Assembly (NCBI GenBank): GCA_030591585.1
Contig: JAUVAS010000004.1
Location: forward strand, 1 to 64,000
Direction of reading: 5' to 3'
Length of the DNA: 64,000 nucleotides
Source: Flavobacterium sp.
GTDB lineage: Bacteria; Bacteroidota; Bacteroidia; Flavobacteriales; Flavobacteriaceae
Shown here: piece by piece, positions 1 to 64,000 of the stretch
Layout of the letters: every line of letters starts with the position of its first letter
Numbering within the stretch: position 1 is the first letter of the stretch
Notes under the pieces: model-generated
The model's database searches: none
What the model was told of the DNA's origin: nothing
The model's input: only the letters and a program-made list of their open reading frames with translations
Position numbers and translations under genes: made by a program

Positions 1-91
1 AAAAGAATTTGATATCCAAATTCCAGACGACCAAGCTGAAAATATTGCTACAGTTGGTCAAGCAATTTCATATATAGAAGAAGCAAAATAA
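1..91 (+). CDS. acpP: Acyl carrier protein, C-terminal fragment
   Basis: The reading frame open from base 2 encodes the last 29 residues, ending in VGQAISYIEEAK before TAA at 89-91. This acidic tail with a final helix is typical of acyl carrier protein, the phosphopantetheine-carrying protein of fatty acid synthesis. The start, including the modified serine, lies outside the window. The call rests on the tail and on the position 12 bases ahead of fabF, in the usual acpP-fabF-rnc order. The three genes are probably one transcript. Confidence 0.85.
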   Translation, partial: KEFDIQIPDDQAENIATVGQAISYIEEAK

Positions 92-103
92 AACTACTTC
101 TTT

Positions 104-1351
104 ATGGAATTAAAGCGAGTTGTAGTAACAGGTTTAGGCGCACTTACCCCTATTGGTAACAATGTTGAAGAATATTGGGACGCATTAATAAAAGGGAAAA
201 GTGGATGTGCTGATATTACTTATTTTGATACTGAAAAGTTCAAAACAAAATTCGCTTGCGAGCTTAAAAATTTCGACCCATTAGAACATTTCAATAGAAA
301 AGAAGCTCGAAAACTTGATCGGTTTGCTCAATATGCACTTGTTTCAGCTGATGAAGCAATCAAAGACGCTAAAATAAACCTCGAGGAGGTTGATAAATTT
401 AGAGTTGGTGTAATTTGGGGCGCAGGTATTGGAGGATTAGAGACTTTTCAAAATGAAGTATTAAATTATGCAGAAGGGGATGGAACACCGCGTTTCAACC
501 CCTTCTTTATTCCTAAAATGATAGCAGATATTGCTCCGGCAAACATCTCTATTAAATATGGATTTATGGGTCCCAATTACACAACAGTTTCTGCTTGTGC
601 ATCTGCTGCAAACGCTCTTATCGATGCTTTTAATTATATACGATTAGGGCAATGTGATATTATAGTTTCAGGAGGAAGTGAAGCAGCAGTTACTATTGCT
701 GGAATGGGAGGTTTTAATGCGATGCACGCCCTATCAACTCGTAATGAAAACCCAGAGACAGCTTCAAGACCTTTTGATGCTACTCGCGATGGTTTTGTAT
801 TAGGAGAAGGAGCAGGGGCGCTAATTCTTGAAGAATATGAGCACGCAAAAAAACGGGGAGCAAAAATTTATGCTGAAGTTGCTGGTGGCGGAATGTCTAG
901 TGATGCCTACCATATGACAGCTCCACACCCTGAAGGAATTGGAGTTGAAAGAGTAATGCTTAATTGTCTTAATGATGCTGGAATGACCCCAGATCAAGTT
1001 GATGCAATTAACACACACGGTACAGCAACACCTTTGGGTGATGTTGCAGAATTAATTGCTATTTCTAAAGTTTTTGGCAAACATGCTAAAAACATTAATA
1101 TCAATTCTACAAAATCAATGACAGGTCATTTATTAGGGGCAGCAGGAGCAATAGAAGCGATTTCTTCTATTCTATCCATCCAAAACGGAATCATTCCTCC
1201 TACTATAAATCACACTACTGTCGATGAAAATATTGACCCTTCATTAAACCTTACTTTAAACAAAGCTCAAAAGCGCGAAGTTACTATTGCGATGAGTAAT
1301 ACTTTTGGTTTTGGTGGGCATAATGCTTGTGTTCTCTTCAAAAAAATCTGA
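104..1351 (+). CDS. fabF: Beta-ketoacyl-ACP synthase II
   Basis: Condenses malonyl-ACP with a growing acyl-ACP in the elongation cycle of type II fatty acid synthesis, in the cytoplasm. The 415-residue length is normal for FabF. The thiolase-fold catalytic set is visible: nucleophile Cys165 in TVSACASAAN, His305 in NTHGTATPLGD, Lys337 in STKSMTGH and His342 in GHLLGAAG. The start ATG follows the acpP stop by 12 bases, and the stop lies 15 bases before rnc, so the genes are probably co-transcribed. The glycine-rich GFGGHNACV near the C-terminus is the usual family ending. Nothing looks damaged. Confidence 0.98.
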   Translation: MELKRVVVTGLGALTPIGNNVEEYWDALIKGKSGCADITYFDTEKFKTKFACELKNFDPLEHFNRKEARKLDRFAQYALVSADEAIKDAKINLEEVDKFRVGVIWGAGIGGLETFQNEVLNYAEGDGTPRFNPFFIPKMIADIAPANISIKYGFMGPNYTTVSACASAANALIDAFNYIRLGQCDIIVSGGSEAAVTIAGMGGFNAMHALSTRNENPETASRPFDATRDGFVLGEGAGALILEEYEHAKKRGAKIYAEVAGGGMSSDAYHMTAPHPEGIGVERVMLNCLNDAGMTPDQVDAINTHGTATPLGDVAELIAISKVFGKHAKNININSTKSMTGHLLGAAGAIEAISSILSIQNGIIPPTINHTTVDENIDPSLNLTLNKAQKREVTIAMSNTFGFGGHNACVLFKKI

Positions 1352-1366
1352 GTACTTTAATTTTTA

Positions 1367-2110
1367 ATGGCTTCAATTAAAAACATATTTAAACCCCGTA
1401 CTGAAGAGGATGGGGCTTTTTTTTATGCCGTTAAAAAAATAATTGTGTATCGGCCTAAAAACATTCAACTATTTGTTGAAGCATTTACCCATCGTTCTAT
1501 GAACGAAAAAAGTAAAGAAGGAAATGCTATAAATTACGAAAGAATGGAGTTTTTAGGAGACGCTATTCTCAGTACAATAATTGCTTCACATTTATACAAA
1601 AAAGTGCCTAGTGGTAATGAAGGTTATCTTACCAAGATGCGATCTAAAGTAGTAAGTAGAGAGCATTTAAATGAGTTAGGGAAAGATCTAAATTTAATAC
1701 GTTTAGTAAGATCTGCAATACCAACCAACCAATTTGGAGAAAACATACATGGTAACGTTTTTGAAGCTTTAGTTGGCGCTATTTATTTGGATAGAGGATT
1801 TAAATATTGCGAAAAATTTATATACAAACGGGTTATAAAACCTTATGTGGATATTCAAAAATTGGAAGGTAAAATAATAAGCTATAAAAGTTTATTTATT
1901 GAGTGGTGTCAAAAAAACAAAACACCTTTTAAGTTTAACGTGTATGAAGACACCGGGAATGACACTCTTAAACATTTTGCGGTAAAATTAAAACTAGAGA
2001 ATGAAATAGTAGCAAAAGCACGTGCTACTTCAAAGAAAAAAGCAGAAGAAAGCGCTGCAAAAAGAGCGTATTATAAGTTGCAAAGAAGAATAGACAGCGA
2101 AATGGCTTAG
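1367..2110 (+). CDS. rnc: Ribonuclease III
   Basis: Double-strand-specific endoribonuclease that processes rRNA precursors and some mRNAs. The N-terminal catalytic domain carries the signature NYERMEFLGDAIL (about residues 56-68, with metal-binding acidic residues) and a second acidic motif in NVFEALVGAIYLDRG. The C-terminal third (about 176-243) is a double-stranded RNA-binding domain ending in KKKAEESAAKRAYYKL. At 247 residues the length is normal. It follows fabF by 15 bases, the order common in this group. A GC-rich hairpin followed by eight T lies within the first 60 coding bases (see separate entry). Confidence 0.97.
   Translation: MASIKNIFKPRTEEDGAFFYAVKKIIVYRPKNIQLFVEAFTHRSMNEKSKEGNAINYERMEFLGDAILSTIIASHLYKKVPSGNEGYLTKMRSKVVSREHLNELGKDLNLIRLVRSAIPTNQFGENIHGNVFEALVGAIYLDRGFKYCEKFIYKRVIKPYVDIQKLEGKIISYKSLFIEWCQKNKTPFKFNVYEDTGNDTLKHFAVKLKLENEIVAKARATSKKKAEESAAKRAYYKLQRRIDSEMA
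1394..1424 (+). promoter_or_regulatory. Terminator-like hairpin inside the start of rnc
   Basis: CCCC at 1394-1397 can pair with GGGG at 1412-1415 across a 14-base loop, followed by a run of eight T at 1417-1424. This resembles a weak intrinsic terminator placed within codons 10-20 of rnc. The stem is only 4 bp, so it may be chance. RNase III is known in other bacteria to control its own mRNA through 5' structure, so the place is suggestive, but that is inference. Confidence 0.25.
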
Positions 2111-2216
2111 ATTATTTCTATTAAAATCCTAGTTTCTAAATACCTATATCCATCATTTTTTGTATTTTTAAAGAGATTTTTTTATAGTATAATTACTAAT
2201 TTTTTAGCTTGATTAA

Positions 2217-2708
2217 ATGGCAATTCATAAGCTAGTTTTGGAAGATGATTTTTCGAATGAATTTTCATTAATTGCGATACATTGCAGCGAAGAAGCTTAT
2301 AAAATGGCTTATATGCTAAACAAACATGTACCTTTGCAATTAGTAAGAAAACCTTTGGATATAGATTTTTCAAATAATGGTTTAGTGGTTACATTTCCTA
2401 TATTTGAATACGAAGATGTAATGACTTATAATAGTTATAATTTAGTTTCGAATAAAAGTAAATCATTCTCTGCTAAAGTTCATAGTTCTGGAGGTTTGTT
2501 TGATGAAATTTCTTCAGAAAAAACAGTAACAACTTTTTTACTGAATGAGTTTAAAAAAGTAGATTTTTTTTTAAAGATTCATTCAGATTATGAAAAAGTT
2601 CCGACAAGAAATCTAATTTCAGCTATCAATAAAATTGAACAAGTAATTTCAGCATATAGCATAGATACCGATAAAATAAAATCAAAACATAATTTAATAT
2701 TTAACTAA
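2217..2708 (+). CDS. IPExxxVDY-like conserved protein
   Basis: A 163-residue soluble protein of unknown function. Its place between rnc and pyk and its C-terminal pattern (VPTRNLISAINKIEQVISAY, then DKIKSKHNLIF) fit a small family found almost only in Bacteroidetes and annotated by the motif IPExxxVDY. No catalytic motif, signal peptide or membrane segment is visible. Its TAA shares one base with the ATG of pyk (TAATG at 2706-2710), so translation of the two is probably coupled. The gap of 106 bases after rnc leaves room for its own promoter. The family assignment is from memory of gene order and motif and is moderately sure. Confidence 0.6.
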   Translation: MAIHKLVLEDDFSNEFSLIAIHCSEEAYKMAYMLNKHVPLQLVRKPLDIDFSNNGLVVTFPIFEYEDVMTYNSYNLVSNKSKSFSAKVHSSGGLFDEISSEKTVTTFLLNEFKKVDFFLKIHSDYEKVPTRNLISAINKIEQVISAYSIDTDKIKSKHNLIFN

Positions 2709-4135
2709 TGCCCAATAAAAAAAGAACAAAAATAGTTGCCACCTTAGGACCAGCCTCTTCAGATAGAGAAGTACTAAAAAATATGATTATAGAGGGCGTT
2801 GATGTTTTCAGAATTAATTTTTCGCATGCAGATTATAAAGATGTTAAGAGTAAAATTGCAATTATCCGCGAATTAGGAAAAGAACTGAACACTCACACAG
2901 CAATTTTAGCAGACCTTCAAGGGCCAAAATTAAGAGTAGGGATTATGAAAGAAGGTGTGAACCTTAAAGATGGAGAGGTATTAAGTTTTTGTACTGGAGA
3001 TGAATTTGAAGGCTCGAATGAAAGGGTCTATATGAATTATGATAATTTTCCAAAAGATGTAAAATCTGGAGAACGAATATTGGTAGATGATGGGAAATTA
3101 ATCTTTGAAGTAATTGAATCTGACGGAAATTCTGAGGTAAAAGTAAAAGTAATTCAAGGAGGCGTGTTAAACTCTAGAAAAGGAGTAAACTTACCCAATA
3201 CTGAAATATCATTGCCAGCACTTACTAAAAAAGATAAAGAAGATGCAATATTTGCTATTAATCTGGAAGTAGATTGGATGGCACTGTCTTTTGTGCGTAA
3301 TGCAGAAGATTTAAAAGAATTACAAGCTTTGATAGAAGCGCATAGTGAGTATAAAATACCTATCATCGCGAAAATTGAAAAACCAGAAGCAGTAAAAAAT
3401 ATAGATAAGCTAATTCCTTATTGTGACGGACTCATGGTCGCTCGAGGGGATTTAGGAGTTGAAGTCCCTGCAGAAGAAGTTCCTCTTATTCAAAAAGAAT
3501 TAGTACTAAAAGCAAAACGGGCAAGAATACCAGTAATTATAGCCACCCAAATGATGGAAACCATGATTACTTCACTAACGCCTACAAGAGCGGAAGTAAA
3601 TGATGTAGCAAACTCTGTGATGGATGGGGCTGATGCGGTGATGCTTTCTGGAGAAACCTCTGTTGGAAAATACCCTGTTGAGGTGGTAAGCAAAATGGCT
3701 ACAATTTTACAAAAAGTAGAAAATTCATCTTTGATATCGGTACCACAAGAGCCGCCAACTATTAGAACCAACAGATATATTACCAAATCTATTTGTTACC
3801 ATGCAGCTCATATGGCAAATGAAGTTGAAGCAAAAGCAATTTGTACATTGACCAATAGTGGATACACAGCATTCCAAATCTCTGCTTGGCGCCCTGCAGC
3901 ACATATTTTAGTGTTTACTTCAAATAAACGCATACTTTCTCGACTCAATTTATTATGGGGAGTAAAAGCGTTTTATTATGACAAGTTTGTAAGTACCAAT
4001 GAAACGGTTGTAGATGTTAATAAAATAGCTTTTGATAAAGGATTTGTAAAAAAAGAAGATTTTATTATCAACCTTGCAGCAATGCCTATTGTTGATAAGG
4101 GAATGGTGAATACCTTACGGGTTTCACAGGTTTAG
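2708..4135 (+). CDS. pyk: Pyruvate kinase
   Basis: Converts phosphoenolpyruvate and ADP to pyruvate and ATP, the last step of glycolysis. The 475 residues begin with the typical KRTKIVATLGPAS, carry FRINFSH in the first barrel strands, the catalytic lysine region IAKIEKPEA, the metal-binding MVARGDLGVEVP, and IIATQMMETMI. A B domain (about 70-170) and a C-terminal domain (about 340-475) are present. The start overlaps the previous stop by one base. The 3' end overlaps the convergent hydroxylase gene by four bases. Confidence 0.97.
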   Translation: MPNKKRTKIVATLGPASSDREVLKNMIIEGVDVFRINFSHADYKDVKSKIAIIRELGKELNTHTAILADLQGPKLRVGIMKEGVNLKDGEVLSFCTGDEFEGSNERVYMNYDNFPKDVKSGERILVDDGKLIFEVIESDGNSEVKVKVIQGGVLNSRKGVNLPNTEISLPALTKKDKEDAIFAINLEVDWMALSFVRNAEDLKELQALIEAHSEYKIPIIAKIEKPEAVKNIDKLIPYCDGLMVARGDLGVEVPAEEVPLIQKELVLKAKRARIPVIIATQMMETMITSLTPTRAEVNDVANSVMDGADAVMLSGETSVGKYPVEVVSKMATILQKVENSSLISVPQEPPTIRTNRYITKSICYHAAHMANEVEAKAICTLTNSGYTAFQISAWRPAAHILVFTSNKRILSRLNLLWGVKAFYYDKFVSTNETVVDVNKIAFDKGFVKKEDFIINLAAMPIVDKGMVNTLRVSQV

Positions 4136-5025
4136 GTAGACTGATTTTTCAACCATTCCTCCCGTAAATCTGAAGAGAGTTTTCCAGTACCATCATGCTT
4201 CCAGCCCGGAGGTTTTACGATATAATTGATTCTATCTAAAAAAGACTTTTTGCCAAAGAAAGCATCTTTAAAAAGAGCGCCCCATTCTTTAAAAGCGATG
4301 ATAATTGGGTTGTAGGTGTTGATGTTAGTTACTAAACCGTAGGTTACTTTTTCTTCTTTTAATTCAGGCTGAAAGGTGCCAAACATTCTATCCCAAATAA
4401 TTAAAATTCCAGCATGATTTTTATCTAGGTAAACAGGATTACTTCCGTGGTGAACCCTATGATGTGAAGGGGTGTTAAAAAAAGCCTCAAACCATTTGGG
4501 CATTTTATCAATAGTTTCAGTATGAATCCAAAATTGATATAATAAACTTATTGCCATTTGGAATACTATCATTCCAGGATGAAAACCTAATAAAGGCAAC
4601 CACAACCAAAATATAAAAGAGTAAAAATTCCCCGTCCATGTTTGACGTAAAGCAGTACTTAAATTATAATGTTTTGAGGAATGATGAATCACATGAGATG
4701 CCCAAAACAATCTGCTTTCGTGTGAAATTTTATGAAACCAATAATAAGATAAATCGTCTGCAAAAAGAAGTAAAATAAAACTCCACCAAGCAAAAGGAAT
4801 GGTGAAAACTCGAAAATTATCATACACATAATATAAGGCCGCTAAAACAATAACCTTAGATAAGAAGCCAATAAACACATTTCCAACCCCCATGGCAATA
4901 GATGAGAAAGCATCTTTAGTTGTATAGGTTTTTATTTTTTGTTTTGTGGTAATAAATAATTCAAGCAACATAGCCAAAATAAAAAATGGGATGGCAAAAA
5001 GGATGATAGGAGGAAAATTGGACAT
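4132..5025 (-). CDS. Sterol desaturase / fatty acid hydroxylase family protein
   Basis: An integral membrane di-iron oxygenase of 297 residues. It shows the eight-histidine pattern of the superfamily: HKISHESRLFWASHVIHHSS around residues 116-135 and HHRVHHGSN around 188-196. About four hydrophobic segments surround these. Family members hydroxylate or desaturate lipids such as fatty acids, sterols or carotenoids; the substrate cannot be read from the sequence. The gene stands alone, convergent with pyk (4-base overlap). A strong 26-bp stem lies between it and the next leftward gene. Confidence 0.85.
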   Translation of the reverse strand: MSNFPPIILFAIPFFILAMLLELFITTKQKIKTYTTKDAFSSIAMGVGNVFIGFLSKVIVLAALYYVYDNFRVFTIPFAWWSFILLLFADDLSYYWFHKISHESRLFWASHVIHHSSKHYNLSTALRQTWTGNFYSFIFWLWLPLLGFHPGMIVFQMAISLLYQFWIHTETIDKMPKWFEAFFNTPSHHRVHHGSNPVYLDKNHAGILIIWDRMFGTFQPELKEEKVTYGLVTNINTYNPIIIAFKEWGALFKDAFFGKKSFLDRINYIVKPPGWKHDGTGKLSSDLREEWLKNQST

Positions 5026-5060
5026 TTATTTTTGTTTGAACTTCCAAAATACAAAAAATG

Positions 5061-5138
5061 TCATTCAGAACGAAGTGAAGAATCTCAAAAATGATGTTTT
5101 TTTATTTCTATAGAGATTCTTCACTTCGTTCTGAATGA
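5061..5138. repeat. 26-bp perfect inverted repeat, dispersed palindromic element
   Basis: Arms 5061-5086 and 5113-5138 are perfect reverse complements separated by 26 bases. The arm reads TCATTCAGAACGAAGTGAAG and continues for six bases. A degenerate single arm (22 of 26 bases equal) sits at 51061-51086. The structure could stop transcription leaving 5150-5932 on the minus strand, although no long U-run follows. Palindromes with this word are common intergenic repeats in Flavobacteria. Confidence 0.8.
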
Positions 5139-5149
5139 TAAAATTCTTT

Positions 5150-5932
5150 TTACTCAACAATTTCAGTTTTAGAAATTTTCATGCCATTACTATTTATTGT
5201 GATAGCAACTAATTTCGAAAACCCGTTGTTTTTATAAACATATTCGATTTTCTCTAAGGCATCATTTTTTCTTTTGATTTGTAATTCGCTAGTCCAACTA
5301 TCTTTTGAATACTTTTTTTCTTTTATTATCTGAATCTCTTTTCCTTTTGAAGAAGGAAAAACAAACTCTTTCGGAAAATTAAAAAGCTGTTGTGCAATGT
5401 AAAACGCTTCATGCCATTCAGACTCTGGAATAATAAGAGTTTCTGTATTAGTTGGTTTACTTGCCGTTCCTCCTGTTGTTTCTGTGAAAATGACTTTGGG
5501 GAAATTCTCTTTTAGTTCTTCTGCATACCCTTTGGCAGAGGTTCCTTTTTCAGGAGGAAAATATTTTGAAAGAAAGCCATTAAAAGCAAATCCCTTTTTC
5601 TGGTTGAATTCTATTTCATCCATTCCGCCGTTAATTTCTCCAACTTTCATGGTTGATTTTTCTTCTGAAGCAATCACTTTTACACGAGTACCATAAGGCA
5701 TCACGGCTAGTTTTTCGCTTTGTAAATTAGCGTATTCTCGAAGACTCAATCCCGTGGAGGCGGTGATGTATAAATATGAGTCATTGGGGTTTTCTTCTAG
5801 TGTAGTTTCAGCAAGAGCAATTTCTTTTTTAGAAATTAATTCCACTTCCGAAGGGGAAGTTTTAGCATCTTTACAAGAAAATAAAACGAATGTGCTAATT
5901 AAAGCGAGGCATACAATTTTTGCTGTTTTCAT
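5150..5932 (-). CDS. Lipoprotein with bacterial SH3 domain
   Basis: A 260-residue secreted protein. The N-terminus MKTAKIVCLALISTFVLFSC has a basic n-region, a hydrophobic core and a lipobox cysteine at residue 20, so it is probably lipid-anchored. Residues about 55-110 match a bacterial SH3 (SH3_3) domain: LSLREYANLQSEKLAVMPYG, often linked to peptidoglycan or protein binding. The C-terminal half has no recognised domain. It is a single-gene unit between two minus-strand neighbours. The specific role is unknown. Confidence 0.75.
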   Translation of the reverse strand: MKTAKIVCLALISTFVLFSCKDAKTSPSEVELISKKEIALAETTLEENPNDSYLYITASTGLSLREYANLQSEKLAVMPYGTRVKVIASEEKSTMKVGEINGGMDEIEFNQKKGFAFNGFLSKYFPPEKGTSAKGYAEELKENFPKVIFTETTGGTASKPTNTETLIIPESEWHEAFYIAQQLFNFPKEFVFPSSKGKEIQIIKEKKYSKDSWTSELQIKRKNDALEKIEYVYKNNGFSKLVAITINSNGMKISKTEIVE

Positions 5933-6069
5933 AATGTGAGTTGTTAGGATTAATAAATGATTTTTAATTAGATCTCGTTATAAAAACGAGATTAATTCGA
6001 ATGGATAAATTTTTACAAAATTTAGATTTTCATTAAGTAATTTTCTCACATATATATATTCAGAATTAT

Positions 6070-7167
6070 TCAGAAGTCAAATTTTAATTGCACCGCAATC
6101 ACCTTCTCTTTTTTGGTTTTCCCTTTTTCGTTGTTGAGGTTCGATAAGGAGATTCCCAACAACCGTACCGAGTTTTTCATAGAGGACTGAAATAACAATT
6201 CTTTAACAGTTTCAACTATTACGTCTTTATCCGAAATAAAATATGGCAAGGTCTTGCTACGAGTCTGTAACGTAAAATCGCTGTATTTAATTTTAAGGGT
6301 GACCGTTTTTCCTGCAACTTTACTTTTTTTAAGACGTTTTTCAACTTCTTTTGCAATGTCTTCTAAACGCTCTATCATAAATATTTCTGAAGTGATATTT
6401 TCACTAAATGTACGTTCTGCAGCTAAAGATTTTCTAGTACGTGAAGGTTTAACCGGGCTGTGATGTTCCCCTCGAACTACGTGGTAATAATACCGCCCAC
6501 TTTTGCCAAAATGTTCTCCTAAATAATCTTCAGATTTTTGTTTTAAATCCAACCCAGTAAAGATCCCTAACCGATACATTTTCTTTACCGTTACCTTTCC
6601 AACACCGTAGAATTTTTTAATATCTAATTGTTCTAAAAACTTAATTACCTCGCCTGGAGGCACTGTTTTTTGTCCGTTGGGCTTATTAATATCACTAGCA
6701 ACTTTTGCAATAAATTTATTGATAGAAATCCCTGCTGAAGCATTCAGTCCTGTTTTGTCTTTTATCTTTTTCCGAATTTCTTCAGCAATTAAACTTGCAC
6801 TCGGATTCCCTTTTTTGTTTTCAGTAACATCTAAATAGGCTTCATCCAGCGAAAGCGGTTCTACTAAATCAGTATATTCATAAAAAATTTTACGTATTTG
6901 ATCTGAAACTTCGTGATACCGTTTAAAATTAGATTTTACAAAGATGAGGTCTGGACAGTTTTGTAATGCAATTACACTGCTCATTGCAGATCTAACCCCA
7001 AATTTTCGAGCTTCATAACTAGCGGCACTAACTACTCCGCGTTTAGAACTTCCTCCCACAGCAACAGGTTTTCCACGTAATTCTGGATTGTCCAATTGCT
7101 CTACGGAAGCATAAAATGCGTCCATATCTACGTGGATTATTTTTCTCTGGAAATGTTCCTCCTTCAT
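6070..7167 (-). CDS. dinB: DNA polymerase IV (Y-family)
   Basis: Error-prone translesion polymerase. Of 365 residues, the N-terminus holds the palm carboxylates D14 and D16 (IIHVDMDAFYASVEQ) and D108-E109 in SLDEAYLDVT. Helix-hairpin-helix and little-finger regions follow, with GVGKVTVKKMYRLGI around 190-205. The extreme C-terminus QLKFDF resembles the sliding-clamp binding peptide of Pol IV (inference). The gene is transcribed leftward; the divergent CYTH gene begins 43 bases away. No LexA-type palindrome was recognised upstream. Confidence 0.96.
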   Translation of the reverse strand: MKEEHFQRKIIHVDMDAFYASVEQLDNPELRGKPVAVGGSSKRGVVSAASYEARKFGVRSAMSSVIALQNCPDLIFVKSNFKRYHEVSDQIRKIFYEYTDLVEPLSLDEAYLDVTENKKGNPSASLIAEEIRKKIKDKTGLNASAGISINKFIAKVASDINKPNGQKTVPPGEVIKFLEQLDIKKFYGVGKVTVKKMYRLGIFTGLDLKQKSEDYLGEHFGKSGRYYYHVVRGEHHSPVKPSRTRKSLAAERTFSENITSEIFMIERLEDIAKEVEKRLKKSKVAGKTVTLKIKYSDFTLQTRSKTLPYFISDKDVIVETVKELLFQSSMKNSVRLLGISLSNLNNEKGKTKKEKVIAVQLKFDF

Positions 7168-7210
7168 CCCATAAATTTATAATATCTTAGAGAAATAATA
7201 GAGAAAATTA

Positions 7211-7684
7211 ATGGTTGAAATAGAAAGAAAATTCTTAGTCCTTTCAGAAGCCTTCAAAATAGAAGCTTTTAAGAACACAAAAATTGTACAAGGATTTTTA
7301 AATACCCATAAAGAACGAACGGTTCGGGTTCGTATTAAGGGCGAGAAAGCTTTTATTACCGTAAAAGGAATATCTAATACAGAAGGAACTACACGCTTTG
7401 AATGGGAAAAAGAAATCTCTGTTTTAGAAGCAGAACAACTTCTCATTATTTGTGAACCTAACTTAATTGAAAAAACACGTTATGAAGTAAAATACGGAAA
7501 CCACATTTTTGAAGTGGACGAATTCTACGGAGAAAATGAAGGCTTGATAATCGCTGAAATAGAACTGACTTCAGAAAATGAAGCCTTTATAAAACCAGAA
7601 TGGCTAGGTAAAGAAGTTACAGGCGATGTACGATATTATAATTCTCTTTTAAGTAAAACACCTTATCGTAATTGGGGAATTTAG
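7211..7684 (+). CDS. CYTH domain protein
   Basis: A 157-residue single-domain protein that begins with the defining ExExK motif (E3, E5, K7 in VEIERKFLV). Alternating basic and acidic residues of the triphosphate tunnel fold follow, for example VRVRIKGEKAFITVKG, RFEWEKEI, FEVDEFYGENEGLIIAEIEL. CYTH proteins hydrolyse inorganic or organic triphosphates, and some are adenylate cyclases; which applies here cannot be told. It is divergent from dinB, with only 43 bases between them, so the promoters must be compact. No metal-binding CHAD domain is attached. Confidence 0.88.
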   Translation: MVEIERKFLVLSEAFKIEAFKNTKIVQGFLNTHKERTVRVRIKGEKAFITVKGISNTEGTTRFEWEKEISVLEAEQLLIICEPNLIEKTRYEVKYGNHIFEVDEFYGENEGLIIAEIELTSENEAFIKPEWLGKEVTGDVRYYNSLLSKTPYRNWGI

Positions 7685-8098
7685 CTGCCAAACTCAGGCG
7701 TCTTTTACAAAGTTTGAAATTTTGTAAAAGTTACTACGGTTAAATAAGCATAGTTTGTAAAGATGTATGGATAATTATATCCTAGAATAATTCCATTTTT
7801 CAGTCTTTTTTACAGTCTTCAGAAAATTAAATTTCAACAAAACACAGCTAAAAAGCACAAAAACACCGATTAAGTGTGTTAAATTTCGTTTTTTATTAAT
7901 TTATTTTCAAAAAAATAGAGATAATTCGGGAGCCCTTTATTTTTCGAAGCTTTACAAAGATTTAGTTGTAGGAAAACCATCAATAAAACACTTAAAACAT
8001 CGATAAACGACACTAAAGAAACGACTAAGTGTTATTTTTTAATTTATTTTTCTTACATTTGGTCTAACATCAAGCCCCAAATTTGATGTCCCCGCATT
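7685..8098. other. Intergenic region before the CAP gene
   Basis: 414 bases without a supported gene. A 10-bp perfect inverted repeat with a 9-base spacer (arms 7702-7711 and 7721-7730, CTTTTACAAA) lies 17 bases after the CYTH stop and may be its terminator, though the T-run is poor. The rest is very AT-rich, with repeated words such as AAGTGT and AACACTTA. The right end carries the promoter and hairpin described for the CAP gene. Confidence 0.5.
8054..8089 (+). promoter_or_regulatory. Promoter -7 box and leader hairpin of CAP gene
   Basis: TACATTTG at 8054-8061 fits the Bacteroidetes -7 consensus TAnnTTTG. Six bases downstream a 7-bp stem (ACATCAA at 8067-8073 with TTGATGT at 8083-8089, 9-base loop) ends ten bases before the ATG at 8099, so it would sit in the 5' leader. 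No clear -33 TTG was found at the expected distance. Confidence 0.5.
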
Positions 8099-8602
8099 AT
8101 GAAAACTTTAAAACTTAGCCTACTTACTATGGCATTTTTGTTTCTTTTTACGTCTTGTTCAAAAGATAGTGTAGAAACAACCGAAGAAGCAAACTATTCA
8201 ATTGACCTTAACTTAGCTCAAGAAACAGATTGGCAATTGGCTGATGACATTCTTGATTTAGTTAATGAACACAGAGTATCTCTAGGTCTTTCAACAATTA
8301 AAAGAGACCAACAATACGCATCTGCGTACGCTGTAGAACACACAAAATATATGATTGATATGGATCGTATTAATCATGATAATTTTGGTATTCGTTCTGC
8401 TGCTTTAAAAGACAGAGGAGCCTCTAGTGTTGGTGAAAACGTTGCTTTTGGTTATACATCTGCAGAGGATGTTGTAATTGCTTGGTTAAATAGCCCATCA
8501 CATAAAGATATTATAGAAGGAAGTTATACACATTCTGGTTTTGGAGTAATTCCAAATGAAAATGGAACCTTTTACTTTACACAACTTTTCTATAGCAAAT
8601 AA
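8099..8602 (+). CDS. CAP (SCP/PR1) domain lipoprotein
   Basis: 167 residues. The signal peptide ends in the lipobox FLFTSC with cysteine 20. The rest is a CAP domain: DLVNEHRVSLGL, YAVEHTKYM, SVGENVAFGY, VIAWLNSPSHKDIIEG and the closing YFTQLFYSK. The histidines in EHTKYM and SPSHKD and the glutamate in GENVAFG are the conserved cavity residues. CAP proteins in bacteria are secreted and often have unknown function. It is a single gene with its own promoter motif (8054-8061), followed by a hairpin before the next gene. Confidence 0.88.
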   Translation: MKTLKLSLLTMAFLFLFTSCSKDSVETTEEANYSIDLNLAQETDWQLADDILDLVNEHRVSLGLSTIKRDQQYASAYAVEHTKYMIDMDRINHDNFGIRSAALKDRGASSVGENVAFGYTSAEDVVIAWLNSPSHKDIIEGSYTHSGFGVIPNENGTFYFTQLFYSK

Positions 8603-8628
8603 AATTACTTTTTAGAATAAAGTTATTT

Positions 8629-8664
8629 GCCGTATTTTTACCTAAACTAAGATAAAAATACGGC
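8629..8664 (+). promoter_or_regulatory. 12-bp inverted repeat abutting the start codon of the dioxygenase gene
   Basis: GCCGTATTTTTA (8629-8640) and TAAAAATACGGC (8653-8664) are perfect complements around a 12-base loop, ending one base before the ATG at 8666. It could end transcription from the CAP gene, but no T-run follows. If it is part of the leader, it would hide the ribosome entry site. Confidence 0.6.
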
Positions 8665-8665
8665 T

Positions 8666-9202
8666 ATGGCTATTGCAAAACCTTTCAATTTAAACAAGTG
8701 GATAGAAGACAATCGTGACTTGTTAAAACCTCCAGTTGCTAATAAAAACCTATATGTTGCTTCTGAAGACTACATTGTTATGATAGTTGCAGGGCCTAAC
8801 GCACGTAAAGATTATCATTTTAACGAAACCGAAGAGTTGTTTTACCAGTTAGAAGGAAATATTCAAGTTAATATTCAAGAAAATGGGGTAAAACGAGAAA
8901 TGAAACTCGGTCCTGGAGATATGTTTTTATTACCTGCAAACACACCACACTCTCCCGGAAGAAGCGAGGGCTCCATTGGTTTAGTTGTTGAAAGAGTCCG
9001 GAAAGGGAAAAACCTAAAAGATGGACTCATGTGGTTTTGCGACAACTGCAATCATAAACTTCACGAAGTGTATTTTGAACTTCAGGATGTAGAAAAAGAT
9101 TTCCAACCTCATTTTAAAACATTTTATACTTCAGAAGAATTACGAACTTGCGATAACTGTGGTACTGTGATGGAAACGGACCCTCGGTTTATTGGTAACT
9201 AG
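8666..9202 (+). CDS. nbaC: 3-hydroxyanthranilate 3,4-dioxygenase
   Basis: Opens the ring of 3-hydroxyanthranilate with O2, the kynurenine-pathway step that leads to quinolinate and so to NAD. The 178 residues form a cupin with the iron ligands H51, E57 (DYHFNETEELFYQLEG) and H95 (PANTPHSPGR). A C-terminal rubredoxin-like site has two CxxC pairs: C125/C128 in FCDNCN and C162/C165 in TCDNCG. This extra metal site is typical of the bacterial enzyme. Other kynurenine genes are not in the window; nadD (31764-32351) acts later in the same pathway to NAD. Confidence 0.96.
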   Translation: MAIAKPFNLNKWIEDNRDLLKPPVANKNLYVASEDYIVMIVAGPNARKDYHFNETEELFYQLEGNIQVNIQENGVKREMKLGPGDMFLLPANTPHSPGRSEGSIGLVVERVRKGKNLKDGLMWFCDNCNHKLHEVYFELQDVEKDFQPHFKTFYTSEELRTCDNCGTVMETDPRFIGN

Positions 9203-9266
9203 TATTTTTTCAGAAATAATTATAACTTCATATTGAGAATCCTTTTAAATTCTTATACAGAACCCG

Positions 9267-9274
9267 TACCTTTG
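9267..9274 (+). promoter_or_regulatory. Promoter -7 box of the aldehyde dehydrogenase gene
   Basis: TACCTTTG matches TAnnTTTG, 34 bases before the ATG at 9309, which gives a short leader of about 30 bases. The -33 element is not obvious. Confidence 0.6.
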
Positions 9275-9308
9275 CACTCTATTAAAAAGAACAAAAAATC
9301 ATATAAAT

Positions 9309-10862
9309 ATGGCTACTGTAGCAACCGCATTTGGAATTGAAGATGCATTAAAAAAATTAGGAGTTAACGAGATAAACAAAGGAACTTCCACCGGAAATAA
9401 TTTCTTTTCTGAAGGGGAAATGATCTCATCGTACTCTCCTGTAGACGGAAAATTAATTGGTAAAGTAACTACTACCACTAAAGAAGATTACGAAAAAGTA
9501 ATTACTACCGCACAAACTGCTTTTAAAGAATGGAGAGCCGTTCCTGCACCACAACGTGGCGAAATGGTACGTCAGTTTGGAAATAAACTAAGAGAATTAA
9601 AAGAGCCTTTGGGTCAGTTAGTTTCTTACGAGATGGGAAAATCTTTACAAGAAGGATATGGCGAAGTTCAAGAAATGATCGACATCTGTGACTTTGCAGT
9701 TGGATTATCAAGACAATTAAACGGACAAACTATTCCGTCTGAACGTCCAGAACATGTGATGCGTGAGCAATGGCATTCTTTAGGAATTGTAGGTATTATT
9801 TCTGCATTTAACTTTCCAGTAGCTGTTTGGGCTTGGAATACTACATTGGCTTGGATTTGTGGCGATGTTTGTGTTTGGAAAGCTTCAGAAAAAGCACCAC
9901 TTTGCTCTATCGCTTGTCAAAATATTATAGCAGAAGTTTTAAAAGAAAACAACTATCCTGAAGGAATTTCTTCTATAATCAACGGAGACTATAAAGTAGG
10001 CGAAATGATGACTACCGACCATAGAGTTCCTTTAATTTCGGCTACAGGATCTACCAGAATGGGAAGAATTGTTGGAGCAACCGTTGCTGAACGTTTTGGA
10101 AAATCGTTATTAGAATTAGGAGGGAATAATGCCATTATTATCACTCCAACTGCCGATTTAAAAGTGGTGGTTCCAGGTGCGGTATTTGGCGCTGTGGGTA
10201 CTGCGGGACAACGTTGTACTTCTACGAGAAGATTGATAATACACGAATCTGTTTATAATAAAGTAAGAGATGCAATTGTAGGTGCTTATGGTCAAATTGT
10301 AATTGGAAACCCTTTAGATGAAACCAAACATATGGGGCCATTAATCGATAAAGATGCGGTAAATATGTATTTGGCTGCTATTGAAAAAGCAAAATCTGAA
10401 GGCGGAAACGTACTTGTTGAAGGAGGCGTTTTAGAAGGAGAAGAATTTGAAAGCGGATGTTACGTGAAACCAGCAATTATTGAAGCTGAAAACCATTATG
10501 AGATAGTACAACACGAAACTTTTGCACCTATTTTATATTTAATGAAATATTCGGGAGATGTTGAAAATGCAATCGATATTCAAAACGGAGTGGTTCAAGG
10601 ATTGTCTTCTGCAATTATGACAAATGACTTGAAAGAAGCTGAAAAATTCTTGTGTTTTGCAGGATCTGATTGTGGTATTGCCAATGTAAATATTGGAACT
10701 TCTGGTGCCGAAATTGGAGGAGCCTTTGGAGGTGAAAAAGAAACAGGTGGTGGGCGTGAGTCTGGATCTGATGCTTGGAAAATCTATATGCGAAGACAAA
10801 CCAATACGATTAACTACTCAGATGAATTACCCTTAGCACAAGGGATTAAGTTTGATTTGTAA
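9309..10862 (+). CDS. Aldehyde dehydrogenase, ALDH7 (aminoadipate-semialdehyde) type
   Basis: NAD(P)-dependent aldehyde oxidation. All core motifs of the superfamily are present in 517 residues: FNFPVAVWAWN (167-177), the cofactor loop with FGKSLLELGG containing the general base E269, and the nucleophile C303 in GTAGQRCTSTRR. Overall length and motifs (LELGGNNAIIIT, EIGGAFGGEKETGGGRE) fit the ALDH7 branch, whose members act on alpha-aminoadipate semialdehyde in lysine breakdown. No other lysine genes are nearby, so the substrate is an inference from family. It has its own promoter box and is followed by a clear terminator. Confidence 0.9.
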   Translation: MATVATAFGIEDALKKLGVNEINKGTSTGNNFFSEGEMISSYSPVDGKLIGKVTTTTKEDYEKVITTAQTAFKEWRAVPAPQRGEMVRQFGNKLRELKEPLGQLVSYEMGKSLQEGYGEVQEMIDICDFAVGLSRQLNGQTIPSERPEHVMREQWHSLGIVGIISAFNFPVAVWAWNTTLAWICGDVCVWKASEKAPLCSIACQNIIAEVLKENNYPEGISSIINGDYKVGEMMTTDHRVPLISATGSTRMGRIVGATVAERFGKSLLELGGNNAIIITPTADLKVVVPGAVFGAVGTAGQRCTSTRRLIIHESVYNKVRDAIVGAYGQIVIGNPLDETKHMGPLIDKDAVNMYLAAIEKAKSEGGNVLVEGGVLEGEEFESGCYVKPAIIEAENHYEIVQHETFAPILYLMKYSGDVENAIDIQNGVVQGLSSAIMTNDLKEAEKFLCFAGSDCGIANVNIGTSGAEIGGAFGGEKETGGGRESGSDAWKIYMRRQTNTINYSDELPLAQGIKFDL

Positions 10863-10885
10863 TAAATCGTCTTTATAAAAAATAG

Positions 10886-10919
10886 AACCCTGTTAATTTT
10901 AAATTAGCAGGGTTTTTTT
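10886..10919 (+). terminator. Intrinsic terminator after the aldehyde dehydrogenase gene
   Basis: AACCCTGTTAAT (10886-10897) pairs with ATTAGCAGGGTT (10903-10914) with one mismatch, followed directly by more T (TTTTT to 10919). It starts 24 bases after the stop codon. It lies against the 3' end of the convergent gene and could serve both. Confidence 0.85.
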
Positions 10920-10920
10920 A

Positions 10921-11697
10921 TTAGTGTTTCATTACTTTTTTGGTGATAACTCCCTCATCAGTTTCTATTTGTATAAATAACAATCCACTTGATAAGTCAG
11001 AAACCTCTATTTGGTTTGAAGGATTGTTCTGTTCTAAAACTAATCTTCCTAAAGTATCAAATATAGTTAATGAGGACATTTGTGTATTAATTGAGGATTC
11101 TATTTGTAGAATATCTTGAACAGGATTTGGGAATATTGAAATTTTATTTAATGATACATCATTAATACCCAAAGGTTGATTCATATTAATTAATTCAATG
11201 AATTCATAAAAAGGATGATTTAAACATGCATATTCAAAAGTATCTGCTATCCCTATGGTTTCAAGCCCAATGCCTTCAATTAATTTTAAAGTATCATCTA
11301 AAATAAAATATTTTAAATTTTCCATTCCAAAAAAATCACCATAACCAATATCTGTTACATTCCAATAATTACCGTGAACCCAAATTATATCTCCAATAAC
11401 TAAATTATAATCATAATGTAAATATTCTTCACCTTCACTTATACCATATACCTTCTTTTCTATAATATCTTCTCTTAAGAATGTTTCGCAAAAGTTTCGG
11501 CCTTCTATACGAAAATAAGTTATTCCCTCAATTTCAACAGTCTCCATAACCTCAATATTAAAATCAGACTCATTTCCAACATCATTAGTTTTAAGCATAT
11601 TCCATATTTTGCCATTTTCAAGTAATGGCGTGTAGTCTTGAGCAGTTGCTTTATAAAAAAAGCATATCAAACTAAGTATGATGATTATTTTTTTCAT
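10921..11697 (-). CDS. Secreted protein with T9SS type A sorting domain
   Basis: 258 residues. The N-terminus MKKIIIILSLICFFYKATAQ is a signal peptide. The last ~80 residues are a type A sorting domain: ISIFPNPVQDILQI, then LTIFDTLGRLVL, SDLSSGLLFIQIETDEG and a closing KKVMKH. Such domains direct proteins through the type IX secretion system to the surface or medium. The middle, rich in aromatic and acidic residues, has no recognised fold. The stop lies right beside the ALDH terminator. A related but different sorted protein is encoded at 14144-15151. Confidence 0.88.
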   Translation of the reverse strand: MKKIIIILSLICFFYKATAQDYTPLLENGKIWNMLKTNDVGNESDFNIEVMETVEIEGITYFRIEGRNFCETFLREDIIEKKVYGISEGEEYLHYDYNLVIGDIIWVHGNYWNVTDIGYGDFFGMENLKYFILDDTLKLIEGIGLETIGIADTFEYACLNHPFYEFIELINMNQPLGINDVSLNKISIFPNPVQDILQIESSINTQMSSLTIFDTLGRLVLEQNNPSNQIEVSDLSSGLLFIQIETDEGVITKKVMKH

Positions 11698-11775
11698 TTT
11701 CTTATTTTTAAATTAAAAAATGCTTTTTTAATCAGGGAGATTAATGTTTTAAAGATACATTTTTATTTTATAGGA

Positions 11776-12876
11776 TCAAATATATCCTTTGTTTATAAAG
11801 AAATATATTGCAAAAATTACAAATAAGATAGCAAGCACAAAAAAGAAAATTTTCCAAAAAGAATACGGTCTTTGCCCTGCTATATTACCTGTTTGTCCGT
11901 TGACAAAAAAATTGTATCGCTTCTCTTTAAATGTATAGGCACTAATATAAACAGGAAGTAAAATATGTTTAAAGGTCTCTTCAGTAAGTTTCATGTCTAA
12001 AGAAGACACTCTTTGTGTATCTCCTCCAATAGCACGTTTTGCCCAACGCTCTGCAATTATTCGAGCTTCTTTTTGAGCCTCTAAATGACCTTTTTTTAAA
12101 GGGATGGTGTATTTTTCGGTAACAAAACCAGCAAGGTAGCTGCTATCAAATGGCTGTAATAGTTTTAAATTCCAACGAGCAATTTTACGAGGAATGAGTC
12201 CCGTTTTTTGTTTGGAAGCTTTAGTAAGAGTATCATCTACAAAGCCTTTTATAGTTCCATTTGCAGGATACCATCGAGTTCTTCTTTCAGTAGTTGTTCT
12301 TTTTTTACTTCCAGAACCTACCGTTTTAGTCACATAATAATATTCTCCACGTTGCCCAGTATAGGTTGCAAATAACTGAGCATCAAAAGTCCAATAAGGA
12401 GCATATAAGCCTTTGGTATTTTGAGGGTCTAAAGTGGCTTTTTTTAATTTATTAGGAGCAAACCATAAGCTCTTCACCCATTTTTTAAAAACCTGATGTG
12501 CTTTTTTTTGATCTATCTGAAAAGGCAACACAGCCCCTGGAACAATCCATTCTTCTTTATAAGCATCTTCCACTATAAGAGGCATACTACAATAGATACA
12601 ATGAAGTGATTTATAATGCTCACCAACATGTTGGTTGGCACCACAATTTTTACAATGAAGCATGGTAATTTCTTCACTATGCGATTGTCCTCCCATTTCA
12701 CTTAAATAACTTCTCAGCTCTAATTCTTCAAATCCATTTTTTGAAGTAGAAATCGTTTCCGTATGGGCACAATAACCACATTTTAATTCGGTAGTTCTTG
12801 GCGCATAAAGCAGTTCTGCCCCACAGTTAATACAGGCTTTTTTGAGTTCGGATTTTTTGGGAGTTTTTTCTTCCAT
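11776..12876 (-). CDS. Zinc-ribbon protein with C-terminal membrane anchor
   Basis: 366 residues of unknown function. The N-terminus has two zinc ribbons: C15xxC18 with C33xxC36, and C75xxC78 with C93xxC96. A central region (about 110-330) includes WFAPNKLKKATLDPQNTKGL and YAPYWTFDAQ, as in proteins described as zinc-ribbon/TFIIB-type partners of SPFH proteins. One transmembrane helix near residues 340-362 (FFFVLAILFVIFAIYFF) precedes the C-terminus. The SPFH gene lies directly upstream on the same strand, separated by 53 bases that carry a perfect palindrome. The two probably form a membrane-associated module; its task is not known. Confidence 0.7.
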   Translation of the reverse strand: MEEKTPKKSELKKACINCGAELLYAPRTTELKCGYCAHTETISTSKNGFEELELRSYLSEMGGQSHSEEITMLHCKNCGANQHVGEHYKSLHCIYCSMPLIVEDAYKEEWIVPGAVLPFQIDQKKAHQVFKKWVKSLWFAPNKLKKATLDPQNTKGLYAPYWTFDAQLFATYTGQRGEYYYVTKTVGSGSKKRTTTERRTRWYPANGTIKGFVDDTLTKASKQKTGLIPRKIARWNLKLLQPFDSSYLAGFVTEKYTIPLKKGHLEAQKEARIIAERWAKRAIGGDTQRVSSLDMKLTEETFKHILLPVYISAYTFKEKRYNFFVNGQTGNIAGQRPYSFWKIFFFVLAILFVIFAIYFFINKGYI

Positions 12877-12884
12877 ACTAATTT

Positions 12885-12917
12885 AGACCTAACAGGTTTT
12901 AAAAACCTGTTAGGTCT
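12885..12917. repeat. 33-bp perfect palindrome between SPFH and zinc-ribbon genes
   Basis: AGACCTAACAGGTTTT (12885-12900) is the exact complement of 12902-12917, around a single A. It is a tight 16-bp stem. A shorter cousin is at 21372-21398 (CCTGCAAGGTTTT stem). These are copies of a palindromic family with AACAGGTTTT-type arms found between genes in Flavobacteria; here it may weaken transcription from the SPFH gene into the zinc-ribbon gene. Confidence 0.85.
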
Positions 12918-12929
12918 GGAAAATAAATA

Positions 12930-14066
12930 TTATTGAGGAGGAAGTGGTGGAGGTGTATTACCACCCAAAAAGGCTTTTAGTTCTTCCACATCTTTTAAAG
13001 CAGCCCAGTTTGCCATTCCTTGCTTCCAAACAAGAGTATCCTTATTTACGGTACGATTTGCAAATAAGGTTTTGAGTTGGTCAAAAATTATGGGACCAGA
13101 TTGTTGTCCGTTAGCTGCATAAAAATATTGAACTGCAATTGGCATTGGTGGAGGCATCATTCCACCTTGTTGCATTGGCATTTGTTGTTGTCCACCCATT
13201 TGAGGAGACATTAAACCACCCATTTGTTGAGCGAGAACAAAGCCCATTCCCATTCCCATTCCTGCGCCAGCAGTTCCGCCATCGTTTAATGCAGCAGCTT
13301 CTATTGCTTTGGCTGTTTTAAATTGTGTTAGTTTTGCTAAATCAATTTTATCTAATCGGCTATACTCAAAGATTTCTTTTTTAAGATCTTCAGGCATTGA
13401 AACGTTTTCAATAAAGAATTTTTCTAAGGAAATCCCCACACTTAAAAACTCGGGTAGCATTACATCCTTACAGGTTTCTGAAAGTTCGGTAGTATTGGCA
13501 GCGTATAATTCTATAGGTAGATTAGCTTCCCCAACGGTGTCGGTAAAACGAGTTGCAATTAAGCTTTTCAGGTGTTCGTTAATTTCAAAATTGGTAAAAT
13601 TATTATCGGTACCAACAATATCAATGATGAATTTTCCAGCATCGTCTATTCTATATGCATAGGTTCCAAAAGCTCTAATTTCAACCAATCCAAAACGATC
13701 ATCACTTATGGTAATTGGGTTTTTGGTTCCCCATTTTTCATCTGTAAAAAGATGAGTGTTTACAAAATAAACTTCCACTTTAAAGGGACTGTCAAAACCA
13801 TATTTCCAACCTTTTAGTGTGGTTAAAATAGGCATGTTTTGAGTGTTTAAGGTATAAGTGCCAGGTTCATAAACATCTGCTAGTTGCCCTTCATTAATTA
13901 GAACAGCCACTTGTCCTTCGCGAACGATTAGTTTAGCGTTGTTTTTTATTTCGTTTTGGTAACGTTCAAAACGATGGCAGATAGTATCGTCTGTATAATC
14001 TAGCCACTCTACAATGTCTATAAATTCGTGGCTTAGTTTTTCTTTTATTTTATCGAAAATTCCCAT
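12930..14066 (-). CDS. SPFH domain protein with C-terminal GYF_2 domain
   Basis: 378 residues. The first ~240 form an SPFH/virion-core (YdjI-like) domain: VREGQVAVLINEGQLADVYEPGTY near residues 48-71 and a later LKSLIATRFTDTVGE. A flexible linker of Gly/Met and Gln/Met/Pro repeats follows (about 262-308). Residues about 312-368 make a GYF_2 (DUF4339) domain: YFYAANGQQSGPI and LVWKQGMANWAAL. SPFH proteins form membrane-associated rings or rafts and GYF domains bind proline-rich ligands. No transmembrane segment is visible, so membrane binding may need the zinc-ribbon partner encoded just downstream. Role unknown. Confidence 0.8.
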   Translation of the reverse strand: MGIFDKIKEKLSHEFIDIVEWLDYTDDTICHRFERYQNEIKNNAKLIVREGQVAVLINEGQLADVYEPGTYTLNTQNMPILTTLKGWKYGFDSPFKVEVYFVNTHLFTDEKWGTKNPITISDDRFGLVEIRAFGTYAYRIDDAGKFIIDIVGTDNNFTNFEINEHLKSLIATRFTDTVGEANLPIELYAANTTELSETCKDVMLPEFLSVGISLEKFFIENVSMPEDLKKEIFEYSRLDKIDLAKLTQFKTAKAIEAAALNDGGTAGAGMGMGMGFVLAQQMGGLMSPQMGGQQQMPMQQGGMMPPPMPIAVQYFYAANGQQSGPIIFDQLKTLFANRTVNKDTLVWKQGMANWAALKDVEELKAFLGGNTPPPLPPQ

Positions 14067-14143
14067 GGTGTTTGGTTTTTAAATTTGAGGTATAAAGGTA
14101 ATGAAATACTAGATGATGATAAAAAATTCTATATAATAAACGA

Positions 14144-15151
14144 TTAGTTTTTTATGAATTTTTGAGTTGAGTTTCTACCATCATTTGTTTGAATTTTCAG
14201 AAAGTACATTCCTGAAATAAGTGTTGAAACGTTAATCGTTTTGTTTTCTAACCCTTCTGCTTTCACTATTTGTCCCTGAATGTTATAAATAGTTACACTG
14301 GCAATATTAGAAGGGACACCTGTTAAGGATATGATATCTGACGTTGGGTTTGGGTAAATAGAAAAGTTTGATAAGCTGTAATTAATTGTTGTATCAAGCG
14401 TTACTTCACAATCTTCAGTTACTTGAACGGTCCAGTATTTTCTATATAAACAACCAGACATACAGTCTCCAGAATAAATGTAAAAATTATATAGACCATC
14501 AGATATTATAATATCACAAACAGCAACAGGACTCCCATTAAGATTATATGAAATACCGGTGTAATTAAATCTTAGCTCTATAGAAGGGCCATAAACTCCA
14601 GCATAATCAATATCATTTATGACTTCAAAATCGTCTATTAAAGCATAACCATTTAATAAATCATGTGCTGAAACTAGCCTAAAATAAGTACAGGAGCAAG
14701 ATGAGTAATCTTGATAACTTTCAATTGAGAAAAGATAATCAGACATTAAATCATCAAGAGCAGGGACACCAGAAACCCCGGTATTTTTAAAATCTTCAAC
14801 CCAAGGGATAGCTGTTTCTACAGAAAAAGTGATTTTTCTTAACTCTAATGGGTAATTATACTCTTGATTAACATGAATATTAAAGTCATTAAATAATGAA
14901 TCTAAAGTCACATTATTATTTGGGTTTTCATAAATTGCAGATAACTTTTCTAAATAAGGAATAGTTCTTTCTATAGGTAAAAAAGGATTGTCGTAATCTG
15001 GATCGGAAGGATCATTTAAAATATCTCTTAAGGCTAAAAAGATTGCATCCAACTCATAATTCTCTTGAATATAATTGTTAATCTCACATTGTGAGAAAAT
15101 AGATGTTGCAGATAGAAAATAGACAAGTAAGAGGAGAAATATTTTTTTCAT
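14144..15151 (-). CDS. Secreted protein with T9SS type A sorting domain
   Basis: 335 residues. The signal peptide is MKKIFLLLLVYFLSATSIFS. The C-terminal sorting domain runs from NFSIYPNPTSDIISL to a final STQKFIKN, with SVTIYNIQGQIVK and LISGMYFLKIQTNDG. The body carries several cysteines (for example SSCSCTY and DCMSGCLYRKYW), as expected of an exported protein with disulfides. No known domain was recognised. It sits alone between the SPFH pair and the AlbA_2 gene. Confidence 0.85.
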   Translation of the reverse strand: MKKIFLLLLVYFLSATSIFSQCEINNYIQENYELDAIFLALRDILNDPSDPDYDNPFLPIERTIPYLEKLSAIYENPNNNVTLDSLFNDFNIHVNQEYNYPLELRKITFSVETAIPWVEDFKNTGVSGVPALDDLMSDYLFSIESYQDYSSCSCTYFRLVSAHDLLNGYALIDDFEVINDIDYAGVYGPSIELRFNYTGISYNLNGSPVAVCDIIISDGLYNFYIYSGDCMSGCLYRKYWTVQVTEDCEVTLDTTINYSLSNFSIYPNPTSDIISLTGVPSNIASVTIYNIQGQIVKAEGLENKTINVSTLISGMYFLKIQTNDGRNSTQKFIKN

Positions 15152-15191
15152 AGGTCTATTAGGATAATATTTAATAAAGATACAAAAAAAA

Positions 15192-16328
15192 TCAACTATA
15201 CTTTACCTTCCTAAGAATCCGTACCGATTCTTTATAAGAATCATACACAGCACCTCCTATGTTTTTTAAATAGGGTTTTGTTTCCAATAATTTTGTTTTT
15301 GCCTCAGTAAAATCATTCAGATAACAAATAAGATAGGTTGCAGGGAGGTTTCGAATATCTTTTTTTTCTGAAGCATTTAAAGGAATTCCTTTTCTTAGTT
15401 TTTCCACCAAAGCATTGTTTGCATTATAAATATGATGCAGTGTTTTTTTGTTGAATTGTGGCGGATCAAAAATTAATTCGGTATCCATTTGATAAGACCC
15501 ATTTTCCTGAAAAGTAATGACCACTTCCTCTAAGGGATGATATTTATAAGCGTTGTTCAGGCCTAAATGTACATACTCGATAATTCTAAATTCATCTTCA
15601 TTAAAGGTGATACTCACTTCGTCTAGAGTGGAATAAAACAACCGAACTTGCTCATTAATAAGTTCTATATCTACTCTAGAATAATATAAGTTTTCCTTTA
15701 CCTTTTTTGTAATTCCAGCCCAGCAAACTACAAACTGTTCTTTAAAAACTTTGTAGCTAGCATCCAGGTCTTTATGGCGGTTATAGTTGAAATCGATTAC
15801 TCCATCCAGCGTGTATTCAATATTATTTTTTGCTTTGTTTTCTATAGCTTTTACAATTTCGGAATTTACATCTTCAATAACAATATCAAAATCTTTTGGC
15901 ATCGAGATACTTCCATCTCTCATAAAAATAGATCCGCCCCAGTATTTCCAGATATTCCTTCGCAGAGAGGTAATTTCTTCAGTAGCACGAATAGTTACTA
16001 AACCCACAACTTTATCTGAAGACAGGTTAGGAAATGCTACATTCTCATAAATAACTAGCGGCGGATTGGAAAGATAGGCGTTAATGAGGTTTTGGATTTT
16101 ACTATCGTCAAAAAAATCGACTCCGTTAATTTCATTGGTTTCATCCTCAACTCCAATGACGATATAACTGTTGTTATTAGGGTTGCTATTACTCAACGCA
16201 CAAACATGTTTTAAAAATTTTGCTTTGCCTTCTTTACTTCCTAAATCTATTTTCCGTTTTTTATCATAGAAGCTGCTCTCATCATTATGAGCAAGTAGAT
16301 TTTTTATAAGAAGTCGTTTGTTAATCAA
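15192..16328 (-). CDS. AlbA_2 (Schlafen-like) domain protein
   Basis: 378 residues. The N-terminal ~140 residues fit the AlbA_2 domain of so-called ATP-binding or Schlafen-type proteins: KFLKHVCALSNSNP, SYIVIGVEDETNEINGVD, DKVVGLVTIRATEE. In other bacteria such proteins are linked to DNA or tRNA binding, sometimes to defence or regulation. The C-terminal 240 residues have no recognised domain. It is a single minus-strand gene, with a 40-base gap to its downstream neighbour and 32 bases from the small gene upstream. Function not known. Confidence 0.7.
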   Translation of the reverse strand: MINKRLLIKNLLAHNDESSFYDKKRKIDLGSKEGKAKFLKHVCALSNSNPNNNSYIVIGVEDETNEINGVDFFDDSKIQNLINAYLSNPPLVIYENVAFPNLSSDKVVGLVTIRATEEITSLRRNIWKYWGGSIFMRDGSISMPKDFDIVIEDVNSEIVKAIENKAKNNIEYTLDGVIDFNYNRHKDLDASYKVFKEQFVVCWAGITKKVKENLYYSRVDIELINEQVRLFYSTLDEVSITFNEDEFRIIEYVHLGLNNAYKYHPLEEVVITFQENGSYQMDTELIFDPPQFNKKTLHHIYNANNALVEKLRKGIPLNASEKKDIRNLPATYLICYLNDFTEAKTKLLETKPYLKNIGGAVYDSYKESVRILRKVKYS

Positions 16329-16360
16329 GGGATATTGTTTATTGTTATTTCTATTTTTTA

Positions 16361-16543
16361 TTAGTCGTACTTTGAACCTTTTCGTTTTGACGATTTTAGA
16401 TAATTCATGAATTTTGAGATTTGTTCTCTTAATTTATAATCTTTAGATAAAGTAGTTTCGGCTATTAATTTCCAAATATCTTGACATAATTCTCTTGAAA
16501 GTTGATATATTTCTAAATCTTCAAAACTTTTGTAATGTGCCAT
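16361..16543 (-). pseudogene. Four-helix-bundle (S23/IVS-type) protein, internally deleted
   Basis: The 60-residue product starts like the four-helix-bundle family once called 23S rRNA intervening-sequence proteins (YKSFEDLEIYQLSRELCQDIW, then SKDYKLREQI). Family members are about 110-120 residues and continue with a stretch ending in NIAEGFER. Here LREQI runs directly into SKFMNYLKSSK, which resembles the segment normally found some 20 residues later, and the frame then stops. I infer an internal deletion plus early end. It lies 32 bases upstream of the AlbA_2 gene. Confidence 0.6.
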
Positions 16544-16715
16544 TTTTAACGAATAATTAATAAAAATAGCAATAAAAAATTAGAATAATTAATAGAATTG
16601 AACAATAACAAATATTTTAGTTTTTTTAACCAACTGTTAACAAGTATTTCCATAAGAAATTCACATTTTAGCATTCCGAATTTAATACCGTGAAGGATAA
16701 TTAAAACAAGCAATC

Positions 16716-17720
16716 ATGGAACAAACAAATACAGCTCTAGATATAGGGGCTTTAAATGAAAAAATAGAAAAAGAATCTGCATTTATCGACATCTTGACGA
16801 TGGAAATGAATAAGGTAATTGTAGGTCAAAAACACATGGTAGAGCGCCTACTCATTGGGTTGTTGGGCAAAGGGCACATTCTGCTTGAAGGGGTTCCTGG
16901 GCTTGCAAAAACACTCGCTATTACCACGCTGGCTAAAGCGGTACATGGAGACTTTAGTAGGATACAATTTACACCAGATTTACTTCCTGCAGATGTGGTG
17001 GGAACGATGATTTACAACATGAAGGATAATGAGTTTAGCATAAAAAAGGGTCCCATTTTCGCAAATTTTGTGTTAGCTGACGAAATTAACCGTGCTCCGG
17101 CTAAAGTACAATCAGCATTATTAGAAGCCATGCAAGAGAAACAAGTGACTATTGGAGACACAACATTTACCTTGGATAAACCATTTTTAGTAATGGCAAC
17201 TCAAAATCCAATAGAGCAAGAAGGAACCTACCCATTACCTGAAGCACAGATTGACAGATTTATGCTAAAAACAGTAATCAAATATCCGCAAATGGCAGAG
17301 GAACAAATGATTGTTCGTCAGAATTTAAAAGGAGGATTTGAGCAAGTAAATCAGGTAGTTACTATAGAACAAATTAAGAGAGCGCAAGCGGCGGTTCGTG
17401 AAGTGTATATGGATGAAAAAATTGAGAAATATATACTCGATATTATCTTCGCAACACGTAACCCAGAAAATTATAACCTAGCCGAATTAAATCCACTTAT
17501 TAACTTTGGAGCATCACCAAGGGGAAGTATCAACTTAGCCATTGCGTCAAAATGTTATGCATTTATCAAACGAAGAGGCTATGTAATTCCTGAAGATGTT
17601 AGAGCAGTTGTTCATGATGTGTTGCGTCATCGTATAGGTATTACTTATGAAGCGGAAGCAGAGAATGTAACTTCAGAAGACATTATCAATAAGATTGTTA
17701 ATGAGATTGAAGTACCTTAA
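16716..17720 (+). CDS. MoxR-family AAA+ ATPase
   Basis: Chaperone-like ATPase, 334 residues, first gene of the Bat operon. The Walker A is GVPGLAKT (59-66), the Walker B LADEINRA with D122-E123, and sensor motifs follow in FLVMATQNPIEQEGTYPLPEAQ. MoxR proteins work with VWA-domain proteins to mature or activate periplasmic or membrane complexes. Here the seven genes after it encode a DUF58 protein, two BatD-type proteins, two VWA proteins and two TPR proteins. The start ATG is preceded by a 172-base region probably holding the operon promoter; no clear TAnnTTTG was found there. Confidence 0.95.
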   Translation: MEQTNTALDIGALNEKIEKESAFIDILTMEMNKVIVGQKHMVERLLIGLLGKGHILLEGVPGLAKTLAITTLAKAVHGDFSRIQFTPDLLPADVVGTMIYNMKDNEFSIKKGPIFANFVLADEINRAPAKVQSALLEAMQEKQVTIGDTTFTLDKPFLVMATQNPIEQEGTYPLPEAQIDRFMLKTVIKYPQMAEEQMIVRQNLKGGFEQVNQVVTIEQIKRAQAAVREVYMDEKIEKYILDIIFATRNPENYNLAELNPLINFGASPRGSINLAIASKCYAFIKRRGYVIPEDVRAVVHDVLRHRIGITYEAEAENVTSEDIINKIVNEIEVP

Positions 17721-17739
17721 AATGTTTAACTGTTAACTA

Positions 17740-17763
17740 GTTTAACCGTTTATTTGGTTAAAC
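17740..17763. repeat. Short inverted repeat between moxR and the DUF58 gene
   Basis: GTTTAACC (17740-17747) and GGTTAAAC (17756-17763) are perfect complements around eight bases. Together with nearby GTTAAC words it forms a small hairpin in the 87-base gap, without a T-run, so it may be an RNA-processing or attenuation site. Function unknown. Confidence 0.4.
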
Positions 17764-17807
17764 AGAGTGCAATTTCACGATTCAACATTTCAACAAATTA
17801 ACATCAA

Positions 17808-18674
17808 TTGGATACAAAAGAACTTCTTAAAAAAGTACGAAAAATCGAAATCAAAACACGTCGATTGAGCGATCATATGTTTGGTGGCGAGTATCACAGT
17901 ACGTTTAAGGGTCGTGGGATGACATTTAGTGAAGTGCGTCAGTATCAATTTGGAGATGATGTAAGAAGTATCGATTGGAATGTGACCGCACGATATAATG
18001 AGCCTTATATTAAAGTTTTTGAAGAGGAAAGAGAATTAACCTTAATGCTTATTGTAGATGTTTCTGGTTCTGAATTCTTTGGAACAGATAATCAGTTTAA
18101 AAATGAAATTGTTACCGAAATTGCGGCAACATTGGCTTTTTCTGCCCTTCAGAATAATGATAAGATTGGACTTATTTTATTTTCAGATGAAATAGAATTA
18201 TTTATTCCTCCCAAAAAAGGGAAGTCTCACGTTTTAAGAATAATTCGGGAATTGATTGAATACAAACCTGAGAGTAAGAAGACAGATGTAGCGATGGCAT
18301 TGAAGTATTTCTCGAATGTAATCAAGAAAAAAGCGATTGTATTTGTGCTTTCAGATTTTATTACTAAAGAATATCGTGATACTTTAAAAATTGTTTCCAA
18401 CAAACATGATGTTACTGGAATACGAGTGTATGATAAAAACGAAGAGCAGATTCCAAACCTTGGTATGGTACAAATGCAAGACCAAGAATCTGGAGAATAT
18501 GTGTTAGTAAATACATCTTCAAAAGCTGTTCGTAATCATTATAAAGCTCACTATTTAGAACGTGTAGATTATTTTAGAGAATCTTTCAGAAAAAGCGGTG
18601 CAGGAGCATTAAGTTGTCGTGTAGATGAGAGTTATGTAAAAAAATTATTGGGTTATTTTAAGCAGAGAGGATAA
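17808..18674 (+). CDS. DUF58 domain protein (VWA-like), TTG start
   Basis: 288 residues. The start is a TTG (17808) giving MDTKELLKKVRKIEIKTRRL, the usual N-terminus of this family; no ATG lies at a suitable place. It carries the DUF58 core GRGMTFSEVRQYQFGDDVRS followed by IDWNVTAR, and a VWA-like metal site VDVSGSE near residue 85. DUF58 proteins accompany MoxR ATPases and are thought to be their substrates or partners in building membrane complexes. No membrane segment is seen, so it is probably cytoplasmic. Confidence 0.93.
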   Translation: MDTKELLKKVRKIEIKTRRLSDHMFGGEYHSTFKGRGMTFSEVRQYQFGDDVRSIDWNVTARYNEPYIKVFEEERELTLMLIVDVSGSEFFGTDNQFKNEIVTEIAATLAFSALQNNDKIGLILFSDEIELFIPPKKGKSHVLRIIRELIEYKPESKKTDVAMALKYFSNVIKKKAIVFVLSDFITKEYRDTLKIVSNKHDVTGIRVYDKNEEQIPNLGMVQMQDQESGEYVLVNTSSKAVRNHYKAHYLERVDYFRESFRKSGAGALSCRVDESYVKKLLGYFKQRG

Positions 18675-18710
18675 ATAGAAGTTAGAGATTAGATGTTAGA
18701 AGTTAGAAAA
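18674..18710 (+). repeat. TTAGA-rich short repeat at the start of the BatD-like gene
   Basis: AGAAGTTAGAGATTAGATG and then TTAGAAGTTAGA are near-copies in tandem that span the end of the DUF58 gene and the ATG at 18693. The first codons of the next gene (MLEVRK) are therefore made by a low-complexity repeat. Confidence 0.45.
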
Positions 18711-20366
18711 AATAAAGTTACAATATCATTCCTAGAGATAACGAGGAACCTCTTACTTATGCCTTTATTTTTCTTCGGTTTCTTTGCCAATTCCCAAGTT
18801 ACTTCAACCATAGACACCACAAGTATCAGAATAGGCGAAGAGATAATTTATACCATTCAAGTAGAGGCAGATTCTACCGATTTGGTATTGTTTCCAGAAG
18901 GGCAAACCTTCAATCCTTTAGAAGTTATAGAATCTTATAAAATAGATACCACACGATTTCAGGATAAAATAAAATTAATTAAAAAATACGGATTAACACA
19001 GTTTGATTCGGGTTCTTATACCATTCCAATACAACGAATAGTCATTAATAATAGTCCTTTTAATACAGATTCTGTAACGATTGAAGTGGCGAATGTTTTG
19101 GTAGACACCACCCAACAGAAAATGTACAACATTAAACCTGCTTTTGAAGTAGCTGACCCTTCATTCAATCTTAAAAAATTGTTGTATTGGCTGGTTCCGA
19201 TATTGATTTTAGTAGGGATTGGGATGTATCTTTATTTCAGAAGAAAAAAGAAAAGGGAAGAAGCAAAGAAACAATTACCTCCATATGAAGAAGCTTTAGA
19301 GGCCTTAAAAGTATTGGATGATTCTCATTTTTTGAAAAATGATAATTCTAAAAAATATTATTCAGCCCTTACCGAAATTATTAAAAGATACCTTCATAAA
19401 GAGGTAGATGATTCTGCTTTAGAAAGCACCAGTAACGAGTTAATTGAACGACTTGTTTTACATCGTGATGCGGGAAATTTCGACTTTGATTCTGAAACCA
19501 TTAAAAAGCTTGATAGTATCTTTAAACGTGCAGATTTAATCAAGTTTGCAAAAATGAAAGAACAAGAAGGGCAGGCAAAAGTAGATCGTTCTGTGGTGGA
19601 AGATATTATTAATGAAACCAAAGAAATTATTCCAGAACCTACTGAAGAGGAATTACTTCAAAATAAAATCTACCTAGAAAAATTACGAAGGAAAGAACTT
19701 CGAAGAAAACGAATTAAAATAGTAGTTGGAGTCTTTGTAAGTTTTATAATAGCAGGAGTTGTTTTTGGAAGTATCAAAGGGTTTGATGAATTAAAAGACA
19801 AAACCTTAGGGAATAAAACTCGAAGTCTTTCTGAAGGGCGTTGGGTTAAAAGCGAATACGGAACGCCTTTAGTTATTATTGAAACACCAAAAGTTTTAGT
19901 TAGAAACTATACAGATTCTTTGATTTCAAAAAATGCGATGGTGAAGGAAACCCACTCATTTTCGTATGGCGGTTTAAAAGATCCATTATTTATTAAAGTG
20001 AGTACGCTTCAGTTTAATCAAGAACAAGAAATAGATCTGGATAAAGCCTTAGATGCTGCTTTAACAATTTTGGAAAATGCAGGAGCTAAAAATTTGGTGG
20101 TAAAACGTGATGAATTTGAAACTGAAAAAGGCATCAAAGGAGTAAAAGCGTATGGAGATTTTCAGGTTCAGATTTCAGAAAAGAAAGTTTTAAAAGAAAA
20201 GAGTAGCTACGAATTATTGATTTTTGCACAAGGAAACGGACTGCAAAAAGTATTGGTAGTGTATCAAGATGATGGAAGATATTCTGAAGCTATAAAAGAT
20301 AGAATTATAAGCTCTATCGAGTTAGAAATAACAGAACAGAAACAAAAAAAGAAAGATGGGCAGTAA
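18693..20366 (+). CDS. BatD-like membrane protein of the Bat operon
   Basis: 557 residues. A signal-like segment near 18-36 (ITRNLLLMPLFFFGFFANSQ) leads to a BatD-type beta-rich region (about 37-150, SIRIGEEIIYTIQVEADS). A membrane helix at about 163-183 (YWLVPILILVGIGMYLYF), a charged cytoplasmic region and a second helix near 341-361 follow. The ATG at 18693 lies in a repeat; an in-frame ATG at 18759 would leave a very short hydrophobic N-terminus, so the upstream start is preferred. The end overlaps the BatA gene by 11 bases. It probably spans the inner membrane and links the VWA proteins to the complex. Confidence 0.75.
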   Translation: MLEVRKNKVTISFLEITRNLLLMPLFFFGFFANSQVTSTIDTTSIRIGEEIIYTIQVEADSTDLVLFPEGQTFNPLEVIESYKIDTTRFQDKIKLIKKYGLTQFDSGSYTIPIQRIVINNSPFNTDSVTIEVANVLVDTTQQKMYNIKPAFEVADPSFNLKKLLYWLVPILILVGIGMYLYFRRKKKREEAKKQLPPYEEALEALKVLDDSHFLKNDNSKKYYSALTEIIKRYLHKEVDDSALESTSNELIERLVLHRDAGNFDFDSETIKKLDSIFKRADLIKFAKMKEQEGQAKVDRSVVEDIINETKEIIPEPTEEELLQNKIYLEKLRRKELRRKRIKIVVGVFVSFIIAGVVFGSIKGFDELKDKTLGNKTRSLSEGRWVKSEYGTPLVIIETPKVLVRNYTDSLISKNAMVKETHSFSYGGLKDPLFIKVSTLQFNQEQEIDLDKALDAALTILENAGAKNLVVKRDEFETEKGIKGVKAYGDFQVQISEKKVLKEKSSYELLIFAQGNGLQKVLVVYQDDGRYSEAIKDRIISSIELEITEQKQKKKDGQ

Positions 20367-21360
20367 TTTCGAATTTGTAAATCCGCAGTTGTTCTGGTTG
20401 TTAATACTCCTTCCAATGCTAGGTCTATGGTATTTCTGGAAACGGAATCAGCAAACTGCTACATTATCTATTTCAAGTTTAGAAGGATTTAAAACTTCTA
20501 AAAACTGGTTGGCAAAAATACGTCCTGCTTTGTTTGTGTTGAGGTTGTTGGCATTAGCATTTATCATTGTTGCAATGGCACGTCCAAGAACGGTGGATGA
20601 ATCTACAAGAGTAAAAACAACTAGCGGAATTGATATTGTAATTGCTATTGATGTTTCGGCAAGTATGTTGGCAAGAGATTTAAAACCAAACAGATTAGAG
20701 GCGTTAAAAAATGTGGCTTCGAGGTTTATACAAGAACGCCCCAACGACCGTTTAGCATTGGTGGAATATGCAGGAGAAAGTTATACTAAAACACCATTAA
20801 CGAGTGATAAAAACATTGTACTGGCTTCATTAAAATCGATTAAGTATAACACGGTAATTGAAGGAGGAACCGCTATTGGAATGGGTTTGGCAACTTCGGT
20901 GAATAGGTTAAAAGAAAGTCGCGCCAAAGGAAAAGTAATTATTTTGTTGACCGATGGAGTGAATAATTCAGGATTTATAGACCCAAAAATTGCGAGTGAA
21001 TTAGCGGTTGAATTTGGAATAAAAGTTTACACCATTGGTTTAGGCTCTAACGGGATGGCACTGTCTCCCATAGGGGTTAAACCTAACGGACAATTTCAAT
21101 ATGGAAATATGCAAGTGGAGATTGATGAAGAATTATTAAAACAAATTGCTAAAACTACTGGAGGAAAGTATTTTAGAGCGACCAGTAATTCTAAGCTAGA
21201 ACAGATTTATGAAGAGATTAATAAACTAGAAAAAACAGAAATAGAAGAAACAAAGTATAAAAGCTATAACGAACTTTTTAGACCCTTAATCCTAGTTGCT
21301 TTTGGACTATTATTGTTTGAATTGTTATTGAGATATACGGTGTTTCGGAGTTTTGTGTAA
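20356..21360 (+). CDS. batA: VWA domain membrane protein BatA
   Basis: 334 residues. Two N-terminal hydrophobic helices (about 9-25 and 57-76) precede a von Willebrand A domain with the metal-ion site AIDVSASMLARD and a later LLTDGVNNSGFID. A C-terminal helix lies at about 308-328 (PLILVAFGLLLFELLL). In Bacteroides, BatA is part of the aerotolerance operon, probably as an inner-membrane complex facing the periplasm. It overlaps the preceding gene by 11 bases and is separated from batB by 150 bases that hold two palindromes. Confidence 0.93.
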   Translation: MGSNFEFVNPQLFWLLILLPMLGLWYFWKRNQQTATLSISSLEGFKTSKNWLAKIRPALFVLRLLALAFIIVAMARPRTVDESTRVKTTSGIDIVIAIDVSASMLARDLKPNRLEALKNVASRFIQERPNDRLALVEYAGESYTKTPLTSDKNIVLASLKSIKYNTVIEGGTAIGMGLATSVNRLKESRAKGKVIILLTDGVNNSGFIDPKIASELAVEFGIKVYTIGLGSNGMALSPIGVKPNGQFQYGNMQVEIDEELLKQIAKTTGGKYFRATSNSKLEQIYEEINKLEKTEIEETKYKSYNELFRPLILVAFGLLLFELLLRYTVFRSFV

Positions 21361-21371
21361 TGGAGCGTTTT

Positions 21372-21398
21372 CCTGCAAGGTTTTAAAAACCTTGTAGG
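21372..21398. repeat. 27-bp palindrome after batA
   Basis: CCTGCAAGGTTTT (21372-21384) pairs with AAAACCTTGTAGG (21386-21398) with one G-T pair. It belongs to the same family as the 33-bp palindrome at 12885-12917. Position after a stop codon suggests partial termination or RNA processing inside the operon. Confidence 0.7.
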
Positions 21399-21490
21399 TA
21401 TTTAAAAGTTTAAGAAAAGGTTACTGAGTGTCCCGATATTTTTTTGAGACGTATTGAAGTAACCAAAAATAAAAATAATTAATTAAGTTA

Positions 21491-21504
21491 CCCGCCAATG
21501 CGGG
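21491..21504 (+). promoter_or_regulatory. GC hairpin just before batB
   Basis: CCCGC (21491-21495) and GCGGG (21500-21504) form a stem with the loop CAAT, ending six bases before the batB ATG. In a very AT-rich setting this GC-rich hairpin stands out. It may limit access of ribosomes to batB or be a remnant of a dispersed repeat. Confidence 0.4.
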
Positions 21505-21510
21505 CATGTT

Positions 21511-22545
21511 ATGTACCAATTAGAAAACCCCATATTTTTTTATTTACTATTTACCATCGTTGGACTAGTGGTGATTTTCCTATTGGTATTTATTTGGAAA
21601 AAGCATGCTCAGAAAAAATTCGCAAACACAATATCGTTAAAAAGATTAAGCCCAGACCGTTCTTTTTTTAAATCTTGGCTAAAGATGTTGATTTTAGCAT
21701 TAGTATTAGCGAGTTTGAGTTTAGCATTAGTCAATCCAAAAATTGGAACCAAAATAGAAACTATAACCAGAGCAGGAGTAGATGTAGTTTTTGCATTGGA
21801 TGTTTCAAAAAGTATGCTTGCCGAAGATATTGCTCCCAACCGAATAGAGAAATCTAAGCAACTCGTCACTCAAATTATCAACAGTTTAGGTGGAGATAGA
21901 GTGGGGATTATTGGTTATGCAGGGAGTGCTTTCCCGCAAGTGCCCATTACCACAGATTTTTCTGCCACGAAATTGTTTTTAAACAGCATGAATACCAATA
22001 TGGTTTCTTCACAAGGGACGGCTATTACTGAAGCCATTAAAATGGCGATGACTTATTATAATGATGAAGATCAAGTAAACAAGGTGTTGTTTATCTTATC
22101 TGATGGAGAAGATCATGAAGGGAATGTTTCTATAATTGCTAATGAAGCCGCGAACTTGGGAATTCAAATTTATACCATCGGAGTTGGAACATCTCGAGGG
22201 GGTCCAATACCCATAAAACGAAATGGAATTTTACAACATTACAAACGAGATCAGAATAACGAGCAAGTAATCACAAAATTAAATACAGAAACGTTGCTTG
22301 AAATTGCCAATAAAGCAAACGGAAAATATATTGACGGGAGCAATACCAAAAAAGTGGTGGAAGAGGTTACTGCGATTTTAAATGGGATGAATCAAAAGGA
22401 TTTTGAAGCTAAACAATTTACCGATTTTAAAGATCGTTTTCAATGGTTTTTAGGAGTGGCTTTAATTTTATTGGTTCTTGAAGTATTGTTATTAGAAAGA
22501 AAAACAGCGTGGCTTAAAAAATTAAATCTGTTTAATGAAGATTAA
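21511..22545 (+). CDS. batB: VWA domain membrane protein BatB
   Basis: 344 residues. N-terminal helices at about 8-28 (FYLLFTIVGLVVIFLLVFIW) and 50-70 flank a short linker. The VWA domain has the metal site ALDVSKSMLAED near residue 94 and FILSDGEDHEGN. A helix near 311-330 closes the protein. It is a paralogue of BatA, with which it is expected to pair. The last 11 bases overlap the batC start. The 150-base gap before it is unusual in an otherwise tightly packed operon. Confidence 0.93.
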   Translation: MYQLENPIFFYLLFTIVGLVVIFLLVFIWKKHAQKKFANTISLKRLSPDRSFFKSWLKMLILALVLASLSLALVNPKIGTKIETITRAGVDVVFALDVSKSMLAEDIAPNRIEKSKQLVTQIINSLGGDRVGIIGYAGSAFPQVPITTDFSATKLFLNSMNTNMVSSQGTAITEAIKMAMTYYNDEDQVNKVLFILSDGEDHEGNVSIIANEAANLGIQIYTIGVGTSRGGPIPIKRNGILQHYKRDQNNEQVITKLNTETLLEIANKANGKYIDGSNTKKVVEEVTAILNGMNQKDFEAKQFTDFKDRFQWFLGVALILLVLEVLLLERKTAWLKKLNLFNED

Positions 22546-23428
22546 TTATAAAATATCAACACCTCTGCGAATCTCTGCGTTCCTCTGTGAATCTCTGCGG
22601 AATAACTTTTTGATATTCCTTGTTTTAATTCTGAGTACTGTTACTTCAACAAACGCCCAACCGAATAAAGAAAAACAAAAAACCCTTAAGCAATCTGAAG
22701 TGTTATTAAGTGAAGCAAATTCAGAAATGAAAAAAGGAAACTTCCCTATTGCAGAAGCAGAATACAGAGAAGCCATTTCATTAAACCCAAAAGCAGCCAC
22801 AGGAAAATATAACTTAGGAACCGCCTATTATAATAAAGATATGAATGTTACTGCGATGAATCGTTTTAAGCAAGCTGCAGCGGTAGCCGATACAAAAGCA
22901 AATAAACATAAAGCTTTTCATAATTTAGGGAACACCTATATGAATGAGAAAAAATACCAAGAAGCGGTAGATTCTTATAAAAATGCATTACGAAATAATC
23001 CAACAGATGAGGAAACACGTTACAATCTTGCTTTAGCAAAAGAGATGTTAGAAGATCAGCAAAAAGATGGAGGTGGTGATGATGAAAAAGAAGATCAGGA
23101 AGATAAAAAAGACCAAGAAAACGAACAGGAAAACGAGAACAATAAAAAGGACGGTGAAGATGGTGATGAAGAAAAGGAAGATGATAAAGGCGAAGAAAAA
23201 GAGGACAAAGAAGAGGGAGATGACAAAGAAGATAAAGGAAAACCCGATGAGCCAAAAGATAAAGAAGAAGAAAACAAACCACCTCCACAACCTCAACCCG
23301 GTCAACTTTCTCCACAGCAAGTAAAAAACTTGTTAGAAGCTATGAATAATGAAGAAAAGAAAGTGCAAGATAAAATCAATGCCAAAAAGCAAAAAGGCGC
23401 AAAAGTAAAATCTGAGAAAGATTGGTAA
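22535..23428 (+). CDS. batC: TPR protein BatC
   Basis: 297 residues. An N-terminal leader with a hydrophobic core (NNFLIFLVLILSTVTSTNAQ, about 24-43) is followed by TPR repeats (about 50-165: AEAEYREAISLNPKAATGKY, AFHNLGNTYMNEKKYQEAVD). A long Glu/Asp/Lys-rich stretch (about 175-250) and a Pro/Gln segment (PPPQPQPGQLSPQQ) come next. The first residues before the hydrophobic core (TPLRISAFLCESLRN) are encoded by two tandem copies of a 20-bp dispersed repeat, so the n-region is abnormal. BatC is expected in the periplasm, binding other Bat proteins by TPRs. It ends in TAATG, one base shared with batD. Confidence 0.9.
   Translation: MKINYKISTPLRISAFLCESLRNNFLIFLVLILSTVTSTNAQPNKEKQKTLKQSEVLLSEANSEMKKGNFPIAEAEYREAISLNPKAATGKYNLGTAYYNKDMNVTAMNRFKQAAAVADTKANKHKAFHNLGNTYMNEKKYQEAVDSYKNALRNNPTDEETRYNLALAKEMLEDQQKDGGGDDEKEDQEDKKDQENEQENENNKKDGEDGDEEKEDDKGEEKEDKEEGDDKEDKGKPDEPKDKEEENKPPPQPQPGQLSPQQVKNLLEAMNNEEKKVQDKINAKKQKGAKVKSEKDW
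22562..22601 (+). repeat. Two tandem 20-bp repeats inside the start of batC
   Basis: CCTCTGCGAATCTCTGCGTT (22562-22581) and CCTCTGTGAATCTCTGCGGA (22582-22601) differ at three positions. CTCTGCGAATCTCTGCG is a word common in intergenic repeats of Bacteroidetes. Here it lies in frame, between the ATG at 22535 and the hydrophobic signal core. Confidence 0.8.
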
Positions 23429-25203
23429 TGAGATTAAAATCTATCTACATACTATTTTTTATATTAAGCTGTGGGTTTACACAAGCTCAGGTTACGTTTG
23501 TTGCAAAAGTGAGTAAAAGTACTTTAGGTATTAATGAACGTTTACGGGTTGATTTTGAAATGAATCAAGATGGAGATAATTTTGTGCCGCCTACTTTTAA
23601 AGGATTTAAAGTGGTTGGTGGCCCTAACCAAGCCATTAGTAATTCTTGGATTAACGGGAAGCGTAGTTATTCAAAAACGTATTCTTATTTTTTGACCCCA
23701 AAAGCAAAAGGAACGTTTATTATTAAGCAAGCAGTAATCGAAATTAAGGGGAAAAATTACAAAACCAACCCTGTAAAAATAGTAGTTACTACGGCAGTAA
23801 AAATTCCGAAAGATGAAAATAATGCGGATTACATAGCTAGCGAAAATGTACATTTAGTAGCTGAAATTTCTAATTCTAATCCATACTTGAATGAGGCAAT
23901 TACAGTTGTTTACAAGCTATACGTATCTAATAATGTTAGTATTACCAGAAGTTGGAGAGAAATAGATTCTCCAAAATATGCAGATTTTTGGAGCCAAAAT
24001 ATTGATGATAAAGGTAAATCTCAGATATATGAAGGTACATATCAAGGGAAACTATATCGCTACGTAATTTTAAGAAGAACAGTTTTATACCCTCAAAAAA
24101 CAGGAAAGCTTGAAATTGAGCCATTAACACTCGATGTGCCAATAGATGTTCAAGGAAATAGAAGAGATGTCTTTGGTCGTAGGAGAATGACGCGTGTAAA
24201 CAAAACAATTTCAGCAGGAGGAAGAACGATTGATGTTAAACCGTTACCACTTCAAGGAAGACCAGATAATTTTACAGGAGCTGTTGGAGATTTTCAGTTT
24301 AATATATTTACCAATAAAACAAGTTTAGACGCTAACGAATCATTAGAATTAAAAACAAAAATTACAGGAACAGGAAATCTTAAACTTTTTGATTTACCTT
24401 CTTTAAACCTTCCAAGTTCATTGGAAGTGTATGAGCCTGTTAGAGACAATCAAGTAAAAACAAACAGTAAAGGCATGAATGGTTCTGTTTCAGAATCCTA
24501 TATCATAATTCCCCAGTATAAAGGTGTTTATCCTATTAGACCTATTGCATTTTCGTATTTCGATTTAAAAACCGAAGCGTATAAAACCATTTCTTCAGAT
24601 GAAATCATTATCAATGTAGAGAATGGCCCTGTGCCTAATCAAGTTCCGTCAGATAATCAGAATACGAGTGATAATAAGGATATTGTTCTTACCAACAATC
24701 AGTTTAAGTATATAAAATTAGAGGCAGCTCTAGCCCCTGTTAATCAACCTTCATTTTTTAAATCAGAATTGTTTTGGTGGTTGTCTGGAGCACCGTTTTT
24801 ATTGATTCCGTTGTTTATTATTGCGGGTAATACCAGAAGAAAAAGATTAAGTGATGTGGAAGGTAAACGACTTCGGAAGGCAACAAAACTGGCAAAGAAA
24901 TATTTATCTGAAGCCAAAAAAAACCTAGGAAAACAGGAAGCTTTTTACGAAGCATTAGAGCGAGCGTTACACAACTATTTAAGAGCAAAATTAGATATTG
25001 TAACATCAGAGTTTTCAAAAGAAAAAACAGCTACGTTGCTTTCACAAAGCAATGTAGATGAAGAGGTAGTTTCAGAATTTATAAGCTTATTAAAAAGCTG
25101 TGAGTTTGCACGATATACGCCAACATCTAATGTTGCCATACAGCAAGATTATAAAAAAGCGGTAAGTGTAATTTCAAGTATTGATAAACAGTTTACGAGT
25201 TGA
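23428..25203 (+). CDS. batD: BatD (oxygen tolerance) protein
   Basis: 591 residues from the ATG at 23428, which overlaps the batC stop as TAATG. A TTG six bases upstream is also in frame but less likely. The signal peptide is MRLKSIYILFFILSCGFTQAQ. Several beta-rich repeats follow (VTFVAKVSKSTLGINERLRV, then VHLVAEISNSNPYLNEAITV), typical of BatD. A membrane helix at about 450-468 (WWLSGAPFLLIPLFIIAG) and a cytoplasmic tail with a charged helical region close it. It probably anchors the periplasmic part of the complex with BatA and BatB. Ends beside batE. Confidence 0.93.
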   Translation: MRLKSIYILFFILSCGFTQAQVTFVAKVSKSTLGINERLRVDFEMNQDGDNFVPPTFKGFKVVGGPNQAISNSWINGKRSYSKTYSYFLTPKAKGTFIIKQAVIEIKGKNYKTNPVKIVVTTAVKIPKDENNADYIASENVHLVAEISNSNPYLNEAITVVYKLYVSNNVSITRSWREIDSPKYADFWSQNIDDKGKSQIYEGTYQGKLYRYVILRRTVLYPQKTGKLEIEPLTLDVPIDVQGNRRDVFGRRRMTRVNKTISAGGRTIDVKPLPLQGRPDNFTGAVGDFQFNIFTNKTSLDANESLELKTKITGTGNLKLFDLPSLNLPSSLEVYEPVRDNQVKTNSKGMNGSVSESYIIIPQYKGVYPIRPIAFSYFDLKTEAYKTISSDEIIINVENGPVPNQVPSDNQNTSDNKDIVLTNNQFKYIKLEAALAPVNQPSFFKSELFWWLSGAPFLLIPLFIIAGNTRRKRLSDVEGKRLRKATKLAKKYLSEAKKNLGKQEAFYEALERALHNYLRAKLDIVTSEFSKEKTATLLSQSNVDEEVVSEFISLLKSCEFARYTPTSNVAIQQDYKKAVSVISSIDKQFTS

Positions 25204-25208
25204 GAGGT

Positions 25209-25988
25209 ATGAGTAAAATAGTAAAAAATAGAAATTATTTAAAAAGAGCATTTGTAGTATTTGTGCTGTTTTTATCTATGGCAGGCTTTGCTCAAAACGG
25301 ACCTCTTTTTGAACAAGGAAAAGAGCTATATAAAGCTGAAAAGTATATAGAAGCAGTGAATTCTTGGATGAAGGTTTTAGAGAACAATCAACATTCATCT
25401 TCGTTGTATTATAATTTAGGGAATGCCCATTACAAATTAAATAATATTGGGGCGAGCATTTATTATTATGAGAAAGCATTGTTACTTTCACCTAATGACA
25501 GCGATATAAAAAACAACTTAGCATTTGCAGAAAACGCCAGAGTTGATGACATAGAACCGCTTCCTAAAACTATTTTTTATAAATGGTATCATAGCATTTC
25601 AGACGTATTCACTTTTGATGGATGGGCAATGGCAGTTGTGGTTTTTTCTATGAGTTTTGTGCTGTTGTTTTTAATATATTATTTTTCTTATTCTGAAGGA
25701 AAAAAGCGTTTGTTCTTTGTAAGTGCACTGTTTTCTATTTTAGTATTAGGAATGACACTTTCCATGGCTTTTTCAACGTATGACGATACTATAAACGATC
25801 AGCCAGCTATCATTTTTTCAGAAAGTATTGAAGTAAGAGAAGCGCCAAGTTTAGGAAGTGAAACTACTTTCACCTTACATGAAGGCACCAAAGTTCAGAT
25901 TATCGCTAGAGATACAGATTGGGTTCGGATTGAAATTGCCAATGGTAAAGACGGTTGGATTCCTGTAACAGATTTAAAGGAATTATAG
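25209..25988 (+). CDS. batE: TPR and SH3 domain protein BatE
   Basis: 259 residues from the ATG at 25209, preceded by GAGAGG, which can serve as a ribosome site; a TTG at 25200 is less likely. A signal peptide (YLKRAFVVFVLFLSMAGFAQ) leads to TPR repeats (about 28-105), two membrane helices (about 137-157 and 167-186) and a C-terminal bacterial SH3 domain with SIEVREAPSLGSETTFTLHE and WVRIEIANGKDGWIPV. It is the last gene of the operon. In related genera BatE closes the aerotolerance cluster. No strong terminator follows; two dispersed repeats do. Confidence 0.9.
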   Translation: MSKIVKNRNYLKRAFVVFVLFLSMAGFAQNGPLFEQGKELYKAEKYIEAVNSWMKVLENNQHSSSLYYNLGNAHYKLNNIGASIYYYEKALLLSPNDSDIKNNLAFAENARVDDIEPLPKTIFYKWYHSISDVFTFDGWAMAVVVFSMSFVLLFLIYYFSYSEGKKRLFFVSALFSILVLGMTLSMAFSTYDDTINDQPAIIFSESIEVREAPSLGSETTFTLHEGTKVQIIARDTDWVRIEIANGKDGWIPVTDLKEL

Positions 25989-26174
25989 TTTAAGACACGA
26001 ATTAGCACGAAAACACCTTTTTGAAGACTCCACAAATTATCATTAATTAACAGATGTGCCTGAATAAAGAGATAAGACCGCTTCGCTGTAAGAACAAAGA
26101 ATAAAGACCACATTGTAACTAACTTAAGAATATTCTAGTTAAAATTCGTAAGATTTAATAACACGTAGTTTTTC
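25989..26174. other. Gap after batE with dispersed repeat words
   Basis: 186 bases without a gene. Near 25995 lies ACACGAATTAGCACGAA, a word common in Bacteroidetes intergenic repeats. 26069-26107 is one half of an inverted repeat pair whose other half is at 28264-28303. Nothing else was recognised, and neither flanking gene has a clear terminator here. Confidence 0.5.
26069..26107 (-). repeat. Dispersed ~39-bp repeat, copy A (inverted to 28264)
   Basis: Read on the minus strand it begins TCTTTATTCTTTGTTCTTAC and continues ..AGCGAAGCGGTCTT. It matches 28264-28303 on the plus strand with one mismatch over the first 34 bases. The pair brackets the pirin, cvpA and 27742-28095 genes. Confidence 0.75.
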
Positions 26175-27050
26175 TTATTTTTCCTCAATCAAGACACCCA
26201 TTTTTCCCATTTGATAGTCTCGCATGGCTTCTAAAATTTCGGTTTGAGAGTTCATGACAAAAGGACCACTTTGAGCCACTTTTTCGTTAATTGGCTTTCC
26301 GCTAAGTACTAAAAATTGTGAGTTTTCAGAAAATGACATTTCTATTAAATCTCCTTCTTTTTCAAAAACAAGTAAGTTCTCGGCATCAATAATACCATAC
26401 CCTTTTATTCGTATGTTGCCCTTTACTAAATAGAGCATCGTATTAAAATTGTTAGAAATTTGAAGTGTTTGTTGACCACTCTTTTCAGCTACTCCCCAAA
26501 GGATTAACAAGTCACTTTCAGTAGGAATTGGACTTTTTTTACCTTGATAGGTTCCTGCAATTAGTTTATTTTTTACTTTAGTATCTTCAGAAGTAATCAC
26601 GGGAATTTCATCTACAGAAAGGTGCTTGTAAAAAGGTGCTGTCATCTTATTTTCTGCAGGACTGTTTATCCAAAGTTGAATTATTTCTTGAAACCCGTTT
26701 CGAGAAGTCAATGCTTCCGAAGGTCGTTCACTGTGTATAATACCCATTCCCGCATGCATCCATTGCACTTCTCCTTCTGTTGCAATTTGGTTGTTTCCAC
26801 GACTGTCCCGATGATGTAATTCGCCTTCAATAATAAATGTAACAGGAGAAAACCCACGATGTGGGTGTGGACCTATACCTTGAATGCGAGCAGGACGGTC
26901 ATCAAAATACTGAATACGAAGATGATGTAACAATAAAAAAGGATCCACCCGATTTACCTTTTGGGTTGGCATAGATTGTTTTACAGGAATTCCTCCCATA
27001 TCAATTTCAATAGCAGGTAATAAGTATTTTACTTTTTTTAATGAGGTCAT
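26175..27050 (-). CDS. Pirin family protein
   Basis: 291-residue bicupin. The metal-binding motif PHPHRGFSPVTFIIEGELHH near residues 61-80 and HAGMGIIHSERPSEA near 98-112 give the expected His/Glu ligands in the N-terminal cupin. Pirins include quercetin 2,3-dioxygenases and regulators; substrate cannot be told. The start abuts the stop of the cvpA-like gene directly upstream, so both are likely one minus-strand transcript. Confidence 0.93.
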   Translation of the reverse strand: MTSLKKVKYLLPAIEIDMGGIPVKQSMPTQKVNRVDPFLLLHHLRIQYFDDRPARIQGIGPHPHRGFSPVTFIIEGELHHRDSRGNNQIATEGEVQWMHAGMGIIHSERPSEALTSRNGFQEIIQLWINSPAENKMTAPFYKHLSVDEIPVITSEDTKVKNKLIAGTYQGKKSPIPTESDLLILWGVAEKSGQQTLQISNNFNTMLYLVKGNIRIKGYGIIDAENLLVFEKEGDLIEMSFSENSQFLVLSGKPINEKVAQSGPFVMNSQTEILEAMRDYQMGKMGVLIEEK

Positions 27051-27620
27051 CTATTTATTTTCTTCTGGGAGAGAATCTTTTTCGTTATTGATCTTATTAT
27101 ATTCATCTAAAATAACTTCAGGAATTTCAAAATCTTCTACTTCTTCAATCAAATTTGGAATGACCATTGGCGCCAATGCAACAATGGGTTCATATAAATA
27201 GGAATTGTCTTTTTTCTCCTCAGGAATTACGTAATTGGTAGGATTCCAATTGTTAAAAAACATAAAAATAATACTAATAATAAATGCTGAAATAAGCACA
27301 TTAAACACTCCTCCTAGTATCTTATTGAAAATTCCTAAAAAGGCAAAATCTGCCATTTTTGTTAAGAATTTTCCAGCCCAAGAAACCAGTACAACAATAC
27401 CAATAAATGTAATAACTCGTGCAGTAATATTAATTGTTTGCTCACTCCAACTTAATTGTTCATAGAGATAACCTGCTGCATATTCTGAAAAATAAATAGC
27501 ACCAATTATCCCTAAAACTAATCCGATAAGTGAGGCCAACGTTACAAACAATCCTTTTTTCATTCCGCTCACAAATGAAAGGATTAAAATGATTCCTAAA
27601 ATAATATCGAGTAAGTTCAT
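27051..27620 (-). CDS. CvpA family membrane protein
   Basis: 189 residues with four hydrophobic helices (about 5-25 with LDIILGIILILSFVSGMKKG, 28-48, 64-84 and 100-122) in the layout of CvpA. In E. coli CvpA is needed for colicin V export and for envelope stress resistance; the core function is unclear. A C-terminal acidic tail of about 60 residues (EEVEDFEIPEVILDEYNK) lies outside the membrane part. Ends immediately before the pirin gene. Confidence 0.88.
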   Translation of the reverse strand: MNLLDIILGIILILSFVSGMKKGLFVTLASLIGLVLGIIGAIYFSEYAAGYLYEQLSWSEQTINITARVITFIGIVVLVSWAGKFLTKMADFAFLGIFNKILGGVFNVLISAFIISIIFMFFNNWNPTNYVIPEEKKDNSYLYEPIVALAPMVIPNLIEEVEDFEIPEVILDEYNKINNEKDSLPEENK

Positions 27621-27681
27621 AGGTTGAATTTAGGGTAAATATAGTGTATCATTTATAGTTATTCAATATTGATTAAGAATG

Positions 27682-27735
27682 TATCTTTGTGGCAGGATTA
27701 AATGTATTAAAAAGACCTTCCGATTTCTCGGAAGG
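27682..27735 (+). promoter_or_regulatory. Promoter -7 box and leader hairpin before 27742
   Basis: TATCTTTG at 27682-27689 fits TAnnTTTG. In the presumed leader, CCTTCCG (27716-27722) pairs with CGGAAGG (27729-27735) around a six-base loop, seven bases before the ATG at 27742. The right arm also contains GGAAGG, which may be the ribosome site, so the hairpin could control translation. Confidence 0.55.
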
Positions 27736-27741
27736 ATAAAT

Positions 27742-28095
27742 ATGGCAAGAGACGAAGAATTAAAAAAACAATGGAACGAAGTGGTTGCTCTTCTTAGCAA
27801 TAAATTTGCTGAAGGAGAAAAATTAGACTTGGATGCGATAATATATATTATTGGACTTCAGGAAAAAGGAAGTATCAACGCCAACTATGAAAAAGACGAT
27901 AAAATTAATTTAATGCACATTGCTATTTGTAGGCTATTAGAACCTTTTGGATATTATGAGTTCGATTATTTTGATGAAGAAGGTTGGCCACATTATACCG
28001 TTTTAGAAAAATTACCCCCTTTAAAAGCAGGAGAACAAAGTGTGTTGATGAAAGAAGCAGTGGTACAGTATTTTGTAGAGAAGGATGTTATTTGA
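27742..28095 (+). CDS. Conserved hypothetical protein
   Basis: 117 residues (MARDEELKKQWNEVVALLSN), acidic, soluble, without signal peptide. The region INLMHIAICRLLEPFGYYEF and EEGWPHYTVLEKLPPL looks like a conserved Bacteroidetes hypothetical protein; I do not recognise a domain or function. The ATG at 27742 follows a hairpin and a -7 box; an in-frame ATG at 27679 would fall on the promoter itself and is rejected. Single-gene unit between cvpA (divergent) and pheS. Confidence 0.8.
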   Translation: MARDEELKKQWNEVVALLSNKFAEGEKLDLDAIIYIIGLQEKGSINANYEKDDKINLMHIAICRLLEPFGYYEFDYFDEEGWPHYTVLEKLPPLKAGEQSVLMKEAVVQYFVEKDVI

Positions 28096-28263
28096 TGCGT
28101 TAGAAGACGGGCGACGAAAGACCGAAGTTAGGAGTAGAGCACAATTTTAGTTTACTGAGTGATTTTTGTTTTCAAAAACAACATCGAAGCAAACGGAAAA
28201 GAACACCGAACCGCAGAATGCTTAATAAAGAAGTGTGATTTACATTCGGGTATCTATAGGTCG

Positions 28264-28303
28264 TCTTTATTCTTTGTTCTTACAGCGTAGCGGTCTTGTA
28301 TCT
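28264..28303 (+). repeat. Dispersed ~40-bp repeat, copy B
   Basis: Partner of 26069-26107 in opposite orientation. It starts TCTTTATTCTTTGTTCTTAC and continues to AGCGTAGCGGTCTT. It lies 69 bases ahead of pheS. Upstream, 28100-28140 also contains words such as GTTAGAAGACGGGCGACGAA, typical of intergenic repeats in this group. Confidence 0.7.
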
Positions 28304-28342
28304 TTTCTGACATTTTTTGTTGTGCTACCCATACGAAAAACG

Positions 28343-28350
28343 TAATTTTG
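28343..28350 (+). promoter_or_regulatory. Promoter -7 box of pheS
   Basis: TAATTTTG matches TAnnTTTG, 22 bases before the pheS ATG at 28372. No -33 TTG was found at a good distance. Confidence 0.5.
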
Positions 28351-28371
28351 CCTTTTTGAAGAAAATACTTT

Positions 28372-29388
28372 ATGATTGATAAAATTAAAGCCCATATTGC
28401 AGCCGTTGAGGTATTTACTGCAAAGTCTCTTAAAGAAGTAGAAACGTTCCGAATTAAGTATTTAGGGAAAAAGGGATTACTGAATGACTTTTTTGCAGCA
28501 TTTAGAGATGTGCCCAACGACCAAAAAAAGGAATTTGGGCAAACCATTAATAAACTTAAAATGGTTGCTACAGAGAAAGTAAACTCGTTGAAAGCTTCTT
28601 TATCAAATGAAGAAGAAACCAAAGGAATTTATGGTGACTTAACACGTCCGGGAGAACCTGTAGAACTCGGCTCTAGACATCCAATTTCTATTGTAAAAAA
28701 TAAAATAATTGATATCTTTTCTCGAATCGGGTTTAATGTTTCTGAAGGACCTGAAATTGAAGATGATTGGCATAATTTTACGGCATTAAATCTTCCAGAA
28801 TACCATCCCGCTAGAGATATGCAGGATACTTTCTTTATTGAAAAAGACCCAGATGTTCTTTTACGTACACACACTTCATCGGTGCAAGTGCGTTATATGG
28901 AAAATAACAAACCACCTATTCGTACCATTTCTCCAGGAAGGGTGTATCGTAACGAAGCGATTTCGGCAAGATCACATTGTTTCTTTCATCAGGTAGAAGG
29001 ATTGTATGTGGATAAAGGAGTAAGTTTTGCAGATTTAAAGCAAACGCTACAGTACTTCACTACCGAAATGTTTGGGAAATCTAAAATACGTTTACGACCA
29101 TCGTACTTCCCGTTTACAGAGCCAAGTGCTGAGGTAGATGTGTATTGGGGATTAGAAACCGAAACCGACTATAAAATGACCAAAGGTACCGGTTGGTTAG
29201 AAATTATGGGTTGCGGAATGGTAGATCCAAACGTGCTTAAAAATTGTAATATTGATCCTGAAGTGTACTCGGGTTTTGCCTTCGGAATGGGAATAGATCG
29301 TATCGCATTATTACTTCATCAAATTCCAGATATTCGTATGTTTAGTGAAAATGATGTTCGCTTTTTAGAGCAGTTTAAGAGTTTGTAA
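28372..29388 (+). CDS. pheS: Phenylalanine-tRNA ligase alpha subunit
   Basis: Charges tRNA-Phe as part of the alpha2-beta2 enzyme. 338 residues with an N-terminal coiled coil (about 1-85) and the class II catalytic core: motif 2 around [20 protein letters not shown] and motif 3 in [15 protein letters not shown]. The region [15 protein letters not shown] is typical of PheS. The beta subunit gene pheT is not in the window, so the two are unlinked here, as is common in Bacteroidetes. Confidence 0.97.
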
Positions 29389-29391
29389 AAG

Positions 29392-29496
29392 ACTTGTCTT
29401 TGCGAAGAAACCCTTTTTTGGGTTACTGAAGCAATCTGTTGAGTTAAAGTAGATGTCATGAGATTACTTCGCACCTCGTTTTCTCGTAAAGACGTT
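29392..29496. repeat. Degenerate BIME-like inverted repeat after pheS
   Basis: Left part CTTGTCTTTGCGAAGAAA and GAAGCAATCT is matched, inverted, by GAGATTACTTCGCACCTCG and CTCGTAAAGACG on the right. An inner 5-bp stem (AACCC/GGGTT around TTTTTT, about 29409-29424) may act as a terminator for pheS. The word set (GTCTTTGCGA, GAAGCAATCT) is a recurrent intergenic repeat in Flavobacteria. Confidence 0.65.
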
Positions 29497-29546
29497 TTAA
29501 AAATTAATTATACCTCATAAGATCCCCACTTTCGTGAGAAATAAAT

Positions 29547-29942
29547 ATGAAAAAAGACATTAAAATTCCAATAGTAGAAAATATTCAAATTGTTGCCACC
29601 AAAGAGTGGGACAAAGATTTTCTTGCTCAAAATTGGAATGTGTATGTAATTAATAATCGCGAGGATAGAATTGAATCTGTATTGGTTTTATCTAGAGGAG
29701 AAAGCAACCACAAAAAAACGACTACTTTGCGTCACAGTTTAGGAGATTTACCTCCGCATACTGGAAAAAAAGTGGAATTTATAGCAGCAGAAGTTTTTAG
29801 TTTCACCAACGAGTATATCGTTACTTTTTTTGCGGAAGGAAAACTTTTTGATCGCACTTTTATTTTTGAACCTCAAAGTATTTCAGAAAAGAATGTCACC
29901 TTTATTGACTTAATGGGACAAGATTGTGTGTTGGCAAAATAA
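29547..29942 (+). CDS. Conserved hypothetical protein
   Basis: 131 residues with alternating beta-strand character (IVENIQIVATKEWD, WNVYVINNREDRIESVLVLS, VEFIAAEVFSFTNEYIVTFF). No signal peptide. I do not recognise the fold or a function; it looks like a small all-beta protein conserved in Flavobacteria. Its stop is one base from the stop of the convergent gpsA gene. Confidence 0.75.
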   Translation: MKKDIKIPIVENIQIVATKEWDKDFLAQNWNVYVINNREDRIESVLVLSRGESNHKKTTTLRHSLGDLPPHTGKKVEFIAAEVFSFTNEYIVTFFAEGKLFDRTFIFEPQSISEKNVTFIDLMGQDCVLAK

Positions 29943-29943
29943 A

Positions 29944-30945
29944 CTAATCCAATTTATCTGTTAGTTCGTTAAATACTTTTTTAGCATTGTTGTTTTCATA
30001 TAAAATACTGTAAACAGCATCTATAATTGGTGTTTTTGCTTTGTTGTCTTTTTCCTGATTTAGCAAATAAGCACTTTTGGTAGCGTAATACCCTTCAGCA
30101 ATCATACTCATTTCCATTTGGGCACTTTTTACGGTATAGCCTTTGCCAATCATATTTCCGAACATTCTATTTCTACTAAAAACAGAATAGCCCGTTACCA
30201 ATAAATCTCCTAAATAGGCAGAATCATTAATGTCGCGTTTCATTTTGTAAATATTTTTTACGTATTTTTTCATTTCACGAATGGCATTACTCATCAATAC
30301 ACTTTGAAAATTATCGCCATAACCTAAGCCATGAGCAATCCCGGCAGCAATGGCATAAATGTTTTTAAGCATCGCAGCATATTCGGTTCCAATAATATCT
30401 TCGCTGGTTTTACACTTAATATAATCGCAACTTAAGTGGTCGGCTACAACTTGCGCCTTTTCGTCATCTGCACAGGCAATGGTTAAGTAAGAAAGTCGCT
30501 CTAAGGCAACTTCTTCTGCATGACAAGGACCTGTAATTACTCCAATATTTTTAAAAGGAATAGTTAGATGCGTACAAAAATGCTCTCCAACAATAAGACT
30601 GCTTTCTGGAACAATCCCTTTTATAGCTGAAAAAAGTATTTTGTTTTCTAATGATACCGTTAGTTTTTCTAACTCCTTATATAAAAATGCTGAAGGAATT
30701 ACAAAAATAAGATAGTCGGCATAATCTGCTAACTCATTAATATCATTGCTCAATTTCAATTTAGAGGTGTCAAACTCAACCGAAGTTAAATAATTTGGAT
30801 TATGCTTCTCTTTTTTTATATAATCTAAAGCAGTTTGGTTTCGCATATACCAACCTATTTCATCTAAGTTTTCGCACAACATTTTAACAATGGCAGTTGC
30901 CCAACTTCCTCCTCCAAAAACAGCAAACTTTGGTTTATTTGACAT
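29944..30945 (-). CDS. gpsA: NAD(P)H-dependent glycerol-3-phosphate dehydrogenase
   Basis: Reduces dihydroxyacetone phosphate to sn-glycerol 3-phosphate for phospholipid synthesis. 333 residues. The N-terminal Rossmann motif is FAVFGGGSWATAIVKML. The catalytic lysine region is in EYAAMLKNIYAIAAGIAHGLGYGDN, and later LLVTGYSVFSRNRMFGNMIG matches the family pattern. The start at 30945 is 119 bases from the divergent hicA gene. Confidence 0.96.
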   Translation of the reverse strand: MSNKPKFAVFGGGSWATAIVKMLCENLDEIGWYMRNQTALDYIKKEKHNPNYLTSVEFDTSKLKLSNDINELADYADYLIFVIPSAFLYKELEKLTVSLENKILFSAIKGIVPESSLIVGEHFCTHLTIPFKNIGVITGPCHAEEVALERLSYLTIACADDEKAQVVADHLSCDYIKCKTSEDIIGTEYAAMLKNIYAIAAGIAHGLGYGDNFQSVLMSNAIREMKKYVKNIYKMKRDINDSAYLGDLLVTGYSVFSRNRMFGNMIGKGYTVKSAQMEMSMIAEGYYATKSAYLLNQEKDNKAKTPIIDAVYSILYENNNAKKVFNELTDKLD

Positions 30946-31022
30946 ATAAGAATATTAATAAAATCAAAAATACGGAATAATAAGACTTGCTACAAATTAA
31001 CAGATATATCCTTTAAACTAAA

Positions 31023-31059
31023 GTAACTAAAAAATAGTTACAAATATATTGTATCTTTG
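31023..31059 (+). promoter_or_regulatory. hicA promoter with overlapping operator-like inverted repeat
   Basis: TATCTTTG at 31052-31059 is a TAnnTTTG -7 box that ends only five bases before the hicA ATG (31065), so the transcript should be leaderless or nearly so. GTAACTA (31023-31029) and TAGTTAC (31035-31041) form a 7-bp perfect inverted repeat over the -33 zone. That is a good place for autorepression by HicB or HicAB. Confidence 0.6.
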
Positions 31060-31064
31060 TATGT

Positions 31065-31310
31065 ATGAGTAAGATTGAAAAGCTACTATTGAAATTTAAA
31101 TCAGTTCCCAAAGATTTGACTTGGGATGAATTGGTGAAAATATTGAATTACTATAGCTATTTTGAAAAATCTACTAAAGGAAAAACAGGAGGTTCTAGAA
31201 GAAAGTTTGTTAATGATAATATAGATATTATTAGTTTGCACAAACCACACCCTAGAAATATTGTGAAACAATATGTAATAAAACAACTTATAGAAAAATT
31301 AGAATTATGA
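31065..31310 (+). CDS. hicA: HicA-family toxin (type II toxin-antitoxin)
   Basis: 81 residues with the small dsRBD-like HicA fold: WDELVKILNYYSYF, GGSRRKFVND, ISLHKPHP, VIKQLIEKLEL. HicA is an mRNA interferase that cleaves translated messages when HicB is degraded. In E. coli HicA the catalytic histidine is in GSNH; this protein has GGSRR there and keeps histidines in LHKPHP, as in a common HicA subgroup. The stop TGA overlaps the ATG of a five-codon ORF (ATGA at 31307-31310), the beginning of the 65-nt element between hicA and hicB. Confidence 0.88.
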   Translation: MSKIEKLLLKFKSVPKDLTWDELVKILNYYSYFEKSTKGKTGGSRRKFVNDNIDIISLHKPHPRNIVKQYVIKQLIEKLEL

Positions 31311-31371
31311 AACGAGCATGTTAAAATTTTAATCACCTAAGGGGATGATTAATAGCGAACAGCATGTGACC
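31307..31371 (+). ncRNA. 65-nt structured leader-like element, copy 1 (hicA-hicB)
   Basis: Shares conserved ends with 39048-39112: ATGAAACGAG(C/T)ATGTT at the left and TAGCGAACAG(C/T)AT(G/A)TGACC at the right, with a 24-nt variable centre; both copies are exactly 65 nt. Here the left CATG can pair with the right CATG, and an inner stem TTAATCA/TGATTAA forms. The first 18 bases encode MKRAC-stop. It ends 25 bases before the hicB ATG. No known RNA family was recognised. Confidence 0.55.
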
Positions 31372-31396
31372 GTTTAAAAACAATAAATATAAACAC

Positions 31397-31750
31397 ATGA
31401 AAAATTATTTAGAATATAAAGATTATGTTGGTACTGTAAATTATAGTGCTGAAGATGACACCTTTTATGGTAAAATTGAAGGGATCAATGATTTAGTTCT
31501 CTTTGAAGGTGAATCTGTTTCAGAACTTAAAGAAGGTTTTGAAGATTCAATAAATGACTATTTAGAAACCTGTAAAGAATTAGGAAAAGAACCAAACAAG
31601 ACTTACAAAGGCGTTTTTAACGTGAGAGTTCCTAGTGCAATTCATAAAAAGCTTTCGCTAATTGCTTCTAAAAACGGTTTAAAACTTAATGAATTGGTTA
31701 GAAAAACATTTAATTACCTAGTCGAAAATGAAAAAAAAGTATTAGAGTAA
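31397..31750 (+). CDS. hicB: HicB-family antitoxin
   Basis: 117 residues. The N-terminal half (about 1-70) is the HicB ribonuclease-H-like fold: YVGTVNYSAEDDTFYGKIEG, LKEGFEDSINDYLETC. The C-terminal part is a ribbon-helix-helix DNA-binding domain: FNVRVPSAIHKKLSLIASKN and LNELVRKTFNYLV. It should bind HicA and repress the operon from the inverted repeat at 31023-31041. The 86-base gap between hicA and hicB is long for such a pair and is filled by the conserved 65-nt element. Confidence 0.92.
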   Translation: MKNYLEYKDYVGTVNYSAEDDTFYGKIEGINDLVLFEGESVSELKEGFEDSINDYLETCKELGKEPNKTYKGVFNVRVPSAIHKKLSLIASKNGLKLNELVRKTFNYLVENEKKVLE

Positions 31751-31763
31751 TACTTTGTAAATT

Positions 31764-32351
31764 CTATCTATAAAAATTCATCTCATCTAGATACTCCCAT
31801 ACTTTTTGAGGTAATAACGGACGAATATCATTTCCTAAAGCGATATTTTTTCTAATAAAAGTAGAAGAGATTTGAACAATAGGGGCATTTATTTTAGTGA
31901 CTTCTCTTCCTTTATCAAGGTGAGAGATGTTTTCTTTTTTCGGTGTTATTCTAGGATATACATAAATAGGGTATCTCTCTAAAATAACCTCATAGTTTTT
32001 CCATTTGTGAAGACTTTTTAAATTGTCTTCTCCCATAATTAAACAAAAGTTCAATTCGGCATGCTTTTCTTCTAAAACCGCTAAAGTATTAACCGTGTAA
32101 TTGGGTTGAGGAAGATCAAACTCTATGTTACTAGCTTTTAATTTTGGGAAATCTTCAATTGCGATTCTTACCATTGTTAAGCGGTGAATATCCTCTAATA
32201 AAGTATTCTTTTTTTTATGAGGATTGTGAGGCGTAACTACCAACCAAATTTCGTCTAAATCTGAATACTCTGCTAAATGGTTAGCAATAATTAAATGCCC
32301 TACGTGAATAGGGTTAAAAGTTCCGAAAAACAAGCCAACTTTTTTAGGCAT
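31764..32351 (-). CDS. nadD: Nicotinate-nucleotide adenylyltransferase
   Basis: Adenylates nicotinate mononucleotide in NAD synthesis. 195 residues. The nucleotidyl-transferase motif is FGTFNPIHVGHLIIANH (about 9-25), and the closing ISSTFIRKNI is the typical ISST.IR motif. It overlaps gmk by eight bases, in a yicC-gmk-nadD transcript found in many Bacteroidetes. It shares the NAD pathway with the dioxygenase gene at 8666-9202. Confidence 0.96.
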   Translation of the reverse strand: MPKKVGLFFGTFNPIHVGHLIIANHLAEYSDLDEIWLVVTPHNPHKKKNTLLEDIHRLTMVRIAIEDFPKLKASNIEFDLPQPNYTVNTLAVLEEKHAELNFCLIMGEDNLKSLHKWKNYEVILERYPIYVYPRITPKKENISHLDKGREVTKINAPIVQISSTFIRKNIALGNDIRPLLPQKVWEYLDEMNFYR

Positions 32352-32925
32352 TTTCTTTAGTAATAAATTTTAAAACCAAATTCTTAGACTCTTCAAGTGC
32401 TGTTTCTAAAACTTTGTTTTCAATAATAAAATCGAATTGCGGAGCAGTAGCCAACTCTACCGAAGCTTTAGCAATACGCATATTTATTTTTTCGTCACTC
32501 TCTGTTTTTCGTTTTTTAAGCCTGATTTTAAGCTCATCAACACTGGGAGGCTTTACAAAAACAGCCAAGGTTTCTTTTGGATATTTCTTTTTAATACGTA
32601 ATCCGCCAACCACATCAATATCAAATATCACGTTTTTTCCTAAACCCCAAATTCTATCAATTTCAGTTTTAAGAGTTCCGTAAAAGTTATCGCGATATAC
32701 TTCTTCCCATTCTAAAAAATCACTGCCTTTAATATGTTGTTTAAATTCTTTTAAACTAATAAAGTAATAGTCTGTACCGTGAATTTCTTTACCTCTTGGT
32801 TCGCGAGAAGTAGCGGAAACAGAAAACGCTAGGTTTAATACTTCCTGCTTTAAAAGGTATTGTACAATAGTAGTTTTTCCACTTCCAGAAGGTGCCGAAA
32901 AAACAATTAATTTTCCTCCAGCCAT
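32344..32925 (-). CDS. gmk: Guanylate kinase
   Basis: Phosphorylates GMP to GDP. 193 residues with the P-loop FSAPSGSGKTTI (about 9-20), the GMP-binding SATSREPRGKEIHGTDYYF and the DIDVVGG strand. It starts on the base that ends yicC (32925) and overlaps nadD by eight bases, so the three genes are tightly coupled. Confidence 0.97.
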   Translation of the reverse strand: MAGGKLIVFSAPSGSGKTTIVQYLLKQEVLNLAFSVSATSREPRGKEIHGTDYYFISLKEFKQHIKGSDFLEWEEVYRDNFYGTLKTEIDRIWGLGKNVIFDIDVVGGLRIKKKYPKETLAVFVKPPSVDELKIRLKKRKTESDEKINMRIAKASVELATAPQFDFIIENKVLETALEESKNLVLKFITKENA

Positions 32926-33782
32926 TATAAAACGTTTAAAGCTTGTTCTTTTATTTTCTCTAGCTCATCTTTCATTTGCACTACCAATTGTTGCATAGGT
33001 GCGTGGTTAGATTTAGAACCAATAGTATTGATTTCACGACCAATTTCTTGACAGATAAAAATTAATTTTTTTCCGTTAGAATCATCAGAATTTATCGCTT
33101 CATTAAAGTAATTTAAGTGGTTTTTTAAACGCACTTTCTCTTCGGTAATATCGTATTTTTCGAGGTAATAAATAAGCTCTTGTTCAAAACGATTTTCATC
33201 TACGGTTTCTGCTAAATCACTAACAGCCTTTCTGAGTCTTTCTTTTACAATATCAATTCTGTCGCTATCTATTGCAATTACCTTTTCTAATAATTCTGTA
33301 ATGGTATTGATTCGCATTTTAAAATCGTCTTCTAGAACTTTTCCTTCATCTGAACGGTATTTGTTAATGGCTATTAATGCTTCGGTAAGTGCTTCAGAAA
33401 TACTTTTAAACTCATCATCTTCAATTTCTTTACGCTCCGTTTTCATCGCATCAGGCATACGTATTGCCATTTTTAATAATTCTACCTCATCTCCATCCAC
33501 AACATTTGAAAGTTGCTCCATATATTGTTTTACCACAGTTTCATTTAACTTAGAGCTGGTTTCTTCACCTGTAATTTCAACAAATAAATTAAAATCTACT
33601 TTCCCTCTTGTTAAAGATTTTGATATGGTTTTACGCATGTCCAATTCCTTTTCTCTATACGAAGAAGGCACTCTTGCATGAAGGTCTAGATTTTTACTGT
33701 TTAACGATTTTATTTCAACCGTAATTTTTTTAGTAGGTAATTGTACTACAGATTTCCCGTAGCCGGTCATAGACTGAATCAT
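32925..33782 (-). CDS. YicC family endoribonuclease
   Basis: 285 residues, N-terminal start IQSMTGYGKSVVQL and C-terminal HLNYFNEAINSDDSNGKKLI followed by FICQEIGREINTIGSKS, the two signature regions of the YicC/YloC family. Members have been shown to be endoribonucleases acting on RNA decay in some bacteria. First gene of the yicC-gmk-nadD unit. The stop shares a base with the gmk start. Confidence 0.93.
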   Translation of the reverse strand: MIQSMTGYGKSVVQLPTKKITVEIKSLNSKNLDLHARVPSSYREKELDMRKTISKSLTRGKVDFNLFVEITGEETSSKLNETVVKQYMEQLSNVVDGDEVELLKMAIRMPDAMKTERKEIEDDEFKSISEALTEALIAINKYRSDEGKVLEDDFKMRINTITELLEKVIAIDSDRIDIVKERLRKAVSDLAETVDENRFEQELIYYLEKYDITEEKVRLKNHLNYFNEAINSDDSNGKKLIFICQEIGREINTIGSKSNHAPMQQLVVQMKDELEKIKEQALNVL

Positions 33783-33856
33783 AAATTGAAATTTACTTTG
33801 GGCAAAGGTAGTAAATTAGAGTGGGAGTAAGGAGAGATGTAAATTGAGAAAACACT

Positions 33857-34816
33857 TTATTCTTCTTTTAAAAACTGAAGTGTCCTTTTTTCACTATAAT
33901 ACTCCTTATTAGTTTGATGAAACCCAACATGACCACCATATAAAGGGGTTTCTAAAAATATGTTTTTAGAGTTTTCGGCAACTTTATATGGATAGCAATC
34001 CTTGTTAAGGAAACTATCATTTTTAGCATTCAATATAAGAATTGGAATTTTAATATTTGGGATAAATTGATTGCTACTGTTTTTTTCGTAATAATCGTAA
34101 GCGTCTTTAAATCCGTGAGCTTTGGAGGTATAAATGTCGTCGAAGTCTTTAAGGGTTTTAATTTTACTCAGGTCTGAAACATTTATTTTGTTAGGATAAT
34201 GCTTCATTTTAAGTTTGAACTTCTTCCGAAGATGAATTAAAAACGTATTACTATAAAGCCAATTTTCAGACTTTATTAAGCACTCTAATGACCCTCGTAA
34301 ACTTGTAGGGACAGAAATGGCTACTCCTTTTTTTATTTCGATAGGGACATCGTCTCTTTCTCCTAAATATTTCAGTAATAAATTGGCACCTAAGCTAAAC
34401 CCTACCAAGACGATTTCTTGATAGTTGTCTTTTTCAAGAATATAATCTAGTACACTTTTTAAATCGTCTGTTTTCCCTGAATGATAGGATTGATAAGAAA
34501 GGTTGTTTTCTCCACTACATCCTCTAAGATTCATAGCGGCAATATCCCAATTGTTTTGTAACAATATCTTTCCAGCCCCCTTTATATAGTTTCGTTGGGC
34601 ATTACCTTCTAGCCCGTGAAGTAGAATAATTACTTTGTTTGTTTTGGATTTTGAATAGGACCAATCTACATCTAAAAAGTCACCATCGGGTAATGTGACA
34701 CGTTCTCTTTCTTGAAGTAAAGAAATGGGAGGTCTTAGTTTTGCCGAATAAATGGTAGAAAAATGCCCATTTTTAAAAATAAATGAGGGTTTGTAGTTGC
34801 TTTTTATAAGGGGCAT
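33857..34816 (-). CDS. YheT-family alpha/beta hydrolase
   Basis: 319 residues. The oxyanion region is ILLHGLEGNAQRNYIKGA and the nucleophile elbow GFSLGANLLLKYLG (Ser near 145). The acid is probably in LNAKNDSFL and the histidine in PLYGGHVGF. This pattern fits the YheT/ABHD1-type family of putative esterases. Substrate unknown. Cytoplasmic by lack of signal. Divergent from the thioesterase gene. Confidence 0.9.
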   Translation of the reverse strand: MPLIKSNYKPSFIFKNGHFSTIYSAKLRPPISLLQERERVTLPDGDFLDVDWSYSKSKTNKVIILLHGLEGNAQRNYIKGAGKILLQNNWDIAAMNLRGCSGENNLSYQSYHSGKTDDLKSVLDYILEKDNYQEIVLVGFSLGANLLLKYLGERDDVPIEIKKGVAISVPTSLRGSLECLIKSENWLYSNTFLIHLRKKFKLKMKHYPNKINVSDLSKIKTLKDFDDIYTSKAHGFKDAYDYYEKNSSNQFIPNIKIPILILNAKNDSFLNKDCYPYKVAENSKNIFLETPLYGGHVGFHQTNKEYYSEKRTLQFLKEE

Positions 34817-34916
34817 ATTAGAATAATAAAATTTTTTAGCAAAGTAAGAAATTACTATGCATACTTCAAAAAGAAACTATTTATATGCGATATTTTGTAG
34901 TTAAAAGGGGATATTT

Positions 34917-34924
34917 TACTTTTG
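34917..34924 (+). promoter_or_regulatory. Promoter -7 box deciding the thioesterase start
   Basis: TACTTTTG fits TAnnTTTG. It lies inside an upstream extension of the reading frame (in-frame ATG at 34885), so translation most likely begins at the ATG at 34939. Confidence 0.5.
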
Positions 34925-34938
34925 GGGAAAAATTAAAA

Positions 34939-35412
34939 ATGTATATAAAAGAGTTTGAAGTCCGTTGGAACGATTTAGACGCAAATCGCCATTTAGCAAA
35001 TAGCACTTATTTAAATTACATGAGTCATACGCGCTTGAGTTATTTGATGGAAAAGGGGTTCAATCAAAGCAATATGGTAAAACATAATATTGGTCCTGTG
35101 GTTTTTGATGAGCACGTGTTTTATTTTAAGGAAATATTTCCGGGAGAACCTATTCGGGTTTCTTTAGAGTTGAAAGGGCTTTCTGAAGGAGGAAAATACT
35201 TCGAGTTTCAGCATAATTTCTATAATACTGAAGGAATAAATATGGCACGTTGTGATATGATGGGCGGATGGATAGATTTAAAAACAAGAAAATTGAGAGA
35301 CCTACCTGAAACGCTGTTTAATGCATTAAGCGATTTAGATAAAACGGAAGACTTTAAAGTTTTAACCAAAGAGGATACCCGAAAACACAGAAAAACACCC
35401 AAGAATTTGTAA
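34939..35412 (+). CDS. Acyl-CoA thioesterase (4HBT hot-dog fold)
   Basis: 157 residues from the ATG at 34939. The hot-dog motif FEVRWNDLDANRHLANSTYL carries the catalytic aspartate region of 4-hydroxybenzoyl-CoA-type thioesterases. The rest (HVFYFKEIFPGEPIRVSLEL, ISMARCDMMGG-like ending in GGWIDLKTRK) agrees. It hydrolyses an acyl-CoA; chain length unknown. A longer form from 34885 is possible, but a promoter box at 34917-34924 argues for the shorter one. The neighbour gene is convergent, two bases away. Confidence 0.85.
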   Translation: MYIKEFEVRWNDLDANRHLANSTYLNYMSHTRLSYLMEKGFNQSNMVKHNIGPVVFDEHVFYFKEIFPGEPIRVSLELKGLSEGGKYFEFQHNFYNTEGINMARCDMMGGWIDLKTRKLRDLPETLFNALSDLDKTEDFKVLTKEDTRKHRKTPKNL

Positions 35413-35414
35413 CA

Positions 35415-36311
35415 CTAAGTAGATTTCGACTTTCTAGTTGAAAGATAAACTCCTAAAAAAATGAAGGTAGCAGCAATAATTCTTAAAGGGGTGAGCTCGT
35501 CTGCCCCTACAAATACAGCAAATATTGTTGCTAGAATAGGTTGTAAATAAATAAATGCACCAATAGTAGATGGTTTTAATTGTTTAAGTGCATAGATATT
35601 GAATAAGTAGGTAAAAAAAGTAGTTCCTATTACTACAAAGGATAATTTTAATATGGAATCTTGTTCAAGTTGAGACCATTCTACAGAGAGGAACTCATTT
35701 ATACCAATTGGTATATTAATTATAAAAGCGAATAAGAAAAACCATTTCATTAAAGTTATAGAACTGTATTTTGAAACTAATGGTTTTACAATAATTAAAT
35801 AGGCAGAATAGGAGATTGCATTAATAATAAAAAGGATATTTCCTAAGGGGATATTAGATGCATTAACTTGTGTTTTTAACCCAAAGAATATCAATAATAG
35901 TGTGCCAAATAGCCCAAGAAAAATCCCTACAGATTTTTTCCAGGTGATTTTTTCTTTTAGAAAAACGGCAGACATTATTAATATTAAAACCGGAACAATA
36001 GTAATAACAACTGAGCTGTTTATGGGTGTAGAGTAACTTAAACCTTTAAAAAACATCAACATATTTAAGGTCATTCCAAAAAATGCACAAGCTAAAATTC
36101 GAAGCCAGTCACGGCGATCAATTTTCTCTGAAGGAAAAAATAAACTTACCAACCAAAATAAGATAGCTGCTCCACTAATTCTTAAAAAAATAAATCCAAA
36201 GGGTTCGATAATCTCTGGCATTAAACCTTTAGCAATGGTATGATTTATGCCGTAGATAGCAGAAGCTACGGTAGCAGCAAGTAGGGCAAGGGCTCTAGGA
36301 TTTAATTTCAT
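35415..36311 (-). CDS. EamA/DMT-family transporter
   Basis: 298 residues with ten predicted membrane helices in two EamA repeats, for example LNMLMFFKGLSYSTPINSSV in the first and TFFTYLFNIYALKQLKPSTI in the second. The group exports metabolites such as amino acids; the substrate is not known. It follows the DUF481 gene by six bases on the same strand, so the two may be co-transcribed. Confidence 0.92.
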   Translation of the reverse strand: MKLNPRALALLAATVASAIYGINHTIAKGLMPEIIEPFGFIFLRISGAAILFWLVSLFFPSEKIDRRDWLRILACAFFGMTLNMLMFFKGLSYSTPINSSVVITIVPVLILIMSAVFLKEKITWKKSVGIFLGLFGTLLLIFFGLKTQVNASNIPLGNILFIINAISYSAYLIIVKPLVSKYSSITLMKWFFLFAFIINIPIGINEFLSVEWSQLEQDSILKLSFVVIGTTFFTYLFNIYALKQLKPSTIGAFIYLQPILATIFAVFVGADELTPLRIIAATFIFLGVYLSTRKSKST

Positions 36312-36317
36312 TAATTT

Positions 36318-37325
36318 TTACTTTAATTCCCATCCAAAACCACTATTAAAAATATAATCAAAATCATTGCCTTCAATTGCCGGTTGATTATCATAATTCA
36401 CAGAAAAATCAAATTTTATATAAAAATCCCAAGGTAAATTATATTTAAGATCTATGTTATAATCTGTTCTAAACCTTTTACTTTCAGATAAACTAGGATA
36501 AAGAGTTAGATCGGTAATCAACCTGAAATCACCAAATTCATACATATTAAATTCAGCTGCTATATTTGCTTCTGTTGAGTTCTTGTTTAGTGAATCTTCT
36601 ACATAATTTTCTATATTATAATTAATACCAACCCTTACGCCAAGATAAAGTCTATTACTTCTTATTGCATATTTTCCAATTCCTAAAATAGTAGTAGTCC
36701 TTCCTTCAAGAGCTTGCTCTGTATTTGATAAGAAGGAAACTTGGCTTATACCATAGTAATCTTTAAATAAAAATCGTTGAGCCTCCAGACTCCACTCTAC
36801 CCTTTTAATTTCTTCTACATTATCTTGGCTGGTTAGTAAAGAACTATACGCACCGCTAAAATTCCATAATTTACCGACATATTTAAGCTTGCTACTTACC
36901 GTAAATTGATTAAAGTTATTTGCTTTTGTTAAGTTAAAACCAAGATCTATTTCGCCAACAAATCGATTCCAAAATTTATTACCCGAAGCTTTTAATTGAA
37001 TAACATTTTCAATTTTTGTTTCAAAAGTCATCCCATCACTTATGATTTCTATGACCCCTGGGCTAACTGTTTTTATATTGCCTAGATAGTGACTGCCGTT
37101 TACTAAATTAATTAAGAAAGTTTGATCTAGATAGATTTCTGTGACCTCTTTATATTCTATTTTAAAATCCTTATCACTATAGGAGGTTTTCATGGTTATA
37201 ACACCATTTATTAATGTTTTAATTTCACCAACAAGAACATTATTATTTTTAAGTTTTATAGAATCGTTTTGAGAGAAACTACAAAAGCTAATTAAAAGAA
37301 AAAAAACGAAGAGAGATTTATTCAT
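36318..37325 (-). CDS. DUF481 outer membrane beta-barrel protein
   Basis: 335 residues from the ATG at 37325 (MNKSLFVFFLLISFCSFSQ, a clear signal peptide). An in-frame ATG seven codons upstream would spoil the n-region. The N-terminal ~100 residues contain small beta repeats (VLVGEIKTLINGVITMKTSY, GSHYLGNIKTVSPGVIEI). The rest is the DUF481 barrel with alternating aromatic strands, ending with aromatic GFGWELK. Role unknown; probably a porin-like or structural outer membrane protein. Confidence 0.85.
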   Translation of the reverse strand: MNKSLFVFFLLISFCSFSQNDSIKLKNNNVLVGEIKTLINGVITMKTSYSDKDFKIEYKEVTEIYLDQTFLINLVNGSHYLGNIKTVSPGVIEIISDGMTFETKIENVIQLKASGNKFWNRFVGEIDLGFNLTKANNFNQFTVSSKLKYVGKLWNFSGAYSSLLTSQDNVEEIKRVEWSLEAQRFLFKDYYGISQVSFLSNTEQALEGRTTTILGIGKYAIRSNRLYLGVRVGINYNIENYVEDSLNKNSTEANIAAEFNMYEFGDFRLITDLTLYPSLSESKRFRTDYNIDLKYNLPWDFYIKFDFSVNYDNQPAIEGNDFDYIFNSGFGWELK

Positions 37326-37366
37326 ATTGGAGTTAAAGCAGTTCAAAAATAGCGATAATATAATTA

Positions 37367-37714
37367 TTATAACGATTCTTTAGCCGAAGCTACTGTGTTT
37401 TTACTGTTTCCAATAAATAGTTCTGTTTCATTAATAAGCACAGGGCGTTTTAAAAAAGTATAATGTTCTAACAATAATTTTTTAAAGTCTTTTTCTTGTA
37501 AGCTTTTATTTTTCAAATCTCGCTCGCTATACATTCGTGCTCGTTTGTTAATGAGGGCTTCATAGGATGTTGTAAAACGGTATAATTCGTCCAATTCTTT
37601 CTCTGTAATCGGATTAGTTTTAAGGTCTTGTTTTATAAATTCATCTGAAAGATTTAATTCTTTTAAAATGCGCTTATTGGTGTCACAAGTGGATAGGTAG
37701 TATATTTTTTTCAT
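37367..37714 (-). CDS. ArsC/Spx-family protein
   Basis: 115 residues with a thioredoxin-like ArsC fold. The N-terminus YYLSTCDTNKRILKEL has a single cysteine at position 9 followed by TN, as in arsenate reductase-related proteins. A later RPVLINETELFIGN matches the RP loop. True arsenate reductase activity is doubtful without other ars genes nearby; many such proteins are named for fold only. Single gene. Confidence 0.82.
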   Translation of the reverse strand: MKKIYYLSTCDTNKRILKELNLSDEFIKQDLKTNPITEKELDELYRFTTSYEALINKRARMYSERDLKNKSLQEKDFKKLLLEHYTFLKRPVLINETELFIGNSKNTVASAKESL

Positions 37715-37772
37715 GGTTACAAAGTAACTTTTTTCTAAAGAAAATGTTTATTTTTAATTCAAAATTAAACTT

Positions 37773-38228
37773 ATGGATTTCACTTTTGATATTACTTTAA
37801 AAACAAGAACAATATTTTATAATTTACTAGAATCCTTTTCATTAGAAAAGCTTAACACAAAACCTGAAGGATTTAATAATACGGTTTTTTGGAATATAAA
37901 GCACGTAGTAGTAACCCAGCAATTGTTAATTTATAATTTATCAGGATTGCCAATGCTCCTTCCTGAAGCAGAAATTGAAGCATATAGAAAAGGGAGTACC
38001 TATGAAAAAGACGCAACTAATAAAGATGTTGAAATTTTAAAGAAACAACTTTTTTCAACGTTAGAACAAACCCAAATAGATTATAAGAAAGGTCTTTTTA
38101 AAACTTTTAATGAATATACAGTTTCTACAAAATCTGTACTGTCTAATATAGAAGACGCTCTAGAATTTAATAATTTTCATGACGGCATCCATTTAGGCTA
38201 TATTTTAGCAATGAAGAAAAATCTTTAA
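37773..38228 (+). CDS. DinB-family (DfsB-like) protein
   Basis: 151 residues, a four-helix metal-binding bundle: FNNTVFWNIKHVVVTQQLLI gives the first histidine site and EFNNFHDGIHLGYILAM the C-terminal pair. The pattern matches the DinB superfamily of possible thiol-transferases and hydrolases, unrelated to polymerase IV. The last four bases overlap the convergent DUF3298 gene. Confidence 0.85.
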   Translation: MDFTFDITLKTRTIFYNLLESFSLEKLNTKPEGFNNTVFWNIKHVVVTQQLLIYNLSGLPMLLPEAEIEAYRKGSTYEKDATNKDVEILKKQLFSTLEQTQIDYKKGLFKTFNEYTVSTKSVLSNIEDALEFNNFHDGIHLGYILAMKKNL

Positions 38229-38977
38229 AAAGTAAGATAAGGGTTAGCTTTTTCTAATGGAATGATTAACTCAATAGCACCATCTGCATAACTAGCAATC
38301 TCGTATTGGTTGTAAATTAAAATCACATTTTTATCTGAAAAACCTATGGATTCTGGTAAACTAAAAGTGTCGTTTTCAAACCAAAATCCTGTAGAGTTTA
38401 TACTTTCATTTTTAGCAATGTTCTTTTCTTTTCTAAATAGTACTTCAACAAAATTTGTGAATTCTTTTTTATTTTTCAGTAAAGAACCCGTAGTTATTAA
38501 AGCACCTGTTAAAGGGTCAAAATTTAAAAAACTCGTTGAAGAATTTCCGTGAGCACCTCCTGTAAATGTATAATGTTCTGTTTTTACTGAAATGATTTTG
38601 GAAGTTATTAATGATTTTGAAATGGAGATTTCAGCTTCATAGGGACTTAGTTCTGGAAATTCCTTTTTGTCATTTTCATACCCTTTAATAAACATATTTG
38701 CAGCTTCAGGGACTGTTGCGGCTTTTATTCTTTTTTCAGAATTTGAGTTTAAAAAATAGATAATAGAACTACCAAGGGTGAAGTTGATTTTATCAATTGC
38801 CTCTTTTTCTCCCTGTAGTTTTATATAATCTATGGTGACAATAGCACAATCATCATTGGAGCAATTGCCTTTGTATTCTTCAGAAAAACTCTCAAAAGTT
38901 ACTAAAATGGTCTCCTCTTTTCTGCAACTAATTGAAACAAAAAACAATAGAAAAATAATTCTGATTTTAAAAGACAT
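38225..38977 (-). CDS. DUF3298/DUF4163 lipoprotein
   Basis: 250 residues. The N-terminus MSFKIRIIFLLFFVSISC ends in a lipobox cysteine (residue 18). The body fits the paired DUF4163 and DUF3298 domains (as in RsiV-type proteins): YTFTGGAHGNSSTSFLNF followed by DPLTGALI is the hallmark. RsiV homologues bind lysozyme in some Firmicutes; here the role is unknown. It is transcribed away from metB, with a 158-base gap holding the metB leader. Confidence 0.85.
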   Translation of the reverse strand: MSFKIRIIFLLFFVSISCRKEETILVTFESFSEEYKGNCSNDDCAIVTIDYIKLQGEKEAIDKINFTLGSSIIYFLNSNSEKRIKAATVPEAANMFIKGYENDKKEFPELSPYEAEISISKSLITSKIISVKTEHYTFTGGAHGNSSTSFLNFDPLTGALITTGSLLKNKKEFTNFVEVLFRKEKNIAKNESINSTGFWFENDTFSLPESIGFSDKNVILIYNQYEIASYADGAIELIIPLEKANPYLTF

Positions 38978-39020
38978 ACGTTAAAATGATTTCAATGATT
39001 AATATAAAAGTAAAAAAAGG

Positions 39021-39028
39021 TATTTTTG
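39021..39028 (+). promoter_or_regulatory. Promoter -7 box of metB
   Basis: TATTTTTG fits TAnnTTTG. Transcription would start near 39034-39037, about 100 bases before the metB ATG, which places the 65-nt element (39048-39112) within the leader. Confidence 0.6.
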
Positions 39029-39047
39029 TTTTTCTAAAATTACAACA

Positions 39048-39112
39048 ATGAAACGAGTATGTTGAAAAGCTAAGTATATAATTTAACACCCATTAGCGAA
39101 CAGTATATGACC
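39048..39112 (+). ncRNA. 65-nt structured leader-like element, copy 2 (metB leader)
   Basis: Same length and conserved ends as 31307-31371. Compared with copy 1, base 11 is T instead of C and base 60 is A instead of G, which keeps the pair; base 14 G faces T instead of C at 57 (wobble). An inner stem GCTAA/TTAGC occurs in the otherwise unrelated centre. The first 18 bases encode MKRVC-stop. It ends 23 bases before the metB ATG. Confidence 0.6.
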
Positions 39113-39135
39113 AAGATAATAAATAGTAAAGATAT

Positions 39136-40275
39136 ATGAAATTCAATACCAAAACAATTCACGGCGGACAAGAACACGATAAAGCGTATGGAGCTGTAAT
39201 GCCTCCTATATATCAAACATCAACCTATGCTCAAACTACGCCAGGAGGACATAAAGGGTTTGAATATTCTCGAACTCACAATCCAACACGTGCAGCTTTA
39301 GAAAGAAGTTTTGCAAGTCTTGAAAACGGAAATTTTGGATTGGCTTTTGGTAGTGGTTTGGCAGCTATAGATGCAGTAATGAAGTTGTTAAAGCCCGGTG
39401 ATGAAGTGATTTCAACAAACGACTTATACGGAGGTTCCTATAGATTATTTACTCAGATTTATGAAGATTTTGGAATTAAGTTTCATTTTATTGGTATGGA
39501 AAACGCCGATAAGATTGAAGATTTTGTAACTAAAAACACAAAATTGATTTGGTTAGAAACTCCAACCAATCCAATGCTTAATATTATTGATATTAAAAAA
39601 GCAGCAAGCATTGCCGAAAAACACGGTATTTTATTAGGTGTGGACAATACGTTTGCAACGCCTTACCTGCAACAACCCCTTATTTTAGGAGCAGATATTG
39701 TGATGCATAGTGCTACTAAATATTTAGGAGGACATAGCGATATTGTAATGGGAGCTTTGGTAGTAAAAGATCAAGAGTTGGCAGATAGACTTTATTTTAT
39801 TCAAAACGCAAGTGGGGCTATTTGTGGTCCTCAAGATAGTTTTTTAATGCTTCGGGGAATAAAAACATTACACGTGCGTATGCAACGTCATTGTGAAAAT
39901 GGTAAAGCAGTAGCGGAGTATTTAAACAATCATCCAAAAATTGAAAAAGTATATTGGCCAGGGTTTAAAAGTCATCCAAATCATGAGATTGCTAAATCTC
40001 AAATGAGTGATTTTGGCGGGATGATTTCATTTACAACTAAAGGGAATAACTATAACGAAGCGATTAAAATAGTAGAAAACCTTAAAATATTCACCTTAGC
40101 TGAAAGTTTAGGAGGTGTAGAGAGTTTATCTGGTCATCCTGCGAGTATGACTCATGCTAGTATTCCAAAAGAGGAAAGAGAAAAAACAGGAGTTGTAGAT
40201 TCTTTAATTAGGTTGAGTGTTGGGATTGAAGATGAAAATGATTTAATCGAAGACCTAAGGCAAGCAATAGGTTAA
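39136..40275 (+). CDS. metB: Cystathionine gamma-synthase / gamma-lyase family enzyme
   Basis: PLP enzyme of trans-sulfuration, 379 residues. The PLP lysine is in MHSATKYLGGHSDIVMGA (near residue 198). Further signatures are YSRTHNPTRAALERSFASLE, the substrate region DLYGGSYRLF and SLGGVESLSGHPASMTHAS. It could act as synthase (MetB) or lyase; the family does not separate cleanly by sequence. Position alone with a ~100-base leader suggests regulation at the RNA level. No SAM riboswitch core was recognised. Confidence 0.9.
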   Translation: MKFNTKTIHGGQEHDKAYGAVMPPIYQTSTYAQTTPGGHKGFEYSRTHNPTRAALERSFASLENGNFGLAFGSGLAAIDAVMKLLKPGDEVISTNDLYGGSYRLFTQIYEDFGIKFHFIGMENADKIEDFVTKNTKLIWLETPTNPMLNIIDIKKAASIAEKHGILLGVDNTFATPYLQQPLILGADIVMHSATKYLGGHSDIVMGALVVKDQELADRLYFIQNASGAICGPQDSFLMLRGIKTLHVRMQRHCENGKAVAEYLNNHPKIEKVYWPGFKSHPNHEIAKSQMSDFGGMISFTTKGNNYNEAIKIVENLKIFTLAESLGGVESLSGHPASMTHASIPKEEREKTGVVDSLIRLSVGIEDENDLIEDLRQAIG

Positions 40276-40281
40276 TATTGT

Positions 40282-41064
40282 TTATTCTAAATAATAAATA
40301 TAGCCAATATTAAGCCAATAAATCCATTCATTAGCTTTGTTTTCTACTACATCTGGATTAAGCCCGTCTACCCAGTTCGAAAAATAGTATTCCCACCTAC
40401 TGTCTAACATAAGGTCACTTAATGGAGTTAATTTATAACGCACACCAACACTAGTTACAAAAGCCCAAGTGTTTCCTCCTTCGTTGTTTATTGCAGTTAG
40501 AGGATCATATTTGCCGTTGTAATAGCCGCTTTCAAAACCCAATGCATCATCATAAGTTACATTAGGGTCATAACTTACCCAATGTAATCCAGCACTAATA
40601 AAAGGAGCTATTTTGTAGGAGCCTGCAGCAAAATCGCGAATGCTAAAAGGGAAATATTCTAATTGAGCACCTATTTCAAACACAGATGCAGTCCCTTTCA
40701 TTGACCTTAAAAAATCTGGAGCAGCACCTTGTTGATCTGGAGCAACCCACTCTCCTATATGCTCAAGGTTTGTTTTATGATAATCTATCTCAGATCTAAC
40801 TTTAAAATGGTCATTGAAGTATTTATCTCGAGTATAGCAATTACAATCTGCTCTATAGGCAAAATTCATATAATGAATTAACCCAACACCAAATCCAGTA
40901 TTTCCTAAATTTGTTTCGTTATCGTTTCGTTGTCCAAAATCTGAGTAGAAAACAACAGGTCCAGTAATTATACCAATCTCGTGTGAGAAGCCGAATTGAC
41001 TGTATAAGTCTTGTTTCGGGATAACAAGAAAAGCTATTACCAATAGCAATAATTTAGCATTCAT
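40282..41064 (-). CDS. Outer membrane protein, possibly THC0290_0291 family
   Basis: 260 residues. The start MNAKLLLLVIAFLVIPKQDLYS is a signal peptide. Alternating aromatic beta-strands and a terminal Y-L-E suggest an outer-membrane barrel: FGVGLIHYMNFAY, VFEIGAQLEYFPF, WAFVTSVGVRYKL, WIYWLNIGYIYYLE. Genes of this type lie beside gdhA in several Flavobacteria, as here, and are annotated THC0290_0291 family; I recall this, but not firmly. Function unknown. It is divergent from gdhA. Confidence 0.65.
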   Translation of the reverse strand: MNAKLLLLVIAFLVIPKQDLYSQFGFSHEIGIITGPVVFYSDFGQRNDNETNLGNTGFGVGLIHYMNFAYRADCNCYTRDKYFNDHFKVRSEIDYHKTNLEHIGEWVAPDQQGAAPDFLRSMKGTASVFEIGAQLEYFPFSIRDFAAGSYKIAPFISAGLHWVSYDPNVTYDDALGFESGYYNGKYDPLTAINNEGGNTWAFVTSVGVRYKLTPLSDLMLDSRWEYYFSNWVDGLNPDVVENKANEWIYWLNIGYIYYLE

Positions 41065-41182
41065 TTTATTGTAGGTTTAGGTTGAGACGTAACAAATATA
41101 TAAAAACAATCTTAACCCTAAAATATAATAGGGATATTTTGCTTTTTTATTGAAAAATAACAAACTTCTTTTAGATATGTTT

Positions 41183-41190
41183 TATCTTTG
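41183..41190 (+). promoter_or_regulatory. Promoter -7 box of gdhA
   Basis: TATCTTTG fits TAnnTTTG, 42 bases before the gdhA ATG at 41232. Confidence 0.6.
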
Positions 41191-41231
41191 TACTATCAAT
41201 TATTATTAATGTTTTCAATAAATTATTTTAT

Positions 41232-42575
41232 ATGAAAGATAGTATAAAAGAGTTCATTTTAAAAGTTGAAAAAATGAACCCCAACGAGCCTGAATTTATG
41301 CAGGCTGTTACCGAAGTAGCTGAAGCAATCATTCCTTTTATAGAGGAAAATGAAATGTATCAAAACCAAATGTTACTGGAGCGTATGGTAGAGCCAGAAC
41401 GTGTTCTTATGTTTAGAGTGCCTTGGACAGATGATAAAGGAAAAGTTCACATTAATAAGGGGTATAGGGTAGAATTTAACTCTGCTATAGGGCCTTATAA
41501 AGGTGGTTTGCGTTTCCATCCAACGGTAAACTTAAGTATATTAAAGTTTTTGGGCTTTGAACAAGTTTTTAAAAACAGCTTAACTACACTTCCTATGGGA
41601 GGCGGTAAAGGGGGCGCAAATTTTAACCCAAAAGGAAAATCTGATGCTGAAGTAATGAGTTTTTGTCAAAGTTTTATGACGGAACTTTCTAGACATATTG
41701 GACCTAATACCGACGTGCCTGCTGGAGATATAGGTGTTGGAGGAAGAGAAATAGGATATTTATTTGGACAGTATAAACGTATTAGAAACGAATTTACTGG
41801 AATACTTACCGGAAAAGGCATGTCTTATGGAGGGTCATTAATCCGTCCAGAAGCAACAGGTTATGGAACGGTATACTTTGCGAAAAGTATGTTAGAAACT
41901 CGTGATGATAGTTTTAATGGTAAAACTGTAGCTATATCAGGTTCTGGTAATGTTGCTCAATATGCAGCAGAGAAAGTTATTGAATTTGGAGGTAAAGTAG
42001 TTACGTTGTCAGATTCTGGCGGATATATTTATGACGAAGAAGGTATAAATACTGAAAAACTTGCTTTTGTAATGGATCTTAAAAATGTTAGAAGAGGAAG
42101 AATTAGTGAATATGTTACTAAATATCCTTCAGTAAAATATTTTGAAGGAAAACGTCCTTGGGAAGTAACTTGTGATGTAGCATTACCATGTGCAACTCAA
42201 AATGAATTAAACAAAGAAGAAGCTCAGGTGTTATTAGCAAATAATTGTATTTGTGTTGCTGAAGGCGCCAATATGCCAAGTACACCAGAAGCTATTGAAG
42301 TATTCCAAAACGGGAAAATATTATTTTCTCCAGGAAAAGCTTCAAATGCAGGAGGTGTAGCAACTTCAGGATTAGAGATGTCTCAAAACTCGCTGCGATT
42401 AAGCTGGACAAGAAAAGAAGTAGATGATAAGCTTCATACTATTATGAATGATATTCATGCATCTTGTGTTCAATACGGAACAGATGAAAATGGTTATATA
42501 GATTATGTAAAAGGAGCAAATATTGCTGGTTTTGTGAAATTAGCAGATGCAATGTTAGCACAAGGAATTGTATAA
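41232..42575 (+). CDS. gdhA: Glutamate dehydrogenase, NADP-type
   Basis: Aminates 2-oxoglutarate to glutamate in ammonium assimilation. 447 residues, the hexameric small type. Substrate-site lysines are in PYKGGLRFHPTVN and LPMGGGKGGANFNPKG; the proton-relay aspartate region is PAGDIGVGGREIGYL. The Rossmann motif VAISGSGNVAQYAAEKV follows. It ends in a clear terminator and has its own -7 box, so it is a single-gene unit. Confidence 0.97.
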   Translation: MKDSIKEFILKVEKMNPNEPEFMQAVTEVAEAIIPFIEENEMYQNQMLLERMVEPERVLMFRVPWTDDKGKVHINKGYRVEFNSAIGPYKGGLRFHPTVNLSILKFLGFEQVFKNSLTTLPMGGGKGGANFNPKGKSDAEVMSFCQSFMTELSRHIGPNTDVPAGDIGVGGREIGYLFGQYKRIRNEFTGILTGKGMSYGGSLIRPEATGYGTVYFAKSMLETRDDSFNGKTVAISGSGNVAQYAAEKVIEFGGKVVTLSDSGGYIYDEEGINTEKLAFVMDLKNVRRGRISEYVTKYPSVKYFEGKRPWEVTCDVALPCATQNELNKEEAQVLLANNCICVAEGANMPSTPEAIEVFQNGKILFSPGKASNAGGVATSGLEMSQNSLRLSWTRKEVDDKLHTIMNDIHASCVQYGTDENGYIDYVKGANIAGFVKLADAMLAQGIV

Positions 42576-42596
42576 CGAAATAATATTTATATAATG

Positions 42597-42628
42597 AAAA
42601 AGGTTGTCTCTAAAAAGACAACCTTTTT
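42597..42628 (+). terminator. Intrinsic terminator of gdhA
   Basis: AAAAAGGTTGTCT (42597-42609) and AGACAACCTTTTT (42616-42628) form a 13-bp perfect stem with a six-base loop, ending in a T-run. It starts 21 bases after the gdhA stop. Confidence 0.92.
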
Positions 42629-42695
42629 CATTTTAAACACGCAATAAAATAAATAGTATTTTAGCGTGTTATACTACTAGAAATATAATATAGCT

Positions 42696-44993
42696 ATGAA
42701 GAAATTACTAACAGTTATTCTGTTTTTACAAGTCATTTTATTACAAGCACAAAATTTTGAGGAAAGCTGGACAGGGTATTTTTCGTATGTATCTATTAAA
42801 AGTATTTCACAAGGAAATGATAAAATTTATGCAGCTGCCGAAAATGCAATTTTCACATATGACCTTTCTACTCAGGAAATCACTACAATTTCAACAATAA
42901 ATGGGCTCTCTGGCAAATCTATATCTACTGCCTATTATAGCGAAAATTTCGGATTGTACATTATTGGTTACGAGAGTGGCTTGATTGAAATAGCTATAGA
43001 CGATGAAGAAGAAATCCTTACTGTTGTTGATATTTTGGACAAGCTGACAATTCCTCCAAACGCTAAAAGGATTAACCATTTTTACGAATACAATGGAAGT
43101 TTATATATATCTACACAGTTTGGAATTTCCGTATTTGATTTGGGAGCTTTAGAATTTGGAGACACATACTTTATAGGAGATTTTGGAACGCAAATAGGTA
43201 TTACACAAACGACTGTTTTAAATGATAAAATTTATGCTTCTTCTTCAGAGAATGGGATACGTACTGCATTTGTTGATAACGATAACCTTATAGATTATCA
43301 ACAGTGGACTACAATTACAGGAGGAGGCTTTAAAGGAATTCAGACACTAAATACAGAACTCTACACAGTAAAAAACAACAATAATATCCTTAAGTTTTTA
43401 CCAGGAAGTGGATTTGTTCAAGTCGGAGGCTTTAATTCAACTGTAGTTGGCTTTGGAGTTTCTTCTAATATTTTAACGATAACTACATCTAATTCTATTC
43501 ATGCTTATTCTGAAGGCTTTGTTTTAGAGTCTGAAGTAACAGAATTATTAGAATATAATTACGTTTTACAATCTGGCTTAACATATAATAATATATTTTA
43601 TATGGGAACTACAGAACAAGGTGTTTTAGTTGTTCCTTTTGATACTAATCAAGCACAACAAATTTTACCTGATGGTCCTCTATTAAACCAACCCTTTGCA
43701 ATTGATGCTTCTCCCGGAAAATTATGGGTAGCTTTTGGAGATATAGATTTGTTTTTTAACCCATATCCTATAAGACGTAGAGGAATTAGTAATTTAAAAA
43801 ATGATACATGGACAAATATTAGTTATGATGAATTAACTGTACAATTAGGTGTTGAGGACGTCAACGACATTTCTTATGTTACAATTAATCCAGAAAATTC
43901 TAATGAGATTTATATGAGTTCTTACCAAAAAGGATTGCTTAGAATTGAAGACCAAACACCTTCAATTTTGTATAATGAAACTAATAGCCCTCTTACAATT
44001 CCTGGTAATAATCAAGCTATGGGGATTCGTTTATATGGATCAGATTTTGATAGAGATGGAAATTTATGGTTTGTACAATCTAGGACAAATGAAGGACTAA
44101 TAAAATTAACTCCGTCGGGGCAATTTCAATTAATAGATATTTCTAGTATAATTGAAGCTGAGGATGAACAAGCCTTAAGTGAAATTAAAATCAGTAGAGA
44201 AGGGTATGCTTTTTTTGGTGCAGTCGATAGTGGGTTAATAGGGTATAATCCCACAAACAATCAATTTAATAAGATTGGAGAAGAGGTAGGGAATGGTAAT
44301 TTACCAACCAGTAATATTAGAGCTCTAGCCTTTGATAATCAGAACAGATTGTGGATAGGGACCTTAAGAGGATTACGAGTCTTGTATAGTGTAGGTAGTT
44401 TTTTTGAGCAAGGTGCAAATACAGATACTCAGCCAATTATTATTTTAGAGGATGGAGTCCCTCAAGAACTTTTATTCGAACAATCCATAACAGATATTGA
44501 AGTAGATGGCTCTAATAATAAATGGGTGGCTACAGCAGATACAGGAGTCTTTTATTTTTCAGCAAACGGACAAGAAACCATTTTAAGGTTTACCGCAGAT
44601 AACTCTCCCTTGCCTTCAGATAATGTACAGGATATTGCTATTGATGGCTCAACAGGAGTTGTTTATTTTGCAACTACAAATGGATTGGTTGCCTTTAATG
44701 GAACAGCGACAACTCCAAGAGATAATTTAGAAAAGGTATATGCCTTTCCAAATCCTGTGCGGCCAAATTTCTTTGGAAACGTTACCATTGACGGCCTTAC
44801 GGAAAAAGCAAATGTAAAAATAACAGATATTACCGGAAATCTTGTTTTTGAAACAACTTCAGAAGGAGGAAGTGTTCAATGGGATACGACAGCTTTTGGA
44901 AAATACAAAGTAGCGTCAGGAGTGTATTTAGTCTTAGTATCATCAGACGATAGCCTTTTAACCAAGGTTATTAAAATCATGGTGATTAGATAA
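42696..44993 (+). CDS. porZ: T9SS attachment-complex protein PorZ
   Basis: 765 residues. The signal peptide is MKKLLTVILFLQVILLQAQ. Two beta-propellers of YVTN-like or two-component-regulator-propeller blades follow (NKIYA-type blades such as NDKIYAAAENAIFTYDLS; DNQNRLWIGTLRGLRVLY; NNKWVATADTGVFYF). The C-terminal ~85 residues form a sorting-type beta-sandwich (VYAFPNPVRPNFFGNVTI, ITDITGNLVFE). PorZ hands anionic LPS to the sortase that anchors secreted proteins. It sits directly before recO, the usual arrangement, with a one-base overlap. Confidence 0.9.
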   Translation: MKKLLTVILFLQVILLQAQNFEESWTGYFSYVSIKSISQGNDKIYAAAENAIFTYDLSTQEITTISTINGLSGKSISTAYYSENFGLYIIGYESGLIEIAIDDEEEILTVVDILDKLTIPPNAKRINHFYEYNGSLYISTQFGISVFDLGALEFGDTYFIGDFGTQIGITQTTVLNDKIYASSSENGIRTAFVDNDNLIDYQQWTTITGGGFKGIQTLNTELYTVKNNNNILKFLPGSGFVQVGGFNSTVVGFGVSSNILTITTSNSIHAYSEGFVLESEVTELLEYNYVLQSGLTYNNIFYMGTTEQGVLVVPFDTNQAQQILPDGPLLNQPFAIDASPGKLWVAFGDIDLFFNPYPIRRRGISNLKNDTWTNISYDELTVQLGVEDVNDISYVTINPENSNEIYMSSYQKGLLRIEDQTPSILYNETNSPLTIPGNNQAMGIRLYGSDFDRDGNLWFVQSRTNEGLIKLTPSGQFQLIDISSIIEAEDEQALSEIKISREGYAFFGAVDSGLIGYNPTNNQFNKIGEEVGNGNLPTSNIRALAFDNQNRLWIGTLRGLRVLYSVGSFFEQGANTDTQPIIILEDGVPQELLFEQSITDIEVDGSNNKWVATADTGVFYFSANGQETILRFTADNSPLPSDNVQDIAIDGSTGVVYFATTNGLVAFNGTATTPRDNLEKVYAFPNPVRPNFFGNVTIDGLTEKANVKITDITGNLVFETTSEGGSVQWDTTAFGKYKVASGVYLVLVSSDDSLLTKVIKIMVIR

Positions 44994-45712
44994 TGGTTGT
45001 CACTACCAAAGCCATTGTATTATCTTCATTAAAATATGGGGAAGCAGACCTTATCGTACGATGTTACACAGAATCTTCAGGATTAAAAAGTTATTTACTT
45101 CGGAATGTATTAAAATCTAGAAAAGGGAAACTAAAACCTTCCTATTTTCAACCCTTAACCTTGTTAGAGCTAGAAACAACACATAAAAATCAAGGAAACT
45201 TAGAAAGAATAAACGAAGCTAAAATTCTATACCCTTATCAAACGCTGCATACACAAGTAATAAAGTCTGCTTTGGTGATTTTTTTAGCTGAAATACTTAC
45301 CAATTCTATACAAGAAGCGCCAGAAGATAAAGCATTGTATCAATTTTTAGAGAAATCATTTCTTTGGTTGGATACTGCTAACGAAATTGCCAACTTTCAT
45401 ATCCTGTTTTTAATAAAATTAAGTATGTATTTGGGCTTTTACCCAGACACTTCTACTATAGCACATCCTTATTTCAATTTAATAGAAGGAAATTTTCAAG
45501 CAAATAATACTGGAAAGTACTGTGTTGGTGGAGTTCATATAACTGAATTGAAGCAGTTTTTCGGCATAGAATTTGAGGAGTTATCCCAAGTTAAACCAAC
45601 TAAAAAGATCCGAATGGAGGTTTTAAATTTGCTAATAGTATATTATCAATTACATTTGCAAAGTTTTAAAAAACCGAAGTCATTATTAGTCCTAAATCAA
45701 ATTTTTGAATGA
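44993..45712 (+). CDS. recO: DNA repair protein RecO
   Basis: 239 residues. The N-terminal OB-fold begins TTKAIVLSSLKYGEADLIVRCYTE, and the helical part follows (LVIFLAEILTNSIQEAPEDKALYQF). RecO helps load RecA on SSB-coated DNA in the RecFOR pathway. No zinc-finger cysteine cluster is seen, as in many Bacteroidetes RecO. It shares one base with the porZ stop and four with the start of the receptor gene (ATGA). Confidence 0.95.
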   Translation: MVVTTKAIVLSSLKYGEADLIVRCYTESSGLKSYLLRNVLKSRKGKLKPSYFQPLTLLELETTHKNQGNLERINEAKILYPYQTLHTQVIKSALVIFLAEILTNSIQEAPEDKALYQFLEKSFLWLDTANEIANFHILFLIKLSMYLGFYPDTSTIAHPYFNLIEGNFQANNTGKYCVGGVHITELKQFFGIEFEELSQVKPTKKIRMEVLNLLIVYYQLHLQSFKKPKSLLVLNQIFE

Positions 45713-48117
45713 GCAAAAAATTGCCATTATTACTCCTCTTATCCCTCTTTTCATTTTCTTCAATAATTGCTCAAAAAATTCAAGTTTTAGAGGAAGAAAG
45801 CGAAATGCCAATTTCGGGTGTAGCTGTTTATAACGAAGATAAATCCAATACCGGAGTTACCGATTTTGATGGATTTGTAGATATTTCATCTTTTTCAGAA
45901 AACGAATTAATAACTTTTCAACATATTTCCCATATCAATATTTCTATTTCTAAAAGAACTATTATTTCAGATGGGAATAAAGTAGTTTTAGCATTGGACG
46001 CTAGCACTCTTGATGAGGTAGTGCTATCAGTCTCAAAATTCAAACAAAACAAAAGAGATATTCCACAAAAAATTGTGGGTGTAACTAGTGAGGATATTCA
46101 ATTTTTCAACCCCCAAACTTCTGCAGATTTATTAGAAAGTAGTGGGAATGTGTTTATACAAAAAAGTCAGTTGGGCGGAGGAAGCCCAATCATTCGTGGG
46201 TTTTCAACCAACAGATTGTTAATTGCAGTAGATGGCGTTCGGTTTAACAATGCCATTTTTAGAGGCGGGAATGTACAAAGTGTAATTGCTATCGATCCTT
46301 TTTCAATAGACCATACCGAAGTTATTTTAGGCCCAGGATCTGTGGTTTACGGAAGTGATGCCATTGGTGGCGTAATGAATTTTTACACCAAAGATGCCAA
46401 GTTTTCATTTGTGGAGGGCACTTCTTTCTCTGGAAATGCAACGGCAAGATATGCTTCGGCAAGTAATGAAAAAACAGGGCATTTAGATTTTAACATCGGA
46501 CTTGAAGAGTGGGCATTTTTAACGAGTGTTTCGTATACAGATTTTGACGATTTAAAAATGGGAAAATATGGCCCAGACGATTACTTGCGCCCAGAATATG
46601 TTGAAACTATTGACGGTGTAGATGTAGTGGTCACCAACGATGACCCTAGAGTACAAACACCAACAGGATATGACCAAATTAATCTGATGCAGAAAATTAG
46701 GTATATGCCTTCAGATAGCTGGGACTTCAACCTTGGATTGTTTTATACAACCACCAGTGATTATCCTAGATATGACCGATTAATACGAAAGAAAGACGGG
46801 CAATTTAAAAGTGCTGTTTGGGATTATGCTCCACAAGAATGGTTGAGCGGAAATCTTGAAATTGCACATACTAGTACTTCCTTTTACGACAAAAGTATTC
46901 TAACACTTTCCTATCAAAATTTTAAAGAAGGAAGAAAAGAGCGAGATTTTGGGGATGCTATTTTATGGGAAACCAAAGAGAAGGTTGATGCCTATACTTC
47001 GGCATTAGACTTTATTAAAAAGTTTGGCAAAAGCAAATTGTTTTATGGATTAGAATATGTGTATAATAAAGTGCATTCTAACGGAACACAAACCAATATT
47101 AATACTAGCGAAACTTCAGAAACCGCCTCTCGTTATCCAGATGGCTCCACTTGGCAGTCTTTGGCAGCGTATGTAAGTTTGCAAACTAAACTAGCAGAGA
47201 ATCTTTCTTTTCAGGCAGGACTACGTTACAATCATATTTTATTGTTTGCAGATTTTGACACCCCGTATTATGATTTTCCTTTTACCGAAGCAGATATTAA
47301 TACAGGAGCCTTAACCGGAAGCGCAGGAATTAATTGGCAAGCAAGTGATATTTTGGGTTGGCGATTAAATTTTTCAACCGCATTTAGAGCACCCAATATA
47401 GATGATATAGGAAAGATTTTTGATAGTGAACCAGGTTCGGTAGTCGTTCCAAATCCAGATTTAAAACCTGAATATGCTTATAATGGAGAATTAGCAGCCA
47501 CCTTAAATTTTGAAGATCTTGTTAAGATAGATGTTGCAGTGTATATGACCATTTTAGAAGATGCCCTAGAACGTAGAGATTTTAGTATAGACGGTGAAAC
47601 CGAAATAATGTATCAAGGAGAACTAAGCAATGTACAAGCCATACAAAATGTAGGCAGCTCCGAAATTTATGGTTTTGAAGCAGGTCTTTTAATTAATTTT
47701 TCTGAAAGCGTACAACTAACATCACAATACAATTATACAGGAGGTCATCAAAAGGAAGAGGACGGTAGCCTTGTTGCTGTTAGGCATGTAGCTCCTCAAT
47801 TTGGGAACACCCATTTATTTTGGAAATATAAAAAATGGGTATTAGATGCTTTTGCAGAATATAACGGGAAATTTGATTATGAAGACTTATCACCTGGCGA
47901 GCAAAGTAAAGCCTATTTATACGCATTAGACAAAAACGGGAACCCGTATTCCCCATCTTGGCACACCCTTAATTTTGGGGCACAGTATCAAATCAGTGAC
48001 GCTTTTCGAATTAATACTACTTTAGAGAATATTACCAACCAACGGTATCGCACTTATTCTTCTGGGATTACTGCTTCCGGTCTTAATTTAATTGTGGCTT
48101 TGAGCTATCAGTTTTAG
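45709..48117 (+). CDS. TonB-dependent receptor, heme/hemoglobin-type
   Basis: 802 residues. The signal peptide (KKLPLLLLLSLFSFSSIIAQ) leads to a carboxypeptidase-regulatory-like domain (about 25-95). A plug domain follows (SADLLESSGNVFIQKSQLGG, IRGFSTNRLLIAVDGVRFNN, HTEVILGPGSVVYGSDAIGG) and a 22-strand barrel ends in GLNLIVALSYQF. The plug pattern is that of heme, transferrin or siderophore receptors; heme is a guess from RGFSTNRLLIAVDGVR. It is coupled to recO by a four-base overlap. A diverged copy of its last ~17 codons lies at 50260-50310, beyond the restriction-modification cassette. Confidence 0.93.
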   Translation: MSKKLPLLLLLSLFSFSSIIAQKIQVLEEESEMPISGVAVYNEDKSNTGVTDFDGFVDISSFSENELITFQHISHINISISKRTIISDGNKVVLALDASTLDEVVLSVSKFKQNKRDIPQKIVGVTSEDIQFFNPQTSADLLESSGNVFIQKSQLGGGSPIIRGFSTNRLLIAVDGVRFNNAIFRGGNVQSVIAIDPFSIDHTEVILGPGSVVYGSDAIGGVMNFYTKDAKFSFVEGTSFSGNATARYASASNEKTGHLDFNIGLEEWAFLTSVSYTDFDDLKMGKYGPDDYLRPEYVETIDGVDVVVTNDDPRVQTPTGYDQINLMQKIRYMPSDSWDFNLGLFYTTTSDYPRYDRLIRKKDGQFKSAVWDYAPQEWLSGNLEIAHTSTSFYDKSILTLSYQNFKEGRKERDFGDAILWETKEKVDAYTSALDFIKKFGKSKLFYGLEYVYNKVHSNGTQTNINTSETSETASRYPDGSTWQSLAAYVSLQTKLAENLSFQAGLRYNHILLFADFDTPYYDFPFTEADINTGALTGSAGINWQASDILGWRLNFSTAFRAPNIDDIGKIFDSEPGSVVVPNPDLKPEYAYNGELAATLNFEDLVKIDVAVYMTILEDALERRDFSIDGETEIMYQGELSNVQAIQNVGSSEIYGFEAGLLINFSESVQLTSQYNYTGGHQKEEDGSLVAVRHVAPQFGNTHLFWKYKKWVLDAFAEYNGKFDYEDLSPGEQSKAYLYALDKNGNPYSPSWHTLNFGAQYQISDAFRINTTLENITNQRYRTYSSGITASGLNLIVALSYQF

Positions 48118-48223
48118 AGATTTTGTTGTAATTATGTAACTTAACAAAAAGGGAATTAGAAGTATTAGAATCAAAACATTTTTATTCTAGATGTTTTTCA
48201 AATTGAAACCTTACATTTGAAGA

Positions 48224-48932
48224 ATGGAAGAAAAGCAGCAAATAATATTGCTTAAAAAAGCAAAAGAATTTTTCAGAAATGAAATTGTAGAAGCTCATAT
48301 TACAACTGCCTGTAAAAAGGCTGGAAAGCTGTCTAATTATAATGTTAATCCATTTTTATATAAATATTTAGCTAACTTCCTAAAAGGAAAATGACAATCC
48401 AAGAAGTATAGCAGAAGCTCTGGTTTTACCTAGAATTTTAGGATCTTCAATTAACACTTCTTTTGGAATGAGAATCCAAAAATTGATTAGTGAATTGTTT
48501 GAAGGCATTGGCTCTACCACCTCAGGAATTGATATTGAATTTATTGATGCAATCGATGGAAGAAAAAAATACTGCCAACTAAAATCTGGGCCAAATACAA
48601 TTAATTATGATGATGTTGAAACAATTTTTGGGCATTTTAAAGGAACTATAAATATAGCTAGAACCAACAATTTAAATATAGGAATAAACGATATGATTGT
48701 TGGAGTAATATATGGTGAAACAATCGAGTTAAGCTCTCATTATAAAAGGATTAATGAAAAGTACCCAGTAATTATTGGCAAAGATTTTTGGCACAGATTA
48801 ACAGGGAAAGAAGATTTTTATTTTGACCTCATTGACGCTGTGGGCGAAGTAGCCCTTGAAGTTGATGGAACAAAAGTATTAGGCGAAACAATTGATGCTT
48901 TGACAAAGGAAATTGAAGCAAAGTTTTCCTGA
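48224..48932 (+). pseudogene. Type II restriction endonuclease, frameshifted
   Basis: Two frames make one protein. The first, from the ATG at 48224, gives 56 residues ending in YKYLANFLKGK and a TGA at 48392. The second frame continues with NDNPRSIAEALVLPRILGSS, then INTSFGMRIQKLI to 48932. Removing one A from the AAAA at 48388-48391 joins them without a gap, giving about 235 residues. The pattern fits PmeII-like type II nucleases (tentative). The likely catalytic core is GIDIEFIDAIDGRKKYCQLK, a D..QxK variant. The partner methyltransferase gene is convergent, and the 3' ends overlap by 115 bases. Confidence 0.8.
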
Positions 48933-50158
48933 TTCATTTCATAATACCTGTTTAAAAAATCAATAATTGAGTATCCAATTTCTTTAGCCAAATTGACTGG
49001 GACAGCATTTCCAATTTGTTTGTACTGCTGAGAAACAGAACCTTCAAACTTCCATTTATCAGGAAAAGTTTGAATTCTTGCATATTCACGAACAGTAAAT
49101 GGTCTTGTTTCTTCTGGGTGGCATCTTTCTGTTTGCTTTTGAGCAGGACTACAAGTTAAAGTTAAACAAGGCTCATCCCAACCAATTCTTCGAGCCATTC
49201 CTGTTTTCCCTCCTCCTAAATAAAAACTTTTTTGCATATACTCTTTCTGTAAATCTAAAGGTAAATCACGCCAATATCCTTTTTGTGGAATCAAATCAAG
49301 AACTTTCTTTTTATGTTCAGGATAAGTAGTTCCTTTTGACTTTGGGACATTCGTATCAAATAAATCTCCTTTTTTCAGGGCATCACATAAATTATAAACC
49401 TTTTCATAAGGCAAAGGATAATTATACTCCAAATCAATGTCTTTCCTAATTCCTACTAATATTAATCTTTCTCTTTTCTGTGGAACATTATAATTAATAG
49501 CCTTTAATACACGGACAGGAGTAACAACATTATAGCCAATTTCATCCAAAATTGAGATCATACCTTCAAGTGTTTTTCCTTTTTCATGACTTAAAAGCCC
49601 TCGAACATTTTCTCCAATACAAATTGCAGGTTTAACCTCTTTAATAACTCTTGCAAATTCATAGAACAATGTTCCTCTAGCATCTTTCATTCCTAACTTT
49701 TTCCCTGCATAACTAAACGCTTGACAAGGAAATCCACCAGTAACAACATCAACTTTGTTTTTATATTCAGAAAAATCATAGTTTTTAATATCTCCTTCTA
49801 AGACATTCCAATTTGACCTGTTTTCTCTTAAGGTTTGACATGCCCATTTATCAATTTCATTTAAAGCAACACATTTTATTCCTGCTTCCTCTAATCCTAT
49901 AGCTAGCCCTCCAGCTCCTGCAAATAATTCAAGTACAGAATATTGGTGGTTAGGCTCAATAAAATTTCCAATATTATTGTTTTGTGCTACTTTATTAAAC
50001 TCTGGAAACAATTGTAATTGTTCTTTTCGGTAAACCCTATAATTACTCATCGGCTCTCTAACGGCAGTTAACTTACCATTTCTATCCCATCTTCTAAGAG
50101 TTTCTGTACTTTTCCCTAATATTTCAGCGACTTCTGAAATTGAATAATAATTTTTCAT
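48818..50158 (-). CDS. DNA cytosine-5 methyltransferase with N-terminal HTH
   Basis: 446 residues. The first ~50 are a MerR-like helix-turn-helix (YSISEVAEILGKSTETLRRW). The C5 methyltransferase motifs follow: I (VLELFAGAGGLAIGLEEAG), IV with the catalytic cysteine in GGFPCQAFSYAG, VI (IGENVRGLL), VIII (VPQKRERLILVGI), and IX-X ending near QIGNAVPVNLAKEIG. The last ~35 residues (from NFASISF) are encoded by DNA antisense to the nuclease gene and look like read-through of a lost stop. It should protect the host from the paired nuclease; the HTH may allow self-regulation. Confidence 0.92.
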   Translation of the reverse strand: MKNYYSISEVAEILGKSTETLRRWDRNGKLTAVREPMSNYRVYRKEQLQLFPEFNKVAQNNNIGNFIEPNHQYSVLELFAGAGGLAIGLEEAGIKCVALNEIDKWACQTLRENRSNWNVLEGDIKNYDFSEYKNKVDVVTGGFPCQAFSYAGKKLGMKDARGTLFYEFARVIKEVKPAICIGENVRGLLSHEKGKTLEGMISILDEIGYNVVTPVRVLKAINYNVPQKRERLILVGIRKDIDLEYNYPLPYEKVYNLCDALKKGDLFDTNVPKSKGTTYPEHKKKVLDLIPQKGYWRDLPLDLQKEYMQKSFYLGGGKTGMARRIGWDEPCLTLTCSPAQKQTERCHPEETRPFTVREYARIQTFPDKWKFEGSVSQQYKQIGNAVPVNLAKEIGYSIIDFLNRYYEMNQENFASISFVKASIVSPNTFVPSTSRATSPTASMRSK

Positions 50159-50179
50159 AACCTAATTACACAACGTTAT

Positions 50180-50225
50180 ACATGGTTACAAATTTAAGAA
50201 AATAAAAATATATAGGTAACGATGT
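50180..50225. promoter_or_regulatory. Operator-like inverted repeat upstream of the methyltransferase
   Basis: ACATGGTTAC (50180-50189) and GTAACGATGT (50216-50225) are inverted with one mismatch and a 26-base spacer, beginning 21 bases ahead of the methyltransferase start at 50158. It is a plausible site for the HTH domain of that enzyme. Confidence 0.4.
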
Positions 50226-50259
50226 GTATAAAAAATAACGAATTATTTTTTCAGTCAAA

Positions 50260-50310
50260 TATTCCTCAGGGATTGCAGCTCCCGGCCTTAATTTAATTGT
50301 GGTTTTAAGG
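50260..50310 (+). repeat. Diverged duplicate of the TonB receptor 3' end
   Basis: Reads YSSGIAAPGLNLIVVLR where the receptor (48055-48105) has YSSGITASGLNLIVALS; about 42 of 51 bases agree, with most differences at third codon positions. It lacks the final codons and stop of the receptor and runs in frame into a different reading frame (50299-50544). The two copies bracket the restriction-modification genes. Confidence 0.8.
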
Positions 50311-50544
50311 CCAAATTCCTTTGAGGACACTTATAAAAACATTATCATTAATGAAGAAAATGGTGCTGAGATGAGAGTTGTTGGTAAATTAGAAGAAGAT
50401 CGAACTATTAAGGATTTCTTAATAGTTCAAAAAGAAAGAGACAGAAAAATAATTGACATTTATTCTACAATTGAAGAAGAAGACTCGATAACTATCTGGT
50501 TCGAAAAAGCTATAAAGAAAATTGAAAATAAGAAACGAAAATAA
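50299..50544 (+). CDS. Hypothetical protein or 3' gene remnant
   Basis: 81 codons from a GTG at 50299, without an ATG; the same frame is open upstream through the receptor-like fragment. The product (PNSFEDTYKNIIINEENGAE, IVQKERDRKIIDIYSTIEEE) is charged and soluble and resembles no family I know. It may be a chimera made when the restriction-modification DNA entered, and may not be expressed. Confidence 0.35.
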   Translation: MVLRPNSFEDTYKNIIINEENGAEMRVVGKLEEDRTIKDFLIVQKERDRKIIDIYSTIEEEDSITIWFEKAIKKIENKKRK

Positions 50545-50591
50545 TGTCAACGCTATATGCCATTCACCTAGAAAGATTTCGGAGCCAACCC

Positions 50592-51047
50592 CTACTCAAA
50601 ATAATCAGAATATTCCTCCAAGCGAATAGTTAAACCAGTAAAACTCTTTTTGCAAGTTTCTAAATTAGAAGACTCCAACCCATCAAACAAATCTATAAAA
50701 GGGAAGAGGTAATTGTGTAATTGATGGTGCGCGTCGCCTTTCATGGTGCATTTTTGAAAAAGCTCTGTAAAATCTGTTTCCAATCCTTCTTTTAATACTG
50801 CATACCCTGCTACATTTTCTGTTTCGGTAAAAGTTTGCATTCGGGTTTTCATGTTATTGATTCCTGTGGTGGTTTCAGGATTTGCTTGCCATAGTTCTCC
50901 GTTATTTAAAGTAACAACTCCATCAATGCTTTCATGAGATTCTTCAACGATCTCTTTTTGTTGTGGGGTTTCAAGAACGGGTTTTTCTTCTTTATTTTGT
51001 TTGCAAGAAACGAGTAAAATAAGTGTAATGATAAATAGTTGTTTCAT
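50592..51047 (-). CDS. Hypothetical lipoprotein
   Basis: 151 residues. MKQLFIITLILLVSC ends in a lipobox cysteine at 15, followed by a charged linker. The region LNNGELWQANPETTTGINNM and KCTMKGDAHHQLHNYLFPFI may bind metal through its histidines, but no family was recognised. Similar small lipoproteins are common in Flavobacteria. Single gene; the leader side carries one arm of a dispersed repeat (51061-51086). Confidence 0.7.
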   Translation of the reverse strand: MKQLFIITLILLVSCKQNKEEKPVLETPQQKEIVEESHESIDGVVTLNNGELWQANPETTTGINNMKTRMQTFTETENVAGYAVLKEGLETDFTELFQKCTMKGDAHHQLHNYLFPFIDLFDGLESSNLETCKKSFTGLTIRLEEYSDYFE

Positions 51048-51060
51048 AGTATTATTGTTT

Positions 51061-51086
51061 GAGATTCTTCACTAGGTTCGGAACGA
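51061..51086 (+). repeat. Single arm of the 26-bp dispersed palindrome
   Basis: GAGATTCTTCACTAGGTTCG and six more bases match the arm at 5113-5138 in 22 of 26 positions. Its inverted partner is absent here, so it is a half element. Confidence 0.6.
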
Positions 51087-51193
51087 GATTTAGGTTTATT
51101 TGAGTTTAAATTTACAATAAATCCTTCAGTATAGTAATCTATTATACTTGGAAAGAATGTAAAAGAACACAAATATTTTTATCATTTAGCAAT

Positions 51194-51240
51194 TATATGA
51201 TAAGAAAAATGCATTTTCTTATCATATAAAGCTATCTTTG
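51194..51240 (+). promoter_or_regulatory. fic promoter with 15-bp perfect inverted repeat
   Basis: TATATGATAAGAAAA (51194-51208) and TTTTCTTATCATATA (51214-51228) are exact complements with a five-base loop (ATGCA). Four bases downstream lies the -7 box TATCTTTG (51233-51240), so the palindrome covers the -33 region. Position and perfection suggest an operator, probably bound by the winged helix at the Fic C-terminus. Confidence 0.7.
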
Positions 51241-51267
51241 TAAATAAAACAGAAAAATCTTTGCATA

Positions 51268-52341
51268 ATGAAAGCAAGTAAATTAAGGAAATTACCTTTT
51301 AAAAAGGAGGTAGAAACCAAATTAATTCTAAAAAAAGCAGCTTCTGCTCATAGGGCATTAGCCGAGTTAAAAGGAGTAGTGTCAAGTATTCCAAACGAAA
51401 ATATATTGATAAATACATTAGGGTTACAAGAAGCAAAAGACAGTTCTGCAATAGAAAATATAATAACAACCCAAGATGATGTTTATAAGGCTGAATTAAA
51501 TCTTGGAGGTTTTAAATCATTAAATGCAAAAGAGGTCCAGAATTATATTTCTGCACTTAAAAAAGGGTTTGCTTTAATTTCAGAAAATAAAATTCTCACT
51601 AATAATATCATTATCCAAATTCAATCTGTATTGGAAAAAAACAATGCTGGATTTAGAAAAGTTTCTGGAACGGTTTTAAAAAATGCATCCACAGGAGAAA
51701 TTGTTTACACTCCGCCACAAGAATATAATAACATATTAGAATTAATGGCAAATCTGGAAAAATTTATCAATGATGAAACACTAACAAACCTTGACCCTTT
51801 GGTAAGAATGGGAATCATCCACTATCAATTTGAGAGTATTCATCCATTTTACGATGGAAATGGAAGAACAGGACGAATAATTAATGTGCTCTTTTTGGTA
51901 ATGAATGATTTATTAGATCTCCCTATTTTGTATTTAAGTAGATATATTATTAAAAATAAAAATAATTACTATAAACTATTACAAGAAGTGAGAGAAACAG
52001 ATAATTGGGAGAACTGGATTTTTTACATGCTTGATGCTGTTGAGCAAATATCAAAAGAAACCATTCTTTTAATTAGAGAAATAAAAGAATTAATGTTTGA
52101 ATACAAAAAATTATTGAGAGGTAATTACAAATTTTATAGTCAAGAATTACTTAATAATTTATTTAAACACCCATACACTAAAATTGAATTTATTGAAAAA
52201 GATTTAGGCGTTTCAAGAATAACCGCCTCAAAATATCTCAATAAATTAGCAAATGATGGTTTGCTGAAAAAAGAAAAGTTGGGTACAGGGAATTATTATA
52301 TCAATGAAAAATTAATTGAAATATTAAAGCCTAAAAACTAA
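51268..52341 (+). CDS. Fic family protein, class II, with C-terminal winged helix
   Basis: 357 residues. The Fic core HPFYDGNGRTGR (192-203) is complete, so AMPylation or a related nucleotide transfer is expected. The N-terminal inhibitory motif (S/T)xxxE(G/N) is present as S59-S-A-I-E63-N64 in DSSAIENI, which places it in the autoinhibited class II. The last ~70 residues form a winged helix (LFKHPYTKIEFIEKDLGVSR, ASKYLNKLANDGLL). Its own promoter has a 15-bp palindrome, so autoregulation is likely. The end overlaps the epimerase gene by 11 bases. Confidence 0.93.
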   Translation: MKASKLRKLPFKKEVETKLILKKAASAHRALAELKGVVSSIPNENILINTLGLQEAKDSSAIENIITTQDDVYKAELNLGGFKSLNAKEVQNYISALKKGFALISENKILTNNIIIQIQSVLEKNNAGFRKVSGTVLKNASTGEIVYTPPQEYNNILELMANLEKFINDETLTNLDPLVRMGIIHYQFESIHPFYDGNGRTGRIINVLFLVMNDLLDLPILYLSRYIIKNKNNYYKLLQEVRETDNWENWIFYMLDAVEQISKETILLIREIKELMFEYKKLLRGNYKFYSQELLNNLFKHPYTKIEFIEKDLGVSRITASKYLNKLANDGLLKKEKLGTGNYYINEKLIEILKPKN

Positions 52342-53251
52342 AATGCCCCTTAAACTCTTCAAGGTCATTTTTTAGATTGTTATCTAAAGTATTAAATTCA
52401 GTAATTCTGGAGTCTGGTTTCACTTTTAAACTCCGCATATTCATATTCTGTGTTAAATAGGTCAGTTCTAGGCTTGGATACACTTCTTTTAGCACATCTA
52501 CAATTTCGTTTATGCTATAGGTATGTTCCACGAGATTATAAACGTCTGGTTTCAGCGAATTTTCTAAAGCAACATCCTTCAATAAATTACACAATCTATT
52601 AATATGAATAAAAGATCGCATCTGATTTCCATCGCCATAAATACGAATTTTACTTCTGAAATTGGCTTCAAACATAAATTTGTTAATCACAGAGTCGAAA
52701 CGCATACTTTTACTATATCCATACACATTTCCGAGGCGAAGTGTATAGGTTTCAATTTCTGAATTTAGAAGTCTTGCTACATGCTTCTCCCCATTTAATT
52801 TTGATATTCCGTAGAAGGTTTTTGGGTGGAGTTGAGAAGTAATATCAAGCTCTTCTCCCGAAGCTCCATACACCGAAACACTACTGGCATAGATAAATTT
52901 TGAAACGTTGCTTTTTTCAATAAGATAAGTCAATTCTGCCGTTCCCCAATTGTTGGTTTGGTCAAATTCATGAGGATTATGGTCAGCAAAAGGGGTGGTT
53001 ACTTTTGCTGCTAAATGGAACACCACATCTGCCTTGTCTATTTCAACTTTTAGCTTTCTAGAGTCTAAAATGTTGCCTTTTACAAAACGCACTTTTTGAG
53101 TAGCTAACTTTGACCTTCCTAAAAATAAATTGTAGTTATTTCGACAAAAATTATCGTATATCACAATAGAATTGATGGTCTTTTCTTTTTCCAAAGCATA
53201 CACCAATTCCGTTCCTATATAGCCAGCGCCGCCTGTTATGAGTATGTTCAT
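52331..53251 (-). CDS. NAD-dependent epimerase/dehydratase family protein
   Basis: 306 residues of the extended short-chain dehydrogenase type. The N-terminal Rossmann motif is ILITGGAGYIGTELVYAL. The active site has SSVSVYG and YGISKLNGEK (YxxxK). It probably changes a nucleotide sugar. It starts four bases inside the cysH gene end and may be co-transcribed with it, although the pathways seem unrelated. Confidence 0.9.
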   Translation of the reverse strand: MNILITGGAGYIGTELVYALEKEKTINSIVIYDNFCRNNYNLFLGRSKLATQKVRFVKGNILDSRKLKVEIDKADVVFHLAAKVTTPFADHNPHEFDQTNNWGTAELTYLIEKSNVSKFIYASSVSVYGASGEELDITSQLHPKTFYGISKLNGEKHVARLLNSEIETYTLRLGNVYGYSKSMRFDSVINKFMFEANFRSKIRIYGDGNQMRSFIHINRLCNLLKDVALENSLKPDVYNLVEHTYSINEIVDVLKEVYPSLELTYLTQNMNMRSLKVKPDSRITEFNTLDNNLKNDLEEFKGHFSF

Positions 53252-53898
53252 TTTATTAAATCTTTATGCAATCCACATTCTGTTTTGTTTTGCCCAAACC
53301 ATCGGGCACTTCGTTCATCATTTGCGTCAAATTTTCGAGTACAAGGAGCACAACCAATACTTTGATAGCCTTCTTTATCTAACGGATGTTCAGGTAAATT
53401 ATACTGCATTCGGTACTCATAAATTTGTTTAGAATTCCAATCTAGTAAAGGATGAAACCGAAGTGTATTGAAGGGAGCTTCCTGTTCCGTCTTCATATTT
53501 TTTCTTTCTGAACTTTGATCTGACCGAACCCCAGTTATCCAAACACCATATTGCATTAGGTAAGGTTCTAGAGGTTGCGTTTTATTAAGGAAACAACAAT
53601 AATCTGAATCGGATGCAAAGTAAAAATGTCCTTCTTCGTCTTTCTGAAGGCTTTTCGGAACTTGAGATTGCACATCAATTACATTTATAGTAAGTAATTC
53701 AGAAATAGTGTCTTTAAATGCAACTGTTTCAGGAAAATGAAACCCAGTATTGATAAACAATACATCGATTTCTACTCCTGAAGTGCTTAAAATATGTAAT
53801 AAAGGGATGCTATGGGTTTGAAAAGAAGAGGTGACAAATAGCTGTTTGTTAGCTATTTGATACTTCTTTAATTGTTGGTGTATTTCGGTAACCGTCAT
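53248..53898 (-). CDS. cysH: Phosphoadenosine/adenosine phosphosulfate reductase
   Basis: 216 residues. It shows the thioredoxin-linked reductase pattern: FINTGFHFPETVAF, a CC pair in SDYCCFLNKT, CxxC in GYQSIGCAPCTRKF and the catalytic cysteine in TECGLH. The four extra cysteines indicate a [4Fe-4S] cluster, so APS rather than PAPS is the likely substrate. It reduces sulfate for cysteine synthesis. Four bases are shared with the epimerase gene. Other sulfate genes are not here, but a sulfur-transporter pair lies 3 kb away. Confidence 0.9.
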   Translation of the reverse strand: MTVTEIHQQLKKYQIANKQLFVTSSFQTHSIPLLHILSTSGVEIDVLFINTGFHFPETVAFKDTISELLTINVIDVQSQVPKSLQKDEEGHFYFASDSDYCCFLNKTQPLEPYLMQYGVWITGVRSDQSSERKNMKTEQEAPFNTLRFHPLLDWNSKQIYEYRMQYNLPEHPLDKEGYQSIGCAPCTRKFDANDERSARWFGQNKTECGLHKDLIK

Positions 53899-53933
53899 TT
53901 TTTATTTTATTTTTACCAACTCTAAAAGAGTAA

Positions 53934-53979
53934 AAAATGATTAAACGTCCTTTGGGAGGAGGGTTAATTTAATCATTTT
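53934..53979 (-). terminator. Hairpin between nrdD and cysH
   Basis: AAAATGATTAAA (53934-53945) and TTTAATCATTTT (53968-53979) are 12-bp perfect complements; inside, TCCT/AGGA gives a nested stem. On the minus strand it follows the nrdD stop by 24 bases and is followed by TTTTTT, so it looks like the nrdD terminator. It could also act as an attenuator in the cysH leader. Confidence 0.65.
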
Positions 53980-54003
53980 CATCTCATTTTAAACTTAGAT
54001 AAA

Positions 54004-55875
54004 TCAATCTGAGTACAGGGTCTCATCAAAAGCAACTTCTTTGGGTTCTTGATGCTTCACAAAAGTACAAACTCTGTTTTTAGCTAACGAATCTGAAGGA
54101 GGTTTTATATGATAATGTCTTAGATCATGTTCTACTTGACGTTTGCTACTAAAACTTGAAACGCGTTTTAAATAACCAATAACACGAGTGGCATGATCTA
54201 CATCTTGAGAGCCACATTCTGTACATTTATACAAAGTTTGTTTGTCAATATGAGTACAATTATTACAAATAGTAATCTTAATATTAAAACAGAAATAATT
54301 ACATCCTGCTACCGCTGTTGCATTAAGCAGGTTTATAAACCCTTCTTTATTGGGTGTTTCTTCTAAATTTAGATGAAGGGCAGAACCACCATCTAAATAT
54401 TTAATGTTTTCATTTCCGTGTAATATAATTTTATCAAGCGTGTTGGTTTGATTGTCTTCTACTACATAGAAATATGAATTATAACAATCTCTAGGAACAT
54501 AAAGTCCGTCGGCACGATCCCATTTTGCATTTTTTACTCCTAAATTTTCAGCAGGAACAAACTCAGTATTAAACATATAACCGTATTCTTTTTTAGCTAG
54601 TTTGTTTTCGTCATAAATTACTTTTAGATATTTATTTACAAACTTTTTATAGGTAGCATTGTTACTTGCATGAATGCCTTGACTTTCGGCAGCTTCCACC
54701 ATTCCGTTAATGCCAATGGTTAAAAACTGCTTGTCTAATGTGATAAATCCAGCTTTATAAACAGGTAACAATCCATTTTCTTCATACCCTTCAATTAGCT
54801 TTCTATACGCCACTTGATACTTATGTATTTTCTGAACTTCCTCTTTAATATTGGCTCCTTGTTGTATAAGTCGATTCATATTAAGGGTAATCACATTGAT
54901 GGACCCAGTTGCTACACCACCCGCTCCTAAAGAATAACTGAAGGTATTGTCGCTAATTTCACTTCGTAAACGACAACAAGAAGCTAAGCTATCGGCACTT
55001 TCAGACTGATAGATAAAAAACGAATTACCTTCGCTGAGTTCTTGGGCACACATTTCGGTAAATTCTGTGTCTACGGGTTTTCCTTCTTTTACTAACATCG
55101 CTGCCGTAACCACTGGAAAAGTAAGAATCGCTCTATTGCGTTCCTCGTTAAACCAAGACAGAAAAAACGCCTGTAATTTTTTAAGATCTTCCCATTGAGG
55201 TTTGGTCATGTCTGGAAAGACAAAATCTTCAAACATTGTTTTAAAATAAGTTTCGTCGTAAAGAGAAATATTCCAAAAAACAGATTGATACCCTCTAGCC
55301 GCAGCGGGTTGATTTACTGCGTATACAACATGCTGAAGGTGATTGGCAATTAAGTTTCTATTTGTTTTAATATAATCTTCACCATAATCTTTCTTGGCGA
55401 AATAATCGAAATACATTAAAAACTCTACAGTAGCCAAAGCCCCTGCAAATTGCGAACTAATAGCAAACACTAGATTTACAAACTCCCCACAGAAGCTTTC
55501 TAAGTGTTTAGGCGCTCTACTTTCGCCTCCTAGTTTTGTAAGTCCGTCAAACAAAAACGGGTACATACTTATAGAAACACAGTAAGGTTTTAGGGAGGTT
55601 TCATCGTGCACGTAGATTTCGTGATCTTCTATCTGGCGTGTATATTCATTAGCAAGATCCTCTCCAAAAAGGTCTTGTATTTTACGTTTTACCAAAGCTC
55701 TATTTACTTGTATGTTAATGTCTTTATTTAATTCTGCCTCCATCGTAGCAATGTTTTTTGAAGTTACATTGGCATTTGCATCTACTTTGGATCCATCGGC
55801 AGCATTTGATGAGTTGATGTAATGGTCTATAAAATCAATTTTTTGTGAAACTTGGTAATCTGTAAGGCGTATCAT
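54004..55875 (-). CDS. nrdD: Anaerobic ribonucleoside-triphosphate reductase
   Basis: 623 residues, the class III glycyl-radical enzyme making deoxynucleotides without oxygen. It shows substrate and radical-loop regions SYSLGAGGVATGSINVITLN and SCCRLRSE. A C-terminal zinc site is formed by CNNCTHID and CTECGSQD. The glycyl radical site is in TRVIGYLKRVS. It is followed upstream by its activase gene (5-base gap), so the pair should be one transcript. Together with the RIC gene it points to life with little oxygen at times. Confidence 0.96.
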   Translation of the reverse strand: MIRLTDYQVSQKIDFIDHYINSSNAADGSKVDANANVTSKNIATMEAELNKDINIQVNRALVKRKIQDLFGEDLANEYTRQIEDHEIYVHDETSLKPYCVSISMYPFLFDGLTKLGGESRAPKHLESFCGEFVNLVFAISSQFAGALATVEFLMYFDYFAKKDYGEDYIKTNRNLIANHLQHVVYAVNQPAAARGYQSVFWNISLYDETYFKTMFEDFVFPDMTKPQWEDLKKLQAFFLSWFNEERNRAILTFPVVTAAMLVKEGKPVDTEFTEMCAQELSEGNSFFIYQSESADSLASCCRLRSEISDNTFSYSLGAGGVATGSINVITLNMNRLIQQGANIKEEVQKIHKYQVAYRKLIEGYEENGLLPVYKAGFITLDKQFLTIGINGMVEAAESQGIHASNNATYKKFVNKYLKVIYDENKLAKKEYGYMFNTEFVPAENLGVKNAKWDRADGLYVPRDCYNSYFYVVEDNQTNTLDKIILHGNENIKYLDGGSALHLNLEETPNKEGFINLLNATAVAGCNYFCFNIKITICNNCTHIDKQTLYKCTECGSQDVDHATRVIGYLKRVSSFSSKRQVEHDLRHYHIKPPSDSLAKNRVCTFVKHQEPKEVAFDETLYSD

Positions 55876-55880
55876 AATTT

Positions 55881-56330
55881 TTAGTTTTTACTGAATAAAT
55901 AATTTAGTTTTTGGTTTGTCTTTACCTCTATAAATAGTTGATTTGTTTTATTGCTTTCTAACCCACCTAGTTCTTGTTTCCACATTCCAGTTTTAAGCCA
56001 AGTAAGTTGATTTCTTATCTCATCTGAAACAGTTTTTTCTCCTGTATAAAGGCAGGTTTTATAATTTTTATTTTTAGCTTCTTCCAGCATTTTTATAAGC
56101 TCTTCTTTATGCCATTCGCCCCCCATAAATAGTACACAAGTTGCTAAGTTTTTATATTGATTTAAAAGTGATGTATAGACCTCTTTTGTGAGTAAAGAGC
56201 CATTCCCTTCTTTCCATAAGAAAGGGGAGTGGCAACCTTCACAATGCATGCTGCATCCAGAGATAGAAAAGCAAAGGCTAATCTCTCCAGGCACCTCTTG
56301 GAGCACCACTTGAAAGTCGTAATAATACAT
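55881..56330 (-). CDS. nrdG: Anaerobic ribonucleotide reductase activating protein
   Basis: 149-residue radical-SAM enzyme that makes the glycyl radical on NrdD. The iron-sulfur motif is SGCSMHCEGCHSPFLW (CxxxCxxC, cysteines near 26, 30 and 33). FMGGEWHKEELIKML matches the SAM-binding GGE motif. It is the first gene of the nrdGD unit. No NrdR box was recognised upstream. Confidence 0.92.
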   Translation of the reverse strand: MYYYDFQVVLQEVPGEISLCFSISGCSMHCEGCHSPFLWKEGNGSLLTKEVYTSLLNQYKNLATCVLFMGGEWHKEELIKMLEEAKNKNYKTCLYTGEKTVSDEIRNQLTWLKTGMWKQELGGLESNKTNQLFIEVKTNQKLNYLFSKN

Positions 56331-56499
56331 GACAATTAAATAAAAGAGTGACTAGTCTTTATAAAGATAGTTTTCAAAACGGCCCATTTTAAAACATAAA
56401 AAAGGAGTTATTAAAAAGGTTATCAACAGGTAATTTTATAGAAGGAATAGCCGAAATGTAACGGGATAAAAGAAAAAAAGTAAGATATAGACATGAAAA

Positions 56500-56525
56500 A
56501 AACCACCGACAAAAGCCGATGGTTT
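56500..56525 (-). terminator. Terminator of the YeeE pair
   Basis: AAACCACCGAC (56500-56510) and GCCGATGGTTT (56515-56525) form an 11-bp stem with two mismatches around AAAA. Read on the minus strand it is followed by TTTTT. It lies 23 bases past the stop of 56548-56961. Confidence 0.75.
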
Positions 56526-56547
56526 AGAAATAAGGGGTTCTTTTTTT

Positions 56548-56961
56548 TTAATGAGGAAGCGATTTTCTAAAAAATCCGTAGGCAAAAGTTCCAAGTAAAG
56601 CAGCACCTATAAATACAATAAATACGGTATAACCAGACCCTACTAAAACGAACATCATACCAGAACAAACCCCTGTTAATGCCCAGCCCATGCCAAAGAT
56701 AGTTCCTCCTATAATATAGCGCCACCATTCGTGGCTTTTATCATTAAATTTAACCGTTTCACCATGAACGGCTTTAATTTTTCCTCTTTTAAAAAGGTAT
56801 GTGATGATGATTCCTGCAACAACACCGGTCATGATGATTCCGTACATATGGAACGACTGGAAGTGGAACATTTCGATAATTCTAAAGGTCGATACCGCTT
56901 CTAGTTTCCACATTCCGAAACCGAATAAAAATCCGATAATTATATATTTGAATATTTTCAT
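56548..56961 (-). CDS. YeeE/YedE-type membrane protein (DUF6691 half)
   Basis: 137 residues from the ATG at 56961 (MKIFKYIIIGFLFGFGMWKL). A longer frame upstream is meaningless sequence over the neighbouring gene and is rejected. Four membrane helices and the cysteine motif GWALTGVCSGMMFVLVG are visible. With the next gene it makes the split form of the YeeE/YedE transporters, which import thiosulfate or related sulfur species. Downstream lies a terminator. The 39-base gap between the two holds a CCTGCCTGCCGGCAGG palindrome. Confidence 0.85.
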   Translation of the reverse strand: MKIFKYIIIGFLFGFGMWKLEAVSTFRIIEMFHFQSFHMYGIIMTGVVAGIIITYLFKRGKIKAVHGETVKFNDKSHEWWRYIIGGTIFGMGWALTGVCSGMMFVLVGSGYTVFIVFIGAALLGTFAYGFFRKSLPH

Positions 56962-56973
56962 TTTTCTGTTTTT

Positions 56974-56999
56974 TTTAGGCCTGCCTGCCGGCAGGTAGA
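56974..56999. repeat. GC-rich palindrome between the YeeE genes
   Basis: CCTGCCTGCCGGCAGG at about 56979-56994 is centred on GCCGGC and continues weakly outwards. This is a frequent dispersed palindrome in Flavobacteria and is unusually GC-rich for the surroundings. Confidence 0.7.
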
Positions 57000-57641
57000 T
57001 TAAATTGTAATTCTTAAAATATAAGGAAGTATAAACCAAGTCATAATTAATCCTCCGGTAAAAAAACCTATAACAGCTACTAAGGATGGTAATTGCATAT
57101 TTGCAATACCTGAAATAGCGTGACCAGAAGTACAACCTCCTGCATATCTTGCGCCAAACCCAACAAGGAATCCGCCGCCAATAATGACGATAAGGCCTCT
57201 CAGGGTAAAGATTGATTTCCAAGAATATAAATTCCAAAAATCTGGAATAGTTTCATGAATTACATCTTGCCCAGGAACAATTGGAACATTTTCTGTAGTC
57301 AACAAATTTTGCCCTGCAATTTCGTTTAAAGTATCTACAGCAGCTTGCGAAACATGTGCCATACCATCACCTCCAAAATAATTGGCAGCAACATAGCCTC
57401 CAAACATGGCCCCTAAAGCCACCATTAAATTCCATCCTTGTTTACCCCAATCATACTCAAAGAAATCTGCATATTTTCCTGCACCATCTGCAGCACACAT
57501 AGTCCTTAAGTTTGCAGACAGACCAAAATCTTTATTAAACTTTAATAATAAATAGAGGGTGAGTCCAATGACCACACCTCCCATCCACCAAGACCAGGGC
57601 TGACTGATGAATTCGTGTATTTGTACTAAATTTTCATTCAT
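57000..57641 (-). CDS. YeeE/YedE family transporter protein
   Basis: 213 residues. Five hydrophobic helices; the conserved cysteine motif is FGARYAGGCTSGHAISGIAN, and another cysteine is at MCAADG. These cysteines relay thiosulfate in characterised YeeE proteins. It is the upstream partner of the 137-residue half and is probably transcribed with it. Neighbouring cysH fits a sulfur-assimilation theme. No rhodanese gene is attached. Confidence 0.9.
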   Translation of the reverse strand: MNENLVQIHEFISQPWSWWMGGVVIGLTLYLLLKFNKDFGLSANLRTMCAADGAGKYADFFEYDWGKQGWNLMVALGAMFGGYVAANYFGGDGMAHVSQAAVDTLNEIAGQNLLTTENVPIVPGQDVIHETIPDFWNLYSWKSIFTLRGLIVIIGGGFLVGFGARYAGGCTSGHAISGIANMQLPSLVAVIGFFTGGLIMTWFILPYILRITI

Positions 57642-57819
57642 GGTTGATTGTTTTTATTGATTAGCAAAATTAAAGTTAAATATAGCTTTATAATATGACA
57701 TTTGTCAAGTTGAAATTTTTATTGAAATTGATTTTAATAAAAGGTTATTTTAACTTGGCTTGTTAAATTATTTCTTTATTGTGAATACGTTTTTGTTTTA
57801 TTATTTACAACCCTTTGTC

Positions 57820-57829
57820 CCCTGTTGTA
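57820..57829 (+). repeat. CCCTGTTGTA boundary word, left
   Basis: The 10-base word occurs here and again at 60060-60069, at both ends of the accessory block with the IS1595 remnant. It continues here as GGTAACTATATACAACTT; TAGGTAAC is also seen at 50213-50220 near the restriction-modification genes. Confidence 0.4.
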
Positions 57830-57855
57830 GGTAACTATATACAACTTTACACTAA

Positions 57856-58131
57856 ATGAAAAATTATAAATTAATATACTTAGAGTGGTGTGATGCAATT
57901 GAATCACGGGCGGGATGGCAAGAAATAGATGTTATAAAATATTGGGCTAAAAATGAAGATTGGATAGTTAAAGAATGTGGGTTTTTAATTGAAGAAAATA
58001 AAGAATACCTATTGTTTGCTTCTAGGATAGGAGACTATCATAATGATAACACACCCAAGTTTGGAAGTATTATGAAAATACCTAAGACTTGGATAAGGAG
58101 AAAAATAGACCTGACCAAATATGTTAAATAA
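57856..58131 (+). CDS. Hypothetical protein of an accessory island
   Basis: 91 residues, soluble, with several tryptophans and acidic patches: YLEWCDAIESRAGWQEIDVI, GDYHNDNTPKFGSIMKIPKT. It resembles small proteins seen in phages and islands of Bacteroidetes, but I do not recognise a family. It starts with an ATG 26 bases after the boundary word and ends next to the stop of the following minus-strand remnant. Confidence 0.6.
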   Translation: MKNYKLIYLEWCDAIESRAGWQEIDVIKYWAKNEDWIVKECGFLIEENKEYLLFASRIGDYHNDNTPKFGSIMKIPKTWIRRKIDLTKYVK

Positions 58132-58350
58132 CTATTTTTTCTTAGGTTTGGGTACTGATTTTCTTTTTCTTCCTCCCATATTTTTAACCGTGCCACCTAC
58201 GCCAACTTCTTTCATTGCTTTTTCAGCTTTTTTCATATCGCCTTGTCTGACTTGTAATACTTTTTGAGGCTTTCCGCTGTCTTTTAATCTCTGAGCAGCT
58301 TTTTTAAAATTCCCACTTAATTCTACTTCAGTAGCTTTATTTTTTGATGT
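58132..58350 (-). pseudogene. C-terminal remnant of an unknown Lys-rich protein
   Basis: The frame encodes about 72 residues (KATEVELSGNFKKAAQRLKD, VLQVRQGDMKKAEKAMKEVG, ending in RKRKSVPKPKKK). Further upstream codons, to 58389, are antisense to the transposase remnant, so the natural start is missing. The basic tail could bind nucleic acid. It was cut at the same point (58350/58351) as the transposase. Family unknown. Confidence 0.5.
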
Positions 58351-58833
58351 GGAAAAAATAAAAATAGACACGCAAATAAAAAGGTTCACGGCACTACTGA
58401 TGATAAAACTCCTGTTTTAGGAATAATACAAAGAGATGGTAAATTAGTTGCTAAAAAGATACCTAATACTACTACCGAAACACTTTCAAGAGAAATTATT
58501 AAAAATGTAAAAGAGGGTGCTACTTTATACACAGACGAATATGCCTCTTATAAATCATTACAACGAGTTTACGACCACCAAACAGTTAAGCATAGCCAAA
58601 GGCAATATGTTTACGGCAGAGTGCATACAAACACGATTGAGGGTTTTTGGTCTATATTAAAACGAGGTATCTTTGGAGTATATCATTTTACGTCTAAAAA
58701 GCACTTACAGTTATATGTAGATGAGTTTGTATTCAGATATAATTCACGCACTTCTACGGAAGCAAACAGATTTAATTTACTTTTAACAAATACAGAAAAT
58801 AGAATAACTTATAAAGAATTGATAAATGGCTAA
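58351..58833 (+). pseudogene. IS1595-family transposase, 5'-truncated
   Basis: The frame is open from 58351 with GKNKNRHANKKVHGTTDDKT and runs to TAA at 58831-58833. It holds the C-terminal part of the DDE transposase of the IS1595 (ISXO2-like) type: TLYTDEYASYKSL, VHTNTIEGFWSILKRGIFGV, YVDEFVFRYNSR. The N-terminal zinc ribbon and the first catalytic aspartate are missing, and a TGA precedes the frame. The end overlaps the P63C gene by eight bases. Confidence 0.88.
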
Positions 58834-59817
58834 AACAGAAAAAAAAGCAAACATTATAAAATATGATGGTGTTTTAGAATTAACAGATGATATTTCAATA
58901 GATTGTTATGTTTTAGAAGACGGCACGAGGGTTTTATCAGGGCGTGAAATGCAAAGAGCGTTAATGATGGTTGACATTGAAAAAGGTAGTCAAACAGCAG
59001 GACAAGATTAACCCGACATTTGAACCAAATGACACTTAAACCCTTTATTTTCAAGGGTAAAGAGGTGGACCACTTTGAGCCTTTAATTTGCCACAATGGT
59101 AGTCAAAAAATAAATGGTTTTGAGGCTACTACTTTGATTGATATTTGTGATGGATTTTTACAAGCAAGGAAAGAAATAAAGTTATCTGCAAGACAAAAGA
59201 TAATAGCAGACCAATGTGAAATTTTGGTAAGAAGTTTTGCTAAAGTTGGTATAATTGCTCTTATTGATGAAGCTACTGGGTATCAATTTGACCGTGAGAA
59301 AAAAGAACTACAAGCAATTCTTAAAGAATTTATATCTGATGAAATATTTGAGTATCAAAGGCAATTTCAACTTTCTTTTTATAAAGAAATTTTTAGGCTT
59401 TGGGATATACCATTTACACCAAAAAACATTAAAAGAAAACCTCAATTTGTAGGTCATATAACGAATAGATACGTTTATTCAAATTTACCTAAAGGTTCAT
59501 TTGTTTTAGACAAACTTAAATCTTTAACACCAAAAACAAAAAAAGGAAATCGAGTATATCAGTTTCACAGACATCTTACAGAATCTGGAAAAGAGGCTTT
59601 AAAAAAAGTTTTATATTCGGTTGAAACATTAGCATCTATATCAGATAATAAAAGACAATTTGATAAACTTATGCAAGAGAAATATGGTCAAAAAGAAATA
59701 CCTTTTACAGATTTAGAAACTTTAGATATCCCTAAAAAAGAATTATCTGAATTATCAGGCTTTAACAAGAAACTAAGAAAAGGATTAGAATGGAATCCTA
59801 AAGAACATAAAAAATAA
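58826..59817 (+). pseudogene. P63C domain protein, frameshifted passenger gene
   Basis: Two frames make one protein of about 330 residues. The first (58826-59011) gives 61 residues ending in DIEKGSQTAGQD. The second resumes with RTRLTRHLNQMTLKPFIFKG and runs to 59817; a single base lost near 59001 explains the break. The product matches P63C-domain proteins (VLEDGTRVLSGREMQRAL, CEILVRSFAKVGIIALIDEA, EIFRLWDIPF). Such genes often accompany phages or IS1595-type elements. The eight-base overlap with the transposase supports a passenger role. Confidence 0.8.
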
Positions 59818-60084
59818 TCGCATCGGTTTTGACCGTATGTTAGAACTAAACCCTATGAGTTAGTATTAACAGGTGCAACACGTTCATTAACAAGTAAGAA
59901 TTTGATTTGACTTAAATAGTCGGCAATAGCTTATGCTTTATACAAACTGAATTAGCGGTAGTGAAAGTATAGATTGAAAAACTTACATACTTCAAAAAAA
60001 GCACGTTTTCTAAGTGCGAAATTTAACTTTGCTTATTGGTGTAAACTTATATATAGATGCCCTGTTGTATATAGACGTTGTTGA

Positions 60085-60120
60085 TTGCAAACGACTACAA
60101 TCACTTGCAAACGACTATAA
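60085..60120 (+). repeat. Two 16-base direct repeats, 20-base period
   Basis: TTGCAAACGACTACAA (60085-60100) and TTGCAAACGACTATAA (60105-60120) differ at one base. They stand 46 bases before the -7-like box of ssb and may be a protein-binding site. Confidence 0.6.
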
Positions 60121-60165
60121 ACGAAAGTAAGTAGGTACCATGCAACTATTATTTTGGAGTGGTTA

Positions 60166-60173
60166 TATGTTTG
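60166..60173 (+). promoter_or_regulatory. Possible -7 box of ssb
   Basis: TATGTTTG fits TAnnTTTG, 49 bases before the ssb ATG. Confidence 0.4.
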
Positions 60174-60222
60174 CAGTGTTGAATCGAACTAATGACATTC
60201 AATATAATTAAAACCTTATCTT

Positions 60223-60558
60223 ATGAATACGTTAAGAAACAAAGTACAGTTGATTGGAAACTTAGGAAATGACCCAGAAATCATCACATTAGATTCTGGA
60301 AAAAAATTAGCAAAATTTAGTATTGCTACAAACGAAAGCTACAAAAACGCACAAGGCGAACGGGTAACAGATACACAATGGCACAATGTAATTGCCTGGG
60401 GAAAAACCGCAGACATTATTGAGAATTACGTAACCAAAGGAAAAGAAGTTGCTATCGAAGGAAAACTAACCACTCGATCTTGGGATGATAAAGATGGAAA
60501 CAAACGCTACACAACCGAGGTAGTTTGCAACGAACTTTTAATGTTAGGAACTAAATAA
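60223..60558 (+). CDS. ssb: Short single-stranded DNA-binding protein
   Basis: 111 residues covering one OB-fold: NKVQLIGNLGNDPEIITLDS, WHNVIAWGKTADIIENYVTK, VAIEGKLTTRSWDD. The acidic C-terminal tail (DDDLPF-like) used for partner binding is missing; the protein stops at LLMLGTK. So it is an accessory SSB rather than the main one, perhaps for competence or mobile DNA. Next to the IS island; followed by a large inverted-repeat structure. Confidence 0.93.
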   Translation: MNTLRNKVQLIGNLGNDPEIITLDSGKKLAKFSIATNESYKNAQGERVTDTQWHNVIAWGKTADIIENYVTKGKEVAIEGKLTTRSWDDKDGNKRYTTEVVCNELLMLGTK

Positions 60559-60584
60559 ACTAATATTTTATAATAAAATCAAGG

Positions 60585-60655
60585 CTGTTTAAATAACGTC
60601 TTTTTAACCCAAAATAGTTTGAGGATAAAAGACACGGGGAGTTATTTTTAAACAG
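60585..60655. repeat. Two-stem inverted repeat after ssb
   Basis: CTGTTTAAATAAC (60585-60597) faces GTTATTTTTAAACAG (60641-60655) with two extra T, and inside, GTCTTTT (60598-60604) faces AAAAGAC (60627-60633). The nested stems total about 20 bp with a 22-base loop. The T-rich end suggests a terminator for ssb; the size also fits a small structured RNA. Confidence 0.6.
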
Positions 60656-60701
60656 TCTTCTTTTTATTTAGAATAAATAAAGATAAATAAGTCTTTTTAT
60701 G

Positions 60702-60709
60702 TATTTTTG
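60702..60709 (+). promoter_or_regulatory. Promoter -7 box of ric
   Basis: TATTTTTG fits TAnnTTTG, 19 bases before the ric ATG at 60728. Confidence 0.6.
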
Positions 60710-60727
60710 CACTCTAAATAAAAGACA

Positions 60728-61447
60728 ATGAACATTAACGAAAACAAAACAGTAGCCGAAGTGGTTACCGAAAATATCAAAGCTTCTAACGTATTTAAAA
60801 AACACGGAATTGATTTTTGCTGTGGTGGAGGAATCTCTTTAGAAAAAGCATGTGCAAAACATAATGTAGAGTATGCTACGCTCGAAAAAGAACTCATTGC
60901 TGTAGACGAAGCACCAAACAGAACCTACGATTATAATAGCTGGGAATTAGATTTTTTAATAGACCATATTATAAATATTCATCATTCTTATGTAGAGCAA
61001 AGTTTGCCAATCATTAGTCAGTATGCAGAGAAAGTGGCAACAGTACATGGGCATCATTATAATGAAGTGATTGAAATTAATAAATTATTTCAAGAAGCGG
61101 CTGGAGACCTTGCGGCACATTTAAAGAAAGAAGAATTGGTATTATTCCCTTTTATCAAACAATTACATAAAGCTGATAAAGAAGGAACTGATTTTACTAC
61201 AGCGCATTTTGGAACGGTTAATAATCCAATTAATATGATGGAATCTGAACATGAAGCTGTTGGAGAGATATTTAAAACTATCGCCAAACTCACAAATAAC
61301 TACACTCCTCCCGAAGATGCTTGTAATACTTTTAGAGCTTTATACGCGAGTTTAGATGAGTTTGAACAAGATTTACACCAACACATTCATTTAGAAAATA
61401 ATATTTTACATCCTAAGGCGATTGCTTTAGAAAAAAAGTTGGCTTAA
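60728..61447 (+). CDS. ric: Iron-sulfur cluster repair di-iron protein RIC/ScdA
   Basis: 239 residues. The N-terminal ScdA domain includes VFKKHGIDFCCGGGISLEKA with the adjacent cysteines. The rest is a hemerythrin-like domain with di-iron ligands in DHIINIHHSYVEQSLP, GHHYNEVIEI, KKEELVLFPFIKQLH, ESEHEAVGEI and HIHLENNILHPKA. It repairs clusters damaged by nitric oxide or peroxide. It has its own -7 box; the membrane protein gene follows after 89 bases. Confidence 0.96.
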   Translation: MNINENKTVAEVVTENIKASNVFKKHGIDFCCGGGISLEKACAKHNVEYATLEKELIAVDEAPNRTYDYNSWELDFLIDHIINIHHSYVEQSLPIISQYAEKVATVHGHHYNEVIEINKLFQEAAGDLAAHLKKEELVLFPFIKQLHKADKEGTDFTTAHFGTVNNPINMMESEHEAVGEIFKTIAKLTNNYTPPEDACNTFRALYASLDEFEQDLHQHIHLENNILHPKAIALEKKLA

Positions 61448-61536
61448 TTTATTTATTTTTACAACCGAGCCCTTAAAAATAGAAAGCCCCAGTTACTTAG
61501 AGGAGTCGAAGTATTAGGGATTTGGATCAAAAATAA

Positions 61537-62736
61537 ATGAATCTAAAATTACACATTAAAATAGCGGTAGGTTATTTTTTTATCGTGGCACTTTTGGGAG
61601 TGTTCATGCGGATGTTTCAAGTGGTTGATATTTCATTTAACTACAAAAACATACTGCATGCACATTCCCATATTGCTTTATTAGGCTGGGTTTACACGGC
61701 ATTAACAACGCTTATTTACAAGCTGTTTCTTTCTAAAAAGCAGCTAGAAAAGAAATACAGGATGCTTTTTTGGAGTACCCAAATTTCAATTATCGGAATG
61801 TTACTCACCTTTCTATTTACGGGGTATGCTCTTATTTCCATTATATTTTCAACCCTGTTTTTATTGAATTCTTATGGGTTTATTTGGTTGTTTTTAAAAC
61901 ATACAACTTCAGAACAGAAACAATTAAATTCCTATAAAATCATTCGTGCTTCTTTATGGTTTATGGTTTTATCTAGTGTAGGACCTTGGGTTTTGGGAGT
62001 TATTATGAATACGCTTGGAAGCACTTCACCTTGGTACCGAAATGCTATTTATTTCTACTTGCATTTTCAATACAATGGCTGGTTTTTAGTAGCCATCATT
62101 GGAATTCTATTTTCCTTTTTTGAAAAGTATTCCCTTTCAATTTCAAAGAAGCAATTTATCTTGTTTTATCACTTATTTATTAGTGGTGTGTTTCTCACTT
62201 TTTTCTTATCTGTTTTATGGATGAAGCCAAATACTTTCTTTTATGTGTTTTCAGGCATTGGAGGAATTTTTCAATTAGTAGCCTTTGGAGTTTTAGGAAA
62301 AATGGCATTTCAGAATAGTAATTTATTAAAATCAAACCTTTCAAAATTTGAAGAATACCTGTTAAAAACAGTAGGTGTTTTATTTATTGCAAAACTATTA
62401 TTTCAGTTATTAGGAGCTTTTCCGAGTATTGCTGAAATAATCTCCATTAACATCGACTTTGTAATTGGGTATTTACATTGGATATTTTTGGGAGTAGTAA
62501 GTATCTCTCTATTTATGTTTCTGAAGCATTTCAAATTAATGAAACTTTCAAAAATGAGTTTCTCTAGTTACCTCATCGCTTTCTTCCTAACTGAAGGACT
62601 GCTGTTTTATAAAGGAATAATCGTTTGGAAAGGGTTTTATTTAGCAGATAATTATTACTTGCTTTTATTTTTAGCGAGTACTGTTTTTTTGGCGGCTATT
62701 ATTGGGATGCTGTTTTTTCAGAAGTGGAATAAATAG
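61537..62736 (+). CDS. Polytopic membrane protein, heme-copper-oxidase-I-like
   Basis: 399 residues with about 12 hydrophobic helices. The histidine pattern ILHAHSHIALLGWVYTALTT near residues 38-57 resembles the first heme-binding helix of oxidase subunit I-type or NnrS-type proteins. A second region is AIYFYLHFQYNGWFLVAIIG (near 169-188), and FVIGYLHWIFLGVVSISLFM lies near 308-327. The copper-site motif is not evident, so it is not a full terminal oxidase. Position behind ric suggests a part in nitric oxide or respiratory stress. I am only moderately sure of the family. Confidence 0.6.
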   Translation: MNLKLHIKIAVGYFFIVALLGVFMRMFQVVDISFNYKNILHAHSHIALLGWVYTALTTLIYKLFLSKKQLEKKYRMLFWSTQISIIGMLLTFLFTGYALISIIFSTLFLLNSYGFIWLFLKHTTSEQKQLNSYKIIRASLWFMVLSSVGPWVLGVIMNTLGSTSPWYRNAIYFYLHFQYNGWFLVAIIGILFSFFEKYSLSISKKQFILFYHLFISGVFLTFFLSVLWMKPNTFFYVFSGIGGIFQLVAFGVLGKMAFQNSNLLKSNLSKFEEYLLKTVGVLFIAKLLFQLLGAFPSIAEIISINIDFVIGYLHWIFLGVVSISLFMFLKHFKLMKLSKMSFSSYLIAFFLTEGLLFYKGIIVWKGFYLADNYYLLLFLASTVFLAAIIGMLFFQKWNK

Positions 62737-62804
62737 ACCACGGATAAAAACGGATTATACAGACTCTTTGGTGTTTTATTTATAGTAAACTTTGAAATAA
62801 TTCT
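62737..62804. other. Gap with a dispersed repeat word
   Basis: ACCACGGATAAAAACGGATT at 62738-62757 is a frequent intergenic repeat in Bacteroidetes. Nothing else is recognised between the two convergent genes. Confidence 0.5.
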
Positions 62805-63065
62805 TTACTTGTTGTAATGATATCTGCAGGAAGCTATTCGTAGTTCATTATTAAGATATTTGTAAACTAAACGATGTTCCGAAGTAATTCTTCTAGACCA
62901 ATATCCTTGCAAATCTCCTTTTAAAGCTTCGGGTTTCCCAATTCCTTCATAGGGAGTTCTCATGCAGTTTTTAAGCAAAGAGTTAATTCTCTTTACTATT
63001 TTCTTATCTACCTTTTGCCAATACAAATAATCTTCCCAAGATGAAGACGACCATACTAATTTCAT
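62805..63065 (-). CDS. yoeB: YoeB-family toxin
   Basis: 86 residues. The RelE/YoeB fold is recognised in SWEDYLYWQKVDKKIVKRIN, PYEGIGKPEALKGDLQGYWS, RRITSEHRLVYKY and the ending CRYHYNK, with the catalytic E, R, H and Y residues in place. YoeB cleaves mRNA on the ribosome. It overlaps the antitoxin gene by four bases. Confidence 0.95.
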   Translation of the reverse strand: MKLVWSSSSWEDYLYWQKVDKKIVKRINSLLKNCMRTPYEGIGKPEALKGDLQGYWSRRITSEHRLVYKYLNNELRIASCRYHYNK

Positions 63066-63313
63066 GGGGTGATTAATTCTTTTTCTACACCTTTATTGTT
63101 TTCAAGATCTTCAATAGACTTTAATAACACATCTCTATTTTTTCCTTTGAGTAAGTAGGCAGTTTCTTTTAAAGAATTATATTCGTCAAGAGGAATTAAC
63201 ACTAGATTTTTTTTACCTTTTCTTTTAATAACAAGTTCTCCAACATCGTCTAAAACCTTATCTAGCCAATGTTTTAAATTTGATCGTAAATCTGTATAAT
63301 TAATAATATCCAT
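63062..63313 (-). CDS. yefM: YefM/Phd-family antitoxin
   Basis: 83 residues from the ATG at 63313 (MDIINYTDLRSNLKHWLDKV). An in-frame ATG at 63328 lies within the promoter and is unlikely. The N-terminal DNA-binding Phd fold includes ELVIKRKGKKNLVLIPLDEY; the C-terminal part should wrap the toxin. It represses its own operon through the palindrome upstream. Confidence 0.93.
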   Translation of the reverse strand: MDIINYTDLRSNLKHWLDKVLDDVGELVIKRKGKKNLVLIPLDEYNSLKETAYLLKGKNRDVLLKSIEDLENNKGVEKELITP

Positions 63314-63317
63314 AACG

Positions 63318-63351
63318 CAAATATACAATAAAGTACCTAAACAAGTACTTT
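63318..63351 (-). promoter_or_regulatory. yefM promoter with palindromic operator
   Basis: On the minus strand TATATTTG (complement of 63318-63325) fits TAnnTTTG and ends four bases before the ATG, so the transcript should be leaderless or nearly so. AAAGTAC (63330-63336) and GTACTTT (63345-63351) form a 7-bp perfect inverted repeat over the -33 zone. Confidence 0.6.
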
Positions 63352-63358
63352 AGTAGAA

Positions 63359-64000
63359 TCACTTATTATTCAAAATAACATAATCCAATACCTTTTTCAT
63401 TAAATGAGCACGATCTGTTCCCCGAACATTATGAGGATGCATAGGGTAACTTAAAAAATCTACCTGAACTTTATTTTTTACAAATTCTTGTAATAAAGTC
63501 ATCGTGTGTTGAGGTACTACTACAGGATCTATACTCCCTATAATTTCTAATAGTTTACCGTCAAGATTGGCTACATAATTATGAACTCGAGATTTTTCAA
63601 AGCCAGCTTCATTGTCTTGCCATCTGTCCATATAACGTTCGCCATACATGATTTCGTAGTACTTCCAATCGGTTACAGGTCCTCCAGCAACAGCAGTTGT
63701 AAAAACTCCTGGATGACGTAACATCAACGAATTTGTCATAAATCCACCATAGCTCCAACCGTGAATTGCAAGTCTGTTCTCATCCACATAAGGTAATGAT
63801 TTTAAATAATCTACACCCAACAATTGATCTTCCATTTCAACCTCTCCAACTTGTCTATGAATTACGCTTTCAAATGCAAATCCGCGATGAGCAGATCCGT
63901 GATTATCCAACGTGAACATAATATAATCTTGCTCGGCTGCCATCCATTGCATCCATAAATTAGAACCTCCCAACCAAGAATTGGTCACCATTTGTGCATG
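63359..64000 (-). CDS. S9-family (dipeptidyl peptidase IV-like) peptidase, C-terminal part
   Basis: The last ~214 residues; the N-terminal beta-propeller lies outside the window. The catalytic serine is in HGWSYGGFMTNSLML, the aspartate probably in IGSIDPVVVPQ and the histidine in YPMHPHNVRGTDR. The frame continues leftward through HAQMVTNSWLGGSNLW to the window edge. The family cuts dipeptides after proline and is usually exported in Bacteroidetes. It ends with DYVILNNK, 46 bases from the antitoxin start. Confidence 0.9.
   Translation of the reverse strand, partial: HAQMVTNSWLGGSNLWMQWMAAEQDYIMFTLDNHGSAHRGFAFESVIHRQVGEVEMEDQLLGVDYLKSLPYVDENRLAIHGWSYGGFMTNSLMLRHPGVFTTAVAGGPVTDWKYYEIMYGERYMDRWQDNEAGFEKSRVHNYVANLDGKLLEIIGSIDPVVVPQHTMTLLQEFVKNKVQVDFLSYPMHPHNVRGTDRAHLMKKVLDYVILNNK

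Follow-up and report, generated by a model that had tools for sequence, protein, structure and literature searches.

Our analysis suggests that a short repeat preceding two unrelated genes of Flavobacterium sp. is probably a non-autonomous mobile DNA element of approximately 88 to 91 nt whose insertion sites are ATGAA sequences, almost all of them gene start codons. Insertion is precise at the native start codon, as the empty sites in related genomes show. Taken together, the empty sites, the decayed copies, the arrays, and a few insertions into an ATGAA with no gene behind it favor a non-autonomous mobile element over a primarily regulatory RNA.

Two copies of the element precede hicB and metB

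The window, by which we mean the entire 64,000-nt stretch of contig JAUVAS010000004.1 that was analyzed, contains two copies, both on the forward strand. The original prediction described them as a 65-nt element at 31307-31371 and 39048-39112. Sequence comparison confirms that these segments are collinear over 65 nt with near-identical ends and differing centers, and that they stop 25 nt before the hicB ATG and 23 nt before the metB ATG. However, 65 nt is not the full unit, as conservation and fixed spacing run on to the downstream start codon, giving lengths of 90 and 88 nt. Both copies open with ATGAAACGAGYATGTTRA, which encodes MKRAC or MKRVC followed by a stop, as predicted.

The first copy (31307-31396) lies between hicA (31065-31310, PF07927) and hicB (31397-31750, PF05534). 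The ATG at 31307, which overlaps the TGA stop of hicA (31308-31310), appears from the sequence to be the native hicB start, and it now opens the five-codon MKRAC reading frame at the left end (31307-31324). We placed the boundaries of this copy by analogy with empty sites at other loci, and they are ambiguous within ATGAAA, which is repeated at 31307 and 31397. The guide-like internal hexamer CATGTG (31363-31368) is complementary to the right end CACATG (31394-31399), which contains the ATG that now opens the hicB reading frame.

The second copy (39048-39135) sits at the start codon of a metB-like gene encoding a Cys/Met-metabolism PLP enzyme (39136-40275, PF01053), a site that is empty, decayed, or occupied in relatives. 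Its five-codon frame encodes MKRVC (39048-39065), and its internal hexamer TATATG (39104-39109) pairs, with two G:T pairs, with the right end TATATG (39133-39138), which holds the metB start codon. Just 5' of the native metB start is a -7-like box, TATTTTTG (39021-39028), which fits TAnnTTTG, the Bacteroidetes -7 box motif. By eye, a similar box occupies a similar place at metB in six of seven element-free relatives of the same genus. The two window copies are not a product of chance: the right motif, allowing up to three mismatches, occurs twice against 0.08 expected, a count reached in none of 100 shuffles. The left motif alone discriminates less well, with two occurrences against 0.87 expected and at least two in 21 of 100 shuffles.

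The element is numerous but patchily distributed

BLAST returned 15 matches to the first copy within its own genome, and the left-end and right-motif searches combined identified 17 loci there. Many more copies occur in relatives within the Flavobacteriaceae and in one genome from another class of the phylum, bringing the total to hundreds (L010 and L031 are one locus, C5, and are counted once). Length is about 88 to 91 nt and ranges from 86 to 103 nt in other lineages. Its distribution is patchy: of 395 genomes sampled from the phylum, only 4 matched the exact pattern. Four matches in viral contigs had surroundings unlike the element and were judged to be chance. We found no published description of the element in the open-access PMC literature, a body that leaves most subscription papers outside.

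Empty sites, arrays, and decayed copies indicate movement

Close relatives have a bare native start codon where this genome carries the element. At rfbA, the element is present in G000 exactly where G011, G009, G001, and G008 read ...TTATGAAAGG, a site at which the TGA of the upstream reading frame overlaps the ATG. At metB, G000 and G009 carry the element and G011 has a decayed copy, whereas the seven other genomes of the genus that gave a full-length match have an empty site. The native DNA left of the element is intact in both cases, as seen in the overlapping stop codon at rfbA and the -7 box at metB. Genome G018 contains an array with a period of 102, and G030 contains head-to-tail arrays of four and six units, mostly of 89 to 91 nt, with differing centers in the six-unit array. 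Further head-to-tail arrays were seen in addition to these.

When the same insertion was compared across species, it drifted at approximately the rate of neighboring DNA, with the right motif changing somewhat more slowly, although the samples are small. In one of the two comparisons, the pair L041/L037 is mis-registered at the left end, and one group was dropped because L320 was not found. In the other, the lpxB-like pairs that include L299 may represent separate insertions, and eight pairs of similar proteins with dissimilar upstream DNA were left out. No element copy with a gene inside was found among the lone ends in 119 loci and 11 regions of relatives. Each of these lone ends was a decayed copy, a copy carrying small inserts, a contig end, or an unrelated match.

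Insertions concentrate at the start codons of diverse genes

Among 121 copies identified with a pattern blind to start codons, 106 lie 86 to 93 nt before the start of an open reading frame of at least 40 amino acids; in the BLAST-based genus set, 69 of 78 lie 81 to 91 nt before one. The right-end ATGAA opens a reading frame of at least 60 amino acids in 111 of 120 cases, compared to 354 of 1,024 element-free ATGAA sites outside the interiors of reading frames (odds ratio, 23; P = 1.5e-36). AAA is the second codon of 89 of the 94 element-bearing genes, compared with 148 of the 652 genes that lack the element. A few copies occupy ATGAA sites that start no gene. Such noncoding sites are available and rarely hit, which calls for selection or some preference beyond ATGAA. 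The original prediction expected a mobile repeat to fall at random relative to start codons; this element appears to be mobile and yet lies nearly always at them.

We saw no common theme among the downstream genes, and the eight downstream proteins that we tested fall into unrelated families. Housekeeping genes headed by the element in several genomes encode phosphofructokinase, glyceraldehyde-3-phosphate dehydrogenase, a biotin carboxylase, and a member of the PF03054 family of tRNA-modifying enzymes.

An internal hexamer covaries with the right end

The internal hexamer CATNTG (positions 57 to 62) and the last six bases, CANATG, which include the downstream ATG, are complementary and covary. 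Among 210 copies, the combination CATGTG/CACATG occurs 124 times, CATCTG/CAGATG 7 times, and CATATG/CATATG 5 times. In 80 copies, we counted 21 double changes against 5.9 in shuffles, a value reached by none of 1,000, with the caveat that related copies inflate covariation counts. A first consensus fold of 12 copies contained only this helix. RNAalifold on 194 copies returned no structure without ribosum scoring and, with it, the same helix plus weak pairs on the left. The left pairing of ATG with CAT (positions 11 to 13) is nearly invariant and therefore uninformative, and shuffles reach it. Taken as sequence patterns, these results resemble the guide pairing of IS200/IS605 elements with their right end.

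The base preceding the target (-1) also tends to follow the same hexamer base, a trend that is supported but less firm. It is T or C at 90 of 122 nontandem left ends, mostly of the CATGTG family, versus 143 of 278 background starts. In G018, which carries CATCTG, it is G in 15 of 24 cases versus 4 of 22, although this background comprises only 22 sites, and some of the flanks scored as targets terminate in AACAG and may be leftovers of earlier insertions. Split by guide base 60, copies with guide G have T or C at -1 in 87 of 112 cases, and those with guide C have G there in 5 of 9. The association is weaker in the 80-copy shuffle test, where 12 to 17 of 1,000 shuffles equal it. In addition, the -1 base is not T in three copies from G182 that carry CATATG.

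A model of insertion with a replacement start codon

These patterns suggest a model in which the element inserts on the coding strand at ATGAA. The native ATG would afterward open a short dead-end reading frame at the left end, usually of four to five codons, and the reading frame of the gene would open at the right-end ATG, following an A/T-rich leader supplied by the element. Translation presumably starts at this right-end ATG. Most insertions would be harmless, since the leader and ATG of the element serve the gene, and start codons may dominate among the insertions because it is there that these parts keep the gene alive. The hexamer may act as a guide that pairs with both the element's own end and the target, as IS608 guides do, while an enzyme supplied in trans would cleave and join single-stranded DNA. 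The ends probably stay constant from one insertion to the next because movement requires them, the center serving only as a spacer.

Alternative explanations

The original prediction interpreted the element as a cis-acting RNA or leader peptide. Its description holds, in that the element is real, common to unrelated genes, constant at its ends, variable in its center, and fixed in place before start codons; its interpretation is not the best explanation. As a leader RNA, translation of the left-end frame and alternative pairing among GCATGTT, AACAGCATGTG, and CACATG would decide whether the start codon is hidden. The covarying helix does include the start codon, the predicted stem (positions 10 to 16 with 55 to 61) exceeds shuffles (18 double changes versus 6.3), and, of the 187 copies whose left-end ATG is preserved, 138 have a frame that stops after codon 5 and 9 have one that stops after codon 4. 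Yet the ATG is missing in 23 of 210 copies, and some Winogradskyella copies reach 13 codons. The compensated change of pair 11/60 from C:G to T:A, seen in the two window copies, does not generalize: among 80 copies not chosen by exact pattern, the pair is C:G in 52, T:A in 1, T:G in 1, and nonstandard in 26. The inner stem proposed for the center has at most weak support, as hairpins are weak in 90 copies (mean z of -0.39 for the center and -0.55 for the whole element). Rfam gave no match at the curated cutoff for eight loci, and across gathering and permissive thresholds, the best hit in the region of the first copy had an E value of 0.28 and 19.4 bits against a cutoff of 47.2. Conservation in situ is not strong, and the ends are not strongly protected within one insertion. 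Together with the precise empty sites, the arrays, the insertions away from genes, and the lack of a theme downstream, this makes a primarily regulatory leader improbable; a secondary effect on translation, through pairing of the start codon with the hexamer, is possible. If ancient common leaders had instead spread as genes were duplicated or as their 5' regions recombined, this would explain why the distance to the start codon is nearly constant, but the empty sites already contradict such a history, as do the intact native DNA left of the element and the unrelated downstream families, and we give this explanation almost no credence.

The remaining alternatives concern the mobilizing enzyme. 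The element may be a MITE, of either the IS200/IS605 or the REP/RAYT type, that depends for its movement on an ordinary Y1 transposase, either resident or recently lost. This is a special case of mobility as we propose it, such that confidence in the two overlaps, and by itself we regard it as rather unlikely. In its favor, there are no terminal inverted repeats by eye, a short target stays on the left, and the internal match to the right cleavage region parallels that of IS608 (excerpts of PMC5934647). A search of 44 genomes detected Y1_Tnp above the cutoff in 12 of 26 element-bearing genomes (2 of 12 in one set and 10 of 14 in another), a presence too inconsistent for a resident mobilizer. 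There was no match in G018, G030, G031, G034, G037, G002, G005, G007, G009, G011, G013, G014, or G017, although absence from a draft genome is no proof. G018 and G030 have near-identical copies or arrays suggestive of recent activity, yet no Y1_Tnp match. Of the 53 Y1 loci that we searched, only three (L367, L374, and L381) carry an element, which in one case adjoins a broken Y1 gene. Copying of element RNA into DNA at or near start codons could produce the sense orientation and start codon bias if mRNA or transcribed DNA were the target, but only 2 of 10 element-bearing genomes yielded RVT_1, with G018, G030, and G182 among those that did not, and we consider this route highly improbable. No candidate mobilizer was consistently present with the element in the searches for Y1_Tnp (26 element-bearing genomes) and RVT_1 (10 genomes). 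Integron attC sites, IS607, group I and II introns, and casposons were provisionally set aside based on their motifs or targets; the reverse transcriptase search, positive in 2 of 10 genomes, also speaks against a group II intron or another element moved by reverse transcription. We tentatively raise, at somewhat less than even odds, a new start-codon-specialized class of mobile element, in which an internal guide recognizes NATG, insertion into the coding strand is carried out by an enzyme outside both the known Y1 transposases and the reverse transcriptases, and a leader and start codon arrive with the element itself.

Comparison with known systems

Rickettsial palindromic elements and mitochondrial byp elements are mobile pieces inside reading frames that are translated or bypassed. 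The element resembles them in that the host gene survives, and differs in lying at the gene start and replacing the start codon. REP sequences carry a GTAG-type tag adjoining a palindrome, and this tag is absent from the 95-column consensus of the element. The tag is named in PMC8266576 and PMC3733652. Like REP sequences and their TnpA-REP/RAYT, as outlined in the former, the element is small and abundant, and it is probably a non-autonomous element mobilized in trans; in contrast, REP sequences are scattered in intergenic DNA rather than placed at start codons, and few Y1 loci carry the element.

IS608 contains an internal sequence complementary to its right cleavage region and recognizes its target by base pairing (excerpts of PMC5934647). 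The element shares with IS608 and IS200/IS605 a short target kept on the left, without a longer duplication at rfbA or metB (the cut side of ATGAA is ambiguous), consensus ends that are not inverted repeats by eye, and an apparent match to its own right end. It differs in being only about 90 nt without a gene, in targeting ATGAA that is nearly always a start codon, in supplying a start codon from its right end, in its weak hairpins, and in the 14 of 26 element-bearing genomes in which the Y1 transposase is below the cutoff or missing. The TAACTGA direct repeats of Beggiatoaceae and five Bacteroidetes are likewise abundant near the start codons of functionally mixed genes, but they are heptamers in sets and proposed regulator binding sites, and insertion at start codons is not described in the abstract of that report (PMC4679880).

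Implications

Mobile DNA usually avoids or breaks genes, whereas this element settles on the start codon, including that of housekeeping genes. By inserting there and supplying a new start codon, the element would spread while leaving genes unbroken, through a route that is unusual for mobile DNA. In the Flavobacteriaceae, the element would account for start codons that are displaced and operon overlaps that are split, and it may mislead the annotation of gene starts. Shine-Dalgarno signals are often missing in Bacteroidota, and the element provides a natural test of start codon function in this phylum. If target choice follows the internal hexamer, it would be a small DNA element with its targeting written in its own sequence, and if it does represent a new class, the translation starts of many housekeeping genes would have been handed over to mobile DNA.

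Extent of the element and its copies in the source genome

The copies at 31307 to 31396, between hicA and hicB, and at 39048 to 39135, before metB, were originally predicted to be two instances of one 65-nt element. They are real and similar, but the 65 nt make up only the left portion of a larger unit: at 17 loci of the source genome (merged from 15 BLAST, 10 right-motif, and 16 left-end matches), a loose A/T-rich leader extends the element to the ATG of the next gene. The first and downstream ATGs are 88 to 91 nt apart at 12 of these loci, including L023, counted as 90 nt by eye, the script's earlier ATG being wrong. Three copies are longer (113, 114, and 132 nt) because they contain another repeat, L019 also carries an insert and has, by eye, a TTG start (the script chose a later ATG), and L022 lacks the right half. 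Other short palindromic repeats, e.g., of the CCCGACGTTTCGGGAG and CCTGCCTG...CAGGCAG types, are nested in the element at L019, L026, L030, L031, L198, L353, L356, and several copies of the genome G018. They lie in the center or directly 5' of a TGACC motif, and inserts are thus tolerated there.

Distribution and distance to the start codon

A genome-wide scan pattern containing no downstream start codon returned at least 121 copies at at least 119 loci. The predicted fixed place before start codons was borne out: among the matches listed, the first base lies 86 to 93 nt 5' of an ORF of at least 40 amino acids in 106 of 121 copies. For nine of the 121, no such ORF was found (four abut another copy, two reach the locus end, and three are without a gene), and the remaining six lie at 77, 98, 99, 108, 117, and 132 nt, some of them misassigned. 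Genus loci drawn by BLAST (80 fetched, the element unrecognized in two) gave 81 to 91 nt in 69 of 78, 99 to 113 nt in four, and no ORF within the stretch in five. The titles known for 80 of the 119 loci are all Flavobacteriaceae or relatives, or Bacteroidetes metagenome-assembled genomes, and include Winogradskyella, Lutibacter, Kordia, Lacinutrix, Bizionia, Psychroserpens, Polaribacter, and others. The exact pattern matched 4 of 395 sampled genomes of the phylum, three from the same family (source genome included) and one, G182, from another class. G182 has 28 left-end matches with at most one mismatch, against 3 for a reversed control, and several inspected copies precede genes in a like arrangement.

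Occupied sites, empty sites, and arrays

Comparison of sites among relatives, together with arrays of copies, indicates that the element moves. The rfbA site of the source genome reads ...GACCAATT-ATGAAATGAGC...AACAC-ATGAAAGGAATA, and the empty site of G011 reads ...GATCAATT-ATGAAAGGAATA. The gene is also bare in G009, G001, and G008, the native ATG being overlapped by the TGA of the upstream reading frame, and it lacks the element in G003, G004, G006, and G010. A short stretch resembling the right end precedes the rfbA start codon at L117 (G007) and L118 (G005); we tentatively regard these stretches as scars, possibly remnants after deletion of most of a copy. The metB site is occupied in the source genome and G009, holds a decayed remnant in G011, and is empty in seven other genomes of the genus, six of which show a TTTG box in a comparable position. 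In the hicA-hicB copy, the stop codon of hicA shares bases with the element's ATG (GAATTATGA), which is what splitting an ATGA overlap of the two genes would produce.

Copies also lie head to tail, with a period of 102 in G018 and as six adjacent units in Lutibacter NORP71. The units of other arrays, such as a four-unit one, are near-identical; those of the six-unit array differ in their centers, so that repeated insertion into the element's own ATGAA is a likelier origin for it than plain duplication. Two of the six units share an extra center insert (GGCGGAGCGTAAAGAATTTGTCC...; L437, 962 to 1250), a further layer of nested repeats.

Start codons as insertion sites

The element inserts at start codons, and the ORF that follows it begins with the ATG of its right end. 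Counting only sites outside ORF interiors, an ORF of 60 codons or more starts at the ATGAA of 111 of 120 right ends, compared with 354 of 1,024 element-free sites; in three of the nine remaining cases, the ATGAA is a second one a short distance (a few bases) 5' of the true start. Codon 2 is AAA in 89 of 94 element-bearing genes versus 148 of 652 element-free genes. Selection alone may explain the start-codon bias; that non-coding ATGAA sites stay unused suggests that something more lies behind it. Three copies (L180, L188, and L193) sit at an ATGAA that starts no gene, which indicates that the DNA sequence itself can serve as target. Because the right end is ATGGCA at pfkA in the source genome, where the left is ATGAAA, and ATGGAA at L215, the left AAA appears to be part of the element and ATG the minimum target; the cut would fall somewhere within ATGAA.

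Pairing and drift

The internal hexamer CATNTG (element positions 57 to 62) covaries with the right end CANATG: 210 copies include 124 CATGTG/CACATG, 7 CATCTG/CAGATG, and 5 CATATG/CATATG. A set of 80 copies, chosen independently of the exact pattern but only where a CATNTG-like hexamer was present, shows 91.2% of cells paired, versus 85.3% after shuffling, and 21 double changes, versus 5.9. Kinship among copies inflates these counts, so their independent weight rests on few families. By eye, each of two unlike tandem units at L381 has a hexamer matching its own right end. The stem proposed originally (positions 10 to 16 with 55 to 61) fared unevenly: double changes number 18 versus 6.3 in shuffles, mostly at 15/56 and 16/55, but 26 of the 80 copies do not keep pair 11/60. 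Of 122 non-tandem insertions among listed loci, mostly with CATGTG, 90 have T or C directly 5' of the left ATG, as do 143 of 278 starts in the background. For G018 insertions with CATCTG, that base is G in 15 of 24, versus 4 of 22 in the background. This association is weaker in the 80-copy set, where 12 to 17 of 1,000 shuffles reach it.

Different insertions differ at 14% of left-end, 18% of right-motif, and 33% of center positions. For single insertions followed across species (19 pairs), the values are 8.9%, 6.6%, and 14.0%, and the 40 bases 5' of the element differ at 10.1%; 20 hand-made pairs gave 10.5% (one pair mis-registered), 5.3%, 8.2%, and 10.9%. With small samples and a BLAST selection biased toward conserved ends, the left end drifts about as the surrounding DNA does, with no strong protection in place, and the somewhat slower right motif leaves room for weak selection.

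Mobilization and relation to known systems

The Y1 transposase profile Y1_Tnp scored above cut-off in 2 of 12 element-bearing genomes of a first set and 10 of 14 of a second, and the reverse transcriptase profile RVT_1 in 2 of 10. Y1_Tnp had no match in G018 or Lutibacter NORP71, which carry near-identical copies or arrays; multicopy genes may be missing from draft assemblies, which makes this absence weak evidence. No gene-carrying copy was found among the loci and regions inspected. At L374 (G041, 1456 to 1900), a broken Y1 transposase gene adjoins a copy whose 3' side has a terminator-like hairpin and no gene; a GTCGGGGTGGCAGGATT stretch recurs further on.

We do not file the element under IS200/IS605, since a Y1 enzyme, tested as a requirement, was not consistently present; it may nevertheless work like one. 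The hexamer would serve as a guide, much as GL and GR do in IS608 (PMC5934647), and an enzyme acting in trans would cut and join one strand. Translation would begin at the right-end ATG, and start codons would be safe places because the element supplies a leader and an ATG. Rfam gave no match at cut-off, and we found no description of the element in the open-access literature. By position, the nearest published likeness that we met is offered by the TAACTGA repeats that lie close to the start codons of Beggiatoaceae genes (PMC4679880).

Some genes may have been hit more than once, since in eight pairs the proteins are alike and the upstream DNA is unlike. Before lpxB-like, fabG-like, and other genes, different genomes of the genus carry unlike copies. 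Before a metF-like gene in Winogradskyella, one insertion, directly 3' of a short hairpin-like stretch, is common to five species (L138, L139, L141, L142, and L167) and is good material for dating.
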